A stretch of 64,000 nucleotides of DNA from Idiomarina tyrosinivorans. Its GTDB lineage: Bacteria > Pseudomonadota > Gammaproteobacteria > Enterobacterales > Alteromonadaceae. A program made the translations under genes and the position numbers. Of the stretch, positions 1 to 64,000 are shown in pieces; positions within the stretch are counted from its first letter, which is position 1, and each line of letters begins with the position of its first letter. The notes beneath the pieces are model-generated. The model had not been told where the DNA came from and made no database searches. It worked only from the letters and a program-made list of their open reading frames with translations. The stretch is from NCBI RefSeq assembly GCF_003987475.1, contig NZ_PIQH01000003.1, positions 186,001 through 250,000 of the forward strand, given 5' to 3'.

Positions 1-87
1 TTTGTGGTGAGGGAGGGATTCGAGTATCGGCGCCTTGTTCGCATCGATTGCGAACTTAACGTCATAGTTGATCCTTGTTGTATCTAG
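1..87 (+). CDS. Possible 3' end of a gene cut by the window edge
   Basis: An open frame runs from base 1 to a TAG at 85-87. It ends with a basic stretch containing YRRLVRIDCELNVIVD. That pattern (paired Arg, then RID, then alternating hydrophobics) is faintly like the first strand of a PilZ domain, but PilZ domains continue well beyond this point, so the likeness may be chance. No start can be seen because the frame is open at the window edge. It could be a real C-terminus, a truncated remnant or noise. A 7-bp inverted repeat (GTTCGCA / TGCGAAC, 37-55) lies inside it. Confidence 0.2.
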   Translation, partial: FVVREGFEYRRLVRIDCELNVIVDPCCI

Positions 88-175
88 CGAAAGGGTCATT
101 GAAACGTAATAGAGGTTTACAACTCTTCGTTTACTCCATATCGTTCTAGTACGTTATTTTTAACAGGACGAGTTC

Positions 176-481
176 GTGGGAAAACTTTTTTCAAGAACAG
201 TAAAAATCGGCATCTTTTTAAACCTTCCGCCATTACTGATGCTGCTTATGGGCTTCCTTAAGCTAGATATTTTCCCGATCACTTTTACTGCATTGTTGTG
301 GGCAAGCATCCCACTTCAGTATGTTGGAATGGCGTCATTTTTTACCGAAAGTCAGATAACTTTTAACGAGTGGGGTGTGAGTCAGGCATCGCCTGTGGTT
401 TGGTTGTCTATTGTATTATTTTGGTTGCTTCTGGCAGCTCTCATTAGCTATATAAGCTTGCTAAGAATACACAGAGACTAG
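176..481 (+). CDS. Small three-helix membrane protein, unknown function
   Basis: 101 residues from a GTG at 176, preceded at short distance by AGGACGAG, a usable ribosome-binding site. The protein is very hydrophobic. Three membrane-spanning stretches are visible at about residues 9-30, 31-56 and 72-97, with a short basic tail (RIHRD). I do not recognise a family and see no catalytic motif. It stands alone: the next feature downstream is a gene remnant and then the end of the leftward cellulose operon. Length, composition and ribosome-binding site favour a real gene, but there is no functional evidence. Confidence 0.55.
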   Translation: MGKLFSRTVKIGIFLNLPPLLMLLMGFLKLDIFPITFTALLWASIPLQYVGMASFFTESQITFNEWGVSQASPVVWLSIVLFWLLLAALISYISLLRIHRD

Positions 482-585
482 AGGCATAGCTTGTTTCCTC
501 CTGGTGCAACCCACTGGTTGACGTATGAATAGAGGTATTGGCCATTGGGAATGGCGCCGTTTGCGCTTCAGCAGCGGGGCTTTAA

Positions 586-687
586 AGCCATTTGGTGGTC
601 ATTAAAATACTCGCTACGACCTTAGGTGAAACCGCGGGCGATGCGCTGTCAATGTCATTAGGGTTGGGCTATTTGCTGAGTACCTGA
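586..687 (+). pseudogene. Remnant of a COG4705-type membrane protein
   Basis: The frame between a TAA at 583 and a TGA at 685 encodes a peptide containing KILATTLGETAGDALSMS followed by LGLGYLLST. This strongly resembles the conserved first segment of COG4705 uncharacterised membrane-anchored proteins, whose typical motif is IKILATTLGETxGD. No start codon, ribosome-binding site or remaining helices are present, and both sides are closed by stops, so this looks like a decayed fragment. The family assignment rests on recognition of the motif only. Confidence 0.45.
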
Positions 688-696
688 GCGCCCGCA

Positions 697-3384
697 CTAG
701 AAGTCCACATAGCGCACCGGTGGCTCTGGTGGGCGGCGTGGGGGCAGTGAATAACCGCCAAACTGGTAACGCAGGTAAATCATGCCGTTGTTGGGGGTGT
801 ACAGCTCGGCACGCTGTAAGTTTGCGGATAAGCCAATATACCAGTGGCGGGTTAAACGGTACTCAATAGCGGCGTTAATGCTGCGGCTAAAGCCATTGCT
901 GTCGCCACCGGTAAATACCGGCTCAACAAAGGTGGTTCCTTGTGCATCCACGGCTTGTTGTTGCAGTGCAGGGTCGTTGGGGAAAAACAGCGCGTCGTCG
1001 TCGGATGTTTTCGAGCCACCTACGGATACACGTAATAAATACGAGAACCGCTGCCAACGGCCGTAAATCGTAATGGGTAGGCTAAGCGAGGCGTAGCTCT
1101 GCGGGCTGTAATAGTTACCCTGACCAAAGGTGGCTTCACTGGAATCGTCAGCAAATCCCCAAGTTAACGCCGTTAACCCGACATCAACGGCAAACGGCTC
1201 GGTGTTATAGGCGCGCCAATACACACCTGAGTAGGCATACCAGCGTGAATTATCGGCGGTGTTCACCCCTAGGTATTTGTCGTAGCCCGCCGAACCCCAC
1301 CAGCCAAAAGCACCACCTTGGTCCCAGCTTGCGGAGAGGTTAATGCCATTCTGCGTGACTCGGCCCCAGGTTTTCCCCGTGCGAAAGTCATCAATGGCGG
1401 CAAAGTTGAGTAAACTGGACGACAGAATCCGCCGCTCGACGCCCAGTGACCAACCTAATTCGCCAAAGTCTGATGAATAGCTCAAACCACCGGTCCAGGT
1501 GGAGCGCTTAAAGCCAATGGGCGAACGACCAATATCCGCGCTCCAGTTTGAGGTTGTAAAACCCAAACCTAAGGCAACGCCTTGGTCGTTTTGCGGTCGC
1601 GGGCTCAAGTCACAGTCGTTATTGCACAGCAGCCCAGTGCCGAAGCGCTGGCGCAGAAAATCGTCGGTCAAATCAGCGCTACCTGCGTCGGCACGTGTTG
1701 GGTCGATTTTAATAAACCACTCACCGCTGCCTAAGCCTAGTAGGTCTTTACTAGGTACTCTTAGGTCAAATAGCAGCGTTTGTGCGGTTAATGACGATAC
1801 GCCCGGTGTTGAGTCTCGGCTCTGATAGTCGTAAGCGATCGTTAATACTGCTTCATTTGCTTTAATGTAATCCAACGCTTGGCTACGAAGTCGATTGCGC
1901 CGCCAATCGTCGGTAGCTGTCGGTACCCAAGGGCTCTGGCCATCATTGCCATTAGCGAGCCCCTGTTGGTTTAACGCAAATGCGCTAGCATCGGCGCCGA
2001 TTGCTTGAAGGTAGTCACTGCTTGCCATCAGCAGGTCGATGTCGTTCGCGTAGGCTTTCAGTTTTTGTTCTACCTGAGCTTGGCTTAACTGCGGCGTTTG
2101 TTGTGCCTGCTGAGCGTTATTGAGCGTTTCAGTAAGGGCACTCAGCACGCGGCTGGCGTTATAGGCATCCAGTTCATCCCAATGTTTGAGTAAGTAGTCT
2201 TGGTCGTTATCTGCAAGTGCTTGGTTGAGCTGTAAGCGCTGTTGTAAATCTTTAATGTTGTCGGTTTTTTGTGCGCTGGGGATCTGTGCCAGTTGCGTTA
2301 AAGCCGCCTGCCGTTGATCAAGCTGGCTGAGTACCAAAGCATAAGCAAACCGGGCATCGGTTGTGGGCGTTTTTTGAAGCAACTGCTCGAAACGTTGCTT
2401 AGCCTGAGCACTGTCGCCATTGGCAATATCTTGCTTCGCTGCATCGTAAATTTCCCACGGGCTCGGCGCAGCGGGAGCGGCGGGTTCAGCGGCAGCCTGG
2501 CGCTGGGCGGGTTGCGGCTGCGGTATGGCAGCCCGGGCGATCTCGACTTGGCGCTGTTGTTGGAGATTGCGCAATAAGCTTTTTGCTTCTAGGTCCTGTG
2601 GGTAGTCGCTCAAGTAGTGCTTCAATGCCGTTAGCTGGTAGGACTGTACTGGGCGTTCAGCATTGATATAGCGCAACCACAATTGGCGTGCGTTAGCGCT
2701 GAAACGGGGGTTGCCAATCAACGCTTCAACGCGCTCGGCTGAGGCTTTGCTTAGCTGGTTCGCGCGTAATTGCGCGGAGTAAAGCTCCAATTCTACGTTT
2801 ACTGAATCTGGGTATTGCTGGCGTAATTGGCGCAACCCAGCTAATGCTTCTTCATGGTGTCTTGCCTGACTCGCTGAACGCCAATAATCCATCGCCAGAG
2901 CGCGATTCAGTGGTGCTTCTGGGAAAACGCTGCGGTAGGCTTGGTAGGCTTCGTCATAGCGCTGCGACAGACTATACAAGCGAGCACTGGCTAGGGCTTT
3001 GCGTTGCTGTTCGGTAAGGTTGGCTAATTCTTGCAAGCGTGCCGTTTCTGGCGCATTGGGTGCGACTTGCTCGAGTCTATTTAAAAGTTGTTGAAATTGC
3101 GCGTTGTCGCCCTGTTGTAACGCCAATTGGGCGCGTGTTTCCAGCAGCAACGGATGGTTTGGGTTGCTCCTGGCGAGTTGCTGTAATAGTTGGTCAACGC
3201 GGTCGTCGCGGCCCTCGTTTTGCCAGAGCTGCAAGCGCTCTGCAATCAACTCAACTACCGATTGCGCCGCGGTGTTGTCCGTCTTAGCCGCTTGAGCAGA
3301 CACCGTCGGTGCGGCAAGTGTGATGAGCGTTGCTAAGGTAATAGCACAGTGCTTAGTTGGAAGCTTGGCAATTCGATGCAGCAT
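697..3384 (-). CDS. bcsC: Cellulose synthase subunit BcsC (TPR scaffold and outer-membrane export barrel)
   Basis: Periplasmic TPR scaffold plus outer-membrane beta-barrel through which cellulose leaves the cell. I place the start at 3384 (895 residues): it gives a clear signal peptide (MLHRIAKL... to VSAQA) and has AAGGAG upstream, whereas the longer frame to 3549 begins inside bcsZ. Residues about 35-540 are Ala/Gln/Leu-rich helical repeats of TPR type with a Pro/Ala linker near 300. The last ~330 residues are aromatic and glycine-rich, as in the BcsC_C barrel, ending in VRYVDF with a terminal aromatic residue typical of outer-membrane proteins. It is shorter than E. coli BcsC (about 1,157), implying fewer TPRs. 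It is last in bcsRQABZC and overlaps bcsZ by 32 nt. Confidence 0.9.
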   Translation of the reverse strand: MLHRIAKLPTKHCAITLATLITLAAPTVSAQAAKTDNTAAQSVVELIAERLQLWQNEGRDDRVDQLLQQLARSNPNHPLLLETRAQLALQQGDNAQFQQLLNRLEQVAPNAPETARLQELANLTEQQRKALASARLYSLSQRYDEAYQAYRSVFPEAPLNRALAMDYWRSASQARHHEEALAGLRQLRQQYPDSVNVELELYSAQLRANQLSKASAERVEALIGNPRFSANARQLWLRYINAERPVQSYQLTALKHYLSDYPQDLEAKSLLRNLQQQRQVEIARAAIPQPQPAQRQAAAEPAAPAAPSPWEIYDAAKQDIANGDSAQAKQRFEQLLQKTPTTDARFAYALVLSQLDQRQAALTQLAQIPSAQKTDNIKDLQQRLQLNQALADNDQDYLLKHWDELDAYNASRVLSALTETLNNAQQAQQTPQLSQAQVEQKLKAYANDIDLLMASSDYLQAIGADASAFALNQQGLANGNDGQSPWVPTATDDWRRNRLRSQALDYIKANEAVLTIAYDYQSRDSTPGVSSLTAQTLLFDLRVPSKDLLGLGSGEWFIKIDPTRADAGSADLTDDFLRQRFGTGLLCNNDCDLSPRPQNDQGVALGLGFTTSNWSADIGRSPIGFKRSTWTGGLSYSSDFGELGWSLGVERRILSSSLLNFAAIDDFRTGKTWGRVTQNGINLSASWDQGGAFGWWGSAGYDKYLGVNTADNSRWYAYSGVYWRAYNTEPFAVDVGLTALTWGFADDSSEATFGQGNYYSPQSYASLSLPITIYGRWQRFSYLLRVSVGGSKTSDDDALFFPNDPALQQQAVDAQGTTFVEPVFTGGDSNGFSRSINAAIEYRLTRHWYIGLSANLQRAELYTPNNGMIYLRYQFGGYSLPPRRPPEPPVRYVDF

Positions 3385-4525
3385 TAATTTGCAAGGCTCC
3401 TTGTTGAGTAAAACGGTAACACTGGTTATAGCCGACGCCGAATAACAGTAACATTGTGTCATAGTAGCGGTCGGCGTACTGCGCTTCTGGCCAGCCTGCC
3501 ACCTGCTGCCACAAGCTTTGGCTGGCGCTGGTTCCAAGATAATGCGCATAAGCGGGGTAGAATCCTACCGGCGCTTGGCCCTCAAAGGTTGGCTCAGCGC
3601 CTTTGCTGAGCAATAACTGTTGCGGGGCGGGTAACTGTTGCAGACGGTTGTTTAGGGCGTTAAACCGCAGTGATAACTGACGCAGAGACTGTCCTGAGCG
3701 GTCGGCTTCCATGCGTAGCCATAAGTAGCTGCGAATGGCATCGTAACTGCCATGCAATTTATTGGCTGCATCGGCCTGCGTTTGTTGCGAGGTTATCTGC
3801 AAGCGGGTATTCACATCCACCCAATCCGGTATACCCCCAAGGCGTTGCATTCTTTGCAACAGTATTAGGCTGGTATGGTGAACCTGTAGCCAGCGTTTGT
3901 CCTGGGTAAGCTGCGCTAGGCCAATAAACAGCGGCAAAGAAAAATAGCTAGGGTTGATGGTAAAGCCATGTTCGCGCACAAATCCTTGTGGCCCGGGCAA
4001 TAACACTAACCCTTCGGAGGTTTTGCGAGTCTGATGTTTTAACACCTGATTGGCTAACGCACGACCGTAATCGCTATACTGCGGCTGTTGCCAGCGCTTC
4101 CCCGCGGTTAGCAACGCATAAGCCATCCAGATATCGGCATCTGCGGCGGCGTTGTTATCCAGTACTTGCCACTGGCCTTGATCATTGCGGCCCCATAGCC
4201 AAGCGGGTGACTGGCCGAAGGTATGGTCCGCCAACAACTGCTCTTGGGTCCAGCGTAATAGTTTGGCGAAAGTCGCAGGGTCATTGGCAACCAAGGCCAT
4301 AAACATGGCATAAGCCTGGCCCTCAGAGGTGGTTATACCGCGCTCACTGCCAAGGTCAATCACCCGACCCTGCGGGCTAATAAATTGGTTTTTTAGCCGC
4401 TGCCAGTGGTGTTGGTATTGCAAACTAGGTGCTTCTGGTTGTTGCCACTGGGGGCTACACCCCAGCAGCGTTGCTACCAGAGCCACGCACATTGCAAACG
4501 CGGTGTTACGCAGCGGTGTTGTCAT
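3353..4525 (-). CDS. bcsZ: Endo-1,4-beta-glucanase BcsZ (GH8), predicted lipoprotein
   Basis: Glycoside hydrolase family 8 cellulase of the bcs operon, which trims nascent cellulose and affects its export. The family signature TTSEGQAYAM is present; Glu68 is the expected proton donor, and the YDAIRSYLW segment holds the expected catalytic Asp. At 390 residues it is close to the family size. The N-terminus is unusual: a hydrophobic stretch ends in ATLLGC at residues 18-23, a good lipobox, so the enzyme is probably membrane-tethered rather than free in the periplasm as in E. coli. Its start overlaps the end of bcsB by 20 nt and its end overlaps bcsC, so translation is probably coupled. Confidence 0.92.
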   Translation of the reverse strand: MTTPLRNTAFAMCVALVATLLGCSPQWQQPEAPSLQYQHHWQRLKNQFISPQGRVIDLGSERGITTSEGQAYAMFMALVANDPATFAKLLRWTQEQLLADHTFGQSPAWLWGRNDQGQWQVLDNNAAADADIWMAYALLTAGKRWQQPQYSDYGRALANQVLKHQTRKTSEGLVLLPGPQGFVREHGFTINPSYFSLPLFIGLAQLTQDKRWLQVHHTSLILLQRMQRLGGIPDWVDVNTRLQITSQQTQADAANKLHGSYDAIRSYLWLRMEADRSGQSLRQLSLRFNALNNRLQQLPAPQQLLLSKGAEPTFEGQAPVGFYPAYAHYLGTSASQSLWQQVAGWPEAQYADRYYDTMLLLFGVGYNQCYRFTQQGALQINAASNCQASN

Positions 4526-6806
4526 GCTTTTTTTTACCCAATTGCCGTTTTCGGGCTATCGCACCAAAAATCTTACGTAAGAATATCGCTGCAATCCCGA
4601 GTAGTAGCAAGGCAATAAACACTACCAGCAACGGGTACTTAGAAAGGTGATAGGCGTAGTAGGTTAGGCCGCTGAGATTACCGACATAATAGTGTTGGTG
4701 CGCGGCAAAACTGTTTACCTGCACGGGTGTCATCACGGTCAGAAATCCGGCGACGTTGTTGGCCGCTTGCGCATCGCGGAGAACTTCGTTAATGCGCGCC
4801 AAAAAGTCCTCCGAAGTTGCGGTATAAACAGTGACAGTGCGTTGCTTATGGAACGGCGAAGCAAACGCGACAATGGCTGCGCTAGGGCCGCTGTTCTCAA
4901 AGTAGCGTTTCGGATTGTTGAATAAGTCCTCGCGTCCGGCTAACGGTTGCGCTCGCAATTCGCGCTGGAGCGCCTCGTCGCCGTAGCGTTGACGCCAGTC
5001 AGCGAGTACTTCTGGGCCGACTAAAATCACGTCGACGTTCGCTTTGGGGTTAAATTGGTCCAGCGTAGTGATGGTTAACCCCGTGCCTGCGGCGCCGGTA
5101 GAGCGGGCAAACTCAGCGGCTAATCGCAAGCTGAGCTGCTTGGCCTCGGCACTGGGTTGTTCCGCCACTATCATTACGGTTTCGCTGAGGTCGTGCATAC
5201 GCGTGTACGGAAAACCGGTTTTCGCTGTTAGGCTGAGCTCTGGTAGCGCGACATAATGGCTGTAGCCGGATAAGTCGATACTCGAGTCGCCGTCGATCGC
5301 ACCGTAATTGCTATCCAGTGGCTTAATTAAACAGTTGGCAGGCTGGGCAAAGGCAAACTGGAACTGTAATTCGTTAATCAGGCCCATTTTAAATGCCGGA
5401 ATACTCACCGAATGCTCAGAGAATAAGCCGCTATCGATCAGCGGAATACGCATTCTGCGACCGTTCTCTACCTGTTCATCGCCATCCAGCGGGAAGGCTT
5501 TTACAAAGAGGTCGTTTACTTTAACCGTGAGTTGGTTCTCGGTAGCACCCTCCGCAGGGGTAAAGCGGTAGTTCAAGTCCAGCGGGATTTCATCGGCTTG
5601 CCAAGTGAAAAGGTCCGGTGGCAAGCGTAAGCTCACGGTAATTGGCTGCGGAGAATACCCTTTGCGTTGCAGCGCCTGCTCATTGCTGACTAATTCGCTA
5701 AACAGCACCGGGCGCTCGGTACTTATCCAGTTTGGTGCCTGGTAGGGTTTAACCTCTGGCATGGGCTGTGGCCGTAACACCGCAAAAGCCCCGCTAAAGC
5801 CGCTTTTCACGGTCGCTAAAGCCTGCGCCGCTGTGACCAAATCGGCGGGTTTTTTTGCCCGCAAAACCAATACCTTGTAGGCCGGATAACGCGGGTTGGT
5901 TAAGGCAATAATTTGTGGTTCGTCGGCTTCTGGTAGTGCAGCGATAACATCGGCATTGGCGGCTTTTAAACCGGTTGGCCACTGTTCATTCTGCACCAGA
6001 ACCATGCTGTGTGCTGCGGGCCATTCGCTCAAGTCGAGAACGTTTTCACCGTCTTCGTTGATGCGCAACCGAGTGGTACGTTGGAATTCGTCTTCGCTAA
6101 TTTGTACCTCACGCCAATCGGCTAAGGCGGCAAAATGCGACACTAAAATCGCGCCGGCTTGCAACGTAGTCGTGCTGGGTTGTTGTGGGAGTAACAATTG
6201 GAACTTTGCCGCATCAAAGTCGGAGGCATGGAACCATGGCTCAGGAAAGTACGCTAACTCGTTGGCATAGGGTAGCTGCTTGGTGGTTAAGCTAAGCGTG
6301 CTGCGCGAATCGATCGCAATCCACGAGGAATAGCTGCCGGATGAGCATTGTTGATAGACCTCTCCATCGATCAGACGAAAGCGAATTTGGTTGTAGTTGG
6401 CGAACAGGTAGCCGGGCAGGTTAACTTTGCGGCGCATCGGCGTTGCTTGATCCGTGGCTGCGCTCAGGCGAATAGTCTGCGCAAGTTCGTTGTTCACGTA
6501 AATCAACAGTTGTGCTTTTTCGCTGTTCAGCACTGGCGAGGTGGAAATCCGCAAGTCTAATTCAGCGTTGGTGACCACTTGGTCGTAGCGACCGCCGAAA
6601 TCCACACTCGCTTGTTGGTTTAAGCCGTTCAGTTCAATCGGGTTCCCGCGAGTTAATTGGCGGAAGTTGGTTTCCACCGTATGCACTGTTGGCTCTTGCG
6701 GCTGCGCTCGCAGGGTAAAGCTCATCAGTAACGCGAAGGCGGCAATAAATGGCAATACTCTCCACGCGTTTGCTGAAGGTTTTACGGGCTTTACTAAGCG
6801 GCTCAT
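4506..6806 (-). CDS. bcsB: Cellulose synthase regulatory/periplasmic subunit BcsB
   Basis: Periplasmic partner of BcsA that is anchored by one C-terminal helix and guides the glucan chain out of the membrane. The start at 6806 is firm: ATG overlaps the bcsA stop as ATGA and is preceded by GAGGAGAG. The 766-residue product has an N-terminal signal segment (VLPFIAAFALLMSFTLRAQ), a long region of carbohydrate-binding and flavodoxin-like domains, and a C-terminal membrane helix (LLVVFIALLLLGIAAIFL) followed by a basic tail, the arrangement required to contact BcsA. It lies between bcsA and bcsZ with overlaps on both sides. Confidence 0.93.
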   Translation of the reverse strand: MSRLVKPVKPSANAWRVLPFIAAFALLMSFTLRAQPQEPTVHTVETNFRQLTRGNPIELNGLNQQASVDFGGRYDQVVTNAELDLRISTSPVLNSEKAQLLIYVNNELAQTIRLSAATDQATPMRRKVNLPGYLFANYNQIRFRLIDGEVYQQCSSGSYSSWIAIDSRSTLSLTTKQLPYANELAYFPEPWFHASDFDAAKFQLLLPQQPSTTTLQAGAILVSHFAALADWREVQISEDEFQRTTRLRINEDGENVLDLSEWPAAHSMVLVQNEQWPTGLKAANADVIAALPEADEPQIIALTNPRYPAYKVLVLRAKKPADLVTAAQALATVKSGFSGAFAVLRPQPMPEVKPYQAPNWISTERPVLFSELVSNEQALQRKGYSPQPITVSLRLPPDLFTWQADEIPLDLNYRFTPAEGATENQLTVKVNDLFVKAFPLDGDEQVENGRRMRIPLIDSGLFSEHSVSIPAFKMGLINELQFQFAFAQPANCLIKPLDSNYGAIDGDSSIDLSGYSHYVALPELSLTAKTGFPYTRMHDLSETVMIVAEQPSAEAKQLSLRLAAEFARSTGAAGTGLTITTLDQFNPKANVDVILVGPEVLADWRQRYGDEALQRELRAQPLAGREDLFNNPKRYFENSGPSAAIVAFASPFHKQRTVTVYTATSEDFLARINEVLRDAQAANNVAGFLTVMTPVQVNSFAAHQHYYVGNLSGLTYYAYHLSKYPLLVVFIALLLLGIAAIFLRKIFGAIARKRQLGKKKHDNTAA

Positions 6807-9376
6807 AGTAGCTCTCCTCGGCTGCCAGGGCGCTGCGGTAAGAGTGTGGTTAGCCACAGCCACAGCGTTTGGAAATGCACAAAAATAGGTTCTAAAAACG
6901 GTACAAACTGTTTAGCCATACGTTGGTAGCCACGCAGTCCAATCGCGACAACTTCGCGTAAGCTGCGAATAGGTTGGTCGAGGTTATCGGCATCACGCCA
7001 GCCCAGCCAAGCATCGGCACGGCTAAAGGTTGCACCGACAAAGTTACGCTGTTCTTCTAGGGTGTTGAGCAGCAAAATTGCGCCCACTGACTGGTCGCGC
7101 ACGGAAATGACCCGCGCGCGGAAGCTCACCGGCCGTTCGCCCGCGGTCAGGGTAAATTGGAATACTTCGTCTATCGCTAATGCGTGAGGGTACTTAATGG
7201 TCAGCGCTACACCATGCTCGGAATAGTCCACCAAGGTTGCATGATAGCGGTGGCCGCCTTTAGTAAGTACATGAGTTGGGCGTTGCACGGCAATCCGATG
7301 GGCGACTCGCACCTGTCTCGCTTCTTCCGCAACCGCGACCGCACCGCCCAAAATAATCAAGTTATAAAACACCCACAGCAAGTTTAGAATAACCGTGAGG
7401 AACTGGTCTTCGGGGCCATAGGCTAAACGCCAGATACCAAAACCTAAACCAGTAAAGCTCATGGCTACCAGCACCACATAGGGCACCGAAATTTTCCAAT
7501 CGAAGAAACTGCGCTCGGTTAAACCGCCTTTGGCGGTCACGTTAAATTTGCCTTTATGCGGAGCAAAAAGGGCAACGGTGGTCGGACGGAAGATATACCA
7601 GGCTAACACCGTTTCATACATTTCCGCCCAAAACGAATTGCGGAACCGCCCTTGAGTCCGCGAATTGGTTAGGTTGGCATGAATAATGTGGGGCAGCGCA
7701 TAAGCGGCGATCATAATCGCTGGCGCGAACACCAAATAACTTCCCAGCAGCAAGAATGCCAGTGGTGCGGTCAGGAATATTAACCGCGGTAAACCATTTA
7801 AAAAATACAGCATGGCATTCAAATAACACAATCGTTGGCCCCAGTTTAGGCCTTTACCGCGCAGCGGGTTATCGATTCGGAATATTTGTGCCATGCCGCG
7901 CGCCCAGCGCATCCGTTGGCCAATATGGGCCGCCAAAGTTTCGGTGGCAAGCCCTGCTGCTTGGGGGATGTTCAAATAAGCAGAACTATACCCTCGGCGA
8001 TGCAACTTGAGTGCGGTGTGAGCATCTTCTGTCACAGTTTCTACCGCTATGCCGCCGACTTCTTCTAATGGTCCGCGTTTCAATACCGCGCACGAGCCGC
8101 AGAAAAACGACGCATTCCAGAGGTCGTTACCATCTTGAATAAGGCCGTAAAACAGTTCGCCTTCGTTTGGCCGAGAACGGAATAAATTCAGGTTCTTCTC
8201 AAACGGGTCGGGAGAGAAAAAGTGGTGTGGCGTTTGTAGCAGTGCCAATTTTGGATCACGCAGGAACCAACCGACGGTTAACTGCAAAAACGAGCGAGTG
8301 GGAATATGGTCACAGTCAAAAATAGTGATGTATTCGCCGGAGGTTTGCGTTAACGCGTGGTTAAGGTTGCCCGCTTTCGCATGATAATTATTCGGGCGAA
8401 TAAGGTAACCGACGCCCACTTCTGCACAGAAGGCTTTAAAATCAGCACGTTTGCCATCGTCAAGCACGTAAATATTGAGCTTCTCCTGTGGCCATTCAAT
8501 TTGCTGGGCCGCTAAAATGGTATTGCGTACCACGTGCAACGGTTCGTTGTAGGTGGGTATATAAACGTCCACAGAAGGCCACAAACTCGTATCGGCAGGC
8601 AGTTGCGCGACTTTTCGTTGCAATGGCCAAGCGGTTTGAATGTATCCCAGAATCAAAATAGTCCACGCATACAGTTCGGCCGCCAACAGCAACAGCCCGA
8701 GGGTTAAGTTAAGCCCAGAATCCCAGTTCAGAGTATGGGTTACGCGCCACCAGATATAACGAGTGCTCACGGTAATGCTGATAATCATCATCAGCATCAT
8801 GGGAATGCGCCCCGGAATGTCCCGCACCCACATTGCCACGCTCCAGAACGCCAACAGCATAATCACTTGCGCGCCTGTTGCCATGGGGATGGTAATGATT
8901 AACCCTAACCCGATGAGTATCACCGCTAGGGTTAAATACAGTACCCAACCGCCCGCCCAAGTGATCTCGGCACTCAGAGCAATGGTTTTTTTACTGATTC
9001 GGCGTTGCCAGCGTTTTATTGGAAGCAATAAGCGCCGCAAGCTTTTATAACGCATAAGCGCTTTGTTTTTATAGTGCGTCACGCTACGGCGAAAACGGCT
9101 TTGAGTCGCAACCGTATTGTCTGGCAATTCAGACGGACCCTTAAACAGCATCAACCAAAGTAGCTGAATAACCATCCGTATTGGATCCAACGGGCGCAAA
9201 TGGTTAACGTTAATTTGCGGAAACCAATAGTGGAACGAATATTTAGAATGGCTACCTCGTAACGGCTGTTGGTCGTTCACCAACAGAGCGTGCGCATAAA
9301 TGATCAACAAATGCACAATGCTAGAGCCGCGTGTGGCTTGTCGGCGCCACTGGCGCCAGTGCTCAGTCAGCATCAT
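6803..9376 (-). CDS. bcsA: Cellulose synthase catalytic subunit BcsA (GT2 with PilZ domain)
   Basis: Inner-membrane processive glycosyltransferase that polymerises UDP-glucose into cellulose and exports it through its own channel. Visible in order: N-terminal helices; the GT2 core with DDGKR (about residue 305), FDCDHIP (about 352), TEDAHT (about 450) and QRMRW (about 487); further helices; then a PilZ domain with RVAHR (about 690) and DYSEHG, the RxxxR and D/NxSxxG c-di-GMP signatures. Synthesis should therefore be c-di-GMP activated. 857 residues, near E. coli's 872. Two adjacent ATGs (9376 and 9373) could both start; the upstream GGATAG is a modest ribosome-binding site. It lies 2 nt after bcsQ and overlaps bcsB by 4. 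Confidence 0.96.
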   Translation of the reverse strand: MMLTEHWRQWRRQATRGSSIVHLLIIYAHALLVNDQQPLRGSHSKYSFHYWFPQINVNHLRPLDPIRMVIQLLWLMLFKGPSELPDNTVATQSRFRRSVTHYKNKALMRYKSLRRLLLPIKRWQRRISKKTIALSAEITWAGGWVLYLTLAVILIGLGLIITIPMATGAQVIMLLAFWSVAMWVRDIPGRIPMMLMMIISITVSTRYIWWRVTHTLNWDSGLNLTLGLLLLAAELYAWTILILGYIQTAWPLQRKVAQLPADTSLWPSVDVYIPTYNEPLHVVRNTILAAQQIEWPQEKLNIYVLDDGKRADFKAFCAEVGVGYLIRPNNYHAKAGNLNHALTQTSGEYITIFDCDHIPTRSFLQLTVGWFLRDPKLALLQTPHHFFSPDPFEKNLNLFRSRPNEGELFYGLIQDGNDLWNASFFCGSCAVLKRGPLEEVGGIAVETVTEDAHTALKLHRRGYSSAYLNIPQAAGLATETLAAHIGQRMRWARGMAQIFRIDNPLRGKGLNWGQRLCYLNAMLYFLNGLPRLIFLTAPLAFLLLGSYLVFAPAIMIAAYALPHIIHANLTNSRTQGRFRNSFWAEMYETVLAWYIFRPTTVALFAPHKGKFNVTAKGGLTERSFFDWKISVPYVVLVAMSFTGLGFGIWRLAYGPEDQFLTVILNLLWVFYNLIILGGAVAVAEEARQVRVAHRIAVQRPTHVLTKGGHRYHATLVDYSEHGVALTIKYPHALAIDEVFQFTLTAGERPVSFRARVISVRDQSVGAILLLNTLEEQRNFVGATFSRADAWLGWRDADNLDQPIRSLREVVAIGLRGYQRMAKQFVPFLEPIFVHFQTLWLWLTTLLPQRPGSRGELL

Positions 9377-9378
9377 CG

Positions 9379-10173
9379 CTATCCATTATCTCTATCCATT
9401 AGCTGCGCCTGTAGCCATAACGCCAAGGCATCAACCTCTTTGGCAAATTGTGCGGCCGGTTGGTAGTCATCAACCAGTTGCTGGGTAGCTAGCGCCTCGG
9501 GGACGTGTTGATCTTGGTGCAGAACCAACGGAATCATCACCTCAGCACTGATTTCAGCTTGCATTAGTTGCACCATGTCGTTGCACAGCCTGACTTCAGG
9601 ACGGCATTGATTAACCAGCACCCGAAAGCTGTTATCGTGTTCTGCGCGCGTTGAGCGAATAGTTTGGTAAAACCGCGATAGCTGCAACTGCCACAGTGGG
9701 TTGGGCGTGGCTACCGCAATCACTTCATCGGCAATGCTAAGCGCTTGGTATTGCAGCAATGAAAACTGATCGCTGGTGGTAATAAAAACGATCGCATCGT
9801 CGGCAAACGCCGATTCAGCCAAGCCATGCTCCAGTGCTTTTGGCGAGCGCACCATCGTTTGGTAGTTGCTATCGGCTTCCAACATCACGCTACTTTCGCC
9901 AAAGGGAATAAAATGCGCGCTTATCTGGGCTGCATCTAAAGCGGGCGCTGCCACATAGGCAGCATCGCTAAAGCAGAACGGTTCACCGTCCTTTATCCAC
10001 CAACCATCGCGCTCTCGTGGATCCATGCCGAAATGTAGGCGAACCTGATTGCGAGGGTCGCCATCTAAAACCACTGCATGGCGGCCGAGGCGCTGCATCG
10101 CCAATACCAAGTGACTAGCAATAGTGGTGCAACCGGCGCCCGGGGTCGCTGAACACAACGCAATAATTTTCAT
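9379..10173 (-). CDS. bcsQ: BcsQ, MinD/ParA-like ATPase of the cellulose system
   Basis: SIMIBI-class P-loop protein that, with BcsR, supports assembly and polar placement of the synthase. The start is 10173, where ATG overlaps the bcsR stop as ATGA; the longer frame starts inside bcsR. The 264-residue protein begins MKIIALCSATPGAGCTT. The P-loop is of the deviant BcsQ kind: the signature lysine of the MinD-type KGGxGKT motif is absent, as I recall is also true of E. coli BcsQ (GGVGTTS). A second strand ends in VVLDGDP, the Walker A' region. It sits between bcsR and bcsA, as in E. coli. Confidence 0.85.
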   Translation of the reverse strand: MKIIALCSATPGAGCTTIASHLVLAMQRLGRHAVVLDGDPRNQVRLHFGMDPRERDGWWIKDGEPFCFSDAAYVAAPALDAAQISAHFIPFGESSVMLEADSNYQTMVRSPKALEHGLAESAFADDAIVFITTSDQFSLLQYQALSIADEVIAVATPNPLWQLQLSRFYQTIRSTRAEHDNSFRVLVNQCRPEVRLCNDMVQLMQAEISAEVMIPLVLHQDQHVPEALATQQLVDDYQPAAQFAKEVDALALWLQAQLMDRDNG

Positions 10174-10382
10174 CCGCGCGCCTGCTGTTTTGCATCGTCG
10201 ACGACTGCCTGCTGGAACAGCGGCAGGCTGGCTAAAGGATATTGCACTAATGGCCATTGCTGGCGAATGGCAAGCACGCGTTCGGAACTGGCAATTTCTA
10301 TGAATTGGATATTCGGCTCTTGCGCATGCTCACGCAAGGCACGGATATCATCGGCAGGAGGGTGCAACTTATCTTCGGTCAC
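10170..10382 (-). CDS. bcsR: BcsR, small regulatory subunit of the cellulose system
   Basis: 70-residue acidic protein, first gene of the leftward bcs operon. It starts at a GTG (10382) with AGGTAG 7 nt upstream. The middle contains RQQWPLVQYPLASLPLF, matching the RWPLL-type core of E. coli BcsR (YhjR), which pairs with BcsQ and tunes synthase assembly. Size and position (immediately before bcsQ, ATGA overlap) support the call more strongly than sequence, since the family is short and divergent. Confidence 0.8.
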   Translation of the reverse strand: MTEDKLHPPADDIRALREHAQEPNIQFIEIASSERVLAIRQQWPLVQYPLASLPLFQQAVVDDAKQQARG

Positions 10383-10424
10383 GAATCTACCTGTTTTTTT
10401 AACGTTTTTTCTATAATATAATGT
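10383..10424. promoter_or_regulatory. Divergent promoter region between bcsRQABZC and bcsEFG
   Basis: Only about 40 bases separate the two cellulose operons. On the plus strand a perfect TATAAT lies at 10412-10417, with no good -35 element at the expected distance. On the minus strand the same AT-rich stretch offers TATATT/TTATAT, with TTGTTG about 18-19 bases further inside bcsE. The two transcription units must therefore share an overlapping promoter, and one regulator could control both. An 8-bp palindrome, TGTTAACA, lies at 10426-10433 just inside the bcsE frame. Confidence 0.55.
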
Positions 10425-12041
10425 TTGTTAACACAGTTTCAACAAAGAGTATTGCTGTTGTCGCATTTAGCGTTACCCGACTTCAATGACATTTTTCATG
10501 ATTCGCCCGCGCTCATCCCGGAATTTAGCTGGGGCGAAGTGCATATGCTCGCGACCGACTCTGCGGCATGGCGTAATGCCATCTTAATCAACCTCAATGC
10601 TGCCGCCCCGGTTTGTGTTATCGGCTCTGGCGCAACCATCGACGATATCCAAGAGCAGCAGCAAGTATTACCGCGTTCTCATGCGTTAAATCTTGTTGAA
10701 ATCAAGCATAGAGCCAAGCCAAAGCTATCCGCTTTTTTGCACGCACTAGAGGCGGCCACGAGCGCTTACCCACTTGTGTATATTGAACTAAACAGTTTGC
10801 AGCCGACGCTGTTTTCAGAGCTGATGTTTCAGCAACGCGGTTTACTGGAATTACGGTCTTGGGCGCAAGAAAAGCGTAAGCTAATTGTTATGGTCGCTCA
10901 GGGCGACGTGAATCAATCACCACTGAGCCAATGGGTTGTTGCGGCCAGTTCAATGGCAAACAGTTTATCTCTGCTATACCGGGCCGAACACTATTGGCAC
11001 TGGGATATTGAGCACTGGTATACCGACCAAGACGTAGTAATGCGCAATCTGTTGGTGGATGAATTCGATTCAGGGCTACCTAAACTCTCATTGCACCAAC
11101 TGAATGAGCAAAAATACATCGATACACTGGTACAGTCTGATGAGGTTTGGTACTCACCATACGCTATTTTGCCTACCGAAACGGCGCCGGGGCAATGGCA
11201 AGCGCTAAAGCGATTAGAAGATTGGCAACAAGAAGTGCCAGAAAACTCACCGGGTAGCATTTTGTTGGGCATTACGGTAAAAGATTCGATCATCGAACTT
11301 GCTCAGCGGGTGCACAGTATGCGGATGTTTTTTGGTCCTAATATCCGTATTTTCATCCGCGAAATCGCTAAGCCCATTCGTCACGAAGATGAAAATTTAC
11401 TGCTGCATGCCGGTGCCACTATGATCATCCCCTTTGAGTTAAAGCTAGGGCGCATTATGGTGTTGATCGACAATACTGCTGGATGGCGTTTCACGCGGCC
11501 CATACTGCCGACACTTTCGCGAATTTTGGGCGATTATGAACGCCAGCGCCTACAGGGGTATTTAGCGCCACAACAATTCGTGAAAGAGGTGATGAAAACC
11601 AGCAACTACGCCGGCATCAACGGTATTCATTCCGCCTTAATTCGCGGCGAACCGATGGATGGTTTAGACCTGATTCAGATTGCCGCACAGTTTCAAAACC
11701 GGCGAGAGGGTGACGTTGTGACGATTGCCGACGGTGCCATTTATATTTACTTATTTGCCTGCCGCGAATCGGATGTCAGCGGCGTGCTGAAGTTTTTGAT
11801 CGGTTTACCCAGCGACAGTATTTTCTCGCGCGAGACGCGTTACTGCTCAACCCAGCTTATTCAGCAGGCATTGAATGAATTGACGCAACAAATCGCTCAT
11901 GAGCCCGAGCGCGACGATAGCCAGGCTATTTTAGAAAAATCGTTTAGCAAACATGAAGGCGCAACGGAGACAAAAGCATCGACCAGCCAAGTTTTTAGAG
12001 AGCCAGTTCGGCCGAAACCTGCCAAATGGAGAGACCAATAA
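10425..12041 (+). CDS. bcsE: BcsE, c-di-GMP-binding cellulose regulator (GIL domain)
   Basis: Cytoplasmic c-di-GMP receptor that boosts cellulose secretion in class II bcs systems. Counting from a TTG at 10425 it has 538 residues, near the E. coli length (523). The C-terminal region contains RREGD at residues 426-430, an RxGD signature in the same relative place as the RATD site of the E. coli GIL domain, followed by a beta-rich segment. The true start is uncertain: the TATAAT at 10412 leaves no leader for the TTG at 10425, and TTG codons at 10452 or 10458 with AAAGAG nearby are alternatives. The stop overlaps the next ATG as TAATG. Confidence 0.88.
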   Translation: MLTQFQQRVLLLSHLALPDFNDIFHDSPALIPEFSWGEVHMLATDSAAWRNAILINLNAAAPVCVIGSGATIDDIQEQQQVLPRSHALNLVEIKHRAKPKLSAFLHALEAATSAYPLVYIELNSLQPTLFSELMFQQRGLLELRSWAQEKRKLIVMVAQGDVNQSPLSQWVVAASSMANSLSLLYRAEHYWHWDIEHWYTDQDVVMRNLLVDEFDSGLPKLSLHQLNEQKYIDTLVQSDEVWYSPYAILPTETAPGQWQALKRLEDWQQEVPENSPGSILLGITVKDSIIELAQRVHSMRMFFGPNIRIFIREIAKPIRHEDENLLLHAGATMIIPFELKLGRIMVLIDNTAGWRFTRPILPTLSRILGDYERQRLQGYLAPQQFVKEVMKTSNYAGINGIHSALIRGEPMDGLDLIQIAAQFQNRREGDVVTIADGAIYIYLFACRESDVSGVLKFLIGLPSDSIFSRETRYCSTQLIQQALNELTQQIAHEPERDDSQAILEKSFSKHEGATETKASTSQVFREPVRPKPAKWRDQ

Positions 12042-12244
12042 TGTGGTTGCCCGAACAGTTAACTTGGGAGATTTTACTGGCAACATTGGTCGCCGGACTA
12101 CTAATGGGCTCTACCGTTATGGCCATTCTGCGGCGCTTGTTTAGTAAGCTGATTAACTGGATAGCAATGATGAGTTACTTTCGTCCTCGAAAAAAATTAG
12201 TGGCAAGCGCGCGTTCTGAAAAGGGTTCACGTGATGCTGGATGA
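12041..12244 (+). CDS. bcsF: BcsF, small membrane protein of the cellulose system
   Basis: 67 residues from the ATG at 12041, which overlaps the bcsE stop and is preceded by GGAGAG. One membrane helix (WEILLATLVAGLLMGSTVMAIL) is followed by a basic cytoplasmic tail containing RPRKK. This matches BcsF (YhjT, 63 residues in E. coli), which helps recruit BcsG and BcsE to the synthase. The end overlaps bcsG by 14 nt, so the three genes are translated together. Confidence 0.85.
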   Translation: MWLPEQLTWEILLATLVAGLLMGSTVMAILRRLFSKLINWIAMMSYFRPRKKLVASARSEKGSRDAG

Positions 12245-13892
12245 TTTGTACCAACGCCAGCGTCGACAATTAACCGCGACTCCCGTGTTTACCTGGCCTG
12301 GCCTACAAGGCTGGAGTTTTTATTTTATCGGTAAGGCGGTGCTGGCATTATTGGGCAGCCTGACCTTGCTCGGTATTTGGAACGCCGCTTTTATTGCCGT
12401 GTTAGTAGTGCCATTACCTAACACTGGGTTGCGGGCGTTGCGACAACTTTTCGCAATACCCGCCGCGCTAGTACTGTTATATGCCGAAAGTCATTTGCCG
12501 CCATTTTCTCGGCTAATTGCGCAGTGGGAACAAGTCAGCCAGTTTAGCTGGAGCTATTTATTAGAGCTGATTGAACGGCTAGTGCCGCTTGAAACCATCG
12601 CCGTAGTAATGGTGGCGTGGATTGTTTACCTGTATATTCGGCGGGTGCTCAGAATGACCGTGATATCGGTGATGTTGGTGGTCCTTGCGGTTTGGTTACA
12701 AGCGCCATTGCAGCGGCCTTTGGACATTCAACCGCAGGTTTCTCGACAAGCAGTTAACCCCGTAGGAGCCGCCCAACCGAATATGTCAGCGACCGATCCG
12801 GATGCGATACTGCAAGCATTCTATCGCCAACAGTCTCGGGTTTTAGAGCGGCCAATAGGCGCTCCGGCAGCCGAAATAGACATCATTGTCATTAATATCT
12901 GCTCGCTCTCTTGGCAAGATTTGCGCACTTATAACTTGGCCGATCATGCCTTTTTGCGCCGCCAAGACATTATTTTTGACCAATACACCAGTGGCAGCTC
13001 GTATTCTGGCCCCGCAGCGCTACGGTTATTGCGGGCAAACTGTGGCCACGTGCCGCACGATAAACTCTACGAGGCCACCAATAACCAATGCTTCTTAACG
13101 GAATCGCTGGCGGAACTGGGCTACAACAGCCAGTTGGTGCTCAACCACACTGGCGAATTTGATAATTTCAAGACCCTACTGCAAGAACACGGGGGCTTTG
13201 CAGGGTTACCGGTAACGGTTGCTAGCAATGCGCCGCAAACCATGGTCAGCTTTGATGGCACACCGGTTTACGACGACTTGAGCATTTTAACGGGGCTGGT
13301 GGATCAAGCAAAACATGGTGCTACCCAGCAGCAATTTACCTTTTATAACACCATCAGTTTGCACGATGGCAATCGCCTTGTCAGCGCGGCCAAGGCAAAC
13401 GGCGGCGGTGCCAGCGATAGTGCGCGCAGTTATCCGCAACGTCTTCGCAACTTACTCGACGAACTGAATAGCTTTTACGATTACGTTAAAGCCAGTGGTC
13501 GACCGACGTTGGTGGTTATCGCTCCTGAGCATGGTTCAGGATTGCAAGGCGATAGCATGCAGTTGCCTGGCGTACGCGAAATCCCCACGCCAGCGCTAAC
13601 GAAAGTGCCAGTAATGATTCGTTTGATTGCGCCCAATGTTGAACGCAGCACTGATACCCCGGTATTGGTCTCCGAACCGTTAGGGCCAACCGCCGTGTCT
13701 TCAACCATCTATGAAATTCTGGCGCAACATCCCGTCGCATCGCAAAAGCTAGACCTTGAGGCAGCGGTGAGAAGCCTCCCGCAACGCCCCTATGTGGCGG
13801 AAAACGAGGGTGTAAAGGTGATGGAGCACCAGTTGGAACTGTGGCTAAAAATCGAAAACCAAGACTGGATGGTGTACCCGGGCGCTCGATGA
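12231..13892 (+). CDS. bcsG: BcsG, cellulose phosphoethanolamine transferase
   Basis: Inner-membrane enzyme that moves phosphoethanolamine from lipid to cellulose in the periplasm. About four N-terminal helices (residues ~30-175) precede an alkaline-phosphatase-fold domain. Counting from GTG 12231, Cys224 (NICSLSW), Ser259 (SSYSGPAALRLLRANCG) and Glu433-His434 (PEHGSG) match the zinc ligands and nucleophile known for E. coli BcsG (C243, S278, E442, H443) with the same 35-residue C-to-S spacing. 553 residues against 559 in E. coli. GTG 12231 and ATG 12234 are both possible starts; AAGGG lies upstream. With bcsEF it predicts pEtN-modified cellulose. Confidence 0.93.
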   Translation: MMLDDLYQRQRRQLTATPVFTWPGLQGWSFYFIGKAVLALLGSLTLLGIWNAAFIAVLVVPLPNTGLRALRQLFAIPAALVLLYAESHLPPFSRLIAQWEQVSQFSWSYLLELIERLVPLETIAVVMVAWIVYLYIRRVLRMTVISVMLVVLAVWLQAPLQRPLDIQPQVSRQAVNPVGAAQPNMSATDPDAILQAFYRQQSRVLERPIGAPAAEIDIIVINICSLSWQDLRTYNLADHAFLRRQDIIFDQYTSGSSYSGPAALRLLRANCGHVPHDKLYEATNNQCFLTESLAELGYNSQLVLNHTGEFDNFKTLLQEHGGFAGLPVTVASNAPQTMVSFDGTPVYDDLSILTGLVDQAKHGATQQQFTFYNTISLHDGNRLVSAAKANGGGASDSARSYPQRLRNLLDELNSFYDYVKASGRPTLVVIAPEHGSGLQGDSMQLPGVREIPTPALTKVPVMIRLIAPNVERSTDTPVLVSEPLGPTAVSSTIYEILAQHPVASQKLDLEAAVRSLPQRPYVAENEGVKVMEHQLELWLKIENQDWMVYPGAR

Positions 13893-13979
13893 ACACCGAT
13901 TTTGTAAATCACATGGCGATCCAAACAGAACGCTTCTAAGGTAATGCAATGTACAGCATGCAGTAACCAGGAGTGAATA

Positions 13980-14993
13980 ATGAAAGCCGTAGTCGTTAAA
14001 CAACCGGGTGGTTTAGAAAATCTACAGGTCATTGATCAGGACAAGCCGCAGCAGCCGGGGCGTGGTGAAATTCAGGTAGATATCAAAGCCAGTTCACTGA
14101 ACTTTCACGATCTATCAGTCGCTTTAGGGCGAATTAAAGCAGACGATGGACGTGTACTGCTGTCGGACGGTGCGGGTATTGTCACCGCGGTCGGTGAGGG
14201 CGTGAACGAGTTCAAGCAAGGTGATGCTGTGGTGTCGACCTTTTTCCCTCAGTGGCTAAGCGGAGATCCTATTCCCGCAGTCGCTAACTTCGAGCAAACG
14301 CCGGGTGATGGCATTGATGGCATGGCTGCGCAAACGGTGGTGTGCCAAGCCGAAGCATTTACGCATGCACCGAAAGGCTGGTCGCATGAAGAGGCCGCTA
14401 CGATCACCACAGCAGGCCTTACCGCATGGCGTGCATTGGTGGTGGATGGCAACCTCAAGGCGGGAGACACCGTGGTGGCTCTGGGCACCGGCGGCGTTTC
14501 CATTGCCGCATTGCAAATTGCCAAAGCGATGGGCGCGCGAGTGATCATCACCTCATCATCTGATGAGAAGCTGGCGCGAGCGCAAGAGCTAGGTGCGGAT
14601 GCCACCATTAACTATAAAAAAGCGCCAGAGTGGGGCGAACAGGTACAAAAACTGACGGACGGGAAAGGTGCCGAGCACATTATTGAAGTGGGTGGCCCTG
14701 ATACCTTGAACCAATCTATTACGGCTGCTGCCGTGGGTGGCCACATTGCATTAATCGGTGTGTTGACGGGAATAAAAGGTGATGTCGCCACCGCCGCATT
14801 AATGGCTAAGCATATTCGCTTACAGGGTTTGATTGTCGGCAACCGTCAACAGCAACAAGACTATATTCGGGCCTTGGAACAAACCGACATTCGCCCAGTC
14901 ATCGACAAAACCTACGCCTTTGAAAAACTTGCCGAAGCGTTTGATTACCAGCAAAACGGTAAACACTTCGGCAAGGTTTGTGTGCGTTGGTAA
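13980..14993 (+). CDS. Zinc-independent MDR alcohol dehydrogenase / quinone oxidoreductase family
   Basis: 337-residue medium-chain dehydrogenase/reductase. The N-terminal half is the GroES-like fold (LSDGAGIVTAVGEGVNEFKQGD). The second half has a Rossmann segment, ALGTGGVSIAALQIAKAMGA, followed by IITSSSDEKL, where Ser/Lys near the second strand suggests NADP(H). The catalytic-zinc cysteine and histidine of classical alcohol dehydrogenases are missing, placing it with the non-metal reductases. The start has AGGAG 7 nt upstream. It is a single gene between bcsG and a convergent SDR gene. The substrate cannot be told from sequence. Confidence 0.88.
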   Translation: MKAVVVKQPGGLENLQVIDQDKPQQPGRGEIQVDIKASSLNFHDLSVALGRIKADDGRVLLSDGAGIVTAVGEGVNEFKQGDAVVSTFFPQWLSGDPIPAVANFEQTPGDGIDGMAAQTVVCQAEAFTHAPKGWSHEEAATITTAGLTAWRALVVDGNLKAGDTVVALGTGGVSIAALQIAKAMGARVIITSSSDEKLARAQELGADATINYKKAPEWGEQVQKLTDGKGAEHIIEVGGPDTLNQSITAAAVGGHIALIGVLTGIKGDVATAALMAKHIRLQGLIVGNRQQQQDYIRALEQTDIRPVIDKTYAFEKLAEAFDYQQNGKHFGKVCVRW

Positions 14994-14999
14994 AGGTTC

Positions 15000-15030
15000 A
15001 ACTCATAGCGCGGCTTAACTCATAGCGCGG
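15000..15030. repeat. Tandem duplication of 14 bases at the end of two convergent genes
   Basis: AACTCATAGCGCGG occurs at 15000-15013 and again at 15017-15030 (period 17). The second copy is the last coding bases and stop (TTA at 15015-15017 on the plus strand) of the leftward SDR gene; the first lies just beyond it. It looks like a small replication-slippage duplication in the 21-base gap between the convergent genes. Confidence 0.7.
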
Positions 15031-15764
15031 ATAGTGCTTTTGGGCGCTATCCGCAGCCACCAATGCAATAGTGCCCAAGGCCATGTGGGCACGTAACTGT
15101 TGTCGCGTTCTTTTTCAATGGCTTTGACTAACGCTCTGCAACCTACATCAGTGTCGACAATAAACGGCACCTTCTTCACTTTTTCGTTGATTTCGCTGCG
15201 AATAAAGCCCGGATGCACACAACTGACCTTGATCGGGGTGTTCATGACGTCTAGGCGAATACCCTCGCTAAGCGAAGTTAATGCGGCTTTGGTTGCGGCG
15301 TACACGGTCATCGCGCGGCGGAATCCGCGCACCGCAGAAATTGACGACATGGTCACCAAGTGCCCAGCATTTTGCTCGCGGAAGATAGTCATGGCGGCTT
15401 CGGCTTGGGCTAATGCGGCAATAAAATTGGTTTCCGCGGTTTGTTTGTTGGCTTCGAAATAGCCCGTACCAATAGAGGCACCTTTACCCATGCCGGCATT
15501 GATGATCACGCGGTCTAACTGGCCCAATTCATCACGGAATTCATTAAATACTTGAAACACCGCCTGGTGATCGTTCACATCCAATGGCTTTATCGAAACA
15601 GTGATGTCTGGGTTCAGGGTGAGTAACTCTTGTTTGAGTTCAGTTAAGCGCTCCATACGCCGTGCGCACAAAGCGAGGTTACGACCCTTTTTGGCAAACT
15701 CTATAGCCATTCCGCGACCAAGACCGGAGCTGGCGCCAGTGATCAAAATATTTTTTCTTATCAT
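15015..15764 (-). CDS. Short-chain dehydrogenase/reductase (SDR)
   Basis: 249-residue classical SDR. TGASSGLG at residues 9-16 is the dinucleotide-binding glycine motif. The basic pair CARRMERL after strand 2 suggests NADPH preference. NAGMGKG matches the NNAG position, and SS followed by YAATK gives the Ser-Tyr-Lys catalytic set. The C-terminus ends in a hydrophobic/amphipathic stretch (WPWALLHWWLRI), suggesting loose membrane attachment, common in SDRs acting on lipids. It is the last gene of a leftward group with the TM2 protein, YidD and a DUF4177 protein, but the 26-nt gap allows separate expression. The substrate is unknown. Confidence 0.9.
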   Translation of the reverse strand: MIRKNILITGASSGLGRGMAIEFAKKGRNLALCARRMERLTELKQELLTLNPDITVSIKPLDVNDHQAVFQVFNEFRDELGQLDRVIINAGMGKGASIGTGYFEANKQTAETNFIAALAQAEAAMTIFREQNAGHLVTMSSISAVRGFRRAMTVYAATKAALTSLSEGIRLDVMNTPIKVSCVHPGFIRSEINEKVKKVPFIVDTDVGCRALVKAIEKERDNSYVPTWPWALLHWWLRIAPKSTIRAMS

Positions 15765-15790
15765 GTTATTTCCGCGCCGTTAAGTTTGCA

Positions 15791-16165
15791 TTAACGGTTC
15801 TGCTGTAAATCATTAAGGATTTTCCGCATCACTTGATTATTGTATTGATGGACAATGCGCTGTGACCAAAATAGTTGTGGCAACTCAATAACGATTACGG
15901 CGGCCACCAATAGCCAGCCACCGATACTAAAAAAAATAAGCCCAATGGTCATTAGTACTAAGTTGGCAATTCCGTGTGCCGTTTTACCGAGGTACAAATG
16001 GTGCAAGCCGGCAACAAAGAAATAGTTCAGCGCGGCAAAGGTGTCGGGATCTTTGATCTCCTGCTTTTCTCTTTCGTAATAGCATTGTCGCTGGCTAGAG
16101 CTGAGTTGTCGTATCTGCTGTCTTAGTGCTTCTTCTTCTTGTTCTAATTGTTGTTGGGACATCAT
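15791..16165 (-). CDS. TM2-domain-like small membrane protein
   Basis: 124 residues. The first ~35 form a charged, Gln/Glu-rich helix with coiled-coil character (QQQLEQEEEALRQQIRQL). Then comes a TM2-type pair of helices: AALNYFFVAGLHHLYLGK, a short turn, and LVLMTIGLIFFSIGGWLLVAAVIVIEL, followed by a polar tail. The aromatic-rich first helix followed by GxHHLYLGK resembles the TM2 consensus. The role of such proteins in bacteria is poorly known. It lies 19 nt after yidD and may be co-transcribed with it, which would suit an envelope function. Confidence 0.7.
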   Translation of the reverse strand: MMSQQQLEQEEEALRQQIRQLSSSQRQCYYEREKQEIKDPDTFAALNYFFVAGLHHLYLGKTAHGIANLVLMTIGLIFFSIGGWLLVAAVIVIELPQLFWSQRIVHQYNNQVMRKILNDLQQNR

Positions 16166-16184
16166 CGTGTCGTAATCCTCTGGG

Positions 16185-16409
16185 CTAATGTAATGGGTCG
16201 TAGGCCTTGTTGTCGCAGTCCGGATTATTACAACGGCGAATGCGTTGCAGCCCCATTCTAACCCCCTGCCATACGCCGTACTTTTCGATAGCCTGATAGG
16301 TATACTCTGAGCAACTTGGGATAAAATTACACTCAGTATTGAGCAGTCGCCTCGAGCCTCCTTTAGCTTGGTACCAGCGGATTATGCGCAACAAACCACG
16401 GCGAAACAT
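16185..16409 (-). CDS. yidD: Membrane protein insertion efficiency factor YidD
   Basis: 74-residue YidD family protein (formerly DUF37), which assists YidC-dependent membrane insertion. The hallmark CNFIPSCSEYTYQAIEKYG is intact with both conserved cysteines, followed by RIRRCNNPDCDNKAYDPLH with two further cysteines. The N-terminal amphipathic helix (LLRIIRWYQ) fits its peripheral membrane location. In most proteobacteria yidD lies between rnpA and yidC near the origin. Here it lies with DUF4177 and TM2 genes and no rnpA, yidC or rpmH, so it is either relocated or an additional copy. Confidence 0.92.
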   Translation of the reverse strand: MFRRGLLRIIRWYQAKGGSRRLLNTECNFIPSCSEYTYQAIEKYGVWQGVRMGLQRIRRCNNPDCDNKAYDPLH

Positions 16410-16412
16410 CGG

Positions 16413-16628
16413 TTATCGACCTAAGGTAATAATTGCGGCCTCCCGCTCCCAGAACAGAAAAAAGCGTTTTTTCTCAATAACTTGGAACACCAACTGCCAG
16501 CCGTGGGCAGCTTCAGCATTCAATGTCGATTCGATCTGCTTTAACGGTAAACCGCTAGAGCCTAATAGAATGGTGCCGCAGCCACCTTCGACAATGTGCA
16601 TGACTTTGTACTCGCTGAACGTTGGCAT
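16413..16628 (-). CDS. DUF4177 domain protein
   Basis: 71 residues: strand, strand, then a helix containing IESTLNAEAAHGWQLV, and a final strand pair ending in AIITLGR. The LNxxxxxGWQLV segment is the DUF4177 signature. The family is widespread, small and of unknown function. It ends 3 nt before the yidD start, so the two are almost certainly translated from one message. The ATG at 16628 is preceded by AAGGAAAC on the minus strand. Confidence 0.75.
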   Translation of the reverse strand: MPTFSEYKVMHIVEGGCGTILLGSSGLPLKQIESTLNAEAAHGWQLVFQVIEKKRFFLFWEREAAIITLGR

Positions 16629-16734
16629 AATGTTTCCTTACACTTGTAATTATTCGATTTTCAAGAGTAAGTGAGACTCAGTGGGGCGTCAAATAACTCA
16701 TAGCGACAGAACAGAATATTACAAAGAGGGTTGT

Positions 16735-16951
16735 ATGTCGGACTTATGGGTACCTATTACCGGAATGCTATGCATTACCGCAATTATCACTCTAACCATG
16801 TTCTTCTCGGCGCACCCAGTATCAGTTTGAAGTCACCGCAGCGCTGGCAGCAGCATTGGCGATGGCGTTTAGCATTGATGATGGCTCGGTACCGCGTGGT
16901 TTACCAGCGAAGAGTTTTAACAAAGGTGACGATGAATCTGCTTGGCCCTAA
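16735..16951 (+). pseudogene. Frameshifted gene for a small single-helix membrane protein
   Basis: An ATG at 16735 follows GAGGG and encodes MSDLWVPITG, then a membrane helix (MLCITAIITLTMFF), but stops at 16828-16830. From about base 16809 the next frame continues naturally with SRRTQYQFEVTAALAAALAM and runs to a TAA at 16949-16951. Joining them gives a protein of about 70 residues with the usual layout of small inner-membrane proteins: short periplasmic end, one helix, basic cap, amphipathic helix, acidic tail. A one-base difference near 16805-16812 would restore the frame. It may be a real pseudogene or a sequencing error. Confidence 0.5.
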
Positions 16952-16994
16952 AATCAGTACCTATCAATATGCTTGCCAACCAAGATAGGACGAC

Positions 16995-17855
16995 ATGATG
17001 CAAAAAATTGCTTTTTTAGGACTCGGCGCCATGGGCAGCCGGATGGCGAAAAATTTGTTAGATGCTGGCTACCCCTTGACCGTTTGGAACCGCAGCAAAG
17101 CCGCGACGGAAGCTTTTGCAAAAGTTGGCGCAACGGTTGCTGACAGCCCGGCAGAGGCGGCCAAAGAGGCTGATGTAGTGATGGTTATGGTGCGTGATGA
17201 CGATGCCTCTATGGAAGTATGGTCAGCGCCGGAGCATGGTGCGTTTAACGGTATGAAGCAAGGCGCTATTGCGGTTGACAGTTCCACGCTGTCGGTTGCA
17301 GGGGTAAAAAAATTGGCTGACGTTGCAAAACAACGCGGCATTACCTTACTCGAAGCGCCAGTGTCAGGCACTCGCAAACCTGCAGAGAATGCTCAATTGG
17401 TCTATTTAGTGGGGGGCGATAAGGCGGCGTTTGACAAGGTTGAGCCGCTGTTTCGCGCCAATGCTAAAGCGTCGGAATATGTCGGCGACATCGGTTCTGG
17501 GGCGCTCGCCAAATTAGCCACCAATGCGATGCTCGGTATTCAAGCAACGGCCTTTGCTGAACTTATTGGCATGCTTAAACACAATGGCGTTGATGTGGAA
17601 CAAACGTTAAAGGCGGTTTCCGCTACCACGGTATGGGCACCCATCGCCAATTATCTGACTTCCACCATGGTAGAACAAAACTTTGCACCGCAGTTCCCCG
17701 TTGAATTAGTCGAAAAAGATTTTCGCTATGTAGAACAGGCGGCTGGTGCCGATATGCCGGTATCAAAAGCGGCTCGAGCGGTATTCCGAAAAGCCATGGA
17801 ACAAGGCTTTGGCGGCGAAAACCTGACCGCAGTCGCTAAGCTTTACCAGAAATAA
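16995..17855 (+). CDS. Beta-hydroxyacid dehydrogenase family NAD(P)-dependent oxidoreductase
   Basis: 286-residue member of the 3-hydroxyisobutyrate dehydrogenase / glyoxylate reductase family. The start carries FLGLGAMGSRMAKNLL (GxGxxG) and VWNRSKAA, whose Asn-Arg-Ser after strand 2 suggests NADP(H). The substrate-binding motif appears as APVSGTRKPAENAQL, and the catalytic lysine lies in GSGALAKLATNAML. The length is typical. Reduction of glyoxylate or succinic semialdehyde is the commonest activity for this branch; the substrate is not fixed by sequence. ATG codons at 16995 and 16998 both follow AGGACGAC. It nearly abuts the convergent gene at 17857. Confidence 0.87.
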   Translation: MMQKIAFLGLGAMGSRMAKNLLDAGYPLTVWNRSKAATEAFAKVGATVADSPAEAAKEADVVMVMVRDDDASMEVWSAPEHGAFNGMKQGAIAVDSSTLSVAGVKKLADVAKQRGITLLEAPVSGTRKPAENAQLVYLVGGDKAAFDKVEPLFRANAKASEYVGDIGSGALAKLATNAMLGIQATAFAELIGMLKHNGVDVEQTLKAVSATTVWAPIANYLTSTMVEQNFAPQFPVELVEKDFRYVEQAAGADMPVSKAARAVFRKAMEQGFGGENLTAVAKLYQK

Positions 17856-17856
17856 C

Positions 17857-19119
17857 TTATTCAATCACCTCGCTTAGTGCCATCTCCAATGGCACTTTGC
17901 GACCGGTTAAGAAAGCCTCAATATCTAATCCCACAGTCACTCCACCAATAAAGTTTTCTGCATCGTCACGAATGGCGTAAGACAGTTGCGTTTGGAAAGT
18001 ACGTGTTGATTGGTCATAAGAGATGCTACTCAGGTAGGGGCGAACGTTTTGCGCAGCAACGGTTTGTTGGTATTTGGGTTCGTCGCTTTGATCATAGTCG
18101 GTCGTCATCTGGCTGATGGCAAGGTTGGCGCCTTGCTGGTCGAAGACAATAATCTCAGTAATGCCGGGTGGCATTTGGCTGAGCCATTGTTTAAGCCGTA
18201 TCGAGGAGTCGTGGTCGATCCAAGTTTTGTCGATATCAACGCTACCACTCTCATGCGCTTCTTCCCACAGCTTGTTGCGGCGCGCGATGTCCTCCTTCGT
18301 GAGTGGATGCAACTTGCGCTGTCGCAAAGAACGCCACAGCATTGGGTCATTGATAACTTTGTGCAAGACCGGATCAAGCAGAGTGATCAGGTACTGACGT
18401 TCTTGGCTTGATAACTCAAGGTGCTCTGGCTGACAGTCGGCTAAATAGCGATTAAAACTTTGCAGAAAGCCCGGATGCCTGTGTAAAAAGTCATTGCGAA
18501 AATACACCCCAAGTTGGGCGTAGCGTAAAAACTGTAAGCGCATGCGCGGTTGTTTAGCAGGCCACATTGCTAGCGCTTCGTCGAGTAGACGCCTATCGGC
18601 AATAAAGCCATCAATACGGCCTTCTGCCGTCAGTTTTACCAGTTGTTCAACGGTATTGGTTTGCTGCAGTTCGACGTTTGAAAATTGGTCTTCTAACCAA
18701 TAGCCTTCGTTGCTACCACGCACCGCGCCCAGACGGTAGTTGCTGAGGTTTTCTATCGCGATAGGGGATTGTTGTTGAGTGCTGACTAAAAACCACTTCT
18801 CTAATGCCAACGGTGCTGATAGCGTGGCAAACTTATCCGACCGTTTATTACTGATAAGGCTGAAGTAGCCGTTAGCATAACCCTCTTCAACATCATGTTC
18901 GGCTCGACGGCGAGGCACGACACTGATATCCGGTTTAATACTCATTCGGTCAAAAACGCACTGCAGAATTTGCACCGATTTACCGCTGAGTTCGCCGTTA
19001 ACCATCACTTGGTAAGGCGGTGAGACACTGGTTCGGAGCTGCAGTGATTGTTGCGAACTGGCGCAAAATGGTATCAGCAAAACGCCTGTCACGGCGACTT
19101 TTTGGAAAAAGCGTTTCAT
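17857..19119 (-). CDS. Periplasmic binding-protein domain fused to a Cache-like sensor domain
   Basis: 420 residues with a signal peptide (to about residue 22). Residues ~25-235 have the family 3 solute-binding fold: SVSPPYQVMVNGELSGKSVQILQ, a hinge, LGAVRGSNEGYW and GRIDGFIADR. The C-terminal part (about 320-410) contains TEIIVFDQQGANLAISQMT and DYDQSDEPKYQQTV, then GGVTVGLDIEAFL, which resembles a PDC/Cache small-molecule sensing domain. No membrane helix, kinase, GGDEF or chemoreceptor output is attached, so it would be a free periplasmic protein needing a partner. The ATG at 19119 has AGGAAACG upstream. The 5' end is divergent from the ZIP gene. Confidence 0.7.
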   Translation of the reverse strand: MKRFFQKVAVTGVLLIPFCASSQQSLQLRTSVSPPYQVMVNGELSGKSVQILQCVFDRMSIKPDISVVPRRRAEHDVEEGYANGYFSLISNKRSDKFATLSAPLALEKWFLVSTQQQSPIAIENLSNYRLGAVRGSNEGYWLEDQFSNVELQQTNTVEQLVKLTAEGRIDGFIADRRLLDEALAMWPAKQPRMRLQFLRYAQLGVYFRNDFLHRHPGFLQSFNRYLADCQPEHLELSSQERQYLITLLDPVLHKVINDPMLWRSLRQRKLHPLTKEDIARRNKLWEEAHESGSVDIDKTWIDHDSSIRLKQWLSQMPPGITEIIVFDQQGANLAISQMTTDYDQSDEPKYQQTVAAQNVRPYLSSISYDQSTRTFQTQLSYAIRDDAENFIGGVTVGLDIEAFLTGRKVPLEMALSEVIE

Positions 19120-19199
19120 CGTTTCCTCGCTATCGCGCTTGCATAATTTTTGCGCGGCTTTTAGCGTTAACCATAGCAGAATTAGTAAAAGGACGTGTT

Positions 19200-19910
19200 A
19201 TGACGGTAGTTTGGATGATGATTTTGGCCTGGGGCGCTGGTGTGATGTCGTTCCTAGGCGGCGTACTGGCGCGCTTTGAAGGGTCAGCAGAAACGCCAGC
19301 AAAACGTGAGTTTGTCCACGCCATGGTGGCGTTGGGGGGCGGGATTTTAGTCTCTGCGGTGGCCTTTGCCCTAGTACCAGAAGGCATGCATCGGTTAAAC
19401 CCCTGGCAATTGGCGTTATGTTTTGCCGCCGGAGGCGTGGCGTTTGCGCTGCTTGATGCTTGGTTGGCTAAGCAGGGAGGGCAGGCGTCGCAGTTTATTG
19501 CCATGTTGATGGACTTTTTACCCGAAGCGCTATCGCTGGGTGCGGTATTTGCCACAGATCCAACCACGGGAATTTTGCTGGCGATTTTTATTGGCGCACA
19601 GAATTTCCCCGAAGGCTTCAATGCCTATCGTGAACTGACTGCTGCTGGCATAAAGCGTGGGCACGCATTAGCGGGACTGTTTGCTATCGCATTCTTAGGT
19701 CCACTAGCGGCACTGGCCGGATACACTTGGTTAACCGGTTATCCAGAAGTGAACGCGACAATTATGAGCTTTGCCGCCGGCGGAATTCTCTATTTAGTGT
19801 TCCAAGACATTGCTCCGCAAGCCAAAATGCGCCGTCACTGGCTACCAAATTTAGGGGCAGTGGTGGGCTTTATTATCGGCATGCTCAGTAAACAATTGGT
19901 TGGTGGATAA
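19200..19910 (+). CDS. ZIP-family divalent metal transporter
   Basis: 236 residues from the ATG at 19200 (AAAGGACG upstream); the longer frame would overlap the divergent neighbour. About eight hydrophobic segments are visible. Metal-site segments include LVPEGMH, MDFLPEALSLGAVF and GAQNFPEGFNAYREL, the last corresponding to the HNxPEG motif of ZIP helix IV with Gln in place of His. The central loop is short. ZIP proteins move zinc, iron or manganese into the cytoplasm; the direction and metal here are inferred from the family. It is followed by a promoter for murI. Confidence 0.8.
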   Translation: MTVVWMMILAWGAGVMSFLGGVLARFEGSAETPAKREFVHAMVALGGGILVSAVAFALVPEGMHRLNPWQLALCFAAGGVAFALLDAWLAKQGGQASQFIAMLMDFLPEALSLGAVFATDPTTGILLAIFIGAQNFPEGFNAYRELTAAGIKRGHALAGLFAIAFLGPLAALAGYTWLTGYPEVNATIMSFAAGGILYLVFQDIAPQAKMRRHWLPNLGAVVGFIIGMLSKQLVGG

Positions 19911-19923
19911 AACGGGCTATAAT
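19896..19923 (+). promoter_or_regulatory. Sigma-70 type promoter for murI
   Basis: TTGGTT at 19896-19901 and a perfect TATAAT at 19918-19923, separated by 16 bases. The -35 overlaps the last codons of the ZIP gene. Transcription would begin near 19930, about 40 bases before murI. Confidence 0.6.
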
Positions 19924-19967
19924 GGCGTGATAACAGTCAGGGTAAGCAGTAACAAAGGAATGCAATA

Positions 19968-20738
19968 ATGAAAGTCGGCGTGTTTGATAGCGGTGTCGGT
20001 GGCCTAACCGTTGCCAAGGCCTTGCAAGCCAGCCAGCGCTTTAGTGAGTTGGTGTATTACTGTGATACCGCCCGGGTGCCATACGGTAGTAAAGACAGCA
20101 ATACCGTTACGCGCTACGCGCTAGAGGCGGTTGAGTTCTTTAATGGTGTCGACGTCGATTTTTTAGTGGTGGCTTGTAACACCGTCAGTGTGGTGGCGCT
20201 GCAAGAGATGCAACGGTTTTCCAATAAACCCGTTTATGGTGTTTTGGAACCCGGGGTGTTGGCGTTAGAACAGTTGGCAGGCGCACATCATCAAGATCCG
20301 GTATTGATTATTGCAACCCAATCGACGATTCGCTCAGGAGAATACCAACGCCGGATTCAGGCATTGGGCTTCAACAACGTAATGGCGATGGCAACGCCAC
20401 TGTTCGTGCCGATTGTTGAAGAAGGGCTGTACTCCGGCAGTGTGCTAAACGCGGCTTTCGAGCACTATTTTTCTCCGATGCAAGCACTCCCTGATTGGCA
20501 AACACCGAAAACCATCGTATTGGGCTGCACCCACTATCCATTAATCGCCGCTGCACTCAGTCAGCACTTCGCGGGGGCTAAAACCATTCACTCCGGTGAA
20601 GCGATGATGCATTGGCTAGAACAACATTGTGATCTGCAGCAACAATTCGACCATACTGAGTTAACCATATTGGCCTCGGAAAACGTCGATGGCGTAAAGC
20701 GGGTGGCAGAACGTTGGGGCTTACTAGACGTAAAATAA
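19968..20738 (+). CDS. murI: Glutamate racemase MurI
   Basis: 256-residue cofactor-free racemase that makes D-glutamate for peptidoglycan. The N-terminus carries VFDSGVGGLTV, and the two catalytic cysteines are both present: Cys70 in VACNTVSV and Cys187 in LGCTHYPLI. Length and motifs are typical. The ATG is preceded by AAAGGAATGC. It lies between the ZIP gene, which holds its promoter, and the MAPEG gene 21 bases downstream, with which it may be co-transcribed up to the terminator at 21201. Confidence 0.95.
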   Translation: MKVGVFDSGVGGLTVAKALQASQRFSELVYYCDTARVPYGSKDSNTVTRYALEAVEFFNGVDVDFLVVACNTVSVVALQEMQRFSNKPVYGVLEPGVLALEQLAGAHHQDPVLIIATQSTIRSGEYQRRIQALGFNNVMAMATPLFVPIVEEGLYSGSVLNAAFEHYFSPMQALPDWQTPKTIVLGCTHYPLIAAALSQHFAGAKTIHSGEAMMHWLEQHCDLQQQFDHTELTILASENVDGVKRVAERWGLLDVK

Positions 20739-20759
20739 CAATAACGTAAGGAGAGAGGC

Positions 20760-21182
20760 ATGAGTATTGCGATGCAATATCACTGGGCGCTGGTTTGGAC
20801 GGCGATGATTTTGTTCATGGTTAAGGTGCAGTGGGTTTTCGCTGCTGGACCTAAAGCGGGGCAAGAGGGTGCTATTCCGGGCAAACCCCCAGCGGAAATG
20901 GACCACCAGAATTTCGTCTTTCGCGCTTGGCGGACGCACCAAAACACCGTTGAAAACTTGGGTGCGATGCTGGGCACGATTGTTTTAGCTATTTTTGTCG
21001 GGGTTTCGCCAGACTTTGCTGCTTGGTGTGTGGGTGTGATGTTTTTCGCTCGGTTGATTCATATGGTGCTTTACTACGGTATTGCCACCAATAAAAACCC
21101 GAGTCCACGGAGTTATTTCTTCATGATTGCTTGGGTCGCAAACCTGGTGTTGCTGATTGGTGCTATGGTGCGATTACTGTAA
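20760..21182 (+). CDS. MAPEG-family membrane protein
   Basis: 140 residues with four hydrophobic segments. The loop after helix 1 contains FRAWRTHQNTVENLGAML, the MAPEG-like R-x-x-x-N-x-x-E motif that binds glutathione in eukaryotic members, and ARLIHMVLYY follows in helix 3. Bacterial MAPEG proteins are mostly uncharacterised; some have glutathione transferase or peroxidase activity. The start has AAGGAGAGAGGC directly upstream, a very strong ribosome-binding site. Confidence 0.82.
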   Translation: MSIAMQYHWALVWTAMILFMVKVQWVFAAGPKAGQEGAIPGKPPAEMDHQNFVFRAWRTHQNTVENLGAMLGTIVLAIFVGVSPDFAAWCVGVMFFARLIHMVLYYGIATNKNPSPRSYFFMIAWVANLVLLIGAMVRLL

Positions 21183-21200
21183 TCACCTAGGCTTAAAAGA

Positions 21201-21230
21201 AAAGCCACGCAATGTTGCGTGGCTTTTTTT
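21201..21230. terminator. Bidirectional rho-independent terminator
   Basis: A perfect 12-bp stem (AAAGCCACGCAA, loop TG, TTGCGTGGCTTT) is followed by T residues on the plus strand and has A residues before it, giving a T tract on the minus strand too. It lies between the convergent MAPEG and subtilase genes and can end both. Confidence 0.92.
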
Positions 21231-21251
21231 ATGCTTCAACGAGCCATACTG

Positions 21252-23435
21252 TTATGGCGCGTAGTAAGCGTCCAGGGTCACACCGCTAAAGCTTTGGTAA
21301 GCACGAATACCGATGTGGTATGTGCCTGCCTGCGGGTTGCTGATATTACAAGTTTCGTTGTTACCTTGCAGGTAAGGACGGCACTCATAAGAACTGGTTG
21401 TTGGGTTGCTACCGAACTGAACATAAAGATCAGCATCGCCAGTTCCACCGTAGATAGAGACGTCGAGCGAGCTCATGCCTGCTGGTACGTCAACGGTGTA
21501 GTATTTCCAGTTACCAGTAGATGCTGAGATGTTCTCAACAGTACCGCCGCCGCCAGAGGCACCGCCGCCTGATGAACCGTCAGTGTATTGGCCCACCAAA
21601 GACACACCAGAGTATGCTTGATAGCCACGGATCATGACGTGGTAAGTACCGGCTTGTACATTACTGATGGTACAAGTTTCATTGTTACCACTCTTGTAAG
21701 GACGGCAGTCATAGCTGCTTGTGGTTGGGTCTGAACCGAACTGAACATATAAGTCGGCATCGCCCGTACCACCAGACATCGTGAAGGTTAGGTCGGTCGC
21801 ACCGCTTGGAACGTCAAGCGTAAAGAACTGCTCACTGCCTTGCGCGCCACTTAGGTTAGTTTCTGCCACGCCGTTTTCTAGCGTGCCGTTGCCACCTGTA
21901 CCGCCACCAGTGCCACCGCCTGCTGCTGCTTGCACAGCCGCGCCAGCGTCAACGATACCGGTACCACAACCGTTACAGGTGCCAGGGAAGGTACGAGTTG
22001 TCTGCTTCAAGATGTTCTCGATGTCGTCCGGTGTTGCTGTTGGATCGGCGGCTTTAATCAGTGCCGCTACACCCGCAACGTGTGGGGTTGCCATCGATGT
22101 ACCTTGTAAATAACCGTAAGTATCGCTGCCCGGTGTTGTTGTACCGGTGTTGTAAGTCGACAAAATACCGTTTGGATCGGTCGCTGATGACATTGCACCA
22201 CCCGGACCAGCAACATCAACGTTCGAGCCGTAGTTTGAATAGTACGAACGACCACCGTTGCGGTCTGTTGCTGCAACGTTGATAACGCCAGAACAGTTAC
22301 CTGGGTTATAGTTTGCTGAGTTATCGTTGCTGTTACCCGCAGCGATTACAAGTGCTGTGCCGTTAGCACGAGCGGTGTTGATAGCCTGCTGAGTAGTGCT
22401 AGAGCACGCACCTTGGCCACCTAAGCTCATGTTGATAACGTCCGCTGGGTTGTTGTTGGTTGGTACGCCAGGTACTGAACCACCAGATGCCCAGATAATA
22501 GCGTCAGCAATGTCTGCTGTAGTACCACCACAACGGCCGAGGACACGCACTGGAACAACTTTCGCGCCATAAGCCACACCAGCAACACCATTGTTGTTGT
22601 TAGTGACTGCGGCGATAGTGCCCGCTACGTGAGTACCGTGCCAGCTAGAATCTTGGTCTTGTGCAGGATAGCCGTTGCCACATTGGCCTGCGGCAATCCA
22701 GTCACCTGGATCTTTCGGATCGCTGTCGCGGCCGTCGCCATCGTTACCAACAAAGCTGTCGGAAATCATGTCGTAGCCTGGCAGGATGTTTGCCGCCAAA
22801 TCAGCGTGTGGGCGATAACCGGTATCAAGCACAGCAACCACTGAACCGCTACCGTCAGTAACATCCCAAGCCGCTGGTGCATTCAAGCCACCGGTCGCTT
22901 CGTAGTAGTGCCACTGATCGCTGTAACGCGTATCGTCCGGTGTCGCCATAATGTGCAACATACGGTTTTCTTCGACAAATTCTACTTCTGGGTTGTCTTG
23001 TAGCTGTTGCATAACGCGCGCTTTTTCCGCGCTATTTAGGCGCTTGCCTAAGTCGAAGACGAAGTGACGTTGAAGCGCCATTTCACGTTCAAATTTTAGT
23101 TCAACACCTACGCTGTTGGATAATTCCGCGGCAACACGGCTAGCTGTTGCAGCCACTTGCTGAGCGCGTTGAAGGCCATTTTGACCGGCCGGTGTTGCTG
23201 CTGCCGTTGCCAAGCGTGAACCTGACTTAAAGCGAACGATGAAGCCCGTAACTGGACCTTGAGCTTGTTGTTTCGATGAACTTGCTTTGCCTTGAGACGG
23301 AAGTTTAGTGACTTTCCCGTTGCTTTGGCCTGCGTCGATTTGTTGCATTGCTGACGCTGGAAGGGTGCTCAGTCCTGCCAAGGTGGCAATCGCTAAAGCG
23401 CCCGACAAAGCGGTGAGTTTTCGAGTATGTTTCAT
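21252..23435 (-). CDS. Secreted subtilisin-like serine protease with two PPC domains
   Basis: 727 residues. Signal peptide (to about residue 30, LPASAMQ), an I9-type propeptide (about 60-155), then the S8 catalytic domain with Asp204 (VAVLDTGYR), His266 (WHGTHVAG) and Ser447 (GTSMATPHVAG). After a Gly-rich linker come two pre-peptidase C-terminal (PPC) domains of about 85 residues, each with GGTGDADLYVQFGS, TTSSY-CRPY and NNETC-IS. These are usually cleaved or help binding and secretion. The enzyme is most like extracellular proteases of marine Alteromonadales and Vibrio used for protein scavenging. AGGG precedes the ATG. It runs towards the terminator at 21201. Confidence 0.94.
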   Translation of the reverse strand: MKHTRKLTALSGALAIATLAGLSTLPASAMQQIDAGQSNGKVTKLPSQGKASSSKQQAQGPVTGFIVRFKSGSRLATAAATPAGQNGLQRAQQVAATASRVAAELSNSVGVELKFEREMALQRHFVFDLGKRLNSAEKARVMQQLQDNPEVEFVEENRMLHIMATPDDTRYSDQWHYYEATGGLNAPAAWDVTDGSGSVVAVLDTGYRPHADLAANILPGYDMISDSFVGNDGDGRDSDPKDPGDWIAAGQCGNGYPAQDQDSSWHGTHVAGTIAAVTNNNNGVAGVAYGAKVVPVRVLGRCGGTTADIADAIIWASGGSVPGVPTNNNPADVINMSLGGQGACSSTTQQAINTARANGTALVIAAGNSNDNSANYNPGNCSGVINVAATDRNGGRSYYSNYGSNVDVAGPGGAMSSATDPNGILSTYNTGTTTPGSDTYGYLQGTSMATPHVAGVAALIKAADPTATPDDIENILKQTTRTFPGTCNGCGTGIVDAGAAVQAAAGGGTGGGTGGNGTLENGVAETNLSGAQGSEQFFTLDVPSGATDLTFTMSGGTGDADLYVQFGSDPTTSSYDCRPYKSGNNETCTISNVQAGTYHVMIRGYQAYSGVSLVGQYTDGSSGGGASGGGGTVENISASTGNWKYYTVDVPAGMSSLDVSIYGGTGDADLYVQFGSNPTTSSYECRPYLQGNNETCNISNPQAGTYHIGIRAYQSFSGVTLDAYYAP

Positions 23436-23782
23436 AATAACCCTGTTGTTGTTATTTATACGTTACTTATCGAAATGACGAACCGCATAAATCGTCATAC
23501 AAGATGGTGTTTTATTGTTACTAAATTGTAAATAAATTTTTTGACGTCAAAAATCGTCGAAAAGATAATGTTTTGACGTGGTGAAAAAGTCGCCAAAATC
23601 CCCAGTTTACGGGGGATCTATGGTGAAAGTTTGTTATTTAACAACGCTTTTATATTCTCAGTAGGAATATAGTAGAATAAATTGATCTATATTTTTCACC
23701 GGGTTATATGACGTTTCTAATAGGTCGAGATTACTAGGTTGGCGTGCTACTATTTACTCTGTCAGTGGGAGGAGTAATTGAT
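23436..23782. promoter_or_regulatory. 347-base divergent control region (subtilase / malic enzyme) with a 16-bp palindrome
   Basis: No gene is supported here. It is AT-rich and must hold both promoters. A perfect 16-bp palindrome, TTTTTGAC/GTCAAAAA, lies at 23538-23553, and its half TTTTGACGT recurs at 23571-23579, suggesting an operator with an extra half-site about 100 bases upstream of the protease. A second inverted repeat (ATATTC, 7 bases, GAATAT; 23652-23670) lies near TATAGT on the malic-enzyme side. No regulator can be assigned. Confidence 0.5.
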
Positions 23783-25495
23783 ATGCCGAAGTCTGCAAAA
23801 AGCCTTGCAAATACCGATAAAGATCCACTTTATATCCCTTACGCGGGGCCGTCGTTACTTGAAACGCCGTTGCTGAATAAAGGCAGTGCTTTCTCTGAGG
23901 AGGAACGTGCCGCATTTAATTTGACCGGGCTACTGCCTCCACGCTACGAGACAATTGAAGAACAGGCGGAACGTGCCTATATGCAGTACTCGAGCTTTGA
24001 TACGCCGCTCAATAAGCATATTTATTTGCGCGCCATTCAAGATAACAACGAGACGCTGTTTTATCGTCTGCTGACCGACCACATCGACGAAATGATGCCG
24101 ATTATCTATACCCCGACGGTCGGCGACGCTTGCGAGAAATTTTCTGATATTTACCGTTCATCTCGGGGGCTATTTATCTCTTACTCAGAGCGTGACCATC
24201 TTGATGACATCCTTCGTAACGCCACCAAAGAGAAAGTGAAGGTGATTGTTGTTACCGATGGTGAGCGGATCTTGGGTTTGGGTGACCAAGGTATCGGCGG
24301 GATGGGTATCCCGATTGGTAAATTGTCGCTGTACACCGCCTGTGGCGGAATCAGCCCAGCCTATACCTTGCCCGTGATGTTAGATGTTGGAACCAATAAC
24401 GAGAAGTTATTGAACGACCCGATGTACATGGGCGCGCGGCACAAGCGCATTAACCAAGATGAATACGACGAGTTCATCGACAAATTTATCAAGGCTGTGA
24501 CCAAACGTTGGCCTGATGTGATGCTGCAGTTTGAAGATTTTGCCCAGCCTAATGCGATGCCCCTGTTGAACCGCTATCGCGATGAAGTCTGCTGTTTTAA
24601 TGACGACATCCAAGGAACTGCTTCAGTGACGGTCGGAACGTTACTGGCGGCGTGTCGTAAAAAGGGCGTTAAACTGCGCGACCAAAAAGTGGTGTTTGTT
24701 GGCGCCGGGTCAGCCGGTTGCGGCATTGCGGAACAAGTGATCATTCAAATGGTCGCCGAAGGTTTGGATGAAGAGCAGGCACGGCGCCAGGTGTTTATGG
24801 TCGACCGGGAGGGCTTGGTAACCGACAATTTGCCCAACATGCGGGACTTCCAAAAAGTGCTAGCTCACCCTGAATCATCGCTATCCGACTGGCAATACAG
24901 CGGTGACTATCCTTCGTTGTTGGATGTGATTCATTGTGCCGACCCAACAGTATTGATAGGTGTTTCGGGGCAGCCCGGCTTATTCACCGAGCAAGTGGTG
25001 CGAGCAATGGCTAAGCAACAGCAACAGCCAATCATTTTTCCACTGAGCAATCCGTCCAAGCATGTTGAGGCGCATCCTCGAGATGTGCTGGAGTGGACCG
25101 ATGGTAAAGCCATCATTGCTACTGGCAGCCCATTTGGTGAGGTAGATTGGAACGGCGACACTTACCCGATTGCACAATGCAATAACAGTTACATCTTCCC
25201 AGGAATTGGCTTGGGGGTTATCGCTGTGCGCTCGAAATTGGTGAGTGATGAGATGTTTCGCGTTGCCAGTAAAACGCTTGCGGAAGCTTCTCCCTCAGCC
25301 AATAGTAAAGGCGAGAACTTATTGCCTCCGCTCACTGAACTTGGCGCGTTGAGCAAAAAGATTGCTTTTGCCGTCGGTAAAGTGGCTCAGCAAGAAGGTT
25401 TGGCGCTGGAAATTGACGATGAAGTATTGACCCAGCGCATTAACAAGCAATTTTGGAACCCAGAATACCGCTTTTACAAGCGCGTCAGCATTTAA
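23783..25495 (+). CDS. maeA: NAD-dependent malic enzyme
   Basis: 570 residues (start ATG 23783 with GGGAGGAG upstream; an upstream in-frame start is less likely). It decarboxylates malate to pyruvate with NAD reduction. [13 protein letters not shown] is the malic-enzyme signature, [21 protein letters not shown] the conserved core, FEDFAQPNA and [11 protein letters not shown] the metal- and malate-binding stretches, and [14 protein letters not shown] the NAD Rossmann motif. Length and motifs match the large E. coli MaeA (SfcA) class. The 3' end overlaps the convergent PLP enzyme by 4 nt inside a hairpin. Confidence 0.95.
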
Positions 25496-25503
25496 GCTGA
25501 CGC
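25482..25503. terminator. Hairpin formed by the coding ends of two convergent genes
   Basis: GCGTCAGC (25482-25489), loop ATTTAA, GCTGACGC (25496-25503): a perfect 8-bp stem. The TTAA at 25492-25495 in the loop supplies the TAA stop of the malic enzyme on one strand and of the PLP enzyme on the other. There is no U tract, so it may act as a barrier or 3'-end stabiliser rather than a classical terminator. Confidence 0.6.
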
Positions 25504-26655
25504 CGCTTCGATGGCTTGACGAAGATCCTCAAACAGCTCCTGAGGATCTTCAATCCCTACCGAGAGTCGTAACAAATCAGCGGGCACTGGCGTACCCTCT
25601 CCCTCAATGCTAGCACGGTGTTCAATGAGGCTTTCTACCCCGCCTAACGAGGTCGCGCGCTTCCATATTTGGGTGCGTGCCGCGGTGCCTATCGCCGCCG
25701 CTTCACCCGCACTAATCCGCACCGAGAGCATGCCGCCGAAACCACCTTGCATTTGTTGCTTAGCAATTTCGTGTCCAGCAAACGACGGTAATCCGGGATA
25801 AAGCACTGCAGCAACGCTTGGCAGTTGTTCCAGTTGCTCAGCAATCCACTGTGCCGCTTCGCAGCTTTGTTTGACGCGCAATACTAGGGTGCGCATGCCA
25901 CGCAATAGTTGGCTGGCCTCAAATGGGCCTAAGACATTGCCAGATTGTGCACGCAAGCGCACAATCCGTTGCCAAAACTCAGAGTTTTCGCGGCTCGCCA
26001 AAGCACCAGCAATCACATCCGAGTGGCCATTAAGGTATTTGGTGGCGGAGTGCATAACAATATCAGCACCGAGTTCTAGCGGTCTAGATAACACCGGCGT
26101 AGCCACGGTTGAATCGACCGCAACAAGCGCGCCGTGTTGATGCGCTAAATCACTCACTTTGGCGATATCGGTGACGGTCCACAATGGATTCCCTGGCGTT
26201 TCAATCCACACTAACCGCGTTGGTGCTTCAGCAAGCGCGCTGCGGACTTGTGCTAAATCGTCCATGTCTACCCAACGAACTTGCAGCCCCATGTCTGCGC
26301 CAAAGGTCTTTAACCAGTTGCGCAACGCCCAGTACATTACCTTTGGGGCAAGCATGCGGTCGCCGGGCTTTAACGCCTGGAAAACGGTGGTTGCGGCGGC
26401 GTTGCCGGATGCAAATAGCTTGGCATCGATTGCATTCTCTAGCGATGCGATTACGCGCTCGGCGGGCAAATATGAAGGGTTGTCCGCGCGTGAGTATATC
26501 CTTCCGGAGCGATACTGATTATCGGCATCACGCAAGTAGGTGGTGGATACGTGTATTGGGGCAATCAAGCTCCCGCTAGCTTGGTCAATTTCTCCCAGTG
26601 CTTGCGCGACTCTAGTTTGCATAGAAGAAAAAGATGAAGATTTTGCTTGGCTCAC
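25492..26655 (-). CDS. Cystathionine gamma-synthase-like PLP enzyme (Cys/Met metabolism family)
   Basis: A GTG at 26655 with TGAGG seven bases upstream gives 387 residues, close to E. coli MetB (386); the ATG at 26706 lacks a good ribosome-binding site. PLP-binding lysine lies in [12 protein letters not shown]; the cofactor cradle is [15 protein letters not shown], and IYSRADNPS matches the family's YSRxxNP. The enzyme could join cysteine to an activated homoserine (MetB) or cleave cystathionine (MetC-like). The C-terminal [14 protein letters not shown] with [10 protein letters not shown] is the standard family signature. The final codons form the hairpin shared with the malic enzyme. Confidence 0.87.
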
Positions 26656-26727
26656 GGTAAACCTCAAACAGAATTGGCTCGTATAGATAGGTGAATTTTC
26701 GTTCATTGACTATAGAGGTTAGTTATT

Positions 26728-27180
26728 ATGCGTACTATAACTCGGATTCTTGTTGCCGTCAGTTCGCTGTTGGTCGCACAAACTGCGCTAGCGGACGAAT
26801 GCGAGCTCACCATCACTGGTAATGACATGATGCGTTACGATAAAACAGAGCTGTCTGCGCCGGCAAGTTGTAAAGAAGTGACCGTGACTCTGAAACACTC
26901 TGGTACGTTAGCGAAGAGTGTGATGGGCCACAACTGGGTACTGACCCTGCCTGAAGACATGCAGAGCGTTGTGCAGTCTGCGATGTCGCTGAGTTTGGAG
27001 GAAAACTATATTCCAGACACCGACAAAATTATTGCTCATACAAAAGTTGTGGGTGGTGGTGAATCAGACTCAGTCACGTTCTCGACTGCAGACTTGAAAG
27101 CCGGCAAAGATTACCAGTATTTCTGCTCGTTCCCTGGTCATTCTTCAATGATGAAAGGAACGTTCCGTCTTACCCAGTAA
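26728..27180 (+). CDS. azu: Azurin (type 1 blue copper protein)
   Basis: 150 residues including a signal peptide ending TALA/DE, giving a mature protein near the 128 residues of classical azurins. The copper ligands are all present: His68 (MGHNWV), Cys133 and His138 (FCSFPGHSS) and the axial Met142. The disulphide cysteines (CELTI and SCKE) are also conserved. It is a periplasmic electron carrier for terminal oxidases, denitrification enzymes or stress defence. It is a single gene followed by a hairpin terminator, then an RND efflux pair. Confidence 0.96.
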   Translation: MRTITRILVAVSSLLVAQTALADECELTITGNDMMRYDKTELSAPASCKEVTVTLKHSGTLAKSVMGHNWVLTLPEDMQSVVQSAMSLSLEENYIPDTDKIIAHTKVVGGGESDSVTFSTADLKAGKDYQYFCSFPGHSSMMKGTFRLTQ

Positions 27181-27205
27181 CCGACAGAAAAAATGTAAAA
27201 AAGAT

Positions 27206-27234
27206 AACGGCGGGGCTGGCGCTCCGCCGTTTTG
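27206..27234 (+). terminator. Terminator hairpin after azurin
   Basis: AACGGCGG (27206-27213) pairs with CCGCCGTT (27224-27231) across a 10-base loop and is followed by a short T run. It separates azurin from the downstream efflux operon. Confidence 0.65.
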
Positions 27235-27249
27235 CTGACAGAGACAAAT

Positions 27250-28329
27250 ATGACTAAGTGGTTAACGACATTACTGTTTGCTAGCAGTTTACTGATGCCG
27301 ATGGCAAGCCAAGCACAGCAACGCGAGCAGCGTGCTGAATTAGTGATTGTGCAACCGTTACAGTTCGAGCGTGCGCAACAAGTGGTGGAAGCGGTAGGAA
27401 CAGCTCAAGCAATGCGTTCAGTCGCACTGTACCCGAATGTCGCTGACCGCGTGACTGGGGTACATTTTACCCCGGGCGAGCATGTCGATGCAGGAGAGCT
27501 GTTACTTGAGCTCGATGCGCGGCATCAACGAATTGCCGTACAACAGGCTCAAATTACTCTGCGAGATGCTGAACGTAAGGTAACTCGTCTGCGTAAGAGT
27601 GAGCAAGGTGGTGCTGTTCCGCAATCAGAATTAGATGATGCGATAACTGCGCGAGATCTTGCCGCAATAGCGTTAGACCAAGCCCGAGTTGAACTGGATG
27701 ACCGTCGCGTTTATGCGCCGTTCGCCGGTGTTGTCGGACTCACCGACGTGGAGGTGGGTGACCGCATTACCGAGCAGACATTGATTACCACTATCGACGA
27801 TCGCTCTCAATTATTGATCGAATTCACTGCACCAGAATCGGCTTTACCCTTGCTGCAACAGGGGGCGGAACTGCGTTTTAGCCCATGGGCGTTCGCCGAC
27901 CGCCAAGTAACGGCAACAGCCGTGGAACTGGATTCAAGAATTGATCCGCAAACGCGAATGATCCGCGCACGAGCCAAAATTCCCAACCCAAACGACGAAT
28001 TTCTGCCAGGCATGAGTTTTCGCGCGACGTTAAGTTTAGCCGGTGAGTGCTTTGCCGTTATTCCTGAAGCAGCATTGCTATGGGGCGCCAATAGTCCCTA
28101 TGTGTGGCTGGCTAAGCAGCAGACAGCACAGCGCATTGAAGTCCAGATTGAACAACGTTTAGCTGGACGTGTTTTAGTCAGTGGTGAGTTGCACCAAGGC
28201 GACATTCTTATTACCGAGGGTGTACAAAGCTTGCGCGACGGACAAGCGATACGCTACCAGCATGCACAGCTCGACGAACCGGTTGCTGAACAAGAAGTGC
28301 CTGCTGCTGTTGGCGCCAGCGGAGAATAA
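27250..28329 (+). CDS. RND efflux periplasmic adaptor (membrane fusion protein)
   Basis: 359 residues from the ATG at 27250, giving a signal peptide ending ASQAQQ; a TTG at 27232 is less likely. It contains a lipoyl-like segment (GVHFTPGEHVDAGELLLELDARHQRIAVQQ), a short helical hairpin with DAERKVTRLRKSEQGGAVPQSELDDA, then a second lipoyl half (VYAPFAGVVGLTDVEVGDRI) and beta-barrel domains. This is the HlyD/AcrA-type adaptor that links the inner-membrane pump to an outer-membrane channel. It is followed three bases later by the pump; no channel gene is nearby, so a TolC encoded elsewhere is needed. Confidence 0.9.
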   Translation: MTKWLTTLLFASSLLMPMASQAQQREQRAELVIVQPLQFERAQQVVEAVGTAQAMRSVALYPNVADRVTGVHFTPGEHVDAGELLLELDARHQRIAVQQAQITLRDAERKVTRLRKSEQGGAVPQSELDDAITARDLAAIALDQARVELDDRRVYAPFAGVVGLTDVEVGDRITEQTLITTIDDRSQLLIEFTAPESALPLLQQGAELRFSPWAFADRQVTATAVELDSRIDPQTRMIRARAKIPNPNDEFLPGMSFRATLSLAGECFAVIPEAALLWGANSPYVWLAKQQTAQRIEVQIEQRLAGRVLVSGELHQGDILITEGVQSLRDGQAIRYQHAQLDEPVAEQEVPAAVGASGE

Positions 28330-28332
28330 CCC

Positions 28333-31300
28333 ATGGCAAACCATTCAGCGCAACCATATAGTAAACATGACGCTAAAGCACAGTCAGAACTAGTCAACGA
28401 TTTACCTTCTGCGTCTATTCGTCGTCCAGTGCTGATAGTGGTGCTAAATATCCTTATCGTAATCGCCGGGATAGCGGCACTTATGGGGGTGGAAGTCCGC
28501 GAGTTACCTGATGTTGACCGCCCAGTGTTGACAGTGCGGGCATTTCTACCAGGCGCCGCACCAGAAACCGTTGATGCGGAGTTAACCAGCGTACTTGAAG
28601 GCGCCGCAGCGCGGGTGTCGGGGGTGAAATCTATTCGTTCGCAGTCGGAAGAAAATAATGCCCGCATCGTGGTGGAATTCAATCCTGGTGTCGATTTAGA
28701 TGTGGTAGCCAGTGAAACTCGCGAAGCCGTTAGCCAAGTACAAAACCGACTGCCGGAGGACGTTGAGCAAGTGACCGTGGTTAAAGCGGATGACGATGCC
28801 CGTGCAGTGCTCGACATTGCGGTCTCTAGCGATAGCCTTAGCCTTGAACAATTGACTCGGCGCTTAGAAACCGATTTAGCCCCAGAGTTTTTAGCCATTG
28901 AAGGGGTGGCCGACGTACAGCTTAATGGCGATCGGGAGCGAGTGTTACGCGTTGCTTTAGATCCCCTCAAGCTTTCCAGTTATGGTTTGTCGGTAACGGA
29001 TGTCGCTAATGCCTTGCGGCAAGCTCCTTTTGATGTGCCAGCGGGCAGCTTTCGCTCAACTGATCAACGCCTGATTGTTCGTGCTGATGCAACGTCGGTG
29101 ACCGCTCAGCAAGTAGAAGACATTTACATTAACGATACCACGCGCATTGGCGATGTGGCGCAAGCCTATTTTTCGCCGGCCGACGCAGAAAGTTTCGTGC
29201 GCTTGGATGGCAAGCCAGTGGTCGGCTTAGGAATTATTCGTCAGGCTGGCTCTAACACCATTGAGATATCCGACAAAGCACTAAAAATGGTTGAGCGGCT
29301 GCGTAAGCGTTTTCCTGATATGAGCATGACGGTCACCAACGACGATGCCGAATTTATTCGCAAATCTGTGACCGAAGTGGTGATCACGCTGGGTATTACC
29401 ATCGCCTTAGTGGTCGCAACCCTGTGGGTATTTATCGGCTCGCTACGAGCAACCATTGTGCCGGCGTTCTCCATTCCGGTTGCCTTGTTCGGTGCAGTGG
29501 CCGCCATTTGGTTGCTAGGCTTTTCGGTGAATATTCTGACCTTGTTAGCGTTGGTGCTGGCAACCGGCTTGATTGTTGACGATGCCATTGTTGTGGCAGA
29601 AAACATTCAGCGTCGCCGTGCAGAAGGTTTGGGCCCTCGAGCCGCTGCGGTACTGGGAACCCGAGAGGTATTCTTTGCGGTTATCGCGACAACCGCGGTA
29701 TTAGCGGCGGTGTTTCTCCCCATTGCCTTTTTACCCTCTACTGCAGGCCGTTTGTTCCGTGAATTTGGCGGTGTGCTGGCGGCAGCGGTATTGATATCGT
29801 CATTCGTGGCGTTGTCGTTGGTGCCGGCTTTTACTGCACGCTTGCCAAAAGATGCCGGTAAAAAGAACATCTTTGCTGGCGCGGGATTGCGTGCTCGCGA
29901 GTTTTATCATCGCAGCTTAAAACTGGCATTACGATGGCCATGGACTGTGTTCTTGGCTTCATTGTTGGCTGCGGGAGGCGGCGCTTGGCTGTATAACTCG
30001 GTAGATAATGAGCTGTTACCCAGCGAAGACCGTGGTGTTATACGAGTGTTTGCCAGTGGTCCCGACGGCGTTGGCCTGAACTTTATGGACCGCCAAGCAC
30101 GGCAATTAGAGGGAATTCTGAAGCCGTATCTAAAGCAGGGTGAAATTGAATCGCTGTACACTGTCGTCGGTCAGTGGGACGTGAATAGGGTCTTGATCAC
30201 CGCTCCGCTAGTGGATTGGGAGCAACGCCAGCGCTCGCAGCAGCAGATCAGTGCGGAGTTACGCGGCCCCGTTTCTGCGGTGCCTGGAGCTCCAGGGCGC
30301 GTATTCAGTTCTAACAGTTTGAATTTACGCGGCCAAGGCGGTGGCCTTGAGCTGGCGATCACCGGTGAAAAATACCAACAGATTTATCAAGTCGCACAGC
30401 AATTCGCTGCAGCGGTTGAACAACGCTTTCCCGCGCTGAAGAATCCTCAGATCTCGTTTCAGCCAACCCAGCCCCAGCTAAGGGTTAAAATTGATCGTTC
30501 GCGTGCGGCGGAGCTAGGCGTTGACCTTAACGAAGTGTCTGCGACACTGCGCGCCGCAATCAGTGGCGATGATATCGCTGACTTGAATGTCGGCGACCAA
30601 GCCATTCCGTTAATCTTGCAAACCCGCATGAATGCCATTAAAGCACCCTCTGATTTACAGAACCTCTACGTCAAAGGACGTGCGGGGCAACTAGTGCCGC
30701 TGTCGAGTATCGCCGAGATTGTTGAAGAGGGCGTTTCAGCAGAATTAGAGCGGCATGCCCAGCGGCGCGCTATCGAAATTAGCATGGACTTGCCAGAAAG
30801 CTATCCGATGGAACAAGCAGTGGATGAGTTGCGCAATTTAGCGCAAGAAATGCTTCCAGACGGCAATGGTTTGGTGTTTTTAGGCGAGGCTGCAACCTAC
30901 GAAGATACCCAAAACGAAGTAGCGTTGACCTATTTACTGGCATTTATTGTGGTTTTCTTAGTACTGGCTGCACAGTTTGAGAGCGTTAACAGCGCAACGG
31001 TGGTTATGGCGACCGTCCCGTTCGGCATTGCAGCCGCCATTTATGCGCTGTTTTTAACCGATACCTCGCTGAACATTTATTCGCAGATTGGCTTGGTGAT
31101 GTTGATTGGTTTGCTGGCAAAGAATGCGGTGCTATTGGTCGAATTTGCCGACCAATTGCGCGATCGAGGGCAGAGTGTTGCCGATGCAGTAGAAAATGCC
31201 GCTATCATCCGCTTGCGGCCGATTATGATGACCTTGGTATCGACGGTTCTTGGTGGTTTACCGCTGATTTTATCCAACGGCGCGGGTGCAGAGGCGCGAA

Positions 31301-31464
31301 ACGCCATTGGTTGGGTAGTATTTGGCGGACTTGGGTTAGCCACGGTGTTCACGCTTTATTTAACGCCGATCATTTACGTCGCGTTGGCGCGTTTTACTAA
31401 GCCGCGTGCAGATGAAAGTGAACGCTTACATCAAGAATTATTGGCTGCTGAGCAAGCGGATTAA
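28333..31464 (+). CDS. RND multidrug efflux permease (HAE-1 type)
   Basis: 1043 residues with the twelve-helix RND plan: helix 1 (VLIVVLNILIVIAGIAALMG), a large periplasmic loop, helices 2-6, helix 7, a second loop, and helices 8-12. The helix 4 segment LVLATGLIVDDAIVVAENIQRR carries the paired aspartates of the proton relay of drug-type pumps. An extra polar extension of about 25 residues precedes helix 1. GGAGAATAACCC precedes the ATG. It forms a two-gene operon with the adaptor. Substrates are unknown. The 3' end lies in a perfect palindrome with the convergent gene. Confidence 0.93.
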   Translation: MANHSAQPYSKHDAKAQSELVNDLPSASIRRPVLIVVLNILIVIAGIAALMGVEVRELPDVDRPVLTVRAFLPGAAPETVDAELTSVLEGAAARVSGVKSIRSQSEENNARIVVEFNPGVDLDVVASETREAVSQVQNRLPEDVEQVTVVKADDDARAVLDIAVSSDSLSLEQLTRRLETDLAPEFLAIEGVADVQLNGDRERVLRVALDPLKLSSYGLSVTDVANALRQAPFDVPAGSFRSTDQRLIVRADATSVTAQQVEDIYINDTTRIGDVAQAYFSPADAESFVRLDGKPVVGLGIIRQAGSNTIEISDKALKMVERLRKRFPDMSMTVTNDDAEFIRKSVTEVVITLGITIALVVATLWVFIGSLRATIVPAFSIPVALFGAVAAIWLLGFSVNILTLLALVLATGLIVDDAIVVAENIQRRRAEGLGPRAAAVLGTREVFFAVIATTAVLAAVFLPIAFLPSTAGRLFREFGGVLAAAVLISSFVALSLVPAFTARLPKDAGKKNIFAGAGLRAREFYHRSLKLALRWPWTVFLASLLAAGGGAWLYNSVDNELLPSEDRGVIRVFASGPDGVGLNFMDRQARQLEGILKPYLKQGEIESLYTVVGQWDVNRVLITAPLVDWEQRQRSQQQISAELRGPVSAVPGAPGRVFSSNSLNLRGQGGGLELAITGEKYQQIYQVAQQFAAAVEQRFPALKNPQISFQPTQPQLRVKIDRSRAAELGVDLNEVSATLRAAISGDDIADLNVGDQAIPLILQTRMNAIKAPSDLQNLYVKGRAGQLVPLSSIAEIVEEGVSAELERHAQRRAIEISMDLPESYPMEQAVDELRNLAQEMLPDGNGLVFLGEAATYEDTQNEVALTYLLAFIVVFLVLAAQFESVNSATVVMATVPFGIAAAIYALFLTDTSLNIYSQIGLVMLIGLLAKNAVLLVEFADQLRDRGQSVADAVENAAIIRLRPIMMTLVSTVLGGLPLILSNGAGAEARNAIGWVVFGGLGLATVFTLYLTPIIYVALARFTKPRADESERLHQELLAAEQAD

Positions 31465-31474
31465 TCCGCTTGCT
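31451..31474. terminator. Perfect 24-bp palindrome spanning two overlapping stop codons
   Basis: AGCAAGCGGATT (31451-31462) is followed immediately by its exact reverse complement (31463-31474). TTAA at 31461-31464 provides TAA stops for both the RND permease (+) and the binding protein (-), and both proteins end in the same residues, QAD. No U tract follows. A cruciform or a 3'-end hairpin in either mRNA is possible. Confidence 0.7.
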
Positions 31475-32189
31475 TGAACCATTCATCCCGCAATTTTTCT
31501 AAGGTGCCATCGGCTTCCAATGTCGCTAACGCTTGGTTGATACCTTGCAAGCGCTGCTGGTTACCCCGTCTAACCGCAAACGCGACCTCGGTCTTATCGT
31601 GGGGGCGCCACAACACGCGAACCTTGCCATGCTGCTGTTGAGCCAAATATTTGCCCACCTGCAGTGGCATGATCACCGCCTCGACCTCGCCTGCCAGTAA
31701 GCGAGACATGGCCTCTTGCTTACTCGCGGTGTGCATCACTCGCATACTGCTGTATATACCCAAGGCTTTTAACTGGTTCTCTAGCTCTGATTGGCGATCG
31801 CCGGTGATTTTTTTGCCAGTGAGGTCGGCAACCGTCTCGGCAGCGCTGGCCTCGTCACGCACAAAAATCACGGTTTCGCGAGCATAATAAGGTTGGCTAA
31901 AAGCGAAATAGGGCAGGCGCTCTTGGGTGATCTCCATTCCCGCAGCGATATCAATTTCCCCAAACCGCAACAACCCGACAACATCGTCCCAGTCGTATTG
32001 CTGAAGATCTAGCGGTTCGTTCATGCGGTCAAAAACGGCGCGCGCGACGGCAACATCGAAGCCAGTGATTTCACCGGCGATATCGAACTGGTAAGGTGGG
32101 TAGCCAGTGGCTACCCCCACTTCATCAGCGGCAAAGCTTGGGGGAGACAATAATATTGTCAGTAATCCGATTGCGCCGATAGCCTTCAC
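31461..32189 (-). CDS. Periplasmic solute-binding protein, family 3
   Basis: 242 residues with a signal peptide (to PSFAAD) and a complete SBP_bac_3 fold: VGVATGYPPYQF, ITGFDVAVARAVFDRM, FGEIDIAAGMEITQERLPYFAFSQPYY, LTGKKITG, and the final LATLEADGTLEKLRDEWF. The domain usually captures amino acids or other small polar solutes. No ABC permease or ATPase adjoins it. Instead it starts with an ATGA overlap at the end of the TerB-like gene in a histidine-kinase operon, so a sensing role with the kinase is possible. It ends in the palindrome shared with the RND gene. Confidence 0.85.
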   Translation of the reverse strand: MKAIGAIGLLTILLSPPSFAADEVGVATGYPPYQFDIAGEITGFDVAVARAVFDRMNEPLDLQQYDWDDVVGLLRFGEIDIAAGMEITQERLPYFAFSQPYYARETVIFVRDEASAAETVADLTGKKITGDRQSELENQLKALGIYSSMRVMHTASKQEAMSRLLAGEVEAVIMPLQVGKYLAQQQHGKVRVLWRPHDKTEVAFAVRRGNQQRLQGINQALATLEADGTLEKLRDEWFKQAD

Positions 32190-32647
32190 TCGCCGGTAAC
32201 CTCTAATTTCGTTTTGATGTAATCACTATGACGTAAATATAGCAGGTCGGCGATTTGCCGCATCATTGCTTCTTCGTATGGGTCTAACTTGCCATCGGCA
32301 TACGCCGTTTGCCAGAGTTGTTTGATTAACTGCACGCGGTCAGGGTAAGAAAGGGCTTTTAGTGGTGCGGTTACTTCCTGTAACGAACTGGCTCCTTCAC
32401 CATAGTCTGAGGCTTTTTCAAAGGCTGCAGTGGCTTGTTGTTCGGAAAGTCCCGATTCTTTTACCAATTGTGTAATGATCCAGCGAGTTTCCGTTCCGTC
32501 GCGTTGATTATCGGCACGACTCATTTCGCTCATCAACACCAGCCCTTGAACCTGTGCTTCGCTGAGCCCGTCAATTTGTGGTAGTGGTGATAATGATGCT
32601 TGATTATCCTTAGCTTTATTCAGCAATGACTGTAAAGCGGCAAACAT
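32186..32647 (-). CDS. TerB-like (tellurite-resistance B fold) protein
   Basis: 153 residues, all helical. The second half has the TerB-like repeat pattern VQLIKQLWQTAYADGKLDPYEEAMMRQIADLL, with the acidic DGxLDxxE loop that binds metal or packs helices in this fold, and the first half has a matching VLMSEMSRADN segment. TerB-fold proteins are cytoplasmic and are linked to stress responses and membrane-associated complexes. The start has a strong GAGGAG. It lies 14 bases after the histidine kinase and overlaps the binding-protein gene, so the three are one operon. Confidence 0.75.
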   Translation of the reverse strand: MFAALQSLLNKAKDNQASLSPLPQIDGLSEAQVQGLVLMSEMSRADNQRDGTETRWIITQLVKESGLSEQQATAAFEKASDYGEGASSLQEVTAPLKALSYPDRVQLIKQLWQTAYADGKLDPYEEAMMRQIADLLYLRHSDYIKTKLEVTGE

Positions 32648-32661
32648 GCTAACTCCTCTAG

Positions 32662-34032
32662 TTAAGAGACTTCGAGATTCGGCAGTTGGATCGTGAATTC
32701 ACTGCCTTCGCCGGGTACCGAGCGCAAACTAATTTGGCCTTTAAGCTTTTGCGTGACCAAGTTGTATACAATACTCAGACCTAAGCCTGATCCGCCTTGA
32801 TTTCGGGAAGTGGTATAAAATGGATTGAACGCTTGTTTTTGCACGTCTTGTTCCATACCGCGGCCGTTATCGGCAAATACCAGTTGTAGGCCATTCTCTG
32901 TCGCACTGACGTTGATACTGATCTGATTCTGCTCGTTGGCTTCATTAAATGCGTGCTCATTCGTATTGCTGACCAAATTAGTGATGATCTGCGCGATCGC
33001 TCCTTGAAAGGTTTTAATCTGCAATTGTGCGTCGCCATGGATAGTGATGTCGACCAACTTCTTTTTCACCAAAGGCTTCAGTGAAACAACCAAGGAGCGT
33101 AAATAATCGACCATTTCTACGTCGACCAGTTCAAAACTGGATTGATCCACCGCGGTGCGTTTGAAGTTTTGGATCAGCTTTGCGGCGCGGTGGAGGTTAC
33201 TTTCCATTAAGTCGTAAGCCTCTTCGGCTTCCTCGATGAAGCTAAGCAACAGGCGCTTCGACAACTTGCCATCGTTAAATTGTTGATGCAGCTGTTTGAT
33301 CCGCTGCTTACACAGGGAGGTTGCAGTGACTGCCACCCCAAGCGGCGTATTCACTTCATGTGCGACACCGGCCACGAGTTTCCCCAGTGCTGCCATTTTT
33401 TCGGTTTCAACTAACCGCTGCTGTGCCATGCGGAAGTTATCCAGCGCTTGTTCTAGCGATGCTGTTCGGGCTTTCACACGATTTTCTAATTCGGCATTTT
33501 GAGCAACTAATTGGCGCTCGTAAATTTCTCGCTGATAGGCACTCAACGCGCGACCATAAATGTCGGCCAACATACCAACAAAAGCGACCTCATCTTCGTG
33601 CCACCGCCGGCCTTTTTCGCGACCTTCGCAACAAAGTACGCCAATCATCTCACCGCGGTGACGTAAGGGTATATTCAACATGCTAAAAATGCCGTAAGCC
33701 GGTAAGTATTCGGCAGCAAACTCTAACGTCGCGGTATTGTCGTAGGCATCGTTAGCGATAATGGTGCGTTCTTTTCGCAGAGCCGCAAAATAGCTGGGAA
33801 AATCGGCAGCATGTATTGCCGTGTCGGTTTCAGTGATATCGCCATTATCGCAGAGAATGGCGCAGTGGAGTGCGTCTTTATTGTCGTTTAATAACCAAAT
33901 GCCGGCGCGGGTTATGTGTAACCCCTGTACCGCGGATTGGATAATCAGTTGCTGAGCAGCATCTAAATCACCGCGGTCTATTTTGTCGGATCTTGAAACC
34001 TCTAACAGAATGTCTTCCAGTTCTGCGCGCAT
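32662..34032 (-). CDS. Cytoplasmic GAF-domain sensor histidine kinase
   Basis: 456 residues. Residues ~15-165 form a GAF domain (AGIWLLNDNKD, GIFSMLNIPLRHRGEMIGVLCCEG). A coiled coil (~170-210) leads to the HisKA domain with His225 in VAHEVNTPLG, then a HATPase with NTNEHAF, DNGRGM and GGSGLGLSIV (N, G1 and G2 boxes). There is no membrane segment, and no response regulator is encoded next to it. A cytoplasmic ligand or redox cue would be sensed by the GAF domain. It heads an operon with a TerB-like protein and a periplasmic binding protein. AGGA precedes the ATG. Confidence 0.9.
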   Translation of the reverse strand: MRAELEDILLEVSRSDKIDRGDLDAAQQLIIQSAVQGLHITRAGIWLLNDNKDALHCAILCDNGDITETDTAIHAADFPSYFAALRKERTIIANDAYDNTATLEFAAEYLPAYGIFSMLNIPLRHRGEMIGVLCCEGREKGRRWHEDEVAFVGMLADIYGRALSAYQREIYERQLVAQNAELENRVKARTASLEQALDNFRMAQQRLVETEKMAALGKLVAGVAHEVNTPLGVAVTATSLCKQRIKQLHQQFNDGKLSKRLLLSFIEEAEEAYDLMESNLHRAAKLIQNFKRTAVDQSSFELVDVEMVDYLRSLVVSLKPLVKKKLVDITIHGDAQLQIKTFQGAIAQIITNLVSNTNEHAFNEANEQNQISINVSATENGLQLVFADNGRGMEQDVQKQAFNPFYTTSRNQGGSGLGLSIVYNLVTQKLKGQISLRSVPGEGSEFTIQLPNLEVS

Positions 34033-34089
34033 GGCAATCCTCGCCGATACTTTTCTCCATCCTATGCAAAGCGTCGAAGAAAAACAAAT

Positions 34090-35025
34090 TTAGGCTTTTT
34101 CAGCCACTTCTGTCACTCGTTGTCGGAACCAACGATGGCCAGCATCGTGTTGCAATAATGGGCTCCAGATCATGGTCAAGGCGAGCGCTGGGATGTTAAA
34201 TGGCGGTTGCTTAATCACCAACCCCGGGTCGTCGGCGTAGAGTTGTGCAGCACGGGTTGGCAGGGTCGCGACCAAGCCTTGGCGCGCTAGATACATCGCT
34301 ACGTGATAATTGCGGGTAAACACTTTGATGTTACGACGCAAATCCTGTTCCGCCAGCGCCTCATCGACCCAGCCCAGCTTTTGCACATCGTGCGGATTCA
34401 TGCCCACGCCGACGCCAAAGCCGGTTTTACTCACCCAAACATGCTCGGCTTCGAGGTAGTGCGGCAGATCATAGTGCGTGAGTAATGGATGGTCGTTACG
34501 GATCAGCACCGAAAAATCATCGTCCCAAAGCGATTTTTGGTGAAACGACTGGGGAAGCTTTTCAAAACGATTAATGGCGAGGTCAACTTTACCATTTTCG
34601 ACATCGTGAAAACTGATGTCACTGGGTGTCATAATGTCTAGTGAAATACTTGGTGCCTCCTCTGCCAGCGCCTCAAGCAGCATTGGAATCAGCGTTGAAG
34701 CTGCGTAATCAGAGGCCATGATGCGAAACACTCGATCGCTGGTTTGGGCTTCGAATTCTCGCGACGGCTGGATCATTTCTTCTACCGAATAGAGCACTTC
34801 GCGGAGTGGCTGCATCATTGCTAGCGCCCGTTCGGTGGGAACCATACCCTCACTGGTGCGAACAAGCAGCGGGTCGTTCAGGAGTTGCCGAAGCCGTTTG
34901 AGTCCGTTACTCATTGCTGGCTGGGTGATGTTAAGTTGCGCTGCGGCCTTGGTGACATTGCACTCGCGTAACAACACATCTAAATAGATCAGTAAGTTGA
35001 GATCGATCGACTGCAGGTTGTTCAT
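34090..35025 (-). CDS. LysR-family transcriptional regulator
   Basis: 311 residues: N-terminal winged helix (LDVLLRECNVTKAAAQLNITQPAMSNGLKRLRQLLNDPLLVR) and a substrate-binding domain from about residue 95. The closest general match is the NodD/LeuO-like group, judged by the DLNLLIYLDVLLRE opening. The ATG directly abuts the U tract of a terminator hairpin that ends the upstream ABC operon, and its -10 box lies in that hairpin (see 35031-35063). The target may be the kinase operon downstream (57 bases away, same strand) or the ABC exporter upstream; neither is shown. Confidence 0.9.
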   Translation of the reverse strand: MNNLQSIDLNLLIYLDVLLRECNVTKAAAQLNITQPAMSNGLKRLRQLLNDPLLVRTSEGMVPTERALAMMQPLREVLYSVEEMIQPSREFEAQTSDRVFRIMASDYAASTLIPMLLEALAEEAPSISLDIMTPSDISFHDVENGKVDLAINRFEKLPQSFHQKSLWDDDFSVLIRNDHPLLTHYDLPHYLEAEHVWVSKTGFGVGVGMNPHDVQKLGWVDEALAEQDLRRNIKVFTRNYHVAMYLARQGLVATLPTRAAQLYADDPGLVIKQPPFNIPALALTMIWSPLLQHDAGHRWFRQRVTEVAEKA

Positions 35026-35030
35026 AAAAA

Positions 35031-35063
35031 TAATCCCAGCATATAGATAATGCTGGGATTATA
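35031..35063 (-). terminator. Terminator of the ABC exporter operon overlapping the lysR promoter
   Basis: TAATCCCAGCAT (35031-35042) pairs perfectly with ATGCTGGGATTA (35050-35061) over a 7-base loop. On the minus strand five T residues follow and run straight into the lysR ATG at 35025, so this is a good terminator for the operon ending at 35096. A perfect TATAAT (35063-35058, minus) overlaps the distal arm and could be the lysR -10 box; the region for a -35 is weak (TGGTGT). Confidence 0.8.
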
Positions 35064-35095
35064 AAGCTGATGAATAAACTACACCAGTCTAGTGT

Positions 35096-36313
35096 TTACA
35101 CATTACGGGTCGCGATAGCTGGCGAAATCCGTGACGCTTTAGCCGCTGGACCATAGACCGCAAGTTGGCCGACCAGCCATAGCACCACCATGGCGACCGG
35201 TAAGTAAATCCAACCAATACGCGGTAGGTCGAAGGCATCCACCAGCCAGATATTCAGGCCGATACTGCCGATGATACCGAGTAACAGCCCCGCGCTGGTG
35301 ATGACGAAGTTCTCCAGTAAGAAGTACTTGAGGATATCACCGCGTGAAGCCCCTAGCGCTCTACGAGTACCAATTTGGCGACGGCGCCGGTTAATGGTGA
35401 AGGTGACTAATCCGACAATGCCCAGTGCGGTAACAATCAGTAAGATACTAATAATCACCCACAAAATCGTCTGCATCGCATTGGCGTCTCGGTAGCTTTG
35501 TTCGCGCACATCAGAGATGGTTTCGATAGGGAACAGCATGCGCCCAACATCGCGCGACTCTAGGTAGCTTTTAACGGCTTCGAGGACTTCATCACGACGG
35601 CCTGGCTCAGTCCGCACTAAGTAACGGCTGAATTTATACATCGTCCGAATGGGCGTGATCATGGTGCGCTCGACATTATCCCAGCCCACCCAAGGTGCTT
35701 GCAGTTGGTCAATAATACCGGCAATAGTGATAGGCTCATTACGATTGATATAAACGGTTTTATTAACCACTTGCTGCGGGCTCAAGTCCGGAAATAGCGC
35801 TTCCGCCATAGCTTTCGAGATGATCGCTCGCTGCGGCCATTCGCGCGTATTACCGTCACGGAATTCTACTTCAGTCGGATCGAAGTTTTCACCCGCAATT
35901 AGCTTTACCCCGTAGGTATTCAGGGCGTGATCGTCTGCCATGTAAATAGCGACACCTAAGCCTTCTTTATCTGCTCCCGGTTCAACTTGCAGGCCCATAG
36001 AGGTGCCGCCGTTAGACATAGGTACAGAGTTTGTTTGAATGGCATCAACAACGCCCGGCATGTTGCGAATATGGTCGAGGTCGGTTTGCACCACGTACTT
36101 CTCGTTGAAGTCATCACGATATCCATACTGTGCCACCACGAATTGGTTCGCTTCATCAAGGCCTGAGCTACGAGCCATCAACTCGCTGCGGTTAATGATC
36201 ATATGGATCGCATTCACCATAATGGTCATGGTAATGGCGATTTGCAGAGCAATCAGCATTGCCCCGGTTTTGTTGCGCAACAAGGCGCGAATAATTGGAC
36301 CAAAATCTTTCAT
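35096..36313 (-). CDS. ABC transporter permease, MacB/FtsX type (second permease)
   Basis: 405 residues: one N-terminal helix (MLIALQIAITMTIMVNAIHMII), a large periplasmic MacB-type domain (residues ~45-275), then three C-terminal helices with RRRRQIGTRRALGASRGDILKYFLLEN, the FtsX-family coupling segment. Such permeases do not move substrate across the inner membrane by a classical channel; they drive periplasmic work such as export of peptides or lipoproteins through an adaptor. It is the last gene of the adaptor-ATPase-permease-permease operon and lies 16 bases after the other permease. Confidence 0.88.
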   Translation of the reverse strand: MKDFGPIIRALLRNKTGAMLIALQIAITMTIMVNAIHMIINRSELMARSSGLDEANQFVVAQYGYRDDFNEKYVVQTDLDHIRNMPGVVDAIQTNSVPMSNGGTSMGLQVEPGADKEGLGVAIYMADDHALNTYGVKLIAGENFDPTEVEFRDGNTREWPQRAIISKAMAEALFPDLSPQQVVNKTVYINRNEPITIAGIIDQLQAPWVGWDNVERTMITPIRTMYKFSRYLVRTEPGRRDEVLEAVKSYLESRDVGRMLFPIETISDVREQSYRDANAMQTILWVIISILLIVTALGIVGLVTFTINRRRRQIGTRRALGASRGDILKYFLLENFVITSAGLLLGIIGSIGLNIWLVDAFDLPRIGWIYLPVAMVVLWLVGQLAVYGPAAKASRISPAIATRNV

Positions 36314-36329
36314 TATGCGTGTCCTTGCC

Positions 36330-37646
36330 TTATTGCGTTTTCAATTGCCCAGCAGGCGGAATACGGCAGGCGCGCCAGGTCGGATAAAGACCAGCTAACA
36401 TGCTGCTAACCACCGCTAATGCGATACCGATAAGCACTAACTTCATGTCTAATGTTGCTAAGTCCGGCTTTAGGTTGTCGCCGTAAAGGTGACGCACCCC
36501 AGCAAGACCCGCCCAAGCCAACAACAAGCCAAAAATACCGCCGGCAAAACCAATCAAGCCGGTTTCGACCAGGTGCTGCCAGTAGAGCTGAGTTCGAGAG
36601 GCGCCAACCGCACGGCGTAATGCAATTTCGCCAGCCTTACCGACAAATTTGGTAAGTAATAAGCCGATTGTATTGAGTAGGCATACCAATAAGAACATGA
36701 ATGACATGTACATCATCATTTTCGCGTCATCAGCGACAACGCCTTGCTTCTTCATCCACTCCATGACGTCTGATAGACGGTTGTTGAGTGGGCGCGGGAA
36801 GCGGCCGAGTTTCTTCTGTTCCATCACGTAACTGTTCAAGAAACTCATGTAGTTGTCTTTGGCATTGTTATCTGGCAACTCCGCCCAGAACTGGTAATTC
36901 ACACACTCAGATTGCAGAAAGGCTTTAAAGCCGTCGCCCTCGGGAGTCTTCCAACAGTTGGTGTTACCAGAGTTAGGCAATTCCAAATCCCGTTTCAGAA
37001 TAAAAGGTACATACACGTCTTCTTGTTCACCAAACGCGCCGTTGGTGACATCGTAGAAATGTGGCGTTGGTTCCCAGGTGTCCATAACACCAACAATACG
37101 ATATTGCTCGCCCTGCATTCGGAGAGACTGTCCCACTGAGTTTTCACCGTTAAACAGCTTTTCGTTTAACGCTTTAGTAATAACAACCACTAAGTCGCCG
37201 TTATCATCAGCAGCTTGGTTCCAACCCTGGCCATACAGAAATGGCACGCTAAACATGGGGAAGAAGTCTTTACTGGTTAGCCGACCGCGAGCGTGGAACG
37301 GCTTCACTTCTTGGTTGTCGGGCTCAACAATAAAATTGGTTTTAGCCATGGCAACCTGGCGCTCAGCTTTGTTAGCGTGAAGCAAATTCAGCGCATCACG
37401 GAAAGTGACTTGATCGGGTGGCTCATTGGGTTCATCGAAAGGGTCGTTCGGATCCCAGTTATCCAATTGTACATAGTAGAGTTGGTCACTTTTGCTCGGA
37501 ATTGGGTTATTCGACATCATATAGTTGACCGTTAGGGTGGTCATTGATGCGCCTATACCGAGTGCTATAGCCGTTACCATCAGTGCTGATAAAATTGGAT
37601 TGCGTTTAATGCTCAGCCACGCGAGCTTTAGATAATACCCCAGCAT
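36330..37646 (-). CDS. ABC transporter permease, MacB/FtsX type (first permease)
   Basis: 438 residues with the same plan: helix near the N-terminus (ILSALMVTAIALGIGASMTTLTV), periplasmic MacB_PCD domain, and C-terminal helices with GEIALRRAVGASRTQLYWQHLVETG. It is paralogous to the following permease; the two probably form a heterodimer with the single ATPase. It ends 16 bases before that gene and starts 9 bases after the ATPase gene. Confidence 0.88.
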   Translation of the reverse strand: MLGYYLKLAWLSIKRNPILSALMVTAIALGIGASMTTLTVNYMMSNNPIPSKSDQLYYVQLDNWDPNDPFDEPNEPPDQVTFRDALNLLHANKAERQVAMAKTNFIVEPDNQEVKPFHARGRLTSKDFFPMFSVPFLYGQGWNQAADDNGDLVVVITKALNEKLFNGENSVGQSLRMQGEQYRIVGVMDTWEPTPHFYDVTNGAFGEQEDVYVPFILKRDLELPNSGNTNCWKTPEGDGFKAFLQSECVNYQFWAELPDNNAKDNYMSFLNSYVMEQKKLGRFPRPLNNRLSDVMEWMKKQGVVADDAKMMMYMSFMFLLVCLLNTIGLLLTKFVGKAGEIALRRAVGASRTQLYWQHLVETGLIGFAGGIFGLLLAWAGLAGVRHLYGDNLKPDLATLDMKLVLIGIALAVVSSMLAGLYPTWRACRIPPAGQLKTQ

Positions 37647-37655
37647 ACCACCTCC

Positions 37656-38357
37656 TTATGCGCGCAACTGTGAAACCACTTTCGGCTCACGTTCGTTTTC
37701 TGTGACCTGGCCGTCACGCACAGTGATGTGACGTTGGGCTCGGGCAGCGAGGTTAGGGTCGTGGGTGACCATTACGATGGTGGTGCCGTTAGCGTTAATC
37801 GACTCCAATAACTCCATCACGCTCTCGGCCATTTGGCTATCGAGGTTACCGGTGGGTTCATCCGCTAATAAGAACCGCGGTTGCCCAGCCAGTGCGCGCG
37901 CAATAGCAACCCGTTGTTGTTGTCCACCGGACAACTGCGCGGGGATGTGTTTCATGCGGTTAGCGAGGCCGACCACGTCTAAGCTTTCTTCTATACGGCG
38001 CTTCCGTTCTGCTTTACTGAGGTTACGGTAACGCAATGGGACATCAACGTTGTCGTACAGGTTTAGGTCGGGAATCAGGTTAAAGCTCTGAAATATAAAG
38101 CCGATTTTTTCGTTACGTAGGCGCGACAAGGTATTGTCTTTCAAGCCTTTAACCGACTCACCGTCTAAGGTGTACTCGCCACCGTCGAAGGTTTCCAGTA
38201 AACCCGCGATATTGAGGAAGGTGGTTTTGCCTGAACCTGATGGTCCGGTGACCGCGACAAAGTCGCCTTCGTTCACTTGTAGGCTGAAGTCTTTCAACGC
38301 GTGAGTTTCCACCGTATCGGTGCGGAAGACTTTGCTGATGTGCTGCATGCTTAACAT
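37656..38357 (-). CDS. ABC transporter ATP-binding protein (LolD/MacB group)
   Basis: 233 residues with Walker A GPSGSGKTT, Q-loop FIFQSFNLIPDLN, signature LSGGQQQRVAIARAL, Walker B FLLADEPTGNLDS and switch His in MVTHDPNLAAR. The NLDS after Walker B and the overall size are typical of the MacB/LolD subfamily that partners FtsX-like permeases. The last ~15 residues form a polar tail. It lies 20 bases after the adaptor gene and powers the two permeases downstream. Confidence 0.93.
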   Translation of the reverse strand: MLSMQHISKVFRTDTVETHALKDFSLQVNEGDFVAVTGPSGSGKTTFLNIAGLLETFDGGEYTLDGESVKGLKDNTLSRLRNEKIGFIFQSFNLIPDLNLYDNVDVPLRYRNLSKAERKRRIEESLDVVGLANRMKHIPAQLSGGQQQRVAIARALAGQPRFLLADEPTGNLDSQMAESVMELLESINANGTTIVMVTHDPNLAARAQRHITVRDGQVTENEREPKVVSQLRA

Positions 38358-38377
38358 TGTGAGGTTCCTTATTCTTG

Positions 38378-39652
38378 TTAGCGATTGATCTTCACGGTGG
38401 TTGCACCGTTGAATCGTTCGGTATTAGAGACAATGATTTGATCGCCGGCTTTTACACCGTCGAGGATTTCGACGCTATTCAAACTGCTGGCGCCGGTGAC
38501 AATTGGGGTTTTGGTGGCAACATCGCCGTTAACCAAGTAGGCCACGCGACCTCCTTCGGTTTGTAGGAAAGGTCCGCGTTGCACGGTGAGCACGTTTTCT
38601 TTGTGCTCTAGCAGCACGCGTGTAGTCAGGCGTTGATTTTGGCGCAATCCGGCTGGCATAGAGTCCGCAAAGCGCACGGTACCTATGACTTCGTTATCAC
38701 GAATTTCGGGTGAGATAGCCACCAACTTGGCGGGGTGTTTTTGACCGTTGTAATCAATTTCCGCGTCCATACCAATGGCAAGGTCGTCGGCGTAGCTTTC
38801 AGGAATACCGATTTCGATTTCAAACGCAGTGAGATCGACCACACTCAGTATCGCCTGGTTTTTCGCCACTTGGTTTTTCTGATCAAGTTCACGGTTACCG
38901 ACGATACCATCAACGGGCGAGCGGATTTCTAAACCATCGACTTGGCGTTGTAGTTCACGTACCAACAATTGTTGGCGGTTGACTTCTAACTGTAATGCGC
39001 GCAGGTCGAAGTCTAAACTTTCAGCGTTTAACTTGGCGTCTTCGACCGCGTGTTTATACACCACTTTGGCATTTTCTAAATCGTCTTGCGCTTTTTCATA
39101 ATCGATTTGACTGATTGCTCGGCTTTTCCAGGCTTCGTCAGCGCGGCGTTTTTCTCTATTGGCAGCAGTCAGAGTAACTTGTGCTAGGTCCACTTGCTTC
39201 TGGTTTTCCAGTGCCTCTTTTTTGGTTTGGATACGTTGCCGATCCAAATTCATTTTCAAGCTGTCGAGGGTAGCTTTCTCTTGTTGCAGTTGGTTAGCCA
39301 GTTCTGGGCTATCGATTTTCGCCAATAACTGACCTTTCTTAACCTCATCACCCGCATCTACCTGATAGGTTACAATCCCCTCTGCAGGGGCATACAAAGT
39401 GGGGCTTACCGCGGCAACCACGCGACCTTGAATAGAAACGTCGCGGATAAAGTCGTCACGGGTTACGGTGGCAATGCGAATGTCCTCGCTGCCAACTGAA
39501 GCTTCGGCTTGCGACCAAGAACTGATCATTGGAATGGTGACAATGAGTAACACCACAATAGCGGCACCAAGCCCGACAAGCTTGAGGTTTAGCTTACGTT
39601 TGCTGGGTTGGCGAACCACATCCTGACCACTGGTATCAGCAATCTTTTTCAT
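38378..39652 (-). CDS. HlyD/MacA-type periplasmic adaptor of the ABC exporter
   Basis: 424 residues. One N-terminal membrane helix (LVGLGAAIVVLLIVTIPMISSW) anchors it. After strand segments comes a lipoyl half (GIVTYQVDAGDEVKKGQLLAKIDSPELANQLQQEK), a long helical hairpin of about 115 residues rich in Lys/Glu/Gln, and the second half (LEIRSPVDGIVGNRELDQKNQVAKNQ), then barrel and membrane-proximal domains. It heads the operon, so adaptor, ATPase and two permeases are made together. No TolC-like gene is present here. The substrate is unknown. Confidence 0.88.
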   Translation of the reverse strand: MKKIADTSGQDVVRQPSKRKLNLKLVGLGAAIVVLLIVTIPMISSWSQAEASVGSEDIRIATVTRDDFIRDVSIQGRVVAAVSPTLYAPAEGIVTYQVDAGDEVKKGQLLAKIDSPELANQLQQEKATLDSLKMNLDRQRIQTKKEALENQKQVDLAQVTLTAANREKRRADEAWKSRAISQIDYEKAQDDLENAKVVYKHAVEDAKLNAESLDFDLRALQLEVNRQQLLVRELQRQVDGLEIRSPVDGIVGNRELDQKNQVAKNQAILSVVDLTAFEIEIGIPESYADDLAIGMDAEIDYNGQKHPAKLVAISPEIRDNEVIGTVRFADSMPAGLRQNQRLTTRVLLEHKENVLTVQRGPFLQTEGGRVAYLVNGDVATKTPIVTGASSLNSVEILDGVKAGDQIIVSNTERFNGATTVKINR

Positions 39653-39755
39653 AATACTCCCTTAACGTTTTACTTCTGCTGTTAAGTGAGTCGATGCAAG
39701 TGGCTAAAAGGTTGGAAAAATTTATTGGGGAGGTGTAACGAAGTATGTCAAAAAA

Positions 39756-39779
39756 AAGGCGCGTTCATCGACGCGCCTT
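39756..39779 (-). terminator. Rho-independent terminator of the iron-uptake operon
   Basis: AAGGCGCGT and ACGCGCCTT form a 9-bp stem over loop TCATCG; on the minus strand a run of seven T residues follows. It ends the leftward operon whose last gene stops at 39788 and insulates the ABC exporter operon. Confidence 0.9.
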
Positions 39780-39787
39780 GTAGGGAT

Positions 39788-40471
39788 TTAGAATTCCCAT
39801 TCCAACTGCCAACGTACAATAGTGTCGTCAGTGGTATCGTTGAGGCCGGCCAACACGCCCAGTTCCCAACCAATTTTGGAATCTTTTAAGCGCTTTTCGC
39901 CAAAAATAACCGGGCCAAACGCTTGGGTATGTTCGTCGACATAGTACTCGACACCAGGCTCAAACTCAGGATTCATCCGATATTTCAATTGGAATGAACC
40001 CAATGTTTCAACTTCGCTTTCGGTTTTGTCGCCACCCAGTTGCTTTTCGAACAACACGTTGGCAGTGGCAACAAAACGGCCAAAGGATTTTTGTACAATC
40101 GGTCCGGCTTTTACTTCCCACAGATCTGCGTCGAATTTTTTCTCTAATTCGACCAACATACCAAAGTCAGCCCAATATTCACCTTGCTCGCTGAGCTGAA
40201 ATTTACTTTCGATTTCAGCCTCTTCGACTTCGAAGTCACCGTCTTCCTTTTCGCCGATAAGGTAACCTTCAATAAACCAATTGTCGGTCACGCCATAGCC
40301 GCCACCAAATTTGATTTCGCTGCTATCACCTTCAAGGCCGTGAATACCACGTAACTCCAGTTCTACCTCTCCCAGTTCCACGTTGGGATTGTAGACTTTA
40401 TCGACGCCAGCATTAGCGACGGCAGGAAGCAAGGCCGCGGTAGCCACAGAGGCGAGTAACGTTTTTTTCAT
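39788..40471 (-). CDS. Outer-membrane beta-barrel-like protein in an iron-transport operon
   Basis: 227 residues with a clear signal peptide (to VANAG). The remainder alternates hydrophobic and polar residues in about ten short strands and is unusually acidic (for example EKEDGDFEVEEAEIES). It ends WQLEWEF with a terminal Phe, the outer-membrane targeting signature. I do not recognise the family. It follows FTR1 by 14 bases and precedes a strong terminator, so it may deliver or bind iron for FTR1, but that is inferred from position only. Confidence 0.65.
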   Translation of the reverse strand: MKKTLLASVATAALLPAVANAGVDKVYNPNVELGEVELELRGIHGLEGDSSEIKFGGGYGVTDNWFIEGYLIGEKEDGDFEVEEAEIESKFQLSEQGEYWADFGMLVELEKKFDADLWEVKAGPIVQKSFGRFVATANVLFEKQLGGDKTESEVETLGSFQLKYRMNPEFEPGVEYYVDEHTQAFGPVIFGEKRLKDSKIGWELGVLAGLNDTTDDTIVRWQLEWEF

Positions 40472-40485
40472 AATATCTCCGTTTA

Positions 40486-41313
40486 TTAAGCGGTTAGTTC
40501 TTTTGAGTTAGGTGTGTTTGAGCGTTTAACCCAAACCATAAGACTGGCGATGGTTATCAGTACCAACAGGTATGCAACAAGTGCAGCCGGTGTTGGGCGT
40601 GCTTGATAGCCAATTAAAATATGTAAAATTTGACCGAACCATGACTGCTCTGAGAGCCAATCGCTGGTATTCCATAACGGTGCTTGGCTAGGCACGATGC
40701 CTGCTTGCGCAAGGTAACCAGTGGCGGAAGCGGCAAGGCCTGCTGCAAGTAATAAAATGACCCAACTGGTGACGCTAAATAGCCACTTGGTGGGAATGGC
40801 GATAAGTCCCCGGTAGAGCAGAAGACTGACAATAATACCTGCCGCTAAACCCAACAATCCACCCCAGAGCATATCCAGTGCTGCAGAGCCTGCTGCAGCG
40901 ATGCCATACAGGAACAATGCCACTTCAGAGCCTTCGCGCAGAACTGCCATAGCGACGGCAATGGTGATGACATAAAGCGGAAGTTCACCGCTGCTCACTT
41001 TATTCCCCAAGGCCGATAAACGTGCGCTAAGTTCACGCGCGTGCTTGGCCATCCAGACGTTATGCCAAGCCAGCATCAATACTGCACTGAATAATATGCC
41101 GGCGTTAAGCAATTCTTGTCCCATACCAGAAAACGCACTGGAGATACCCGAGGCAAAACTGGCGACAATCACTGCGCCAACTAAACCGGCACCCACACCC
41201 AGACTGATGTAGCGGCGGTAACCCAAAATGCCTTTACTGGCAGCGGCGACAATACTAATGATCAACGCCGCTTCGAGGACTTCGCGAAAAACAATGATGG
41301 CTGATGCAGACAT
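40486..41313 (-). CDS. FTR1-family high-affinity iron permease
   Basis: 275 residues, seven predicted helices. The two iron-coordinating motifs are present: REVLE at residues 10-14 in helix 1 and REGSE at 126-130 in helix 4. This is the permease of EfeU/FtrC type systems, which import Fe(III) produced by an oxidase or delivered by a periplasmic cupredoxin. Neighbours fit: a cupredoxin-domain gene lies 11 bases upstream and an outer-membrane protein 14 bases downstream. No ferredoxin-like FtrD or P19 protein is seen. Confidence 0.93.
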   Translation of the reverse strand: MSASAIIVFREVLEAALIISIVAAASKGILGYRRYISLGVGAGLVGAVIVASFASGISSAFSGMGQELLNAGILFSAVLMLAWHNVWMAKHARELSARLSALGNKVSSGELPLYVITIAVAMAVLREGSEVALFLYGIAAAGSAALDMLWGGLLGLAAGIIVSLLLYRGLIAIPTKWLFSVTSWVILLLAAGLAASATGYLAQAGIVPSQAPLWNTSDWLSEQSWFGQILHILIGYQARPTPAALVAYLLVLITIASLMVWVKRSNTPNSKELTA

Positions 41314-41324
41314 GCTTACAGACC

Positions 41325-41669
41325 TTATTTAACGAGGATTTTGCCTTGTGCTGTGGCTTGATTGAACTCCCCGAAGAAGGGATATTCACCAGCACTCAGC
41401 GGGCCAATAAAGATAATGGCTTGACTATTGCCGGGGATGATTTTTTCGCGGTTCAATTCGTAGCTTTCAAATTCTTCTGGCGTGACGTCTTGGTTCTTCA
41501 CCAACAGCTTGACTTTAGTGTCTGCTGGAATGGTGATGGTAGCGGGCGAGAACTTGTGATCTTTAATGATCAGTTCATACACATCATCGCCTGCGAACGC
41601 CGAACTTGCGCTTACAGCGAGGGCCGCAAATAGGACGAAACGTACGCGAGAAAATAGGCTAGAGAACAT
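41325..41669 (-). CDS. Periplasmic cupredoxin-domain protein of the iron-uptake operon
   Basis: 114 residues with signal peptide (to SAFAGDD), then a small beta-barrel: YELIIKDHKFSPATITIPADTKVKLLVKNQD, then EEFESYELNREKIIPG and GPLSAGEYPFFGEFN. This matches the cupredoxin_1 domain in EfeO and FtrB. The usual type 1 copper Cys is absent; conserved Glu, His and Phe residues replace it, which suggests iron handling instead of copper electron transfer. It is the first gene of the cupredoxin-FTR1-outer-membrane operon. Confidence 0.85.
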   Translation of the reverse strand: MFSSLFSRVRFVLFAALAVSASSAFAGDDVYELIIKDHKFSPATITIPADTKVKLLVKNQDVTPEEFESYELNREKIIPGNSQAIIFIGPLSAGEYPFFGEFNQATAQGKILVK

Positions 41670-41758
41670 TGTAGAGTTACCTTGTTAATGAGAAGTGTTC
41701 GCATTATCAATAAAGCCCTAGCGTTTTTCAAGTCGGATCGTCGAAAAAAGCCGATAAA

Positions 41759-42409
41759 CTACCAAGATTGCGGTTTTACTAGGCCTAATTCGATGGCTTT
41801 TAATACCGCCCGGGTTCGATCGCGAGTATGTAATTTGCTGAGGATGGTGGACACTTGGTTTTTTACCGTGCCTTCCGATTTGTGCAGCGCTTCGGCAATT
41901 TGGCGGTTGCTGCACCCTGCGGCTACCAGTTGTAGCACCTGTATTTCGCGTGCTGATAAATCGACTGCTGGACTCTGCGCAATGCTATTCGCTGTCGCGC
42001 ATTGTTGTAACAGGCGTTCGGTTAATCCCGCCTGCACATAGCGTTCACCTTTGGCGACTTGAGTGATGGCGGCAACCAATACTTCTAGCGAAACGTCTTT
42101 CAGCAAGTAGCCTAATGCGCCGGCACGCATCGCACTCATTAGCAGTTCATGGTCATCAAAAGTGGTCAGCATCAGTGCTCGAACATCGGCATGGTTTTGG
42201 CGCAGTGTCTTTAAGGTGGCGATGCCATCGACTTCAGGCATTTGAATATCGAGTAGCAGCACATCAATATCGCCCGCCTGATAGCGGGCTATCGCTTCTT
42301 GGCCATTGCCGACACAGGCACAGACATCAATGCTCGGGTCCAAGCTGAGCAAACTGGATACACCCTCACGAACAAGCGTTTGGTCATCGACAATCATTAC
42401 CCTAATCAT
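41759..42409 (-). CDS. NarL/FixJ-type response regulator
   Basis: 216 residues: receiver domain with Asp8-Asp9, phospho-acceptor Asp54 (LLLDIQMPEVDG), Thr in LMLTTF and Lys in YLLKD; then a LuxR-type helix-turn-helix (LSAREIQVLQLVAAGCSNRQIAEALHKSEGTVKNQVSTIL). It forms a pair with the kinase whose gene ends one base upstream. The cupredoxin/FTR1 operon on its other side is a plausible but unproven target. The inverted repeat at 43579-43612 may be its own operator. Confidence 0.93.
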   Translation of the reverse strand: MIRVMIVDDQTLVREGVSSLLSLDPSIDVCACVGNGQEAIARYQAGDIDVLLLDIQMPEVDGIATLKTLRQNHADVRALMLTTFDDHELLMSAMRAGALGYLLKDVSLEVLVAAITQVAKGERYVQAGLTERLLQQCATANSIAQSPAVDLSAREIQVLQLVAAGCSNRQIAEALHKSEGTVKNQVSTILSKLHTRDRTRAVLKAIELGLVKPQSW

Positions 42410-42410
42410 T

Positions 42411-43526
42411 TTAATCTTGTACCTCGATAGTCAAACGCAGGGCTTGTTGGTATTGATCTAAGCTGAGTTGGCCTTGGTGTTGAGCTAAGCGTTCACGAAC
42501 CCCGGCAATGCCATTACCGGCATTAATTGGCCAATCGCAACGTCCGTTATCCCAGAGCTGTATCGTTACCTGCTGACCCTCGCGAGCAAGCGTCAGCCAA
42601 AATTCGCTGGCATTGGAATGCCGTAAACTATTTGTGAGTGCTTCTTGGCAGATGCGGATGAGGTCTTGGCTGAGTTCGAAATTTTTGAGCGCGACATCGC
42701 CCTGCATGTGCACTTTTAGGGTAGGGCTGAATTCCGCCAGCGCCTCGAGCGATTCTCGTAGTGATGCCTTTTGTTCGTCACGAATCTCACTCACCGCCTC
42801 GCGAACATCCGCCAGCAGCAGTTTTGCTAGCGCATAGCATTGTTGTAACCGCGGCTTTTGTTGCGCATCGGCTTGACGCTCAGCAATTTGCAGATTAATG
42901 CTCAACGCAGTGAGATGGTGACCGAGCAAGTCGTGTAACTGGCGCGCAATATGGACGCGCTCTTGCTGTCTGGAAGCTTGTTTCAGTAGTGCTTGGGTAG
43001 CCAATAGTTGTTGATGCGCTTGCTCGGCCTGGGCTCGTGCAGCATTTGCCTGCTGTTGGCTATGCATCGCCATCAGCGCAAACAAATTAAAGGTCCAAAA
43101 TAATGCCGCTGTTAGCAGCATGTAGGATTGTTGCCAGTGATAAGCAAAAACTAACCACTGCGGTAACGCAATTAAGGTGGCTAGCAGCAGCGCTGGGCGA
43201 AAGCGCATAAAGGCGGGCAACTGCGCACACCAAATTACCGCAATAATGGCTAAATAGCTAAACGGCAACACCCAGTAAGCGGTGATAATAAGGAGCGCCT
43301 GCAAAGCAATTCCCCAACGCGCTTTGCGTAGCTGCGCAGCGGTAGGATGCTCGAGCAGGGTGAGAGCAATAAAAATCAGCAGAAAGCCGATTAATGCTGT
43401 GCCGCCAATAACGCTCTGCTGCAACTGCCACTGCTGCTGATTTAGCAGCGCTAACGCACTCACAGTGACAAACCCCCAAGTCAGCAAGCCGACAAGGCGA
43501 TCGATGGTTAAATACTTCATAAGCAT
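42411..43526 (-). CDS. Membrane sensor histidine kinase (HisKA_3, NarL partner type)
   Basis: 371 residues. About five to six N-terminal helices (residues ~10-150) form a membrane sensor with little outside the bilayer, then a coiled coil, then HisKA_3 with His198 in ARQLHDLLGHHLTAL and a HATPase with CQEALTNSLRHSNASE, LWDNGRCDW and NGIAGVRERL. The layout resembles DesK/LiaS-type kinases that sense membrane or envelope state. It is co-transcribed with the response regulator. The first ATG lacks a clear ribosome-binding site; ATG 43520 is an alternative. Confidence 0.9.
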   Translation of the reverse strand: MLMKYLTIDRLVGLLTWGFVTVSALALLNQQQWQLQQSVIGGTALIGFLLIFIALTLLEHPTAAQLRKARWGIALQALLIITAYWVLPFSYLAIIAVIWCAQLPAFMRFRPALLLATLIALPQWLVFAYHWQQSYMLLTAALFWTFNLFALMAMHSQQQANAARAQAEQAHQQLLATQALLKQASRQQERVHIARQLHDLLGHHLTALSINLQIAERQADAQQKPRLQQCYALAKLLLADVREAVSEIRDEQKASLRESLEALAEFSPTLKVHMQGDVALKNFELSQDLIRICQEALTNSLRHSNASEFWLTLAREGQQVTIQLWDNGRCDWPINAGNGIAGVRERLAQHQGQLSLDQYQQALRLTIEVQD

Positions 43527-43578
43527 AGTGTTTTTAGGTTTGATTTAGTATCAACGCAAACCAAGGCGGAGGCAATAG

Positions 43579-43612
43579 GCCGAAAGTCACGTTTCAGCTC
43601 ATGACTTTTGGC
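43579..43612. promoter_or_regulatory. Inverted repeat in the divergent region upstream of the two-component system
   Basis: GCCGAAAGTCA (43579-43589) and TGACTTTTGGC (43602-43612) are 11-base arms with one mismatch, spaced by 12 bases. Centre-to-centre spacing is about two helical turns, suitable for a dimeric or paired NarL-type regulator. It lies 53 bases before the kinase gene and about 65 before the divergent membrane-protein gene. Confidence 0.5.
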
Positions 43613-43677
43613 ACTTATTCGAACGCTAGTCGACGGGCATAGTAGCGGTTGTCGATTGGGTTACAGAGAATAAGACC

Positions 43678-44394
43678 ATGCAAACACTACATCACGGATT
43701 ATTACTACTACACATTTTCCTCGGTAGCTTGGCGTTATGCCTAGTTTGGGTTCCTATCCTAAGCCGCAAGGGTGGGCTCAACCATCGTCGGTTTGGGCGT
43801 TATTACTCGCTCGCAATGTTAGCGGTTGGCATAAGTGGGGTTGTTATGTCGAGTCTGGTGTTGGCTTGGCCTACGGTGATCAAGGCGCAGGCCTTTGCTA
43901 GCAGTGAGCATCCGGAAGCGCTGTTAGAAATGGTACAGAATATGTGGTCGCTATTACTGTTACTGTCATGGCTAACGGTTAGCGGTGTTATTCATGGTAA
44001 CTGGGTGTTGAAGTATAAACATCAGCGCCAAAAATTGCGCAGCTGGGGGTGGCTGGTGTTACCTCTGGGTCTAGCGGTAGGCGGTTTGTGGGTATTAAAA
44101 ATTGCCCTGTTCAGCGGCTCGGTATTACACGTGGTATTCGGAAGTTTAGCCTTGTGGAGCAGCTTTACGATGCTCCGCTATGTCTATCGCAAGGAAGTAA
44201 CGAACACCGCCTGGTTACTGGAACACATCGCCGCTATGGGGGGATCGGCCGTTGGCGCCTACACCGCGTTCTTCGCTTTCGGTGGACGCCATTTATTGAG
44301 CTTCGCTAGTGGCTACCAGTTAGTGTTCTGGATAGTTCCTGGCATTGTTGGCGCGTTGTTGATTCAACGCAGCTCGCGCAAGGTTACAGCTTAA
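43678..44394 (+). CDS. Seven-helix membrane protein, DUF2306-like
   Basis: 238 residues, almost wholly hydrophobic, with about seven helices. Conserved-looking features are [38 protein letters not shown] (a basic loop after helix 1, as in DUF2306 proteins) and two His residues within helices ([15 protein letters not shown]). The family is uncharacterised. It is divergent from the two-component system and could be its target. The 3' end overlaps the convergent chemoreceptor gene by 11 nt. Confidence 0.6.
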
Positions 44395-46006
44395 AGCGAT
44401 TAATTAAGTTGTTCAGATCCACCGCCAAACGCGACAGTTCTGTCGCTGAGGCGTTGGTCTGTTCTGCCCCAGAAGAAGTCGAGTTAGATAAATCTCGAAT
44501 ACTCATTAAGCTGCGGTCTACTTCTTTAGAGACTGATGCTTGCTCTTCGGCGGCGCTAGCAATTGACGCATTGCGATTATTGATGTCGTTTACGGCAGTG
44601 ACAATTTCTTCCAGCGAACGGCCTTCATCGCTCGCGACATCCAAGGTTTTTATAGCTTTTTCTGCACTGCGCTCAATATTTTCTACCGAGTTATTGCTGG
44701 TCTCTTGAACCGATTGAATCAGGTTTTCAATTTCTACCGTTGACTGTTGTGTGCGATGCGCCAATGCTCTTACTTCATCGGCAACAACCGCAAAACCGCG
44801 CCCTGATTCACCAGCGCGCGCTGCTTCGATAGCCGCGTTCAATGCTAGCAAATTGGTTTGGTCGGCGATGCCGCGAATCACATCAAGTACGGTGACAATT
44901 TCTTTCACTTTGTCGGCAAGTTCACCGACCTGTTCAGACGAGACTGACATATCGCCGGCTAGCTCTTTAATCGCATCCAGTGTTTCGCGAACTTGCGCTA
45001 ACCCTTGCTGCGCCTTCTCGTCGGCAAATACCGATGACTCCGATGCCGCTTGCGCATCACGAGCAACGTTTTCTATAGCGGTAGTCAGTTCGTTGACCGC
45101 GGTCGCGGCTTGTTCAAGTTCGTTAGATTGTTGCTGTATGGTACGAGCCGAGTCGTCGGTGACCGAATTTAGCTCTTCAGATGTAGAAGCCAACTGCTCT
45201 GAGGATTTCGCGATGGTTTGCAGGGAATTGCGCAACTCTTCTTGCGTCTTACGCAATTCACGTAATAGTTGCGCCGGTTCGTCTTGGCCTTCGACTTCAA
45301 AACTTTGGCTCAAATCACGGTCAGCAATACGGTGTGCAACATCCACCGCTTGGCGGAGTGGGTCAACAATGCTGCGGGTGAGTAACCAAGCAAAGGCAGC
45401 CAGTAAGCTCAGGGTGATAACGACGACAACTATTAGCCATAAACCGGCACTTTTACGAATGTCTTCCGCCATCGCTGACGCCTCATTAACCTCTCGCTTC
45501 TGGTAATCCACTAAGTCGTCTAGTAGTGTCGAAATTTTGTTTGTGAGAGGAAGTTGCTGATTATCTCGCAGGCTAAGTGCTGCAGAGGTTTGGCCGCTAT
45601 TAATGAGGTTCAGAAATTGCTTTTGTATGTTCCAGTATTGATTTTGTAACTGCTCGTAGTCGGCAATCAGTTGTTTGGCCTTGGCGCTGTCCGCCAGTTG
45701 TTTAAGTTGCTGATGATGCGATTGCATGTTCTGTTTCGCATCTTCTAGCTTGGCGGTGTACTTTTGCCGACCACTGGCACTGTCTGCGGCAGCGATATTG
45801 GCGGTGTGTACGCGGACGCGTAAAAACTCTCGGTCGATTCCGTTGATCTGCTCTGTGCTAGGAATTTGTTGTTCAGTAATCTGGGCTAGCTGTTCAGACA
45901 CACTATTCAGTTGCGCTATAGCAAAAATACCCATTGCTAAAACAATCACGCCAATTAATCCAAAGGCGCCGCTGGCGCGAATCCCCACAGATAGGTTACG
46001 AAACAT
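44384..46006 (-). CDS. Methyl-accepting chemotaxis protein
   Basis: 540 residues from the ATG at 46006, which has GGAG seven bases upstream; an ATG at 46039 is an alternative. Helix 1 (residues ~8-30), a periplasmic four-helix-bundle sensor of about 150 residues ([20 protein letters not shown]), helix 2 ([22 protein letters not shown]), HAMP ([23 protein letters not shown]) and the signalling domain with the hairpin tip [22 protein letters not shown]. The ligand is unknown. No CheR/CheB pentapeptide is seen at the C-terminus (NRFKL). It is a solitary receptor gene. Confidence 0.94.
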
Positions 46007-46075
46007 TCGGTGACTCCAACTTATTATTCGACCGATCACTGTTGCAGATGGTGGGTTGAACAGCGAACCAGATTA

Positions 46076-46579
46076 TTATTTGTCTATATCATTAGTGCTA
46101 TCGGCACAGTGGTCACATTCTTGAGATTTTACCGACTCGGTATTGTTTGTGATTGGTACAAAAATGGCAAGCCCATGCGCTATCTTATCGCTCAGTTGGA
46201 TCGCGCGTTCTAAGCCCAGAAAAATACTCACGTTGCCTGAGCGTTGGCCAATGCCAGTACCAATACTCACTGAGTTATCGGGCTGGTCTTCGCTACCTTG
46301 CAGCACAATCCCGTTGGCACCGAGTTGTGCGGCTTGCTGTCGTAACTGGTTAATCACAAAGCGCTGCTCTGCTTGTTCACCGAAGCGGAAAGAACCATCG
46401 CTAGATGCCTTTATTAGGGCAATTTCTTCCGCTTCAGCGGGCTTTTGCCGATAAAACTGGACGGTATCGGGATTAATTGCGGGGTGCTTAGTACCTAACA
46501 TAACAACTGAAGGCTCGCTGGCGCAGCCCGCTAACAGCGCAGCAAGGACTACGCCAGTAAAATACTGTTGAATTGTCAT
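46076..46579 (-). CDS. Small lipoprotein, unknown function
   Basis: 167 residues from the ATG at 46579; the longer frame would run into the ilvE gene. A signal with lipobox LLAGC (Cys near residue 19) predicts a lipoprotein. The mature part has FVINQLRQQAAQLGANGIVLQGSE, a pattern common to small YbjQ/DUF4156-like envelope proteins in which a helix precedes an LGANGxV strand, and then a glycine-rich strand region. The tail is polar. No clear family is recognised. It is divergent from ilvE. Confidence 0.7.
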   Translation of the reverse strand: MTIQQYFTGVVLAALLAGCASEPSVVMLGTKHPAINPDTVQFYRQKPAEAEEIALIKASSDGSFRFGEQAEQRFVINQLRQQAAQLGANGIVLQGSEDQPDNSVSIGTGIGQRSGNVSIFLGLERAIQLSDKIAHGLAIFVPITNNTESVKSQECDHCADSTNDIDK

Positions 46580-46614
46580 AGACTGCTCCGAAAATCGCCA
46601 TTCTGCGTACAAGC

Positions 46615-46651
46615 TTAAGACAAATAAGTGTTGTGGTATAGTGAGACCACA
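46615..46651 (+). promoter_or_regulatory. Promoter of the aminotransferase gene with an operator-like inverted repeat
   Basis: TTAAGA (46615-46620), 16 bases, TATAGT (46637-46642). TGTGGT (46632-46637) and ACCACA (46646-46651) form a perfect 6-bp inverted repeat bracketing the -10 box with an 8-base spacer, a position suited to a repressor. The ATG at 46676 lies about 27 bases beyond the expected transcription start. Confidence 0.5.
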
Positions 46652-46675
46652 GATGTAAGCAGAAGGATAAGAATA

Positions 46676-47680
46676 ATGGCGGCGTTCGGAAAAACGTTTA
46701 TGCCGAAAATGACCTTGGCCAAGTATGAAAATGGTCAATGGCAAGAATTTAACTTAACCTCAGCGGAGCAATTGACGCTGCACCCAGGCGCACACGTATT
46801 GCATTATGCCAGTACCTGTTTCGAAGGGTTGAAAGCATTTCGTCACCGAGATGGCAGCGTGCATATTTTTCGCCTCGAGAATAATGTGGCGCGCATGCAA
46901 CAAAGCGCTCGGTTATTGAATCTGCCGGAAATTAATGCTGAGCAGCTGCGGGCGATGATCATCCGTGTCGTCGAGGAGTATGTTACCGAGGTACCCGAAC
47001 CGCCGGGCTCAATGTATATTCGGCCAACACTGATAGGCACCGAAGCCGCTATTGGTAAAGCCGCTGCACCGACCGATAGCGCAATGCTGTACGTTTTGCT
47101 TTCGCCGGTGGGGGATTACTTTGCGGGTGGAGAGCGGGCGTTACGGTTGTTGGTCGAAGAAGATGGCATGCGCTGTGCCGCGCACATGGGCATGATTAAA
47201 AGTGGTGGTAACTACGCGAGCGCAATGCCACATATTTTAGCGGCGAAAGCCGGACACCAAGCAGACCAAGTGTTGTTTGCTCCGAATGGCGATGTGCAGG
47301 AAACGGGCGCTGCTAACTTTTTATTGCTTGATGGTGACGAACTGATTACTAAGAATCTGGACTCGACCTTTTTGCATGGTATAACCCGTGATTCGCTATT
47401 AACCCTTGCGGCTGATATGGGCTATCGCGTTAGTGAGCGAGAACTCACAGTGTCGGAACTGCTAGAACGCGCTGCTCATGAAGATTGTGAGGCAGCATTG
47501 TCGGGTACCGCCGCAGTATTGGCGCCAGTGGGTGAACTGCTTCACAATGGCACATTGCACAAAGTGGGAAGCGGCAACATTGGCACTAAAGTCAAACAGC
47601 TTCGACAGGCACTCAATGCTATTCAATGGGGTCAAGCCGCCGATAAATATGGCTGGTTGACGCGTGTTAGTCAGCGCTAA
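46676..47680 (+). CDS. ilvE: Branched-chain amino acid aminotransferase
   Basis: 334 residues from the ATG at 46676 (AAGGATAAG upstream). Class IV PLP aminotransferase for Leu, Ile and Val: LHYASTCFEGLKAFR near the N-terminus, MYIRPTLIGTE, the PLP lysine in GMIKSGGNYASAMP, and the signature QETGAANFLLLDGDELITKNL and FLHGITRDSLL. The length is nearer the longer branched-chain aminotransferase class (about 330-360) than E. coli IlvE (309). It stands alone. The 3' end overlaps the convergent diguanylate cyclase gene by 14 nt. Confidence 0.93.
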   Translation: MAAFGKTFMPKMTLAKYENGQWQEFNLTSAEQLTLHPGAHVLHYASTCFEGLKAFRHRDGSVHIFRLENNVARMQQSARLLNLPEINAEQLRAMIIRVVEEYVTEVPEPPGSMYIRPTLIGTEAAIGKAAAPTDSAMLYVLLSPVGDYFAGGERALRLLVEEDGMRCAAHMGMIKSGGNYASAMPHILAAKAGHQADQVLFAPNGDVQETGAANFLLLDGDELITKNLDSTFLHGITRDSLLTLAADMGYRVSERELTVSELLERAAHEDCEAALSGTAAVLAPVGELLHNGTLHKVGSGNIGTKVKQLRQALNAIQWGQAADKYGWLTRVSQR

Positions 47681-47681
47681 C
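47666..47681. terminator. Short hairpin containing both stop codons of a convergent pair
   Basis: GTTAG (47666-47670), loop TCAGCG, CTAAC (47677-47681). The cyclase TAA (minus, 47669-47667) lies in one arm and the aminotransferase TAA (47678-47680) in the other. The stem is only 5 bp and there is no T run, so termination is doubtful, but the layout repeats that at 25482 and 31451. Confidence 0.4.
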
Positions 47682-49019
47682 GATACAGTTTCGGCCAGCG
47701 CCTTTAGCGCGATAGAGCGCTTGGTCGGCGCGTTGATAGATCTGTAGAAATTCGTCCTTATCGGCGGTTCGGGTCATGCCCACAGAAATGCTGTATTTGA
47801 TTTCCGTACCGTCGTCTAAGGTCACTGGATTATCATGGACTTGCTGACGGCAGCGCTCCAGTGCTTTATGGGCAACTGCGACATTATCGGAGTCGATCAG
47901 CAATACAAACTCTTCACCACCAAGCCGAGCGGCTAAATCGTGCTCACGAATATTCGCTTTTAGTACCTGAGCCAGTTTGCGTAACACTCGGTCGCCAGCC
48001 TGGTGGCCGTAGCGGTCGTTGATGGTCTTAAAGTGGTCGGCATCGGCGATAGCGACATAGAACGGGGTGCCTTGTTGTCGTTGCTTTTTTAACCGTTCGT
48101 TAATCTGGTAAATGGCGCTGGTACGGTTGCTCAATTCTGTTAATGGATCAAAGTAGGCTAACTGGCGTAATTCATCCAAACGGCGTTTTTCCGCCAGTAT
48201 GGTCTCAATGGCCGAAGCCACTAAGCTAATTAACTCAATCTCTAGCGCATCAAAAGGTAACTCACGTTGTGCTGCAGAAGAGAAGCTCAAGGTTCCCCAA
48301 AGTTCGCCATCAATGGTTAATGGAACGCCTAGATAGGTTTCTAATTCGAACGTCTGGTAACAGGGGTGACCTTTGAAAAAGGCACTTTTCGCTGCTTCGG
48401 TCACGGCGATGACCCGTTCCTCTGCTAAGGTAACAGAACAATAAGTATTCCCCAGTGGGAAATGCGTTTCAGGTTCTATTGGCTGACCGATGGCATCAGA
48501 GTACTTAACGATATAGTCGTTGCCATCGACTTCCGACACCAGTCCTATCTCGGTTTGCAGGTAGGAATTACCCAGTTCCAATAGCTGGCTGATCACTTTA
48601 CCTTTGCGCTTTTTCCCCGGTTGATTAATGATTTTATGAACCGTACGCATCAAGTCGGTCGCCGAGATGTACGAGGTAATATCATCGATAATGGCGTAAA
48701 AACCTGACACTTTGCCGCTATCAGCATCATGCATTGGCACATAGCGGGTGTTGAGAATGCGTTTGCGACCGTTAGCTAAGGTGATGGTTTGTTCATACTC
48801 GACGTGCTCACCATTTAATGCACGCTGGTGCAGGGGTTTTACGTACTCTGCCGACTCGCTATCCAGGATTTCATCTACGCGCTTTCCCAAAATATCCACC
48901 GCGGGCTTATCAACAAACATTTCATAGGCATGGTTAACAAATTGGAATCGCCGCTCCTCGTCAATATAAGCGATGATGGTATCGATGGCATTAGCAAGTT
49001 GCTGAATATCGCGGTACAT
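47667..49019 (-). CDS. PAS-GAF-GGDEF diguanylate cyclase
   Basis: 450 residues, cytoplasmic. PAS domain at about 5-115 (FVNHAYEMFVDKPAVDILGK), GAF at about 135-280 (LGVPLTIDGELWGTLSFSS), then GGDEF from about 290 with FDPLTELSNR and active-site GGEEF at 367-371. An RxxD inhibition site (REHD, 358-361) lies the standard five residues before it, so the enzyme should be product-inhibited. It makes c-di-GMP, the activator of the BcsA and BcsE proteins encoded about 35 kb away. No EAL or HD-GYP gene is in the window. The signal is unknown. Confidence 0.93.
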   Translation of the reverse strand: MYRDIQQLANAIDTIIAYIDEERRFQFVNHAYEMFVDKPAVDILGKRVDEILDSESAEYVKPLHQRALNGEHVEYEQTITLANGRKRILNTRYVPMHDADSGKVSGFYAIIDDITSYISATDLMRTVHKIINQPGKKRKGKVISQLLELGNSYLQTEIGLVSEVDGNDYIVKYSDAIGQPIEPETHFPLGNTYCSVTLAEERVIAVTEAAKSAFFKGHPCYQTFELETYLGVPLTIDGELWGTLSFSSAAQRELPFDALEIELISLVASAIETILAEKRRLDELRQLAYFDPLTELSNRTSAIYQINERLKKQRQQGTPFYVAIADADHFKTINDRYGHQAGDRVLRKLAQVLKANIREHDLAARLGGEEFVLLIDSDNVAVAHKALERCRQQVHDNPVTLDDGTEIKYSISVGMTRTADKDEFLQIYQRADQALYRAKGAGRNCIVSAD

Positions 49020-49119
49020 GAGCTCTAACTCTTAATGGTTATCGTATTATAGCGCCTTGAGATCACATTACTGGAGTTAGCCGGAAAACCCAAGATAGCG
49101 AAGTAATTAACCCTATTGC

Positions 49120-49168
49120 GTAAACCTAAAACGATTGCTAAATTAAAAGTAAAGCAAAAAAGGTTTAC
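49120..49168. promoter_or_regulatory. Separated inverted repeat over the SatD-like gene's ribosome-binding site
   Basis: GTAAACCT (49120-49127) and AGGTTTAC (49161-49168) are perfect 8-base arms 33 bases apart; the second covers the AAGG that must serve as ribosome-binding site for the ATG at 49174. It could be a mRNA fold that hides the site, or a pair of operator half-sites. Confidence 0.4.
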
Positions 49169-49173
49169 ACCGT

Positions 49174-49800
49174 ATGTCTGTTTTAACCGTGCTGAGTGGC
49201 GACATCGTTGCTTCTAGCAGTTACACCGCCGCCCAACTCAATAACGTGATTGCCGCGCTAAAAAGCCACTTTGCTGAGTGGCAACAGCACTGTGATCTGC
49301 GCTGGCAGGTTTACCGCGGTGATGCTTTTCAGGCTTATGTTAGCGAGCCTGGGCAGGGTTTAGCGCTGGCATTGTCGGTACGAGCGCGATTAGCGACGTT
49401 AACGCCGCAGTGCCAGGCCACACAATCCTTGGCCGTTGGCCAAGCCGAGTTGTTGCGGGAGAGTCCAGGTGAATCACTAGGGCCGGTATTCGAACAATCA
49501 GGTCGGCAACTTGAAAGCCAAGAAAACGGGTCGTTACAGTTAGTACTGACTGACCCGGAATTATCAACATTATCGGCGTGGCAATTGGCGGTGATGCTGT
49601 TCGATAAACTCACCGGCGACTTATCGCAGCGCCAGGCCGAGATATTACTGGCATGGTTGCAGGCACCAGAGTTGAGCCAACAAGCATTGGCGGATAAGCT
49701 AGCAACCAGTCGACAAAATGTGCATTTGCATTTTAAACGCATGAATATGGATGCCATAGCAACCACGCTTAACCAGTTTCAGGAGTACCCATGGCGGTAA
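49174..49800 (+). CDS. SatD-like protein with C-terminal helix-turn-helix
   Basis: 208 residues. The first ~130 have the pattern of the SatD family: LSGDIVASSSYTAAQL at the start and WQVYRGDAFQAYV after a helix, corresponding to the GDI-x-x-S and RGDxFQ motifs of this cyclase-like fold. The C-terminal ~65 residues (LSQRQAEILLAWLQAPELSQQALADKLATSRQNVHLHFKRM) look like a sigma-4/LuxR-like helix-turn-helix. It overlaps the following DUF3307 membrane-protein gene by 10 nt, a pairing I recall as recurrent. Function is unknown; a nucleotide-sensing regulator is one reading. Confidence 0.65.
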   Translation: MSVLTVLSGDIVASSSYTAAQLNNVIAALKSHFAEWQQHCDLRWQVYRGDAFQAYVSEPGQGLALALSVRARLATLTPQCQATQSLAVGQAELLRESPGESLGPVFEQSGRQLESQENGSLQLVLTDPELSTLSAWQLAVMLFDKLTGDLSQRQAEILLAWLQAPELSQQALADKLATSRQNVHLHFKRMNMDAIATTLNQFQEYPWR

Positions 49801-50534
49801 CGGCACTATTATTATTTTTGGCACACCTGTTAGGCGACTTTTACCTACAACCGCAAGCATGGATTGATAGCCGCTACCAGCATCGCATTCGATCGCTTGG
49901 ACTGTTCAAGCATATCGTGGTGCATGCGATTGTTGCTGCGCTGGCTTTAGCGCTCAGTCCGCTGCCAATGAGTTTACCCAGTCTAATACTGGCTTGGGCA
50001 GCGGTGGTGTTGAGCCACTATGGGATTGATATTTGGAAGTCTTATCAAAAAGGCGGTTTCCGTTATTTTCTGCTTGACCAAGTCGGCCACTGGCTGGTTA
50101 TTGCTGGGACAACGCTGGCGCTGGGTGCCGCGGCAAACATTTGGCAAGTAAGTGAGTTAGCAGCATTTTGTGAGCACTTACTTAGCGTAAAGGCATTGTT
50201 ATTACTGGCAGCGGTACTGTTGCTCAGTGAACCGGTAGCGATTGCGATTAGTATGGCGCTGGACAGTTACACCCGTCAGTTAGACGATGATGAAGGCTTA
50301 CTAAAAGCGGGCAAATGGCTGGGTATTATCGAGCGTTGGTTGATCTTTGGCTTTGTCCTAAACGGCTTATATGTCGGTGTCGGCTTCCTGCTGGCGATGA
50401 AAAGTATTTTCCGCATCGGTGACTTAACGCGCGCCCGCGACCGCAAACTAACCGAGTATATTATGCTCGGTACATTGCTTAGCGTTAGCATTGCCATCGG
50501 CGTCGGCGCGCTTACACGTTATTTGCTTGGTTGA
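49791..50534 (+). CDS. DUF3307 membrane protein
   Basis: 247 residues with about six to seven helices. The N-terminus LLLFLAHLLGDFYLQPQAW is the DUF3307 signature (hydrophobic stretch, then GDFxLQ), followed by a basic loop and HIVVHAIVAAL; further helices contain LSHYGIDIWKSY and FLLDQVGHWLVI, with His and Asp residues within the membrane that may bind metal. The role is unknown. The gene overlaps the SatD-like gene, so the pair is co-translated, implying a soluble and a membrane partner. Confidence 0.8.
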   Translation: MAVTALLLFLAHLLGDFYLQPQAWIDSRYQHRIRSLGLFKHIVVHAIVAALALALSPLPMSLPSLILAWAAVVLSHYGIDIWKSYQKGGFRYFLLDQVGHWLVIAGTTLALGAAANIWQVSELAAFCEHLLSVKALLLLAAVLLLSEPVAIAISMALDSYTRQLDDDEGLLKAGKWLGIIERWLIFGFVLNGLYVGVGFLLAMKSIFRIGDLTRARDRKLTEYIMLGTLLSVSIAIGVGALTRYLLG

Positions 50535-50627
50535 GGCCAATTGCGCAATTTCAATCAGGAAAAGCTGCGGCTGGATAAGGCACTATCGTCGGTAGTCTAG
50601 CTCTGAGATAGTAAACAAAGGAAGCCG

Positions 50628-51488
50628 ATGTCGAGTAAGCCCTACAACGCCCGTGTTGTTAAAGCCTGTGAATATATTGCTCAGCACATGGACGACGAGC
50701 TGTCGTTGAACGTTGTGAGTGATGTTGCGGCTGTATCAAAGTTTCATTTTCACCGACTATTTGCCGCTTTTACCGGGGTCAGTGTAACGCGCTTTGTTCA
50801 GCTTGAGCGTTTTCGACGGGCGTCATACCGACTGGCGTTTGAACCGGAAAAGCGTGTTATTGATATCGCATTGGAAGCCGGCTTTGATAGTCCTGAAGCT
50901 TTTTCGCGAGCCTTTAAGCGTACCTTTGAACAATCTCCTTCAGAGTTTAGACAGGCGCCAAGGTGGCCTGAATGGCACCAGCGTTTAACAACTGACTATA
51001 AACCGCAAGGAGAATTACCGATGGATATTCGTGTAGTGACGTTCGAACCCACTAAAGTGGCTAAATTGACGCATAAAGGCGATCCAAAAAATGTATTAGC
51101 CACTGCTGGTAAGTTTATTCAGTGGCGCAAGCAGACTGGACTATCGCCGGTAGGCAGCAGCCGAACTTTTGGAATCCCACATAGCGACCCGAATACTACA
51201 CCCGCGGAAGATTTCCGTTGGGATGTTTGTGGCGAAATAGCCGAGGACGTGCCCGCTAACGATTTTGGTGTAGAAACAGCGGTGATACCAGGAGGCCGTT
51301 GCGCTGTGGTTCGTCATCGCGGTAGCCATGCCAATATGGACGATACCATTTACCATATTTATCGTCATTGGTTGCCGAAAAATAATGAAGAGGTCAGGGA
51401 TTTTCCGTGCTTTTTCCACTACATCAACTTCATTCATGAGGTTGACGAGTGCGACCTGCTAACGGACATTTATATTCCGCTGAAATAA
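50628..51488 (+). CDS. AraC-type regulator fused to a GyrI-like ligand-binding domain
   Basis: 286 residues. Residues ~8-105 form the AraC double helix-turn-helix (LSLNVVSDVAAVSKFHFHRLFAAFTGVS and DIALEAGFDSPEAFSRAFKRTFEQSPSEFR). Residues ~130-286 are a GyrI-like (SOUL/AraC_E_bind) domain, MDIRVVTFEPTKVAKLTHKGDP to the end, ending CDLLTDIYIPL. This is the Rob/BmrR-style arrangement in which a lipophilic drug or small molecule binds the second domain. AAAGGAAG precedes the ATG. It is a single gene ended by a hairpin at 51506; no obvious target adjoins it. Confidence 0.92.
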   Translation: MSSKPYNARVVKACEYIAQHMDDELSLNVVSDVAAVSKFHFHRLFAAFTGVSVTRFVQLERFRRASYRLAFEPEKRVIDIALEAGFDSPEAFSRAFKRTFEQSPSEFRQAPRWPEWHQRLTTDYKPQGELPMDIRVVTFEPTKVAKLTHKGDPKNVLATAGKFIQWRKQTGLSPVGSSRTFGIPHSDPNTTPAEDFRWDVCGEIAEDVPANDFGVETAVIPGGRCAVVRHRGSHANMDDTIYHIYRHWLPKNNEEVRDFPCFFHYINFIHEVDECDLLTDIYIPLK

Positions 51489-51505
51489 TAGCTGCCACTG
51501 GTTTA

Positions 51506-51526
51506 ACTGGGCGAGAAGCCCAGTTC
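51506..51526. terminator. Hairpin between the AraC-GyrI gene and the zinc-ribbon gene
   Basis: AACTGGGC, loop GAGAA, GCCCAGTT: a perfect 8-bp stem in the 51-base gap between two convergent genes. T runs on both sides are short and interrupted, so strength is uncertain. Confidence 0.65.
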
Positions 51527-51539
51527 TATTCACGTTTAT

Positions 51540-51812
51540 CTAACCAGCTTTATTATGTCGGCGGGCATAATACAAGCTTAAAACGATCGCTAATAAAGTC
51601 GGGTAACCGGCGATGATATCGTCATGACCAAAAACTATGTAGCTGACCGTTGTAGCAACAATAAATAATAGGACAAACGCAGCTAAGAAGTGCAGTACCG
51701 AGAACTTAGAGTGGATTTTCTTAAAACACTTAGGACAATTATAATCGTACGACACAAAACTTAACCCATTTCTTTCAATAGCTATGTCTTTTTTGCAATG
51801 GGGGCATTTCAT
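51540..51812 (-). CDS. Zinc-ribbon membrane protein, unknown function
   Basis: 90 residues. The N-terminus has two CxxC pairs, MKCPHCKKDI and YNCPKCFKKI, spaced as a small zinc ribbon, and then two membrane helices (LHFLAAFVLLFIVATTVSYIVF and PTLLAIVLSLYYA) with a basic end. It is more AT-rich than its neighbours, which may indicate transfer. It lies about 125 bases outside the left repeat of the metal island, so it is likely the first chromosomal gene beyond it, though the island could have once extended further. Confidence 0.65.
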   Translation of the reverse strand: MKCPHCKKDIAIERNGLSFVSYDYNCPKCFKKIHSKFSVLHFLAAFVLLFIVATTVSYIVFGHDDIIAGYPTLLAIVLSLYYARRHNKAG

Positions 51813-51937
51813 TCAGCGACTCCGAGACTTAACGAACGTATAAAAACGTAATACAAAAAGCTGCTTTAACCTATCAACGATAAATAGTTACTGCTAGGAG
51901 GTCAAACGCTGAAATGTGTCTCTGCTTTCGCAATGCT

Positions 51938-52005
51938 ACCGCAAACAAAAAAGCCCCGCACAAAGTGCAGGGCTTTAGAATGGTGGTGCCGGAGGCGGAA
52001 TCGAA
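51938..52005 (-). repeat. Left boundary repeat: truncated 3' end of tRNA-Phe plus its terminator
   Basis: Bases 51938-51990 are identical to 60851-60903. After one missing C the match continues as 51991-52005 = 60905-60919. The shared block holds the tRNA-Phe terminator hairpin (AAAGCCCCGCAC / GTGCAGGGCTTT at 51950-51976) and the last ~22 bases of the tRNA gene from its CCA end (51984-52005). The anticodon and 5' half are missing, and the lost C breaks the acceptor stem, so it is not a working tRNA. Beyond 52005 the sequence is unrelated. Confidence 0.9.
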
Positions 52006-52093
52006 AGGTTTTGATAAGAGCCTGTTTTTAAAGATTAAAATTAATCGGAATAAAAAACGTGTAACTTAGCGTGTTACTAAATCTCAGGCCAGT

Positions 52094-52429
52094 CTAACGC
52101 CAACCATATACAATGATCCCCATGCCCGTGAGCACAAACGCCGTCCCAATCAAGTCGAAGCTGGATAAAGGCGATTTATCGATAATTCGCAGCCAAACTA
52201 TGGCGGTTAACACGTAAATACCGCCGTAGGCTGCGTAAACGCGCCCGCTTTCCGCCGGATGAAGTGTTAATAAGTAAGCAAATAGGGCTAAGCTTATCGC
52301 CGCCGGAATGAGCAACCAAACAGAATGGCCCTCTTTGAGCCATAGGTAGGGTAAATAGCATCCGACAATTTCAGCAATTGCGGTTGCGATAAATAAGCCC
52401 AGTGTTTTCATTAAAAATAATGCACTCAT
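52094..52429 (-). CDS. YnfA/UPF0060 family small membrane protein
   Basis: 111 residues, four helices, SMR-like size. YnfA hallmarks are present: [17 protein letters not shown] near the N-terminus and [19 protein letters not shown] in helix 3. Some YnfA proteins have been linked to efflux of cationic compounds. The gene begins 2 bases after the CDF exporter gene and is the last gene of the metal operon, so it may take part in metal resistance, but this is inferred from position. AAATCTCAGG and the truncated tRNA lie beyond its 3' end. Confidence 0.88.
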
Positions 52430-52431
52430 TA

Positions 52432-53319
52432 TCAGTTGTCCCTACACGTTTCATCTGGATCTTCAAGTTCTACCGTTGTATGGCTTAAAGCATAGGGCGC
52501 AAGGACGTCATCGATGCGCTGTTTTAAATCGCTACGGGCCTCGATATCAAGGTTTTTAGATAACACCAAATGAACGGTTAATACATGCTCCTCGCCATCT
52601 AGTGACCAAAAATGCAGATGGTGTAGGTCAGCGACATGAGGTAGCTCCAGTAAAGCGTCCGCGACTTGTTTGTAGGTTTTTTTGTCTGGCGTGGCCTGTA
52701 TGAAGAGTTTCAGTGTTGCCCCCAGGTTGCGTAGTACATTCACTAAAATAAATAGAGTAAAGCCAATCGACAATATAGGGTCGAGAATCGGCCAGTCTAC
52801 GAACAGCAAAACAATACCAACGATAAGTACAGCAACCCAGCCGAGAACATCCTCCAGCAAGTGCCAGTTAATAACGCGTTCGTTTAACGTTTTGCCCTCT
52901 GACAATTTGTAAGCGGCAAATCCATTAACTGTAATGCCAACGACGGCTAAAGCGATCATGCCATCAGCGATGGGCATTTGAGGGTTCCAGAGTCTGGGAA
53001 TCGCTTCCACAAGTACCCAGGCAGAGCCTGCGATTAAAACAACGGCATTAATAAATGCACCGGCAAGATTCAGTCTTTTATAACCGTAGGTAAAGTGTTG
53101 GTTAGCCTGTTTTTTGCCAAGTTTATTTAGTATCCACGCGAGACCTAACGACAGGCTATCGCCAAGATCATGAACGGCATCAGCTAAAATGGCGGTACTG
53201 TTGGTAAGAAAGCCACCAATAAACTCGATAATGGTGAAAACAAAGTTAAGAACAAATGCCCACCCCAGGCGGTTGGACGGCATGTCCTTTGAGTGATCAT
53301 GGTTATGGTGATGCCCCAT
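52432..53319 (-). CDS. CDF cation-efflux protein (CzcD/ZitB type)
   Basis: 295 residues, six helices and a C-terminal cytoplasmic domain. It opens with a His-rich metal-binding tail ([11 protein letters not shown]). Helix 2 has [16 protein letters not shown] and helix 5 HLLEDVLGW, giving the Asp/His tetrahedral site used for Zn(II) in this family. The C-terminal domain contains [24 protein letters not shown], typical of CzcD. It exports Zn, Co or Cd from cytoplasm to periplasm, from where CzcCBA can expel them. It lies 62 bases after czcA across a hairpin. Confidence 0.94.
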
Positions 53320-53343
53320 AATACGTTCCTCTTTGTAGTAGAA

Positions 53344-53363
53344 GGGGCGGCAATAACCGCCCC
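53344..53363 (-). terminator. Intra-operon hairpin between czcA and the CDF gene
   Basis: GGGGCGG, loop CAATAA, CCGCCCC: a GC-rich perfect 7-bp stem in the 62-base gap. No T tract follows on the minus strand, so it is more likely an mRNA processing or stability element, or a partial attenuator that lowers downstream expression, than a full terminator. Confidence 0.5.
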
Positions 53364-53381
53364 CTTAAATGCTATTGAACC

Positions 53382-56300
53382 CTAACGGCTCAGATCCTTA
53401 ATTTTTTGTTTCGAAAACCAAGGATAGAGCACGGGTAAGATAACCAGTGTTAGCAATGTCGCAGACACCAAACCGCCAACAATGACGGTGGCCAATGGAC
53501 GCTGAATTTCAGCGCCTGCGCCGGTTGCAAACAGCATGGGAATGAGTCCTAACGCTGAGGTTATTGCCGTCATTAATACCGGGCGTAGTCGCGACCATGC
53601 GCCATCAAACACGGCATCATTAACTGAATGCCCATCGGTTATTCTCTGGTTTATACTTTCGACCAGAACCACACCGTTTAGTACCGCCACACCAAACAGT
53701 GTGATGAAACCCACGGCGCTGGGCACCGATAAGTACTGTCCTGACACATAGAGTGCCACAATACCACCGATGACTGCCAACGGTACATTCACCAAAATCA
53801 ACATGGCTTGACCCATGGTGCCGAAAGCAAAATAAAGCAGCAGGGCGATGAGTGCCAGCGATATGGGAACGACAATGGACAAGCGCTCCTGTGCTCGTTG
53901 TTGACTTTCGAACTGGCCACCAATGTCGACTGAGTAACCGGTTGGTAAATCCACCTTCTCGTCAATCGCCTTCCTAATATCGGCAACCACGCTGCCCATG
54001 TCACGACCCTGAACGTTCGATTGAATTACAACGCGACGCTGTACATCATCACGACGGATTTGCGGTGGTCCTGATTCAATTGCAACGTTGGCGACTTCGC
54101 CTAAGGTTACCCAGGCCCCCGAGGGAGTTAACAAGCGTAACGAGCGAATAGACTCCGGCGTATCGCGGAATTGCTTGGCCAACCGCACGTAAATATCATA
54201 GCGCTCATTACCGCGAATGATCTGGCCTGCCGAAGCGCCACCCAAGCCATTGTCGACAACGCTAAGTACATCGGAGACATTTAAGCCGTAGCGTGAGAGT
54301 TGTTGGCGTTTCGGCGAAACCACCAGTTGTGCTTCACCTTTTATTTGCTCCATCGCTACTGCAACGGCCCCGTCAACCTGCTTGACGGCACTTTCTATTT
54401 CCTGGCCTTTACGGGCCAACACGTCAAGCTCGGGTCCAAATAGTTTGATGGCTAGCTGCGATTTTACACCTGAGAGCAGTTCATCAACCCGTGTTGCAAT
54501 AGGTTGTGAAAAATTAAACAACAAGCCTGGGTGATCATCTAGTTTTGCCTCCATTTTTTCTTGTAAGGCGTAGCGATCCGATGCTGTTGTCCATTCAGAC
54601 TGCGGCTTAACACCCACATACATCTCGATGTTGCTGATAGGCTCTGGATCACCGCCCACTTCAGCTCGTCCAATGCGGCTGAGTGCGTAGGTGGTTTCCG
54701 GGAACGACATCAGGATTTTTTCAAGCTTCGGAGCCACCTCTAAGGCCGTTTCAAGGTTAGAGGAGGGGGCTAATGTCACGCGAATATTAATCGTGCCTTC
54801 TTCCAGTTCGGGCGCAAATTCTGTGCCGAGACGAGGCACTAACACCAAAGCGCCGACAAACAGCACACCGGCCAGGGTAATAACAGCCTTTTTACTGCGT
54901 AACGCCACCGATAATAGTCTTTTATAACCATTATCTAGTGGTTTAAGCAGTTTATTTTCACGAGGCTTAATACCCCGACTGAAAAAGTAACTGGCTAATG
55001 CCGGTACAACCATGATGGCCACAAAAACCGCGGAGATAATGGCCAACATAATACTGATAGCCATGGGCTCAAATAATTTAGCTTCAACACCCTGAAAACT
55101 AAACAGTGGCATAAAGACCACCAAGATAATCATGGCGGCAAAGAATACCGGTCGTGCCACTTCGTTCGCCGCTTCCTTAACTCGCAGCTTGATACCATGG
55201 CTATCGAGTTTGGCTGCCTGAGGATCTGGGTCGCGGTGCTCTGTGCGTTGCTCGGCGTCGTCTTGGTGTTCACTATCCGGACGACTTAAGTGCTTAAAGA
55301 TGTTTTCAACCATCACCACGGAGCCGTCGACCAGCATACCAATGGCAACAGCAATCCCGCCCAGCGACATCAGGTTAGCTGACATGCCCATCGCGGACAT
55401 TACCATCAGGGCAATGGCGATAGAAACGGGAATGGACAGTAACACTAAAAAAGTAGCGCGTATGTTGAGCAAAAACAGTGCTAATACTGCGGTAATAAAG
55501 ACAAAGGCAATGAGCAGTGAATACGCGACCGTAGATACGGCTTTTTGTATTAAATCGGCCTGATCATAATACGGCTCAAAGGTGACACCCTCGGGTAATG
55601 CTTGCTGAATAAGCGGAATGCGCTTTTTAATACCGTCGATAGTGGCTTTGGTATTCGAGCCCATGCGTTTGAGCACAATACCCGATACCACTTCGCCCAG
55701 CTGGTTGACCTCGCCGTCGACTTTACGCGACATTGAGACCGCCCCCTGGCGAATTTCACTACCGATTTCGACGTCGGCAACCTGGCCCAGTGTTACGGAA
55801 ACGCCGTCAACGGTTTTGAGCGGTATTTGTCGTATTTGTTGCAGGCCTTTTTTACCGCTATCCAACCAACCGGTGCCGCGAATAACCAACTGCTCCTGAC
55901 CGCGGGGCATATACCAACCACCAACGTTACCGTTATTCTTGTTGACCGCGCCCATTACGTCTTGCTGGGTAAGGTCGTAAGACAACAGCTTAGCGGGATT
56001 GAGGTTAACCTGATATTGCTTAACCTTACCGCCAAAGGACAAGACTTCGGTAATTCCCTCAACGGGCATTAGTAGCAGTTTAACCACATAGTCGTTTAGA
56101 CTGCGTAACTCCATACTGCTGACACCGGAGCCCGGTTCGGCAAGTAGCAGATACTGATAAACCTGGCCTAGGCCGGAGGAGTTAGGACCCATTTCGGGTG
56201 TACCTACGCCTTCGGGTATCAACTCCTTTGCCGCCTGCAGTCGTTCAAACACCAGTTGCCGGGCAAAGTAGATATCGACACTCTCGTCAAACACCACTGT

Positions 56301-56579
56301 AATGCCCGATAAACCTGTTTTTGAGATTGACCGAACCTCTTTGACGTCGGGCAGAGCATACATCACCGACTCTATCGGATAGGTAATCAGCTGCTCGACT
56401 TCGGTCGCTGCTAACCCGGGGGCCTCCGTATTTACCGTTACCTGAACGTTGGTAACATCGGGGAAGGCATCCAGATTAAGTTTGGGAATAACAAAAAATG
56501 ACGCAATGCTGATGCTGAATAAAGCCAATACCAATAACAGGCGATTAGCGACAGCAAACTGAATAATGCGCTGAAACAT
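53382..56579 (-). CDS. czcA: CzcA/CusA-type heavy-metal RND efflux pump
   Basis: 1065 residues with the HME-RND twelve-helix layout. It opens MFQRIIQFAVANRLLLVLALFSISIASF followed by LNLDAFPDVTNVQVTVNTEAPG, the family signature. Helix 4 contains GGIAVAIGMLVDGSVVMVENIFKHL, and the Asp there is the metal/proton relay residue. After it the cytoplasmic loop is long and rich in His, Asp, Glu and Gln (SEHQDDAEQRTEHRDPDPQ), a possible cytosolic metal-binding insert. Motifs fit zinc/cobalt/cadmium export better than Cu/Ag, but the metal cannot be fixed. It lies between czcB (11 bases) and the CDF gene. Confidence 0.94.
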   Translation of the reverse strand: MFQRIIQFAVANRLLLVLALFSISIASFFVIPKLNLDAFPDVTNVQVTVNTEAPGLAATEVEQLITYPIESVMYALPDVKEVRSISKTGLSGITVVFDESVDIYFARQLVFERLQAAKELIPEGVGTPEMGPNSSGLGQVYQYLLLAEPGSGVSSMELRSLNDYVVKLLLMPVEGITEVLSFGGKVKQYQVNLNPAKLLSYDLTQQDVMGAVNKNNGNVGGWYMPRGQEQLVIRGTGWLDSGKKGLQQIRQIPLKTVDGVSVTLGQVADVEIGSEIRQGAVSMSRKVDGEVNQLGEVVSGIVLKRMGSNTKATIDGIKKRIPLIQQALPEGVTFEPYYDQADLIQKAVSTVAYSLLIAFVFITAVLALFLLNIRATFLVLLSIPVSIAIALMVMSAMGMSANLMSLGGIAVAIGMLVDGSVVMVENIFKHLSRPDSEHQDDAEQRTEHRDPDPQAAKLDSHGIKLRVKEAANEVARPVFFAAMIILVVFMPLFSFQGVEAKLFEPMAISIMLAIISAVFVAIMVVPALASYFFSRGIKPRENKLLKPLDNGYKRLLSVALRSKKAVITLAGVLFVGALVLVPRLGTEFAPELEEGTINIRVTLAPSSNLETALEVAPKLEKILMSFPETTYALSRIGRAEVGGDPEPISNIEMYVGVKPQSEWTTASDRYALQEKMEAKLDDHPGLLFNFSQPIATRVDELLSGVKSQLAIKLFGPELDVLARKGQEIESAVKQVDGAVAVAMEQIKGEAQLVVSPKRQQLSRYGLNVSDVLSVVDNGLGGASAGQIIRGNERYDIYVRLAKQFRDTPESIRSLRLLTPSGAWVTLGEVANVAIESGPPQIRRDDVQRRVVIQSNVQGRDMGSVVADIRKAIDEKVDLPTGYSVDIGGQFESQQRAQERLSIVVPISLALIALLLYFAFGTMGQAMLILVNVPLAVIGGIVALYVSGQYLSVPSAVGFITLFGVAVLNGVVLVESINQRITDGHSVNDAVFDGAWSRLRPVLMTAITSALGLIPMLFATGAGAEIQRPLATVIVGGLVSATLLTLVILPVLYPWFSKQKIKDLSR

Positions 56580-56590
56580 ACAACCTCCTG

Positions 56591-57703
56591 TTAGTGGTTA
56601 TGTGGGTCAAAACCGCCTTTAGCGATTTGAGAGCGAACGAAAAACGCGCCGTTATCGACGTACTCTGTGCCTTCCTTAACGCCTCGAATGACTTTCCACG
56701 GACCCTTTTCATCAACCAATTCGACTTTCTTCGGTTCAAACTTTCCGGGTTCGTGCTCAATGAATATCTGCCAGTCACCATCAGATGCCCGCATTAAGGC
56801 TGAGTCCTTAACTGCAAGCACCGGTCCATCCGACTTGACTGAGAAATAAACATCCGCAAATAAACCAGGGTGTAATTGGTCCTTTTCGTTATTTACCGCA
56901 AGTCGTACCGTTCGGGTGCGGGTTTTATGGTCGATTGTGTGGCCTTCCTGAATGACTTTTGCCGCAAAGCGCTGATTGTCGACACTCACTGTAACAGGAT
57001 CACCAAACTGCACACTAAGGTCAGCTGAGCCTGGTAGACGAGCATTAACCCACAAGGTTTCTTCTTGCAGCACTTCAACCAAGTGATTACCGGCATTAAC
57101 TTGCTGACCCTGCTTGAAATTATCGCTAACCACAATTCCGCCAATTTCTGAGGTCAGTTGGTATTCGCCGATAGGGTAGTCAGCTTTACTTAAACGCTTA
57201 ATATCACTGGCTGACATACCAAATGCTTTGAGCTGCGCTTGCGCTGAGGTAAAGGCGTTTTTCGCTTCGACAAAGCGTTTTTCACCAACCGTTGACTCGC
57301 CGAGTGACTGCACGCGTTGCCACTCGTTAAGTGTGACCAAATACTGACTTTGCGCCTCCGCCATGGTGGCGCTGAAGAGGGTGGCTAGAGGTTCACCTTT
57401 TTCGACGTGGTCGCCAATACTGACAAAACGTTTGAGCACGGTCGAGTCGATGCGCGGACTCACGATATAGCTGTTAAAGTCGTTAGCAACCACCTCGCCC
57501 GGGGCATAAACCGGGTATTCAATGACTTGAGTTTGCAAGGTTCGCGTGGTGATATCTGCCATGGACAGCTGCTTGCTGGATAGCTCCACGCCTGCACTTT
57601 CCTTGTGGGTAGCTTCTTTTTCGTCGTGTCCGTGTTCATCCTGCGCCATAACCGAAAAGCTCAGCGCAAGTGCTATTGCTGCGTATAAAGGTTTTACTGA
57701 CAT
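56591..57703 (-). CDS. czcB: CzcB-type periplasmic adaptor
   Basis: 370 residues with a signal peptide (to VMAQ). The mature N-terminus is His/Glu-rich (DEHGHDEKEATHKES) and the C-terminus ends FDPHNH, both likely metal-binding. Lipoyl and hairpin segments follow the CusB/CzcB order: YVVSP-like start (SYIVSPRIDSTVLKRFVSIGDHVEKGEPLATLFS), a short helical hairpin, and GGIVVSDNFKQGQQVNAGNHLVEV. It links CzcA to CzcC. It starts 3 bases after czcC, within the same operon. Confidence 0.93.
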   Translation of the reverse strand: MSVKPLYAAIALALSFSVMAQDEHGHDEKEATHKESAGVELSSKQLSMADITTRTLQTQVIEYPVYAPGEVVANDFNSYIVSPRIDSTVLKRFVSIGDHVEKGEPLATLFSATMAEAQSQYLVTLNEWQRVQSLGESTVGEKRFVEAKNAFTSAQAQLKAFGMSASDIKRLSKADYPIGEYQLTSEIGGIVVSDNFKQGQQVNAGNHLVEVLQEETLWVNARLPGSADLSVQFGDPVTVSVDNQRFAAKVIQEGHTIDHKTRTRTVRLAVNNEKDQLHPGLFADVYFSVKSDGPVLAVKDSALMRASDGDWQIFIEHEPGKFEPKKVELVDEKGPWKVIRGVKEGTEYVDNGAFFVRSQIAKGGFDPHNH

Positions 57704-57706
57704 CGT

Positions 57707-58957
57707 TTACTCTCCAATCTCTGCGTTTGTTGGCTGGCTTAACGGCGATAACGTCAGTGCTTTACTGAGTTCGCCCGAACGGTACAACCATTCAATGGCG
57801 GCCAACCGATATTGTGTTTGCAGCGCTATCCCTGCAAATTGGCTATCGAGCTGCTGTTGCACAGCGGTGAGGTAGTCTGTGGTGGATAGGTCACCGGCGA
57901 GCCAGGACCGCTCAATCACCTGCATCGACTCATCCTGCCGAGATTGAAAGTCTCTTTGCCAGCTTTGCCATTGTTTTTTAACAAAGCGGTAGTTGTTAAG
58001 GGACGATTTCAGTGCTGCTTGCCATTGTTGGCGTAGCGCAATCAAACGTTTTTCTTCAGCAACAGCTTCGCTATTGGCTGCGCGTACTGCATCGCTGTAG
58101 TTATTGCGAATCTGTAGTGGAATGCTGAATGATAAGCCAACTACTGTTTCGTTATCGCTCTCGCCCGCTTCGACGCCTACGGTTGGGTTGGCGGTGGTTA
58201 ACGAGCGTTTCCAGTCGACATCGGCGCGCTTTAATTGCCATTGCAGGTAAGCGGCTTTTAACGCTGGATGTTGTTGCCAACGAGCCGTTAACGCAGGTTC
58301 AACGTTAAATAGCTCCTCGTTAATGGAGAGTTGACCGACATCAGACGTTGTTAGCAGAGCGTTTAACTCTGCTTCAGCGGATTGCAGTTGTTGATAAGCC
58401 GCTGCAGTTTGTTGCAGTTGCCGACTTAGTGCGAGTACCGTCAGTTGTTCGTCGACGGCACCTAAGTCTCCGGCTTTACGCCGTTCGGCAACCAGGCTTA
58501 TCGCCTGTTTAACGATTTTCTTTTGCTGCTCGGCGAGTGCGTAACGCTTTTTTGCATCAAGCCATTGCACATAGGCATTCAGCAGAGTTTTAGCATGCGA
58601 TGTCGCCGCTTGGCGATAAATACTCATTGCCATAGCGGTCATTGCGTCACTCTGACTGGCACGTGCTTCATTGCGAGTGCTCCAGTCCAGCGTTTGGCTT
58701 AGACCAACAGCGTAATTATTGATGTCACCTTCGCGCTCTAAGCGTGACGATAAGCTAGGGTTGTACAGAGGCTGATTTAATTGTTTACCCTGTTGGATCA
58801 GCGCTTCAGCCTGCTGTCGAGCGGCTTCAACACTGGGATGTTGCTGCACAGTTTGTTGCCACTGCTCGGGCAGCTGTTGTGTATTCGCGTAGCTTGAACT
58901 CATTGCCAGACTGACGGCAACAAACAAGCGTTTGCTATATGTCGAAAATAGACCCAT
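57707..58957 (-). CDS. czcC: CzcC-type outer-membrane efflux channel (TolC family)
   Basis: 416 residues with a signal peptide (to YANTQ) and two related halves of long helices and short strands, as in TolC/CzcC. Examples are QPLYNPSLSSRLEREGDINNYAVGLSQTLDWSTRNEA in the first half and NPTVGVEAGESDNETVVGLSFSIPLQIRNNY in the second; the latter PLxxRN turn is the OEP signature. It forms the outer-membrane exit of the CzcCBA pump. It follows the CzcI-like gene after 72 bases and precedes czcB by 3. Confidence 0.93.
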   Translation of the reverse strand: MGLFSTYSKRLFVAVSLAMSSSYANTQQLPEQWQQTVQQHPSVEAARQQAEALIQQGKQLNQPLYNPSLSSRLEREGDINNYAVGLSQTLDWSTRNEARASQSDAMTAMAMSIYRQAATSHAKTLLNAYVQWLDAKKRYALAEQQKKIVKQAISLVAERRKAGDLGAVDEQLTVLALSRQLQQTAAAYQQLQSAEAELNALLTTSDVGQLSINEELFNVEPALTARWQQHPALKAAYLQWQLKRADVDWKRSLTTANPTVGVEAGESDNETVVGLSFSIPLQIRNNYSDAVRAANSEAVAEEKRLIALRQQWQAALKSSLNNYRFVKKQWQSWQRDFQSRQDESMQVIERSWLAGDLSTTDYLTAVQQQLDSQFAGIALQTQYRLAAIEWLYRSGELSKALTLSPLSQPTNAEIGE

Positions 58958-59029
58958 AGATAGACTCCTCAGTCATATTACTGCGTAAAATAATGATTTT
59001 TTTGGCTGCGAAAGCAGCTTATTTGGCAG

Positions 59030-59371
59030 CTATGAGGAGATGGGAGGCCGGAACAGCGGCGCTGATAGTGGGTTAGTGTAAAACTGGGTATACCCAGGGC
59101 GGGTTGTACCTAGTTTTGGTAAAGCGAGCGTTTCTTTTGATTTCAATGCATAGAGATGAAATGAGCCATGACAGTGACAGCAGTGGTGACAGTCAAAGCT
59201 GACTTCGCCACTTTTAGGCAGGCTACGTTTGTCGATGCGGGATTCGTCATGCTCAAAATTGAGGTGTTGTGCAGAAGAGGACTGGTGAGATTGATGCACG
59301 TCAGCAACCGCCTGACTGATTTGAGTCAGAACAGCAACAAGCACCAGTATTAAAAATCCTAGTCTAAGCAT
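59030..59371 (-). CDS. CzcI-like periplasmic metal-binding leader protein
   Basis: 113 residues from the ATG at 59371, which has AGGTAAT six bases upstream; TTG 59383 is less likely. A hydrophobic signal segment (LGFLILVLVAVLTQISQAVA) is followed by a His/Cys-rich stretch, DVHQSHQSSSAQHL and FDCHHCCHCHGSFHL, and a tail ending PLFRPPISS. Small proteins of this composition with a PPFRPP-type end precede czcCBA in other bacteria (CzcI, CopL-like) and act in metal sensing or expression. It leads the operon here. No sensor-kinase pair (CzcRS) is seen near it. Confidence 0.7.
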   Translation of the reverse strand: MLRLGFLILVLVAVLTQISQAVADVHQSHQSSSAQHLNFEHDESRIDKRSLPKSGEVSFDCHHCCHCHGSFHLYALKSKETLALPKLGTTRPGYTQFYTNPLSAPLFRPPISS

Positions 59372-59412
59372 TATTACCTGCAACTATAAACAAGTACTTT
59401 AATGATACCTGA

Positions 59413-59436
59413 ATTCAGATAATAACCGCAACACTC
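59413..59436 (+). repeat. IS30 left terminal inverted repeat
   Basis: 24-base end beginning ATTCAGATAATAAC; 21 of 24 bases match the reverse complement of the right end (60472-60495), with differences at positions 6, 7 and 15. Confidence 0.85.
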
Positions 59437-59517
59437 ATGTAATGGGATAGGTCGGAAGGAGGTCAGCTACCTACATGTGGTAGTCTTACTTTTCGACCAA
59501 AAAAAGTGAGTTCCAAC

Positions 59518-60489
59518 ATGAGTTATCGGCAGCTGACCGAGGGGCAACGATACCAGATTTCTGCGTTGCTCTCAGAAGAATTTTCACAACGAGAGATTGC
59601 AAGAAAGCTGAACATTGCACCCTCAACCGTCCATCGAGAGTTGCGACGAAACAACAATTTATGCGGGTCTTATGACCCTCAATTGGCTCAAGAGCGCACA
59701 CTAAAACGGCGTTTAAAGCCAAAGCCCAAACGGGTTTGCGAGAATACTCGCAACGCTGTAGAGCTTATGCTCGAGATGGACTGGAGCCCGGAGCAGATAT
59801 CGGCTATCTGCACGCGAATAGGCTATCCAGTCAGTCACGAGTGGATTTACAATTATGTTCTGGCTGACTTTTACGGCGGCGGTGGTTTATTTACTCACCT
59901 TCGCCACCGGTTAAGACGCTATAAAAAGCGCCTGCATAAGCAACGAGGTCGGATTTTAGGCCGTCGCGCGATACACGACCGGCCAGCAATTATTGATGAC
60001 CGGGAACGCTACGGCGACTGGGAAATCGACACCGTTATCGGCAAGCGTGGAACCGGTGCTATCGTCACGCTGTTAGAGCGTAAAAGCCGTTTTTATCTTG
60101 TGAAAAAAGTTACAAGTAAACACGCTGATGCCATTGCTAACGCGACTATCGAAATGCTTCAGCCTTTTAAGGAGTTAGTTCACAGAACCACGGCTGAGAA
60201 CGGTTTAGAATTTGCAGACTATGAGCGAATTGCAGAAGAATTAGACACAGACGTTTATTTTGCTGACCCTTATGCTTCGTATCAGCGCGGTGCGAACGAA
60301 AATGCGAACGGGTTATTGCGTCAATACGTGCCAAAAGGTACTGATTTGCGCACTGTAACTAACGAGCTGATGGCTAAATATCAGCAACGCTTGAATTTAC
60401 GGCCTAGGAAAACTCTGGGGTTTATTCAGCCAGACATAATTTTTAAAGAGCAATTGCAACAGGCTATGAGCGAGTGTTGCAGTTATTAG
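59518..60489 (+). CDS. IS30-family transposase
   Basis: 323 residues from ATG 59518, where the family opening MSYRQLTEGQRYQISALL begins; a GTG at 59506 would add four. N-terminal helix-turn-helix (FSQREIARKLNIAPSTVHRELRRN), a second DNA-binding segment (DWSPEQISAICTR), then the DDE catalytic core: Asp in GDWEIDTVIGKRG, Asp in the region of TTAENGLEFADYE and Glu in YQRGANENANGLLRQY. The reading frame is intact, so the element may still be active. It lies at the right end of the metal island, divergent from its operon. Confidence 0.95.
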   Translation: MSYRQLTEGQRYQISALLSEEFSQREIARKLNIAPSTVHRELRRNNNLCGSYDPQLAQERTLKRRLKPKPKRVCENTRNAVELMLEMDWSPEQISAICTRIGYPVSHEWIYNYVLADFYGGGGLFTHLRHRLRRYKKRLHKQRGRILGRRAIHDRPAIIDDRERYGDWEIDTVIGKRGTGAIVTLLERKSRFYLVKKVTSKHADAIANATIEMLQPFKELVHRTTAENGLEFADYERIAEELDTDVYFADPYASYQRGANENANGLLRQYVPKGTDLRTVTNELMAKYQQRLNLRPRKTLGFIQPDIIFKEQLQQAMSECCSY

Positions 60490-60495
60490 TTGAAT
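60472..60495 (-). repeat. IS30 right terminal inverted repeat
   Basis: Reverse complement begins ATTCAACTAATAACTGCAAC; it pairs with 59413-59436 and contains the transposase stop codon. Confidence 0.85.
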
Positions 60496-60850
60496 CTAGG
60501 AAATAAGGAAATGGGAACAAGCAAACCCACTAAAAACGGGCTATTTCCCTCTCTATACCCTCTGTAAGTACTCAAAATCACGTTTTACAGCAAAAAAGGA
60601 ACTTGAAGCGTAACCCTTCGAGTTATCCGAAGGGTGACAGCTCAAGGGCTTCTTTAAGAGTTACTACGGCATATTAGGTTTGGCTTGGTTCTGGCTCGCA
60701 CTAACCTTATATCAGTTAATTGAGTTGAATCACGCAGGCGGATTTGTCACTGAGCCTCTCTTGGAAGCGCGAGGATTAACCTAAGTTAGCCAAGGCGCTT
60801 AGCTGGCAGCTTAACCAAGGTGAACTAACGTGGTACAAATCTGGTACACC
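60496..60850. other. 355-base stretch between IS30 and the right island repeat, no intact gene
   Basis: No gene with a start codon is supported. A frame open from 60638 to a TAA at 60782 encodes a fragment with one hydrophobic segment (YYGILGLAWFWLALTLYQ) and could be a gene remnant. An inverted repeat, ACCCTTCG / CGAAGGGT, lies at 60613-60635. Two direct copies of TGGTACA sit at 60831-60837 and 60842-60848, one helical turn apart, beside the repeat that ends the island. This is where an integrase gene or its sites would be expected. Confidence 0.5.
60831..60848. repeat. Paired TGGTACA direct repeats next to the tRNA repeat
   Basis: TGGTACA at 60831-60837 and again at 60842-60848, 11 bases centre to centre, immediately inside the right boundary repeat. 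Spacing of one helical turn suits protein binding. They are absent at the left boundary. Confidence 0.4.
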
Positions 60851-60919
60851 ACCGCAAACAAAAAAGCCCCGCACAAAGTGCAGGGCTTTAGAATGGTGGT
60901 GCCCGGAGGCGGAATCGAA
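60851..60919 (-). repeat. Right boundary repeat: 3' end of intact tRNA-Phe plus terminator
   Basis: Copy matching 51938-52005 with one extra C (60904). It includes the terminator and the last 23 bases of the complete tRNA-Phe gene. Both copies are in the same orientation. Confidence 0.9.
60863..60889 (-). terminator. Terminator of tRNA-Phe
   Basis: AAAGCCCCGCAC and GTGCAGGGCTTT form a 12-position stem with one mismatch around AAA; on the minus strand T residues follow (TTTTTTG). It lies 7 bases after the tRNA 3' end. Confidence 0.88.
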
Positions 60920-60972
60920 CCACCGACACGAGGATTTTCAATCCTCTGCTCTACCGACTGAGCTATCCGGGC
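60897..60972 (-). tRNA. tRNA-Phe (anticodon GAA)
   Basis: 76 bases including an encoded CCA end (60897-60899). The acceptor stem pairs GCCCGGA with TCCGGGC, the D arm starts AGCTCAGTCGGTAGAGC, the anticodon stem AGGATTGAAAATCCT presents GAA at 60939-60937, and the T arm has GGTTCGATTCC. All four arms pair well. Its 3' end doubles as the right boundary of the metal island. A promoter lies directly upstream. Confidence 0.98.
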
Positions 60973-60981
60973 GCGGGACGT

Positions 60982-61010
60982 ATTAAACGATTTTCTCGGG
61001 TTGGAGTCAA
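60982..61010 (-). promoter_or_regulatory. Promoter of tRNA-Phe
   Basis: On the minus strand TTGACT (61010-61005), a 17-base spacer and TTTAAT (60987-60982), followed by a GC-rich discriminator (ACGTCCCGC) leading to the tRNA 5' end at 60972. The arrangement is typical of stringently controlled stable-RNA promoters. Confidence 0.8.
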
Positions 61011-61074
61011 CCGCTTTTTTGCCCTTTTCAACCGTTTGCCTACGAAGTAACCAAGTTGCTGGGTTTTTCTTCGT

Positions 61075-62994
61075 TTATACCTTCAAATAGGTGCTTCCAG
61101 CTAAACACTTCTCGTAAAAATCGGTCCAGCGCACGCCTTCACGTGGCGCCAGAGAACCTTTACGGACTTGGCGGTCGATCGATTTCTTCACCGTTTTGGC
61201 CATAAAGTCAGTGTTGTATTGCATGGTTTCGAGCACTTTCTCGGCTGAAGTGCCCGGAACCACCTCTTCGATATAAAAATCACCCGGTTCATCATCGTGG
61301 CAATATACGTGCACCTCGGTCAGACGACCGAACAGGTTGTGCATGTCGCCCATCACGTCTTGGTAGGCACCGGTTAGGAACATACCAACATGGTACTCCT
61401 CGCCCTTTTTCAGGGTGTGCATGGGGATATTGTCGCTGATCTCTGTGCCTTCGATGTACTTGCTGAGCTTACCGTCGCTATCACAAGTAATATCGGCAAT
61501 GGAGCAACGCACTTGCGGTTGCTCTTCCAATCGCGAAATTGGCACTATGGGTAACACTTGCCCAATCGCCCAGGTATCTGCCGCTGACTGGAAAATCGAG
61601 AAGTTACACAGATATTGGCTTGCCAGCATATCTTCTAGCTCTTCCAACTCCTGAATAATGTAGCTGTCTTTGTCTAAATCGGCGTGAATGTCGCTAAGGA
61701 TCTGCCAGTACATGGTGTCTATTTTAGCCATTTCTGGTAGTGACAAGATTCCAAACTTAAAAGCTTCATAGGCGCTGGCTTTGTTCGAAGCGGCATCGTT
61801 ATATCGCTCTTGCGGATGCAATTCTTCTGCACTGACTAGCTCGCGCATGTTACTGACCAGAATATGTTCGCCATCTTCTGGGCTAATGTCGTAATCGACG
61901 CTGGACGGCTTCACTTCGCCAACGATGTTAGTGACCACACAACTGTGGTGGGCGGTAATAGCGCGGCCGCTCTCGCTAACTAAATTGGGGTGGGGCACTT
62001 TTTCTAAGTCGCAAACCTGCTTTACACCCCATACCACGTCAGCGACGTATTCGTCGGTGGAGTAGTTGCGTGACGAGTCGGTCGTAGAACTGGTGCCATC
62101 GTAATCAATACCAAGGCCGCCGCCAATGTCGAGGTACTCAAGTGGCACACCCATTTGCACTAGCTTGGCATACAGCCGAGCACCTTCGCTAACCGCTTCT
62201 TTGATTTTACGAATATCAGACAACTGGCTACCAATGTGGAAGTGCAAAAGTTTCGCACAATGGAGCATGTCTTCTTGGCGTAAGCGCTCAACAATATTGA
62301 GGATTTCGGCAATGCTTAAGCCAAACTTGGCGCGGTCACCGCTGGATCCAGACCACTTACCCGTGCTCTTCACCATCATCTTGCTTCGCAAACCAATCAT
62401 CGGTTCAACGTTGTACTTGCGTGCCAACGGAATCAGCATTTCCAGTTCGCTGTATTTCTCGATCACAATGATCATCTTGCGCTGCAAGTTACGGCCAAGT
62501 AGGGCAAGGGTCAGATAATCTTCGTCTTTATAGCCATTAAGAATGGTCAGCGCTTCAGGATTCTCGTTGTAGGCCATCACTGCCATCAGTTCTGGCTTTG
62601 AACCGGCTTCCAAACCATAGTTGTAGGGTTCACCAGCATCGATGATCTCTTCCACCACTTCCCGCATTTGGTTCACTTTAATTGGGAACACACCGGTGTA
62701 CTTGCCTTGGTAGTCGGCCTGTTCGATGGTTTGCTGGAAGGTTTCGTTAAGGATCTCAACCTGCGAGCGGAGGATATCGTGAAAACGAATCACCGCCGGC
62801 AACTGTATGCCCTCGGCAATAATTTCGTCGACCACTTCCTTCATGTCGATGGTGACATCAGGTAAACGGTGGTTTGGCGCTATCTTAATGTTGCCGTTCT
62901 CACCAATTGAAAAATATCCTGCACCCCAACGTTTTACGCCGTAGAGTTCTTCAGCGTCGTCGATGCTCCAGCTATAGTCGTTATGCTCGGTCAT
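61075..62994 (-). CDS. speA: Biosynthetic arginine decarboxylase SpeA
   Basis: 639 residues, near the E. coli length (658). It converts arginine to agmatine with PLP on a fold III (alanine-racemase-like) barrel. It opens with YSWSIDDAEELYGVKRWG..YFSI, contains GVFPIKVNQMREVVEEI with the PLP lysine, LLHFHIGSQLSDIRKI, YLDIGGGLGIDYDGT, and the C-terminal CNFSIFQSAADTWAIGQ and GAYQDVMGDMHNLFGR. The start ATG overlaps the speB stop as TAATG. With SpeB it makes putrescine. Confidence 0.97.
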   Translation of the reverse strand: MTEHNDYSWSIDDAEELYGVKRWGAGYFSIGENGNIKIAPNHRLPDVTIDMKEVVDEIIAEGIQLPAVIRFHDILRSQVEILNETFQQTIEQADYQGKYTGVFPIKVNQMREVVEEIIDAGEPYNYGLEAGSKPELMAVMAYNENPEALTILNGYKDEDYLTLALLGRNLQRKMIIVIEKYSELEMLIPLARKYNVEPMIGLRSKMMVKSTGKWSGSSGDRAKFGLSIAEILNIVERLRQEDMLHCAKLLHFHIGSQLSDIRKIKEAVSEGARLYAKLVQMGVPLEYLDIGGGLGIDYDGTSSTTDSSRNYSTDEYVADVVWGVKQVCDLEKVPHPNLVSESGRAITAHHSCVVTNIVGEVKPSSVDYDISPEDGEHILVSNMRELVSAEELHPQERYNDAASNKASAYEAFKFGILSLPEMAKIDTMYWQILSDIHADLDKDSYIIQELEELEDMLASQYLCNFSIFQSAADTWAIGQVLPIVPISRLEEQPQVRCSIADITCDSDGKLSKYIEGTEISDNIPMHTLKKGEEYHVGMFLTGAYQDVMGDMHNLFGRLTEVHVYCHDDEPGDFYIEEVVPGTSAEKVLETMQYNTDFMAKTVKKSIDRQVRKGSLAPREGVRWTDFYEKCLAGSTYLKV

Positions 62995-63932
62995 TATTTT
63001 CCTGCGTTCTCTTTCAAATTCTGGTTCAACACCAATAACAGTTCGCGCACCACCTTGGCAGCAAATACGTCGGAATTGCCGGTGGGGTCAATTTTCGGTG
63101 ACAGTTCTACCACGTCGGCGCCGACAAAACGTTTTTGTCGCAAAATCTTCATTAAACTAATAAATGAATGGAAGTCTTCGCCGCCCGGCTCAGGCGTGCC
63201 AGTACCGGGTAAAAATGATGGATCAAAATAATCCAAATCTAGGGTCAAATAAATCGGACGGTCAGCGGCAATGGCTGCTACGCTGTTTAAGAAGTCTTTG
63301 CGCGAGGTGCGCACTGTGCCTTGCTGCTGCATCCATTGGTATTCTTCGCGAGTACCAGAGCGAATACCATACTGAATGAGCTGATGTTGCGGACCAAAAT
63401 GGTCAACCACACGGCGAATAATCGACGCATGCGAATAATGGTAACCCAAGAAGCCGTCACGCAAATCGGCATGGGCATCTAAGTGCAACAACACCATATC
63501 GGGGTATTGCTTTAAGTAGTGGGTTATCGGCGCGTAGGAAATCGAGTGCTCGCCGCCGAGCGTTAAAAATTTCAGCCCTTCTGCGGCAAAGTCGCGGCCT
63601 TCAAGCACTTGGCCGAAATCGTTCACGGCATGGTGCCACTGAGCTTCAACGTCTTCGTCGAACCCTAAGCGCAAGTTGCCCAAATCGTAAAAGGGTGCGT
63701 CGAATAGGTCGGCGTCTAAATAGGGCGAATACGATTCGATATCTTCTGACACCTCACGGAGGCCGTCAGGACCTTCTTTTGTGCCTTTGCGGAAGCACGC
63801 GGTACCATCAAAGCCAAAGCCGACAATATGGGTTGCACCTGCGTGTAACGCACGGCTATGCTCGGCCCCAAAAAACGGTCTTATGGGGTCGTTGAGCGGC
63901 ACTGTAATAGGCGCTAACTCTGGCTTTGACAT
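62994..63932 (-). CDS. speB: Agmatinase SpeB
   Basis: 312 residues of the ureohydrolase family; splits agmatine into putrescine and urea with a dinuclear Mn site. Motifs: LTLGGEHSISYAP, LLHLDAHADLRDG, YHYSHASIIRR and LTLDLDYFDPSFLPGTGTPEPGG, which hold the metal-binding His and Asp residues. The start has AGGGAGAG upstream. It is first in the operon, ahead of speA with a one-base overlap. Between 63933 and 64000 only its leader is visible. Confidence 0.96.
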   Translation of the reverse strand: MSKPELAPITVPLNDPIRPFFGAEHSRALHAGATHIVGFGFDGTACFRKGTKEGPDGLREVSEDIESYSPYLDADLFDAPFYDLGNLRLGFDEDVEAQWHHAVNDFGQVLEGRDFAAEGLKFLTLGGEHSISYAPITHYLKQYPDMVLLHLDAHADLRDGFLGYHYSHASIIRRVVDHFGPQHQLIQYGIRSGTREEYQWMQQQGTVRTSRKDFLNSVAAIAADRPIYLTLDLDYFDPSFLPGTGTPEPGGEDFHSFISLMKILRQKRFVGADVVELSPKIDPTGNSDVFAAKVVRELLLVLNQNLKENAGK

Positions 63933-64000
63933 GGTTGGCTCTCCCTTAAATCGTGAGCAGGTTTAACGGCGGCTATTATGGTGATAACCATAGCGCTTGG

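Follow-up and report, generated by a model that had tools for sequence, protein, structure and literature searches.

A palindrome on the shared stop codons of two convergent Idiomarina tyrosinivorans genes, a candidate two-way transcript-end hairpin

Gene-end hairpins in described systems and at the RND/SBP junction

Bidirectional termination by head-on collision of RNA polymerases at convergent genes was reportedly described by Ju in 2019 and by Wang in 2023. In Escherichia coli, the part of a preprint available to us (PMC13082048) presents such collisions as a prevalent ending of convergent transcription, and describes a hairpin between the convergent genes ynaJ and uspE (8-bp stem) that positions the collisions and raises the half-life of the collided complex from about 6 to 150 min. 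Bidirectional intrinsic terminators of Bacillus cereus are more conserved than one-way ones, according to the portion consulted of a further study (PMC5381666), and gal mRNA, in the excerpts seen of its description (PMC9927376), is terminated by Rho and then trimmed by exonuclease back to a stem-loop that holds its stable 3' end. Within the titles and abstract openings of the open-licence literature, we found neither stop-overlapping palindromes at convergent genes nor Idiomarina terminators, which is no proof of absence.

We analyzed a 64,000-nucleotide stretch of the I. tyrosinivorans genome (the window), in which an RND efflux permease gene and a gene for a family-3 extracellular solute-binding protein (SBP) converge (Table 1). 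The initial annotation had reported a perfect 24-bp palindrome across their overlapping stops, with both proteins ending QAD, and this was confirmed: the sequence at 31451-31474, AGCAAGCGGATTAATCCGCTTGCT, is an exact palindrome of two 12-base arms (AGCAAGCGGATT/AATCCGCTTGCT) with zero spacer, and the proteins end ...LLAAEQAD (RND) and ...DEWFKQAD (SBP). The RND stop is the TAA at 31462-31464 of the forward strand and the SBP stop lies at 31461-31463 of the reverse strand, so that the 4-base overlap is the TTAA at the center of the palindrome. RNA of either strand can fold into a stem of 10 to 11 pairs with a UUAA loop (z of −2.97 and −3.50 against 200 dinucleotide shuffles), and a stable, G+C-containing stem-loop is thus present near the stop on both strands.

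Table 1. Features of the window discussed in the text
Feature	Coordinates	Strand	Basis
Perfect 24-bp palindrome; RNA of either strand, 10-bp stem and UUAA loop	31451..31474	.	
TTAA common to the two stop codons, center of the palindrome	31461..31464	.	
RND efflux permease gene, AcrB/D/F type, ends QAD	28333..31464	+	Pfam
Family-3 extracellular solute-binding protein (SBP) gene, SBP_bac_3, ends QAD	31461..32189	-	Pfam
HlyD-type membrane-fusion protein gene, just upstream of the RND gene	27232..28329	+	
TerB-domain gene, directly upstream of the SBP gene; neighborhood kept in congeners	32186..32647	-	
Second junction hairpin, 8-bp arms, loop ATTTAA, on the malic enzyme and Cys/Met-metabolism stops	25482..25503	.	
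Malic enzyme gene, ends in the second hairpin	23744..25495	+	
Cys/Met-metabolism PLP enzyme gene, ends in the second hairpin	25492..26706	-	
Third site of the initial annotation, 5-bp arms, 14-base stop overlap, judged a non-member	47666..47681	.	

The site resembles ynaJ-uspE, as far as that locus is described in the accessible text, in its convergent genes, in the absence of a U-tract and in an end hairpin usable from both strands, with a stem of 8 bp there and 10 bp here; it differs in that the hairpin, here predicted from sequence, coincides with the overlapping stops and so falls within both coding sequences. With an intrinsic (Rho-independent) bidirectional terminator it shares a G+C-containing stem-loop beside the stop and common to both strands, but no U-tract follows the stem on either strand (tails TGAACCAT and CAGCAGCC). 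It should therefore not act as an ordinary intrinsic terminator, a reading that we rejected, and it was not among the sites listed by a terminator scan. The gal stem-loop is alike in fixing an mRNA end after trimming, but the excerpts seen do not describe it as palindromic or as common to two convergent mRNAs (PMC9927376). The kind of hairpin is already known, and the site is probably a local version of a known gene-end signal.

Chance expectation and convergent junctions across the genome

The main null is that the palindrome is a functionless by-product of chance or mutation, reached in little-constrained protein tails through drift or through a template switch that copied one arm onto the other; we consider this somewhat unlikely. 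That a 24-base exact palindrome in coding sequence is improbable by chance, as the initial annotation had argued, holds against first-order Markov sequences, where zero-spacer palindromes with arms of at least 12 numbered 0 in 30 sequences of 64 kb (largest arm, 11), but not once both protein tails are given. With both protein ends fixed, 7.1% of 20,000 synonymous recodings produced a stem of at least 10, so that the shared QAD endings and the palindrome are largely one fact rather than two; a stem that is not rare on these terms speaks for the null. So do the long perfect inverted repeats found inside genes, of which 56 (arms of at least 9, spacer up to 8, wholly within coding sequence) were present in 1.11 Mb of the same genome. 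Two repeats of these dimensions lie at tight convergent junctions, namely the palindrome and C1 163724-163746. Zero-spacer repeats with arms of at least 12 that touch a coding region also number two among those listed in the 1.11 Mb, where repeats outside genes were counted but not itemized; the other, GGGTTAACGAGTTATTGCAATAACTCGTTAACCC, is perfect over 34 bp with zero spacer and sits at the edge of a gene (G000:C1:316179-316212).

What stands against the null is the exact placement on shared stops, together with the second case in the window with an 8-bp stem and four more junctions, which exceed synonymous and co-directional controls. These counts come from a survey of 1,110,792 bases of the genome (46%), the discovery window included, with genes called by a simple codon-score script rather than a standard gene finder; six contigs of 0.9-1.4 kb were left out and junctions too close to the end of a stretch were skipped. 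Junctions were called tight at a gap of −30 to +15, and a hairpin was assigned to a junction if its center fell within 10 bases of it. Because both of these limits, like the stem cut-offs, were chosen after inspection of a first sample, results are given for stems of 6, 7 and 8. Stems of at least 7 lay over the stops of 6 of 68 tight convergent junctions vs. 7 of 682 co-directional stops (Fisher, 0.00046), and the difference held when the two window junctions that had prompted the test were removed (Fisher, 0.011). The corresponding counts were 7/68 and 15/682 for stems of at least 6, and 4/68 and 2/682 for stems of at least 8. Under synonymous recoding, 0.53 junctions with stems of at least 7 were expected on average, and none of 300 sets reached the 6 observed. 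No U-tract flanks any of these six hairpins on either side.

Sharing of stop codons is a separate matter from the junction hairpins, only three of the six hairpin junctions having a 4-base stop overlap. In the surveyed bases, the overlap is exactly 4 bases in 29 of 139 convergent pairs, and in the first 444 kb (n = 15) it reads TTAA in 11, TTAG in 2 and CTAA and CTAG in 1 each; in the other sampled genomes, the count was 21 of 193 (G003, 3/22; G005, 3/27; G030, 2/26; G024, 3/25; G004, 7/67; G016, 3/26). Stop sharing is therefore common and needs no special account.

Among pooled congeners, stems of at least 7 were found at 4 of 49 tight junctions vs. 6 of 752 co-directional stops (p = 0.002). 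One of these four congener hairpins has T-runs in its stem and two have a T-rich flank, so three of the four may be ordinary terminators. Single congeners gave 0/6 (G003), 0/9 (G016) and 1/9 (G005), and small samples of two other genera of the family gave 1/10 (G030) and 0/9 (G024). Folding energy pointed the same way, if modestly: over all 68 junctions the mean z was −0.63 vs. −0.21 for gene interiors (p = 0.037; 0.074 when the two discovery junctions were omitted) and −0.05 for the last codons of co-directional genes (p = 0.004). The 21 junctions of G004 gave p = 0.009 and 0.00016 in the same two comparisons, and no significant shift from zero was seen in G003, G005, G030 or G024, each of which had 6 to 10 junctions.

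Within the sampled part of the genome, junction hairpins are genuine, though a minority of junctions have one. The initial annotation had taken three sites to suggest that convergent gene ends are packed in a recurrent way in this genome, which is supported in part: the enrichment at tight junctions speaks for recurrence, whereas the feature is confined to a minority of them (about 9%) and two of the three examples qualify. The second site, 25482-25503, was as described, with 8-bp arms, a 6-base spacer and stops overlapping by TTAA. The third, 47666-47681, did not hold up, having 5-bp arms and a 14-base stop overlap, and it was excluded from the class because the sequence around it folds only slightly better than when shuffled (z of −1.63 and −1.06).

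Several further hairpins were seen during the survey. An inverted repeat with 11-bp arms and a 9-base spacer at 25521-25551 starts 26 bases past the malic enzyme stop, so that the second junction has two hairpins; it sits within the coding end of the opposite gene and resembles the coding-embedded hairpins past the RND stop of congeners. Terminator-like hairpins with T-runs occur in the window at 21200-21227, 35030-35062 and 39756-39779, the first of which, being symmetric and between convergent genes, is probably a normal bidirectional terminator. On contig C15, at about 118540-118580 and at 139630-139665 (L037 and L038), long stem-loops carry the stop codon of the forward-strand gene in the loop; the gaps of these convergent pairs, 29 and 37 bases, place them outside the tight class.

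The orthologous junction in congeners

The RND and SBP genes are convergent neighbors with a hairpin at their ends, and their order is kept in all 13 of the 18 congeners examined that have the SBP gene (E ≤ 1e-40; SBP identity at most 54%). In two of these 13, more than 1 kb is inserted between the genes: G012 (L009) and G002 (L010), the gene order of the latter being read from L078, a matching named record that has the same junction sequence and an RND stop 1.6 kb away. The insertion, of 1.4-1.6 kb, carries a putative HipB/HipA-type pair, judged by eye. Named records with the same junction (L072-L081) are all Idiomarina species or an Idiomarinaceae assembly, and two Pseudoalteromonas records (L082 and L083) have a relative of the SBP gene without an RND neighbor. 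Stop overlap among the congeners is 4 bases in two species, 17 in two, 20 in four and 23 in one; in others, gaps of 61 and 107 bases separate the stops.

The initial annotation had suggested a comparison of orthologous ends, and had named independent drift of the arms in relatives as half of what would speak against its reading; the congeners bear out that half. The palindrome was missing from the stops of all 13 with the junction (for G002, the SBP side was examined), and a conserved palindrome is thereby ruled out. This absence, like the SBP tail, which beyond its last conserved Trp varies between species in both sequence and length, is what the chance null would expect. Since the palindrome is absent from congeners and the tail is not conserved, the palindrome is specific to its own lineage, unlike the bidirectional terminators of B. 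cereus, which are the more conserved kind in the portion consulted of that study (PMC5381666).

Other hairpins occupy the same place. When the junctions of I. tyrosinivorans and 12 congeners (all but G002) were folded, hairpins recurred close after the RND stop, and they differed between species. In G001, a stem within the SBP gene precedes CTTTTTT and by appearance is an ordinary terminator; G007 has an 11-bp stem; G014, G009, G018 and G010 have one long hairpin in common, just past the RND stop in the SBP coding end; and the junctions of G017, G003 and G012 hold REP-like palindromes. On the SBP side of the 12 congener junctions, a marked hairpin was present only where REP-like repeats lie between the genes (G017 and G003).

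We then asked how well the gene ends fold relative to recodings that keep both proteins fixed, using 10 of the 14 junctions, those with intergenic repeats or insertions being left out. With this test, in which the codon usage of G004 served for all congeners and several close relatives stand for few, non-independent lineages, the RND 3' end folded better than recodings in seven of nine congeners (z from −1.82 to −3.54: G006, −3.54; G004, −3.16; G007, −1.95; G014, −1.82; G009, −2.30; G018, −2.10; G010, −2.05) and showed no excess in the other two (G008, −0.07; G001, −0.43). The RND 3' end of I. tyrosinivorans had a z of −1.73, with 8 of 200 recodings as good. SBP 3' ends gave no clear excess in the same test (z from −1.01 to +1.68), and the SBP side of I. 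tyrosinivorans was unremarkable over a longer span (z of −0.87, 38 of 200 recodings as good).

The initial annotation had suggested looking for compensatory changes in the two arms; pairs altered on both sides were seen, but in the different hairpin shared by four congeners and not in the palindrome. In that hairpin (alignment A2), 3 of 22 pairs had changed on both sides, which 6 of 500 shuffles matched, and 96.6% of cells were paired, compared with 28.4-51.1% in partner-slid controls; further pair types were no better than shuffles (303/500). Support from this is modest, because a single one of the four sequences supplied the structure and all the double changes, three in number, belong to G010.

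Mechanistic alternatives and a proposed two-way transcript-end hairpin

The main mechanistic rival is protection of 3' ends, whereby each transcript would read through into the opposite gene, be ended by Rho and be trimmed by 3'-5' exonucleases back to the stem, which would then guard both mRNAs. A stem without a U-tract fits this account, Rho is encoded in the genome (PF07497, above cut-off), and gal mRNA is a precedent in the excerpts seen (PMC9927376). Taken alone, however, it does not predict the preference for convergent over co-directional ends (6/68 vs. 7/682), and we regard it as unlikely.

Far less probable still is that the palindrome is a DNA operator bound by some protein, a REP-type element or a DNA-uptake word whose position at gene ends is accidental: its dyad symmetry is perfect and REP-like repeats do occur at the RND/SBP junction of three congeners, but it occurs once in the whole genome (2.43 Mb, 21 contigs) even with up to 3 mismatches allowed, it lies at gene ends and not at a gene start, and its half-site words occur near the expected rate in 1.11 Mb (CAAGCGGAT, 13 observed vs. 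13.6 expected; AGCAAGCGG, 39 vs. 33.6). An operator or repeat family, largely refuted by this uniqueness, and an uptake word, by the half-site counts, were accordingly rejected; the palindrome lacks the many genomic copies of a REP element. The genome does possess a REP-like word, GTAGCCTGTTGC, with 70 exact copies (reversed control, 0) on C1, C2, C3, C15, C17, C19 and C21, outside the window, mostly clustered on C17 and near contig ends; a Y1_Tnp match (PF01797, RAYT-like) lies between some of the copies at C17:56560-56898. The REP-like palindromes between the RND and SBP stops of G017, G003 and G012 (L006, L007 and L009; CCTGACG..CGTCAGG or CTGATGC..GCATCAG) are another version of this repeat.

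By analogy with ynaJ-uspE, our tentatively favored reading of the palindrome is a lineage-specific hairpin that helps both transcripts to end, probably by setting the place where RNA polymerases collide head-on. Transcription arriving from either side would form the 10-bp stem and UUAA loop where the coding sequence ends; the hairpin would pause RNA polymerase and anchor it against backtracking when it meets the opposing polymerase, and head-on collisions could then end both transcripts near the shared stops. Transcript ends would accordingly be predicted at the site, and selection may have acted on this palindrome. Because the protein tails vary between species, each lineage can build its own hairpin here.

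A wider reading, which is possible but doubtful, is that in compact Idiomarina genomes, stop-overlapping convergent genes carry a shared end signal inside both coding sequences, where codon choice and free C-terminal tails would be shaped into a hairpin without a U-tract. Lineages would use different hairpins (a palindrome on the stops, a hairpin in the end of the opposite gene, a U-tract terminator or REP-like repeats), together making up a general, fast-turning-over layer of bidirectional termination. Whether a hairpin lacking a U-tract is enough to terminate in both directions could be tested cleanly at the site, and the syntenic junction allows the gain and loss of hairpins to be tracked across about a dozen species. 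If the transcript-end reading of the palindrome is true, it would show compact genomes ending head-on gene pairs without a spacer, the signal lying inside both coding sequences and the protein tails yielding to it.
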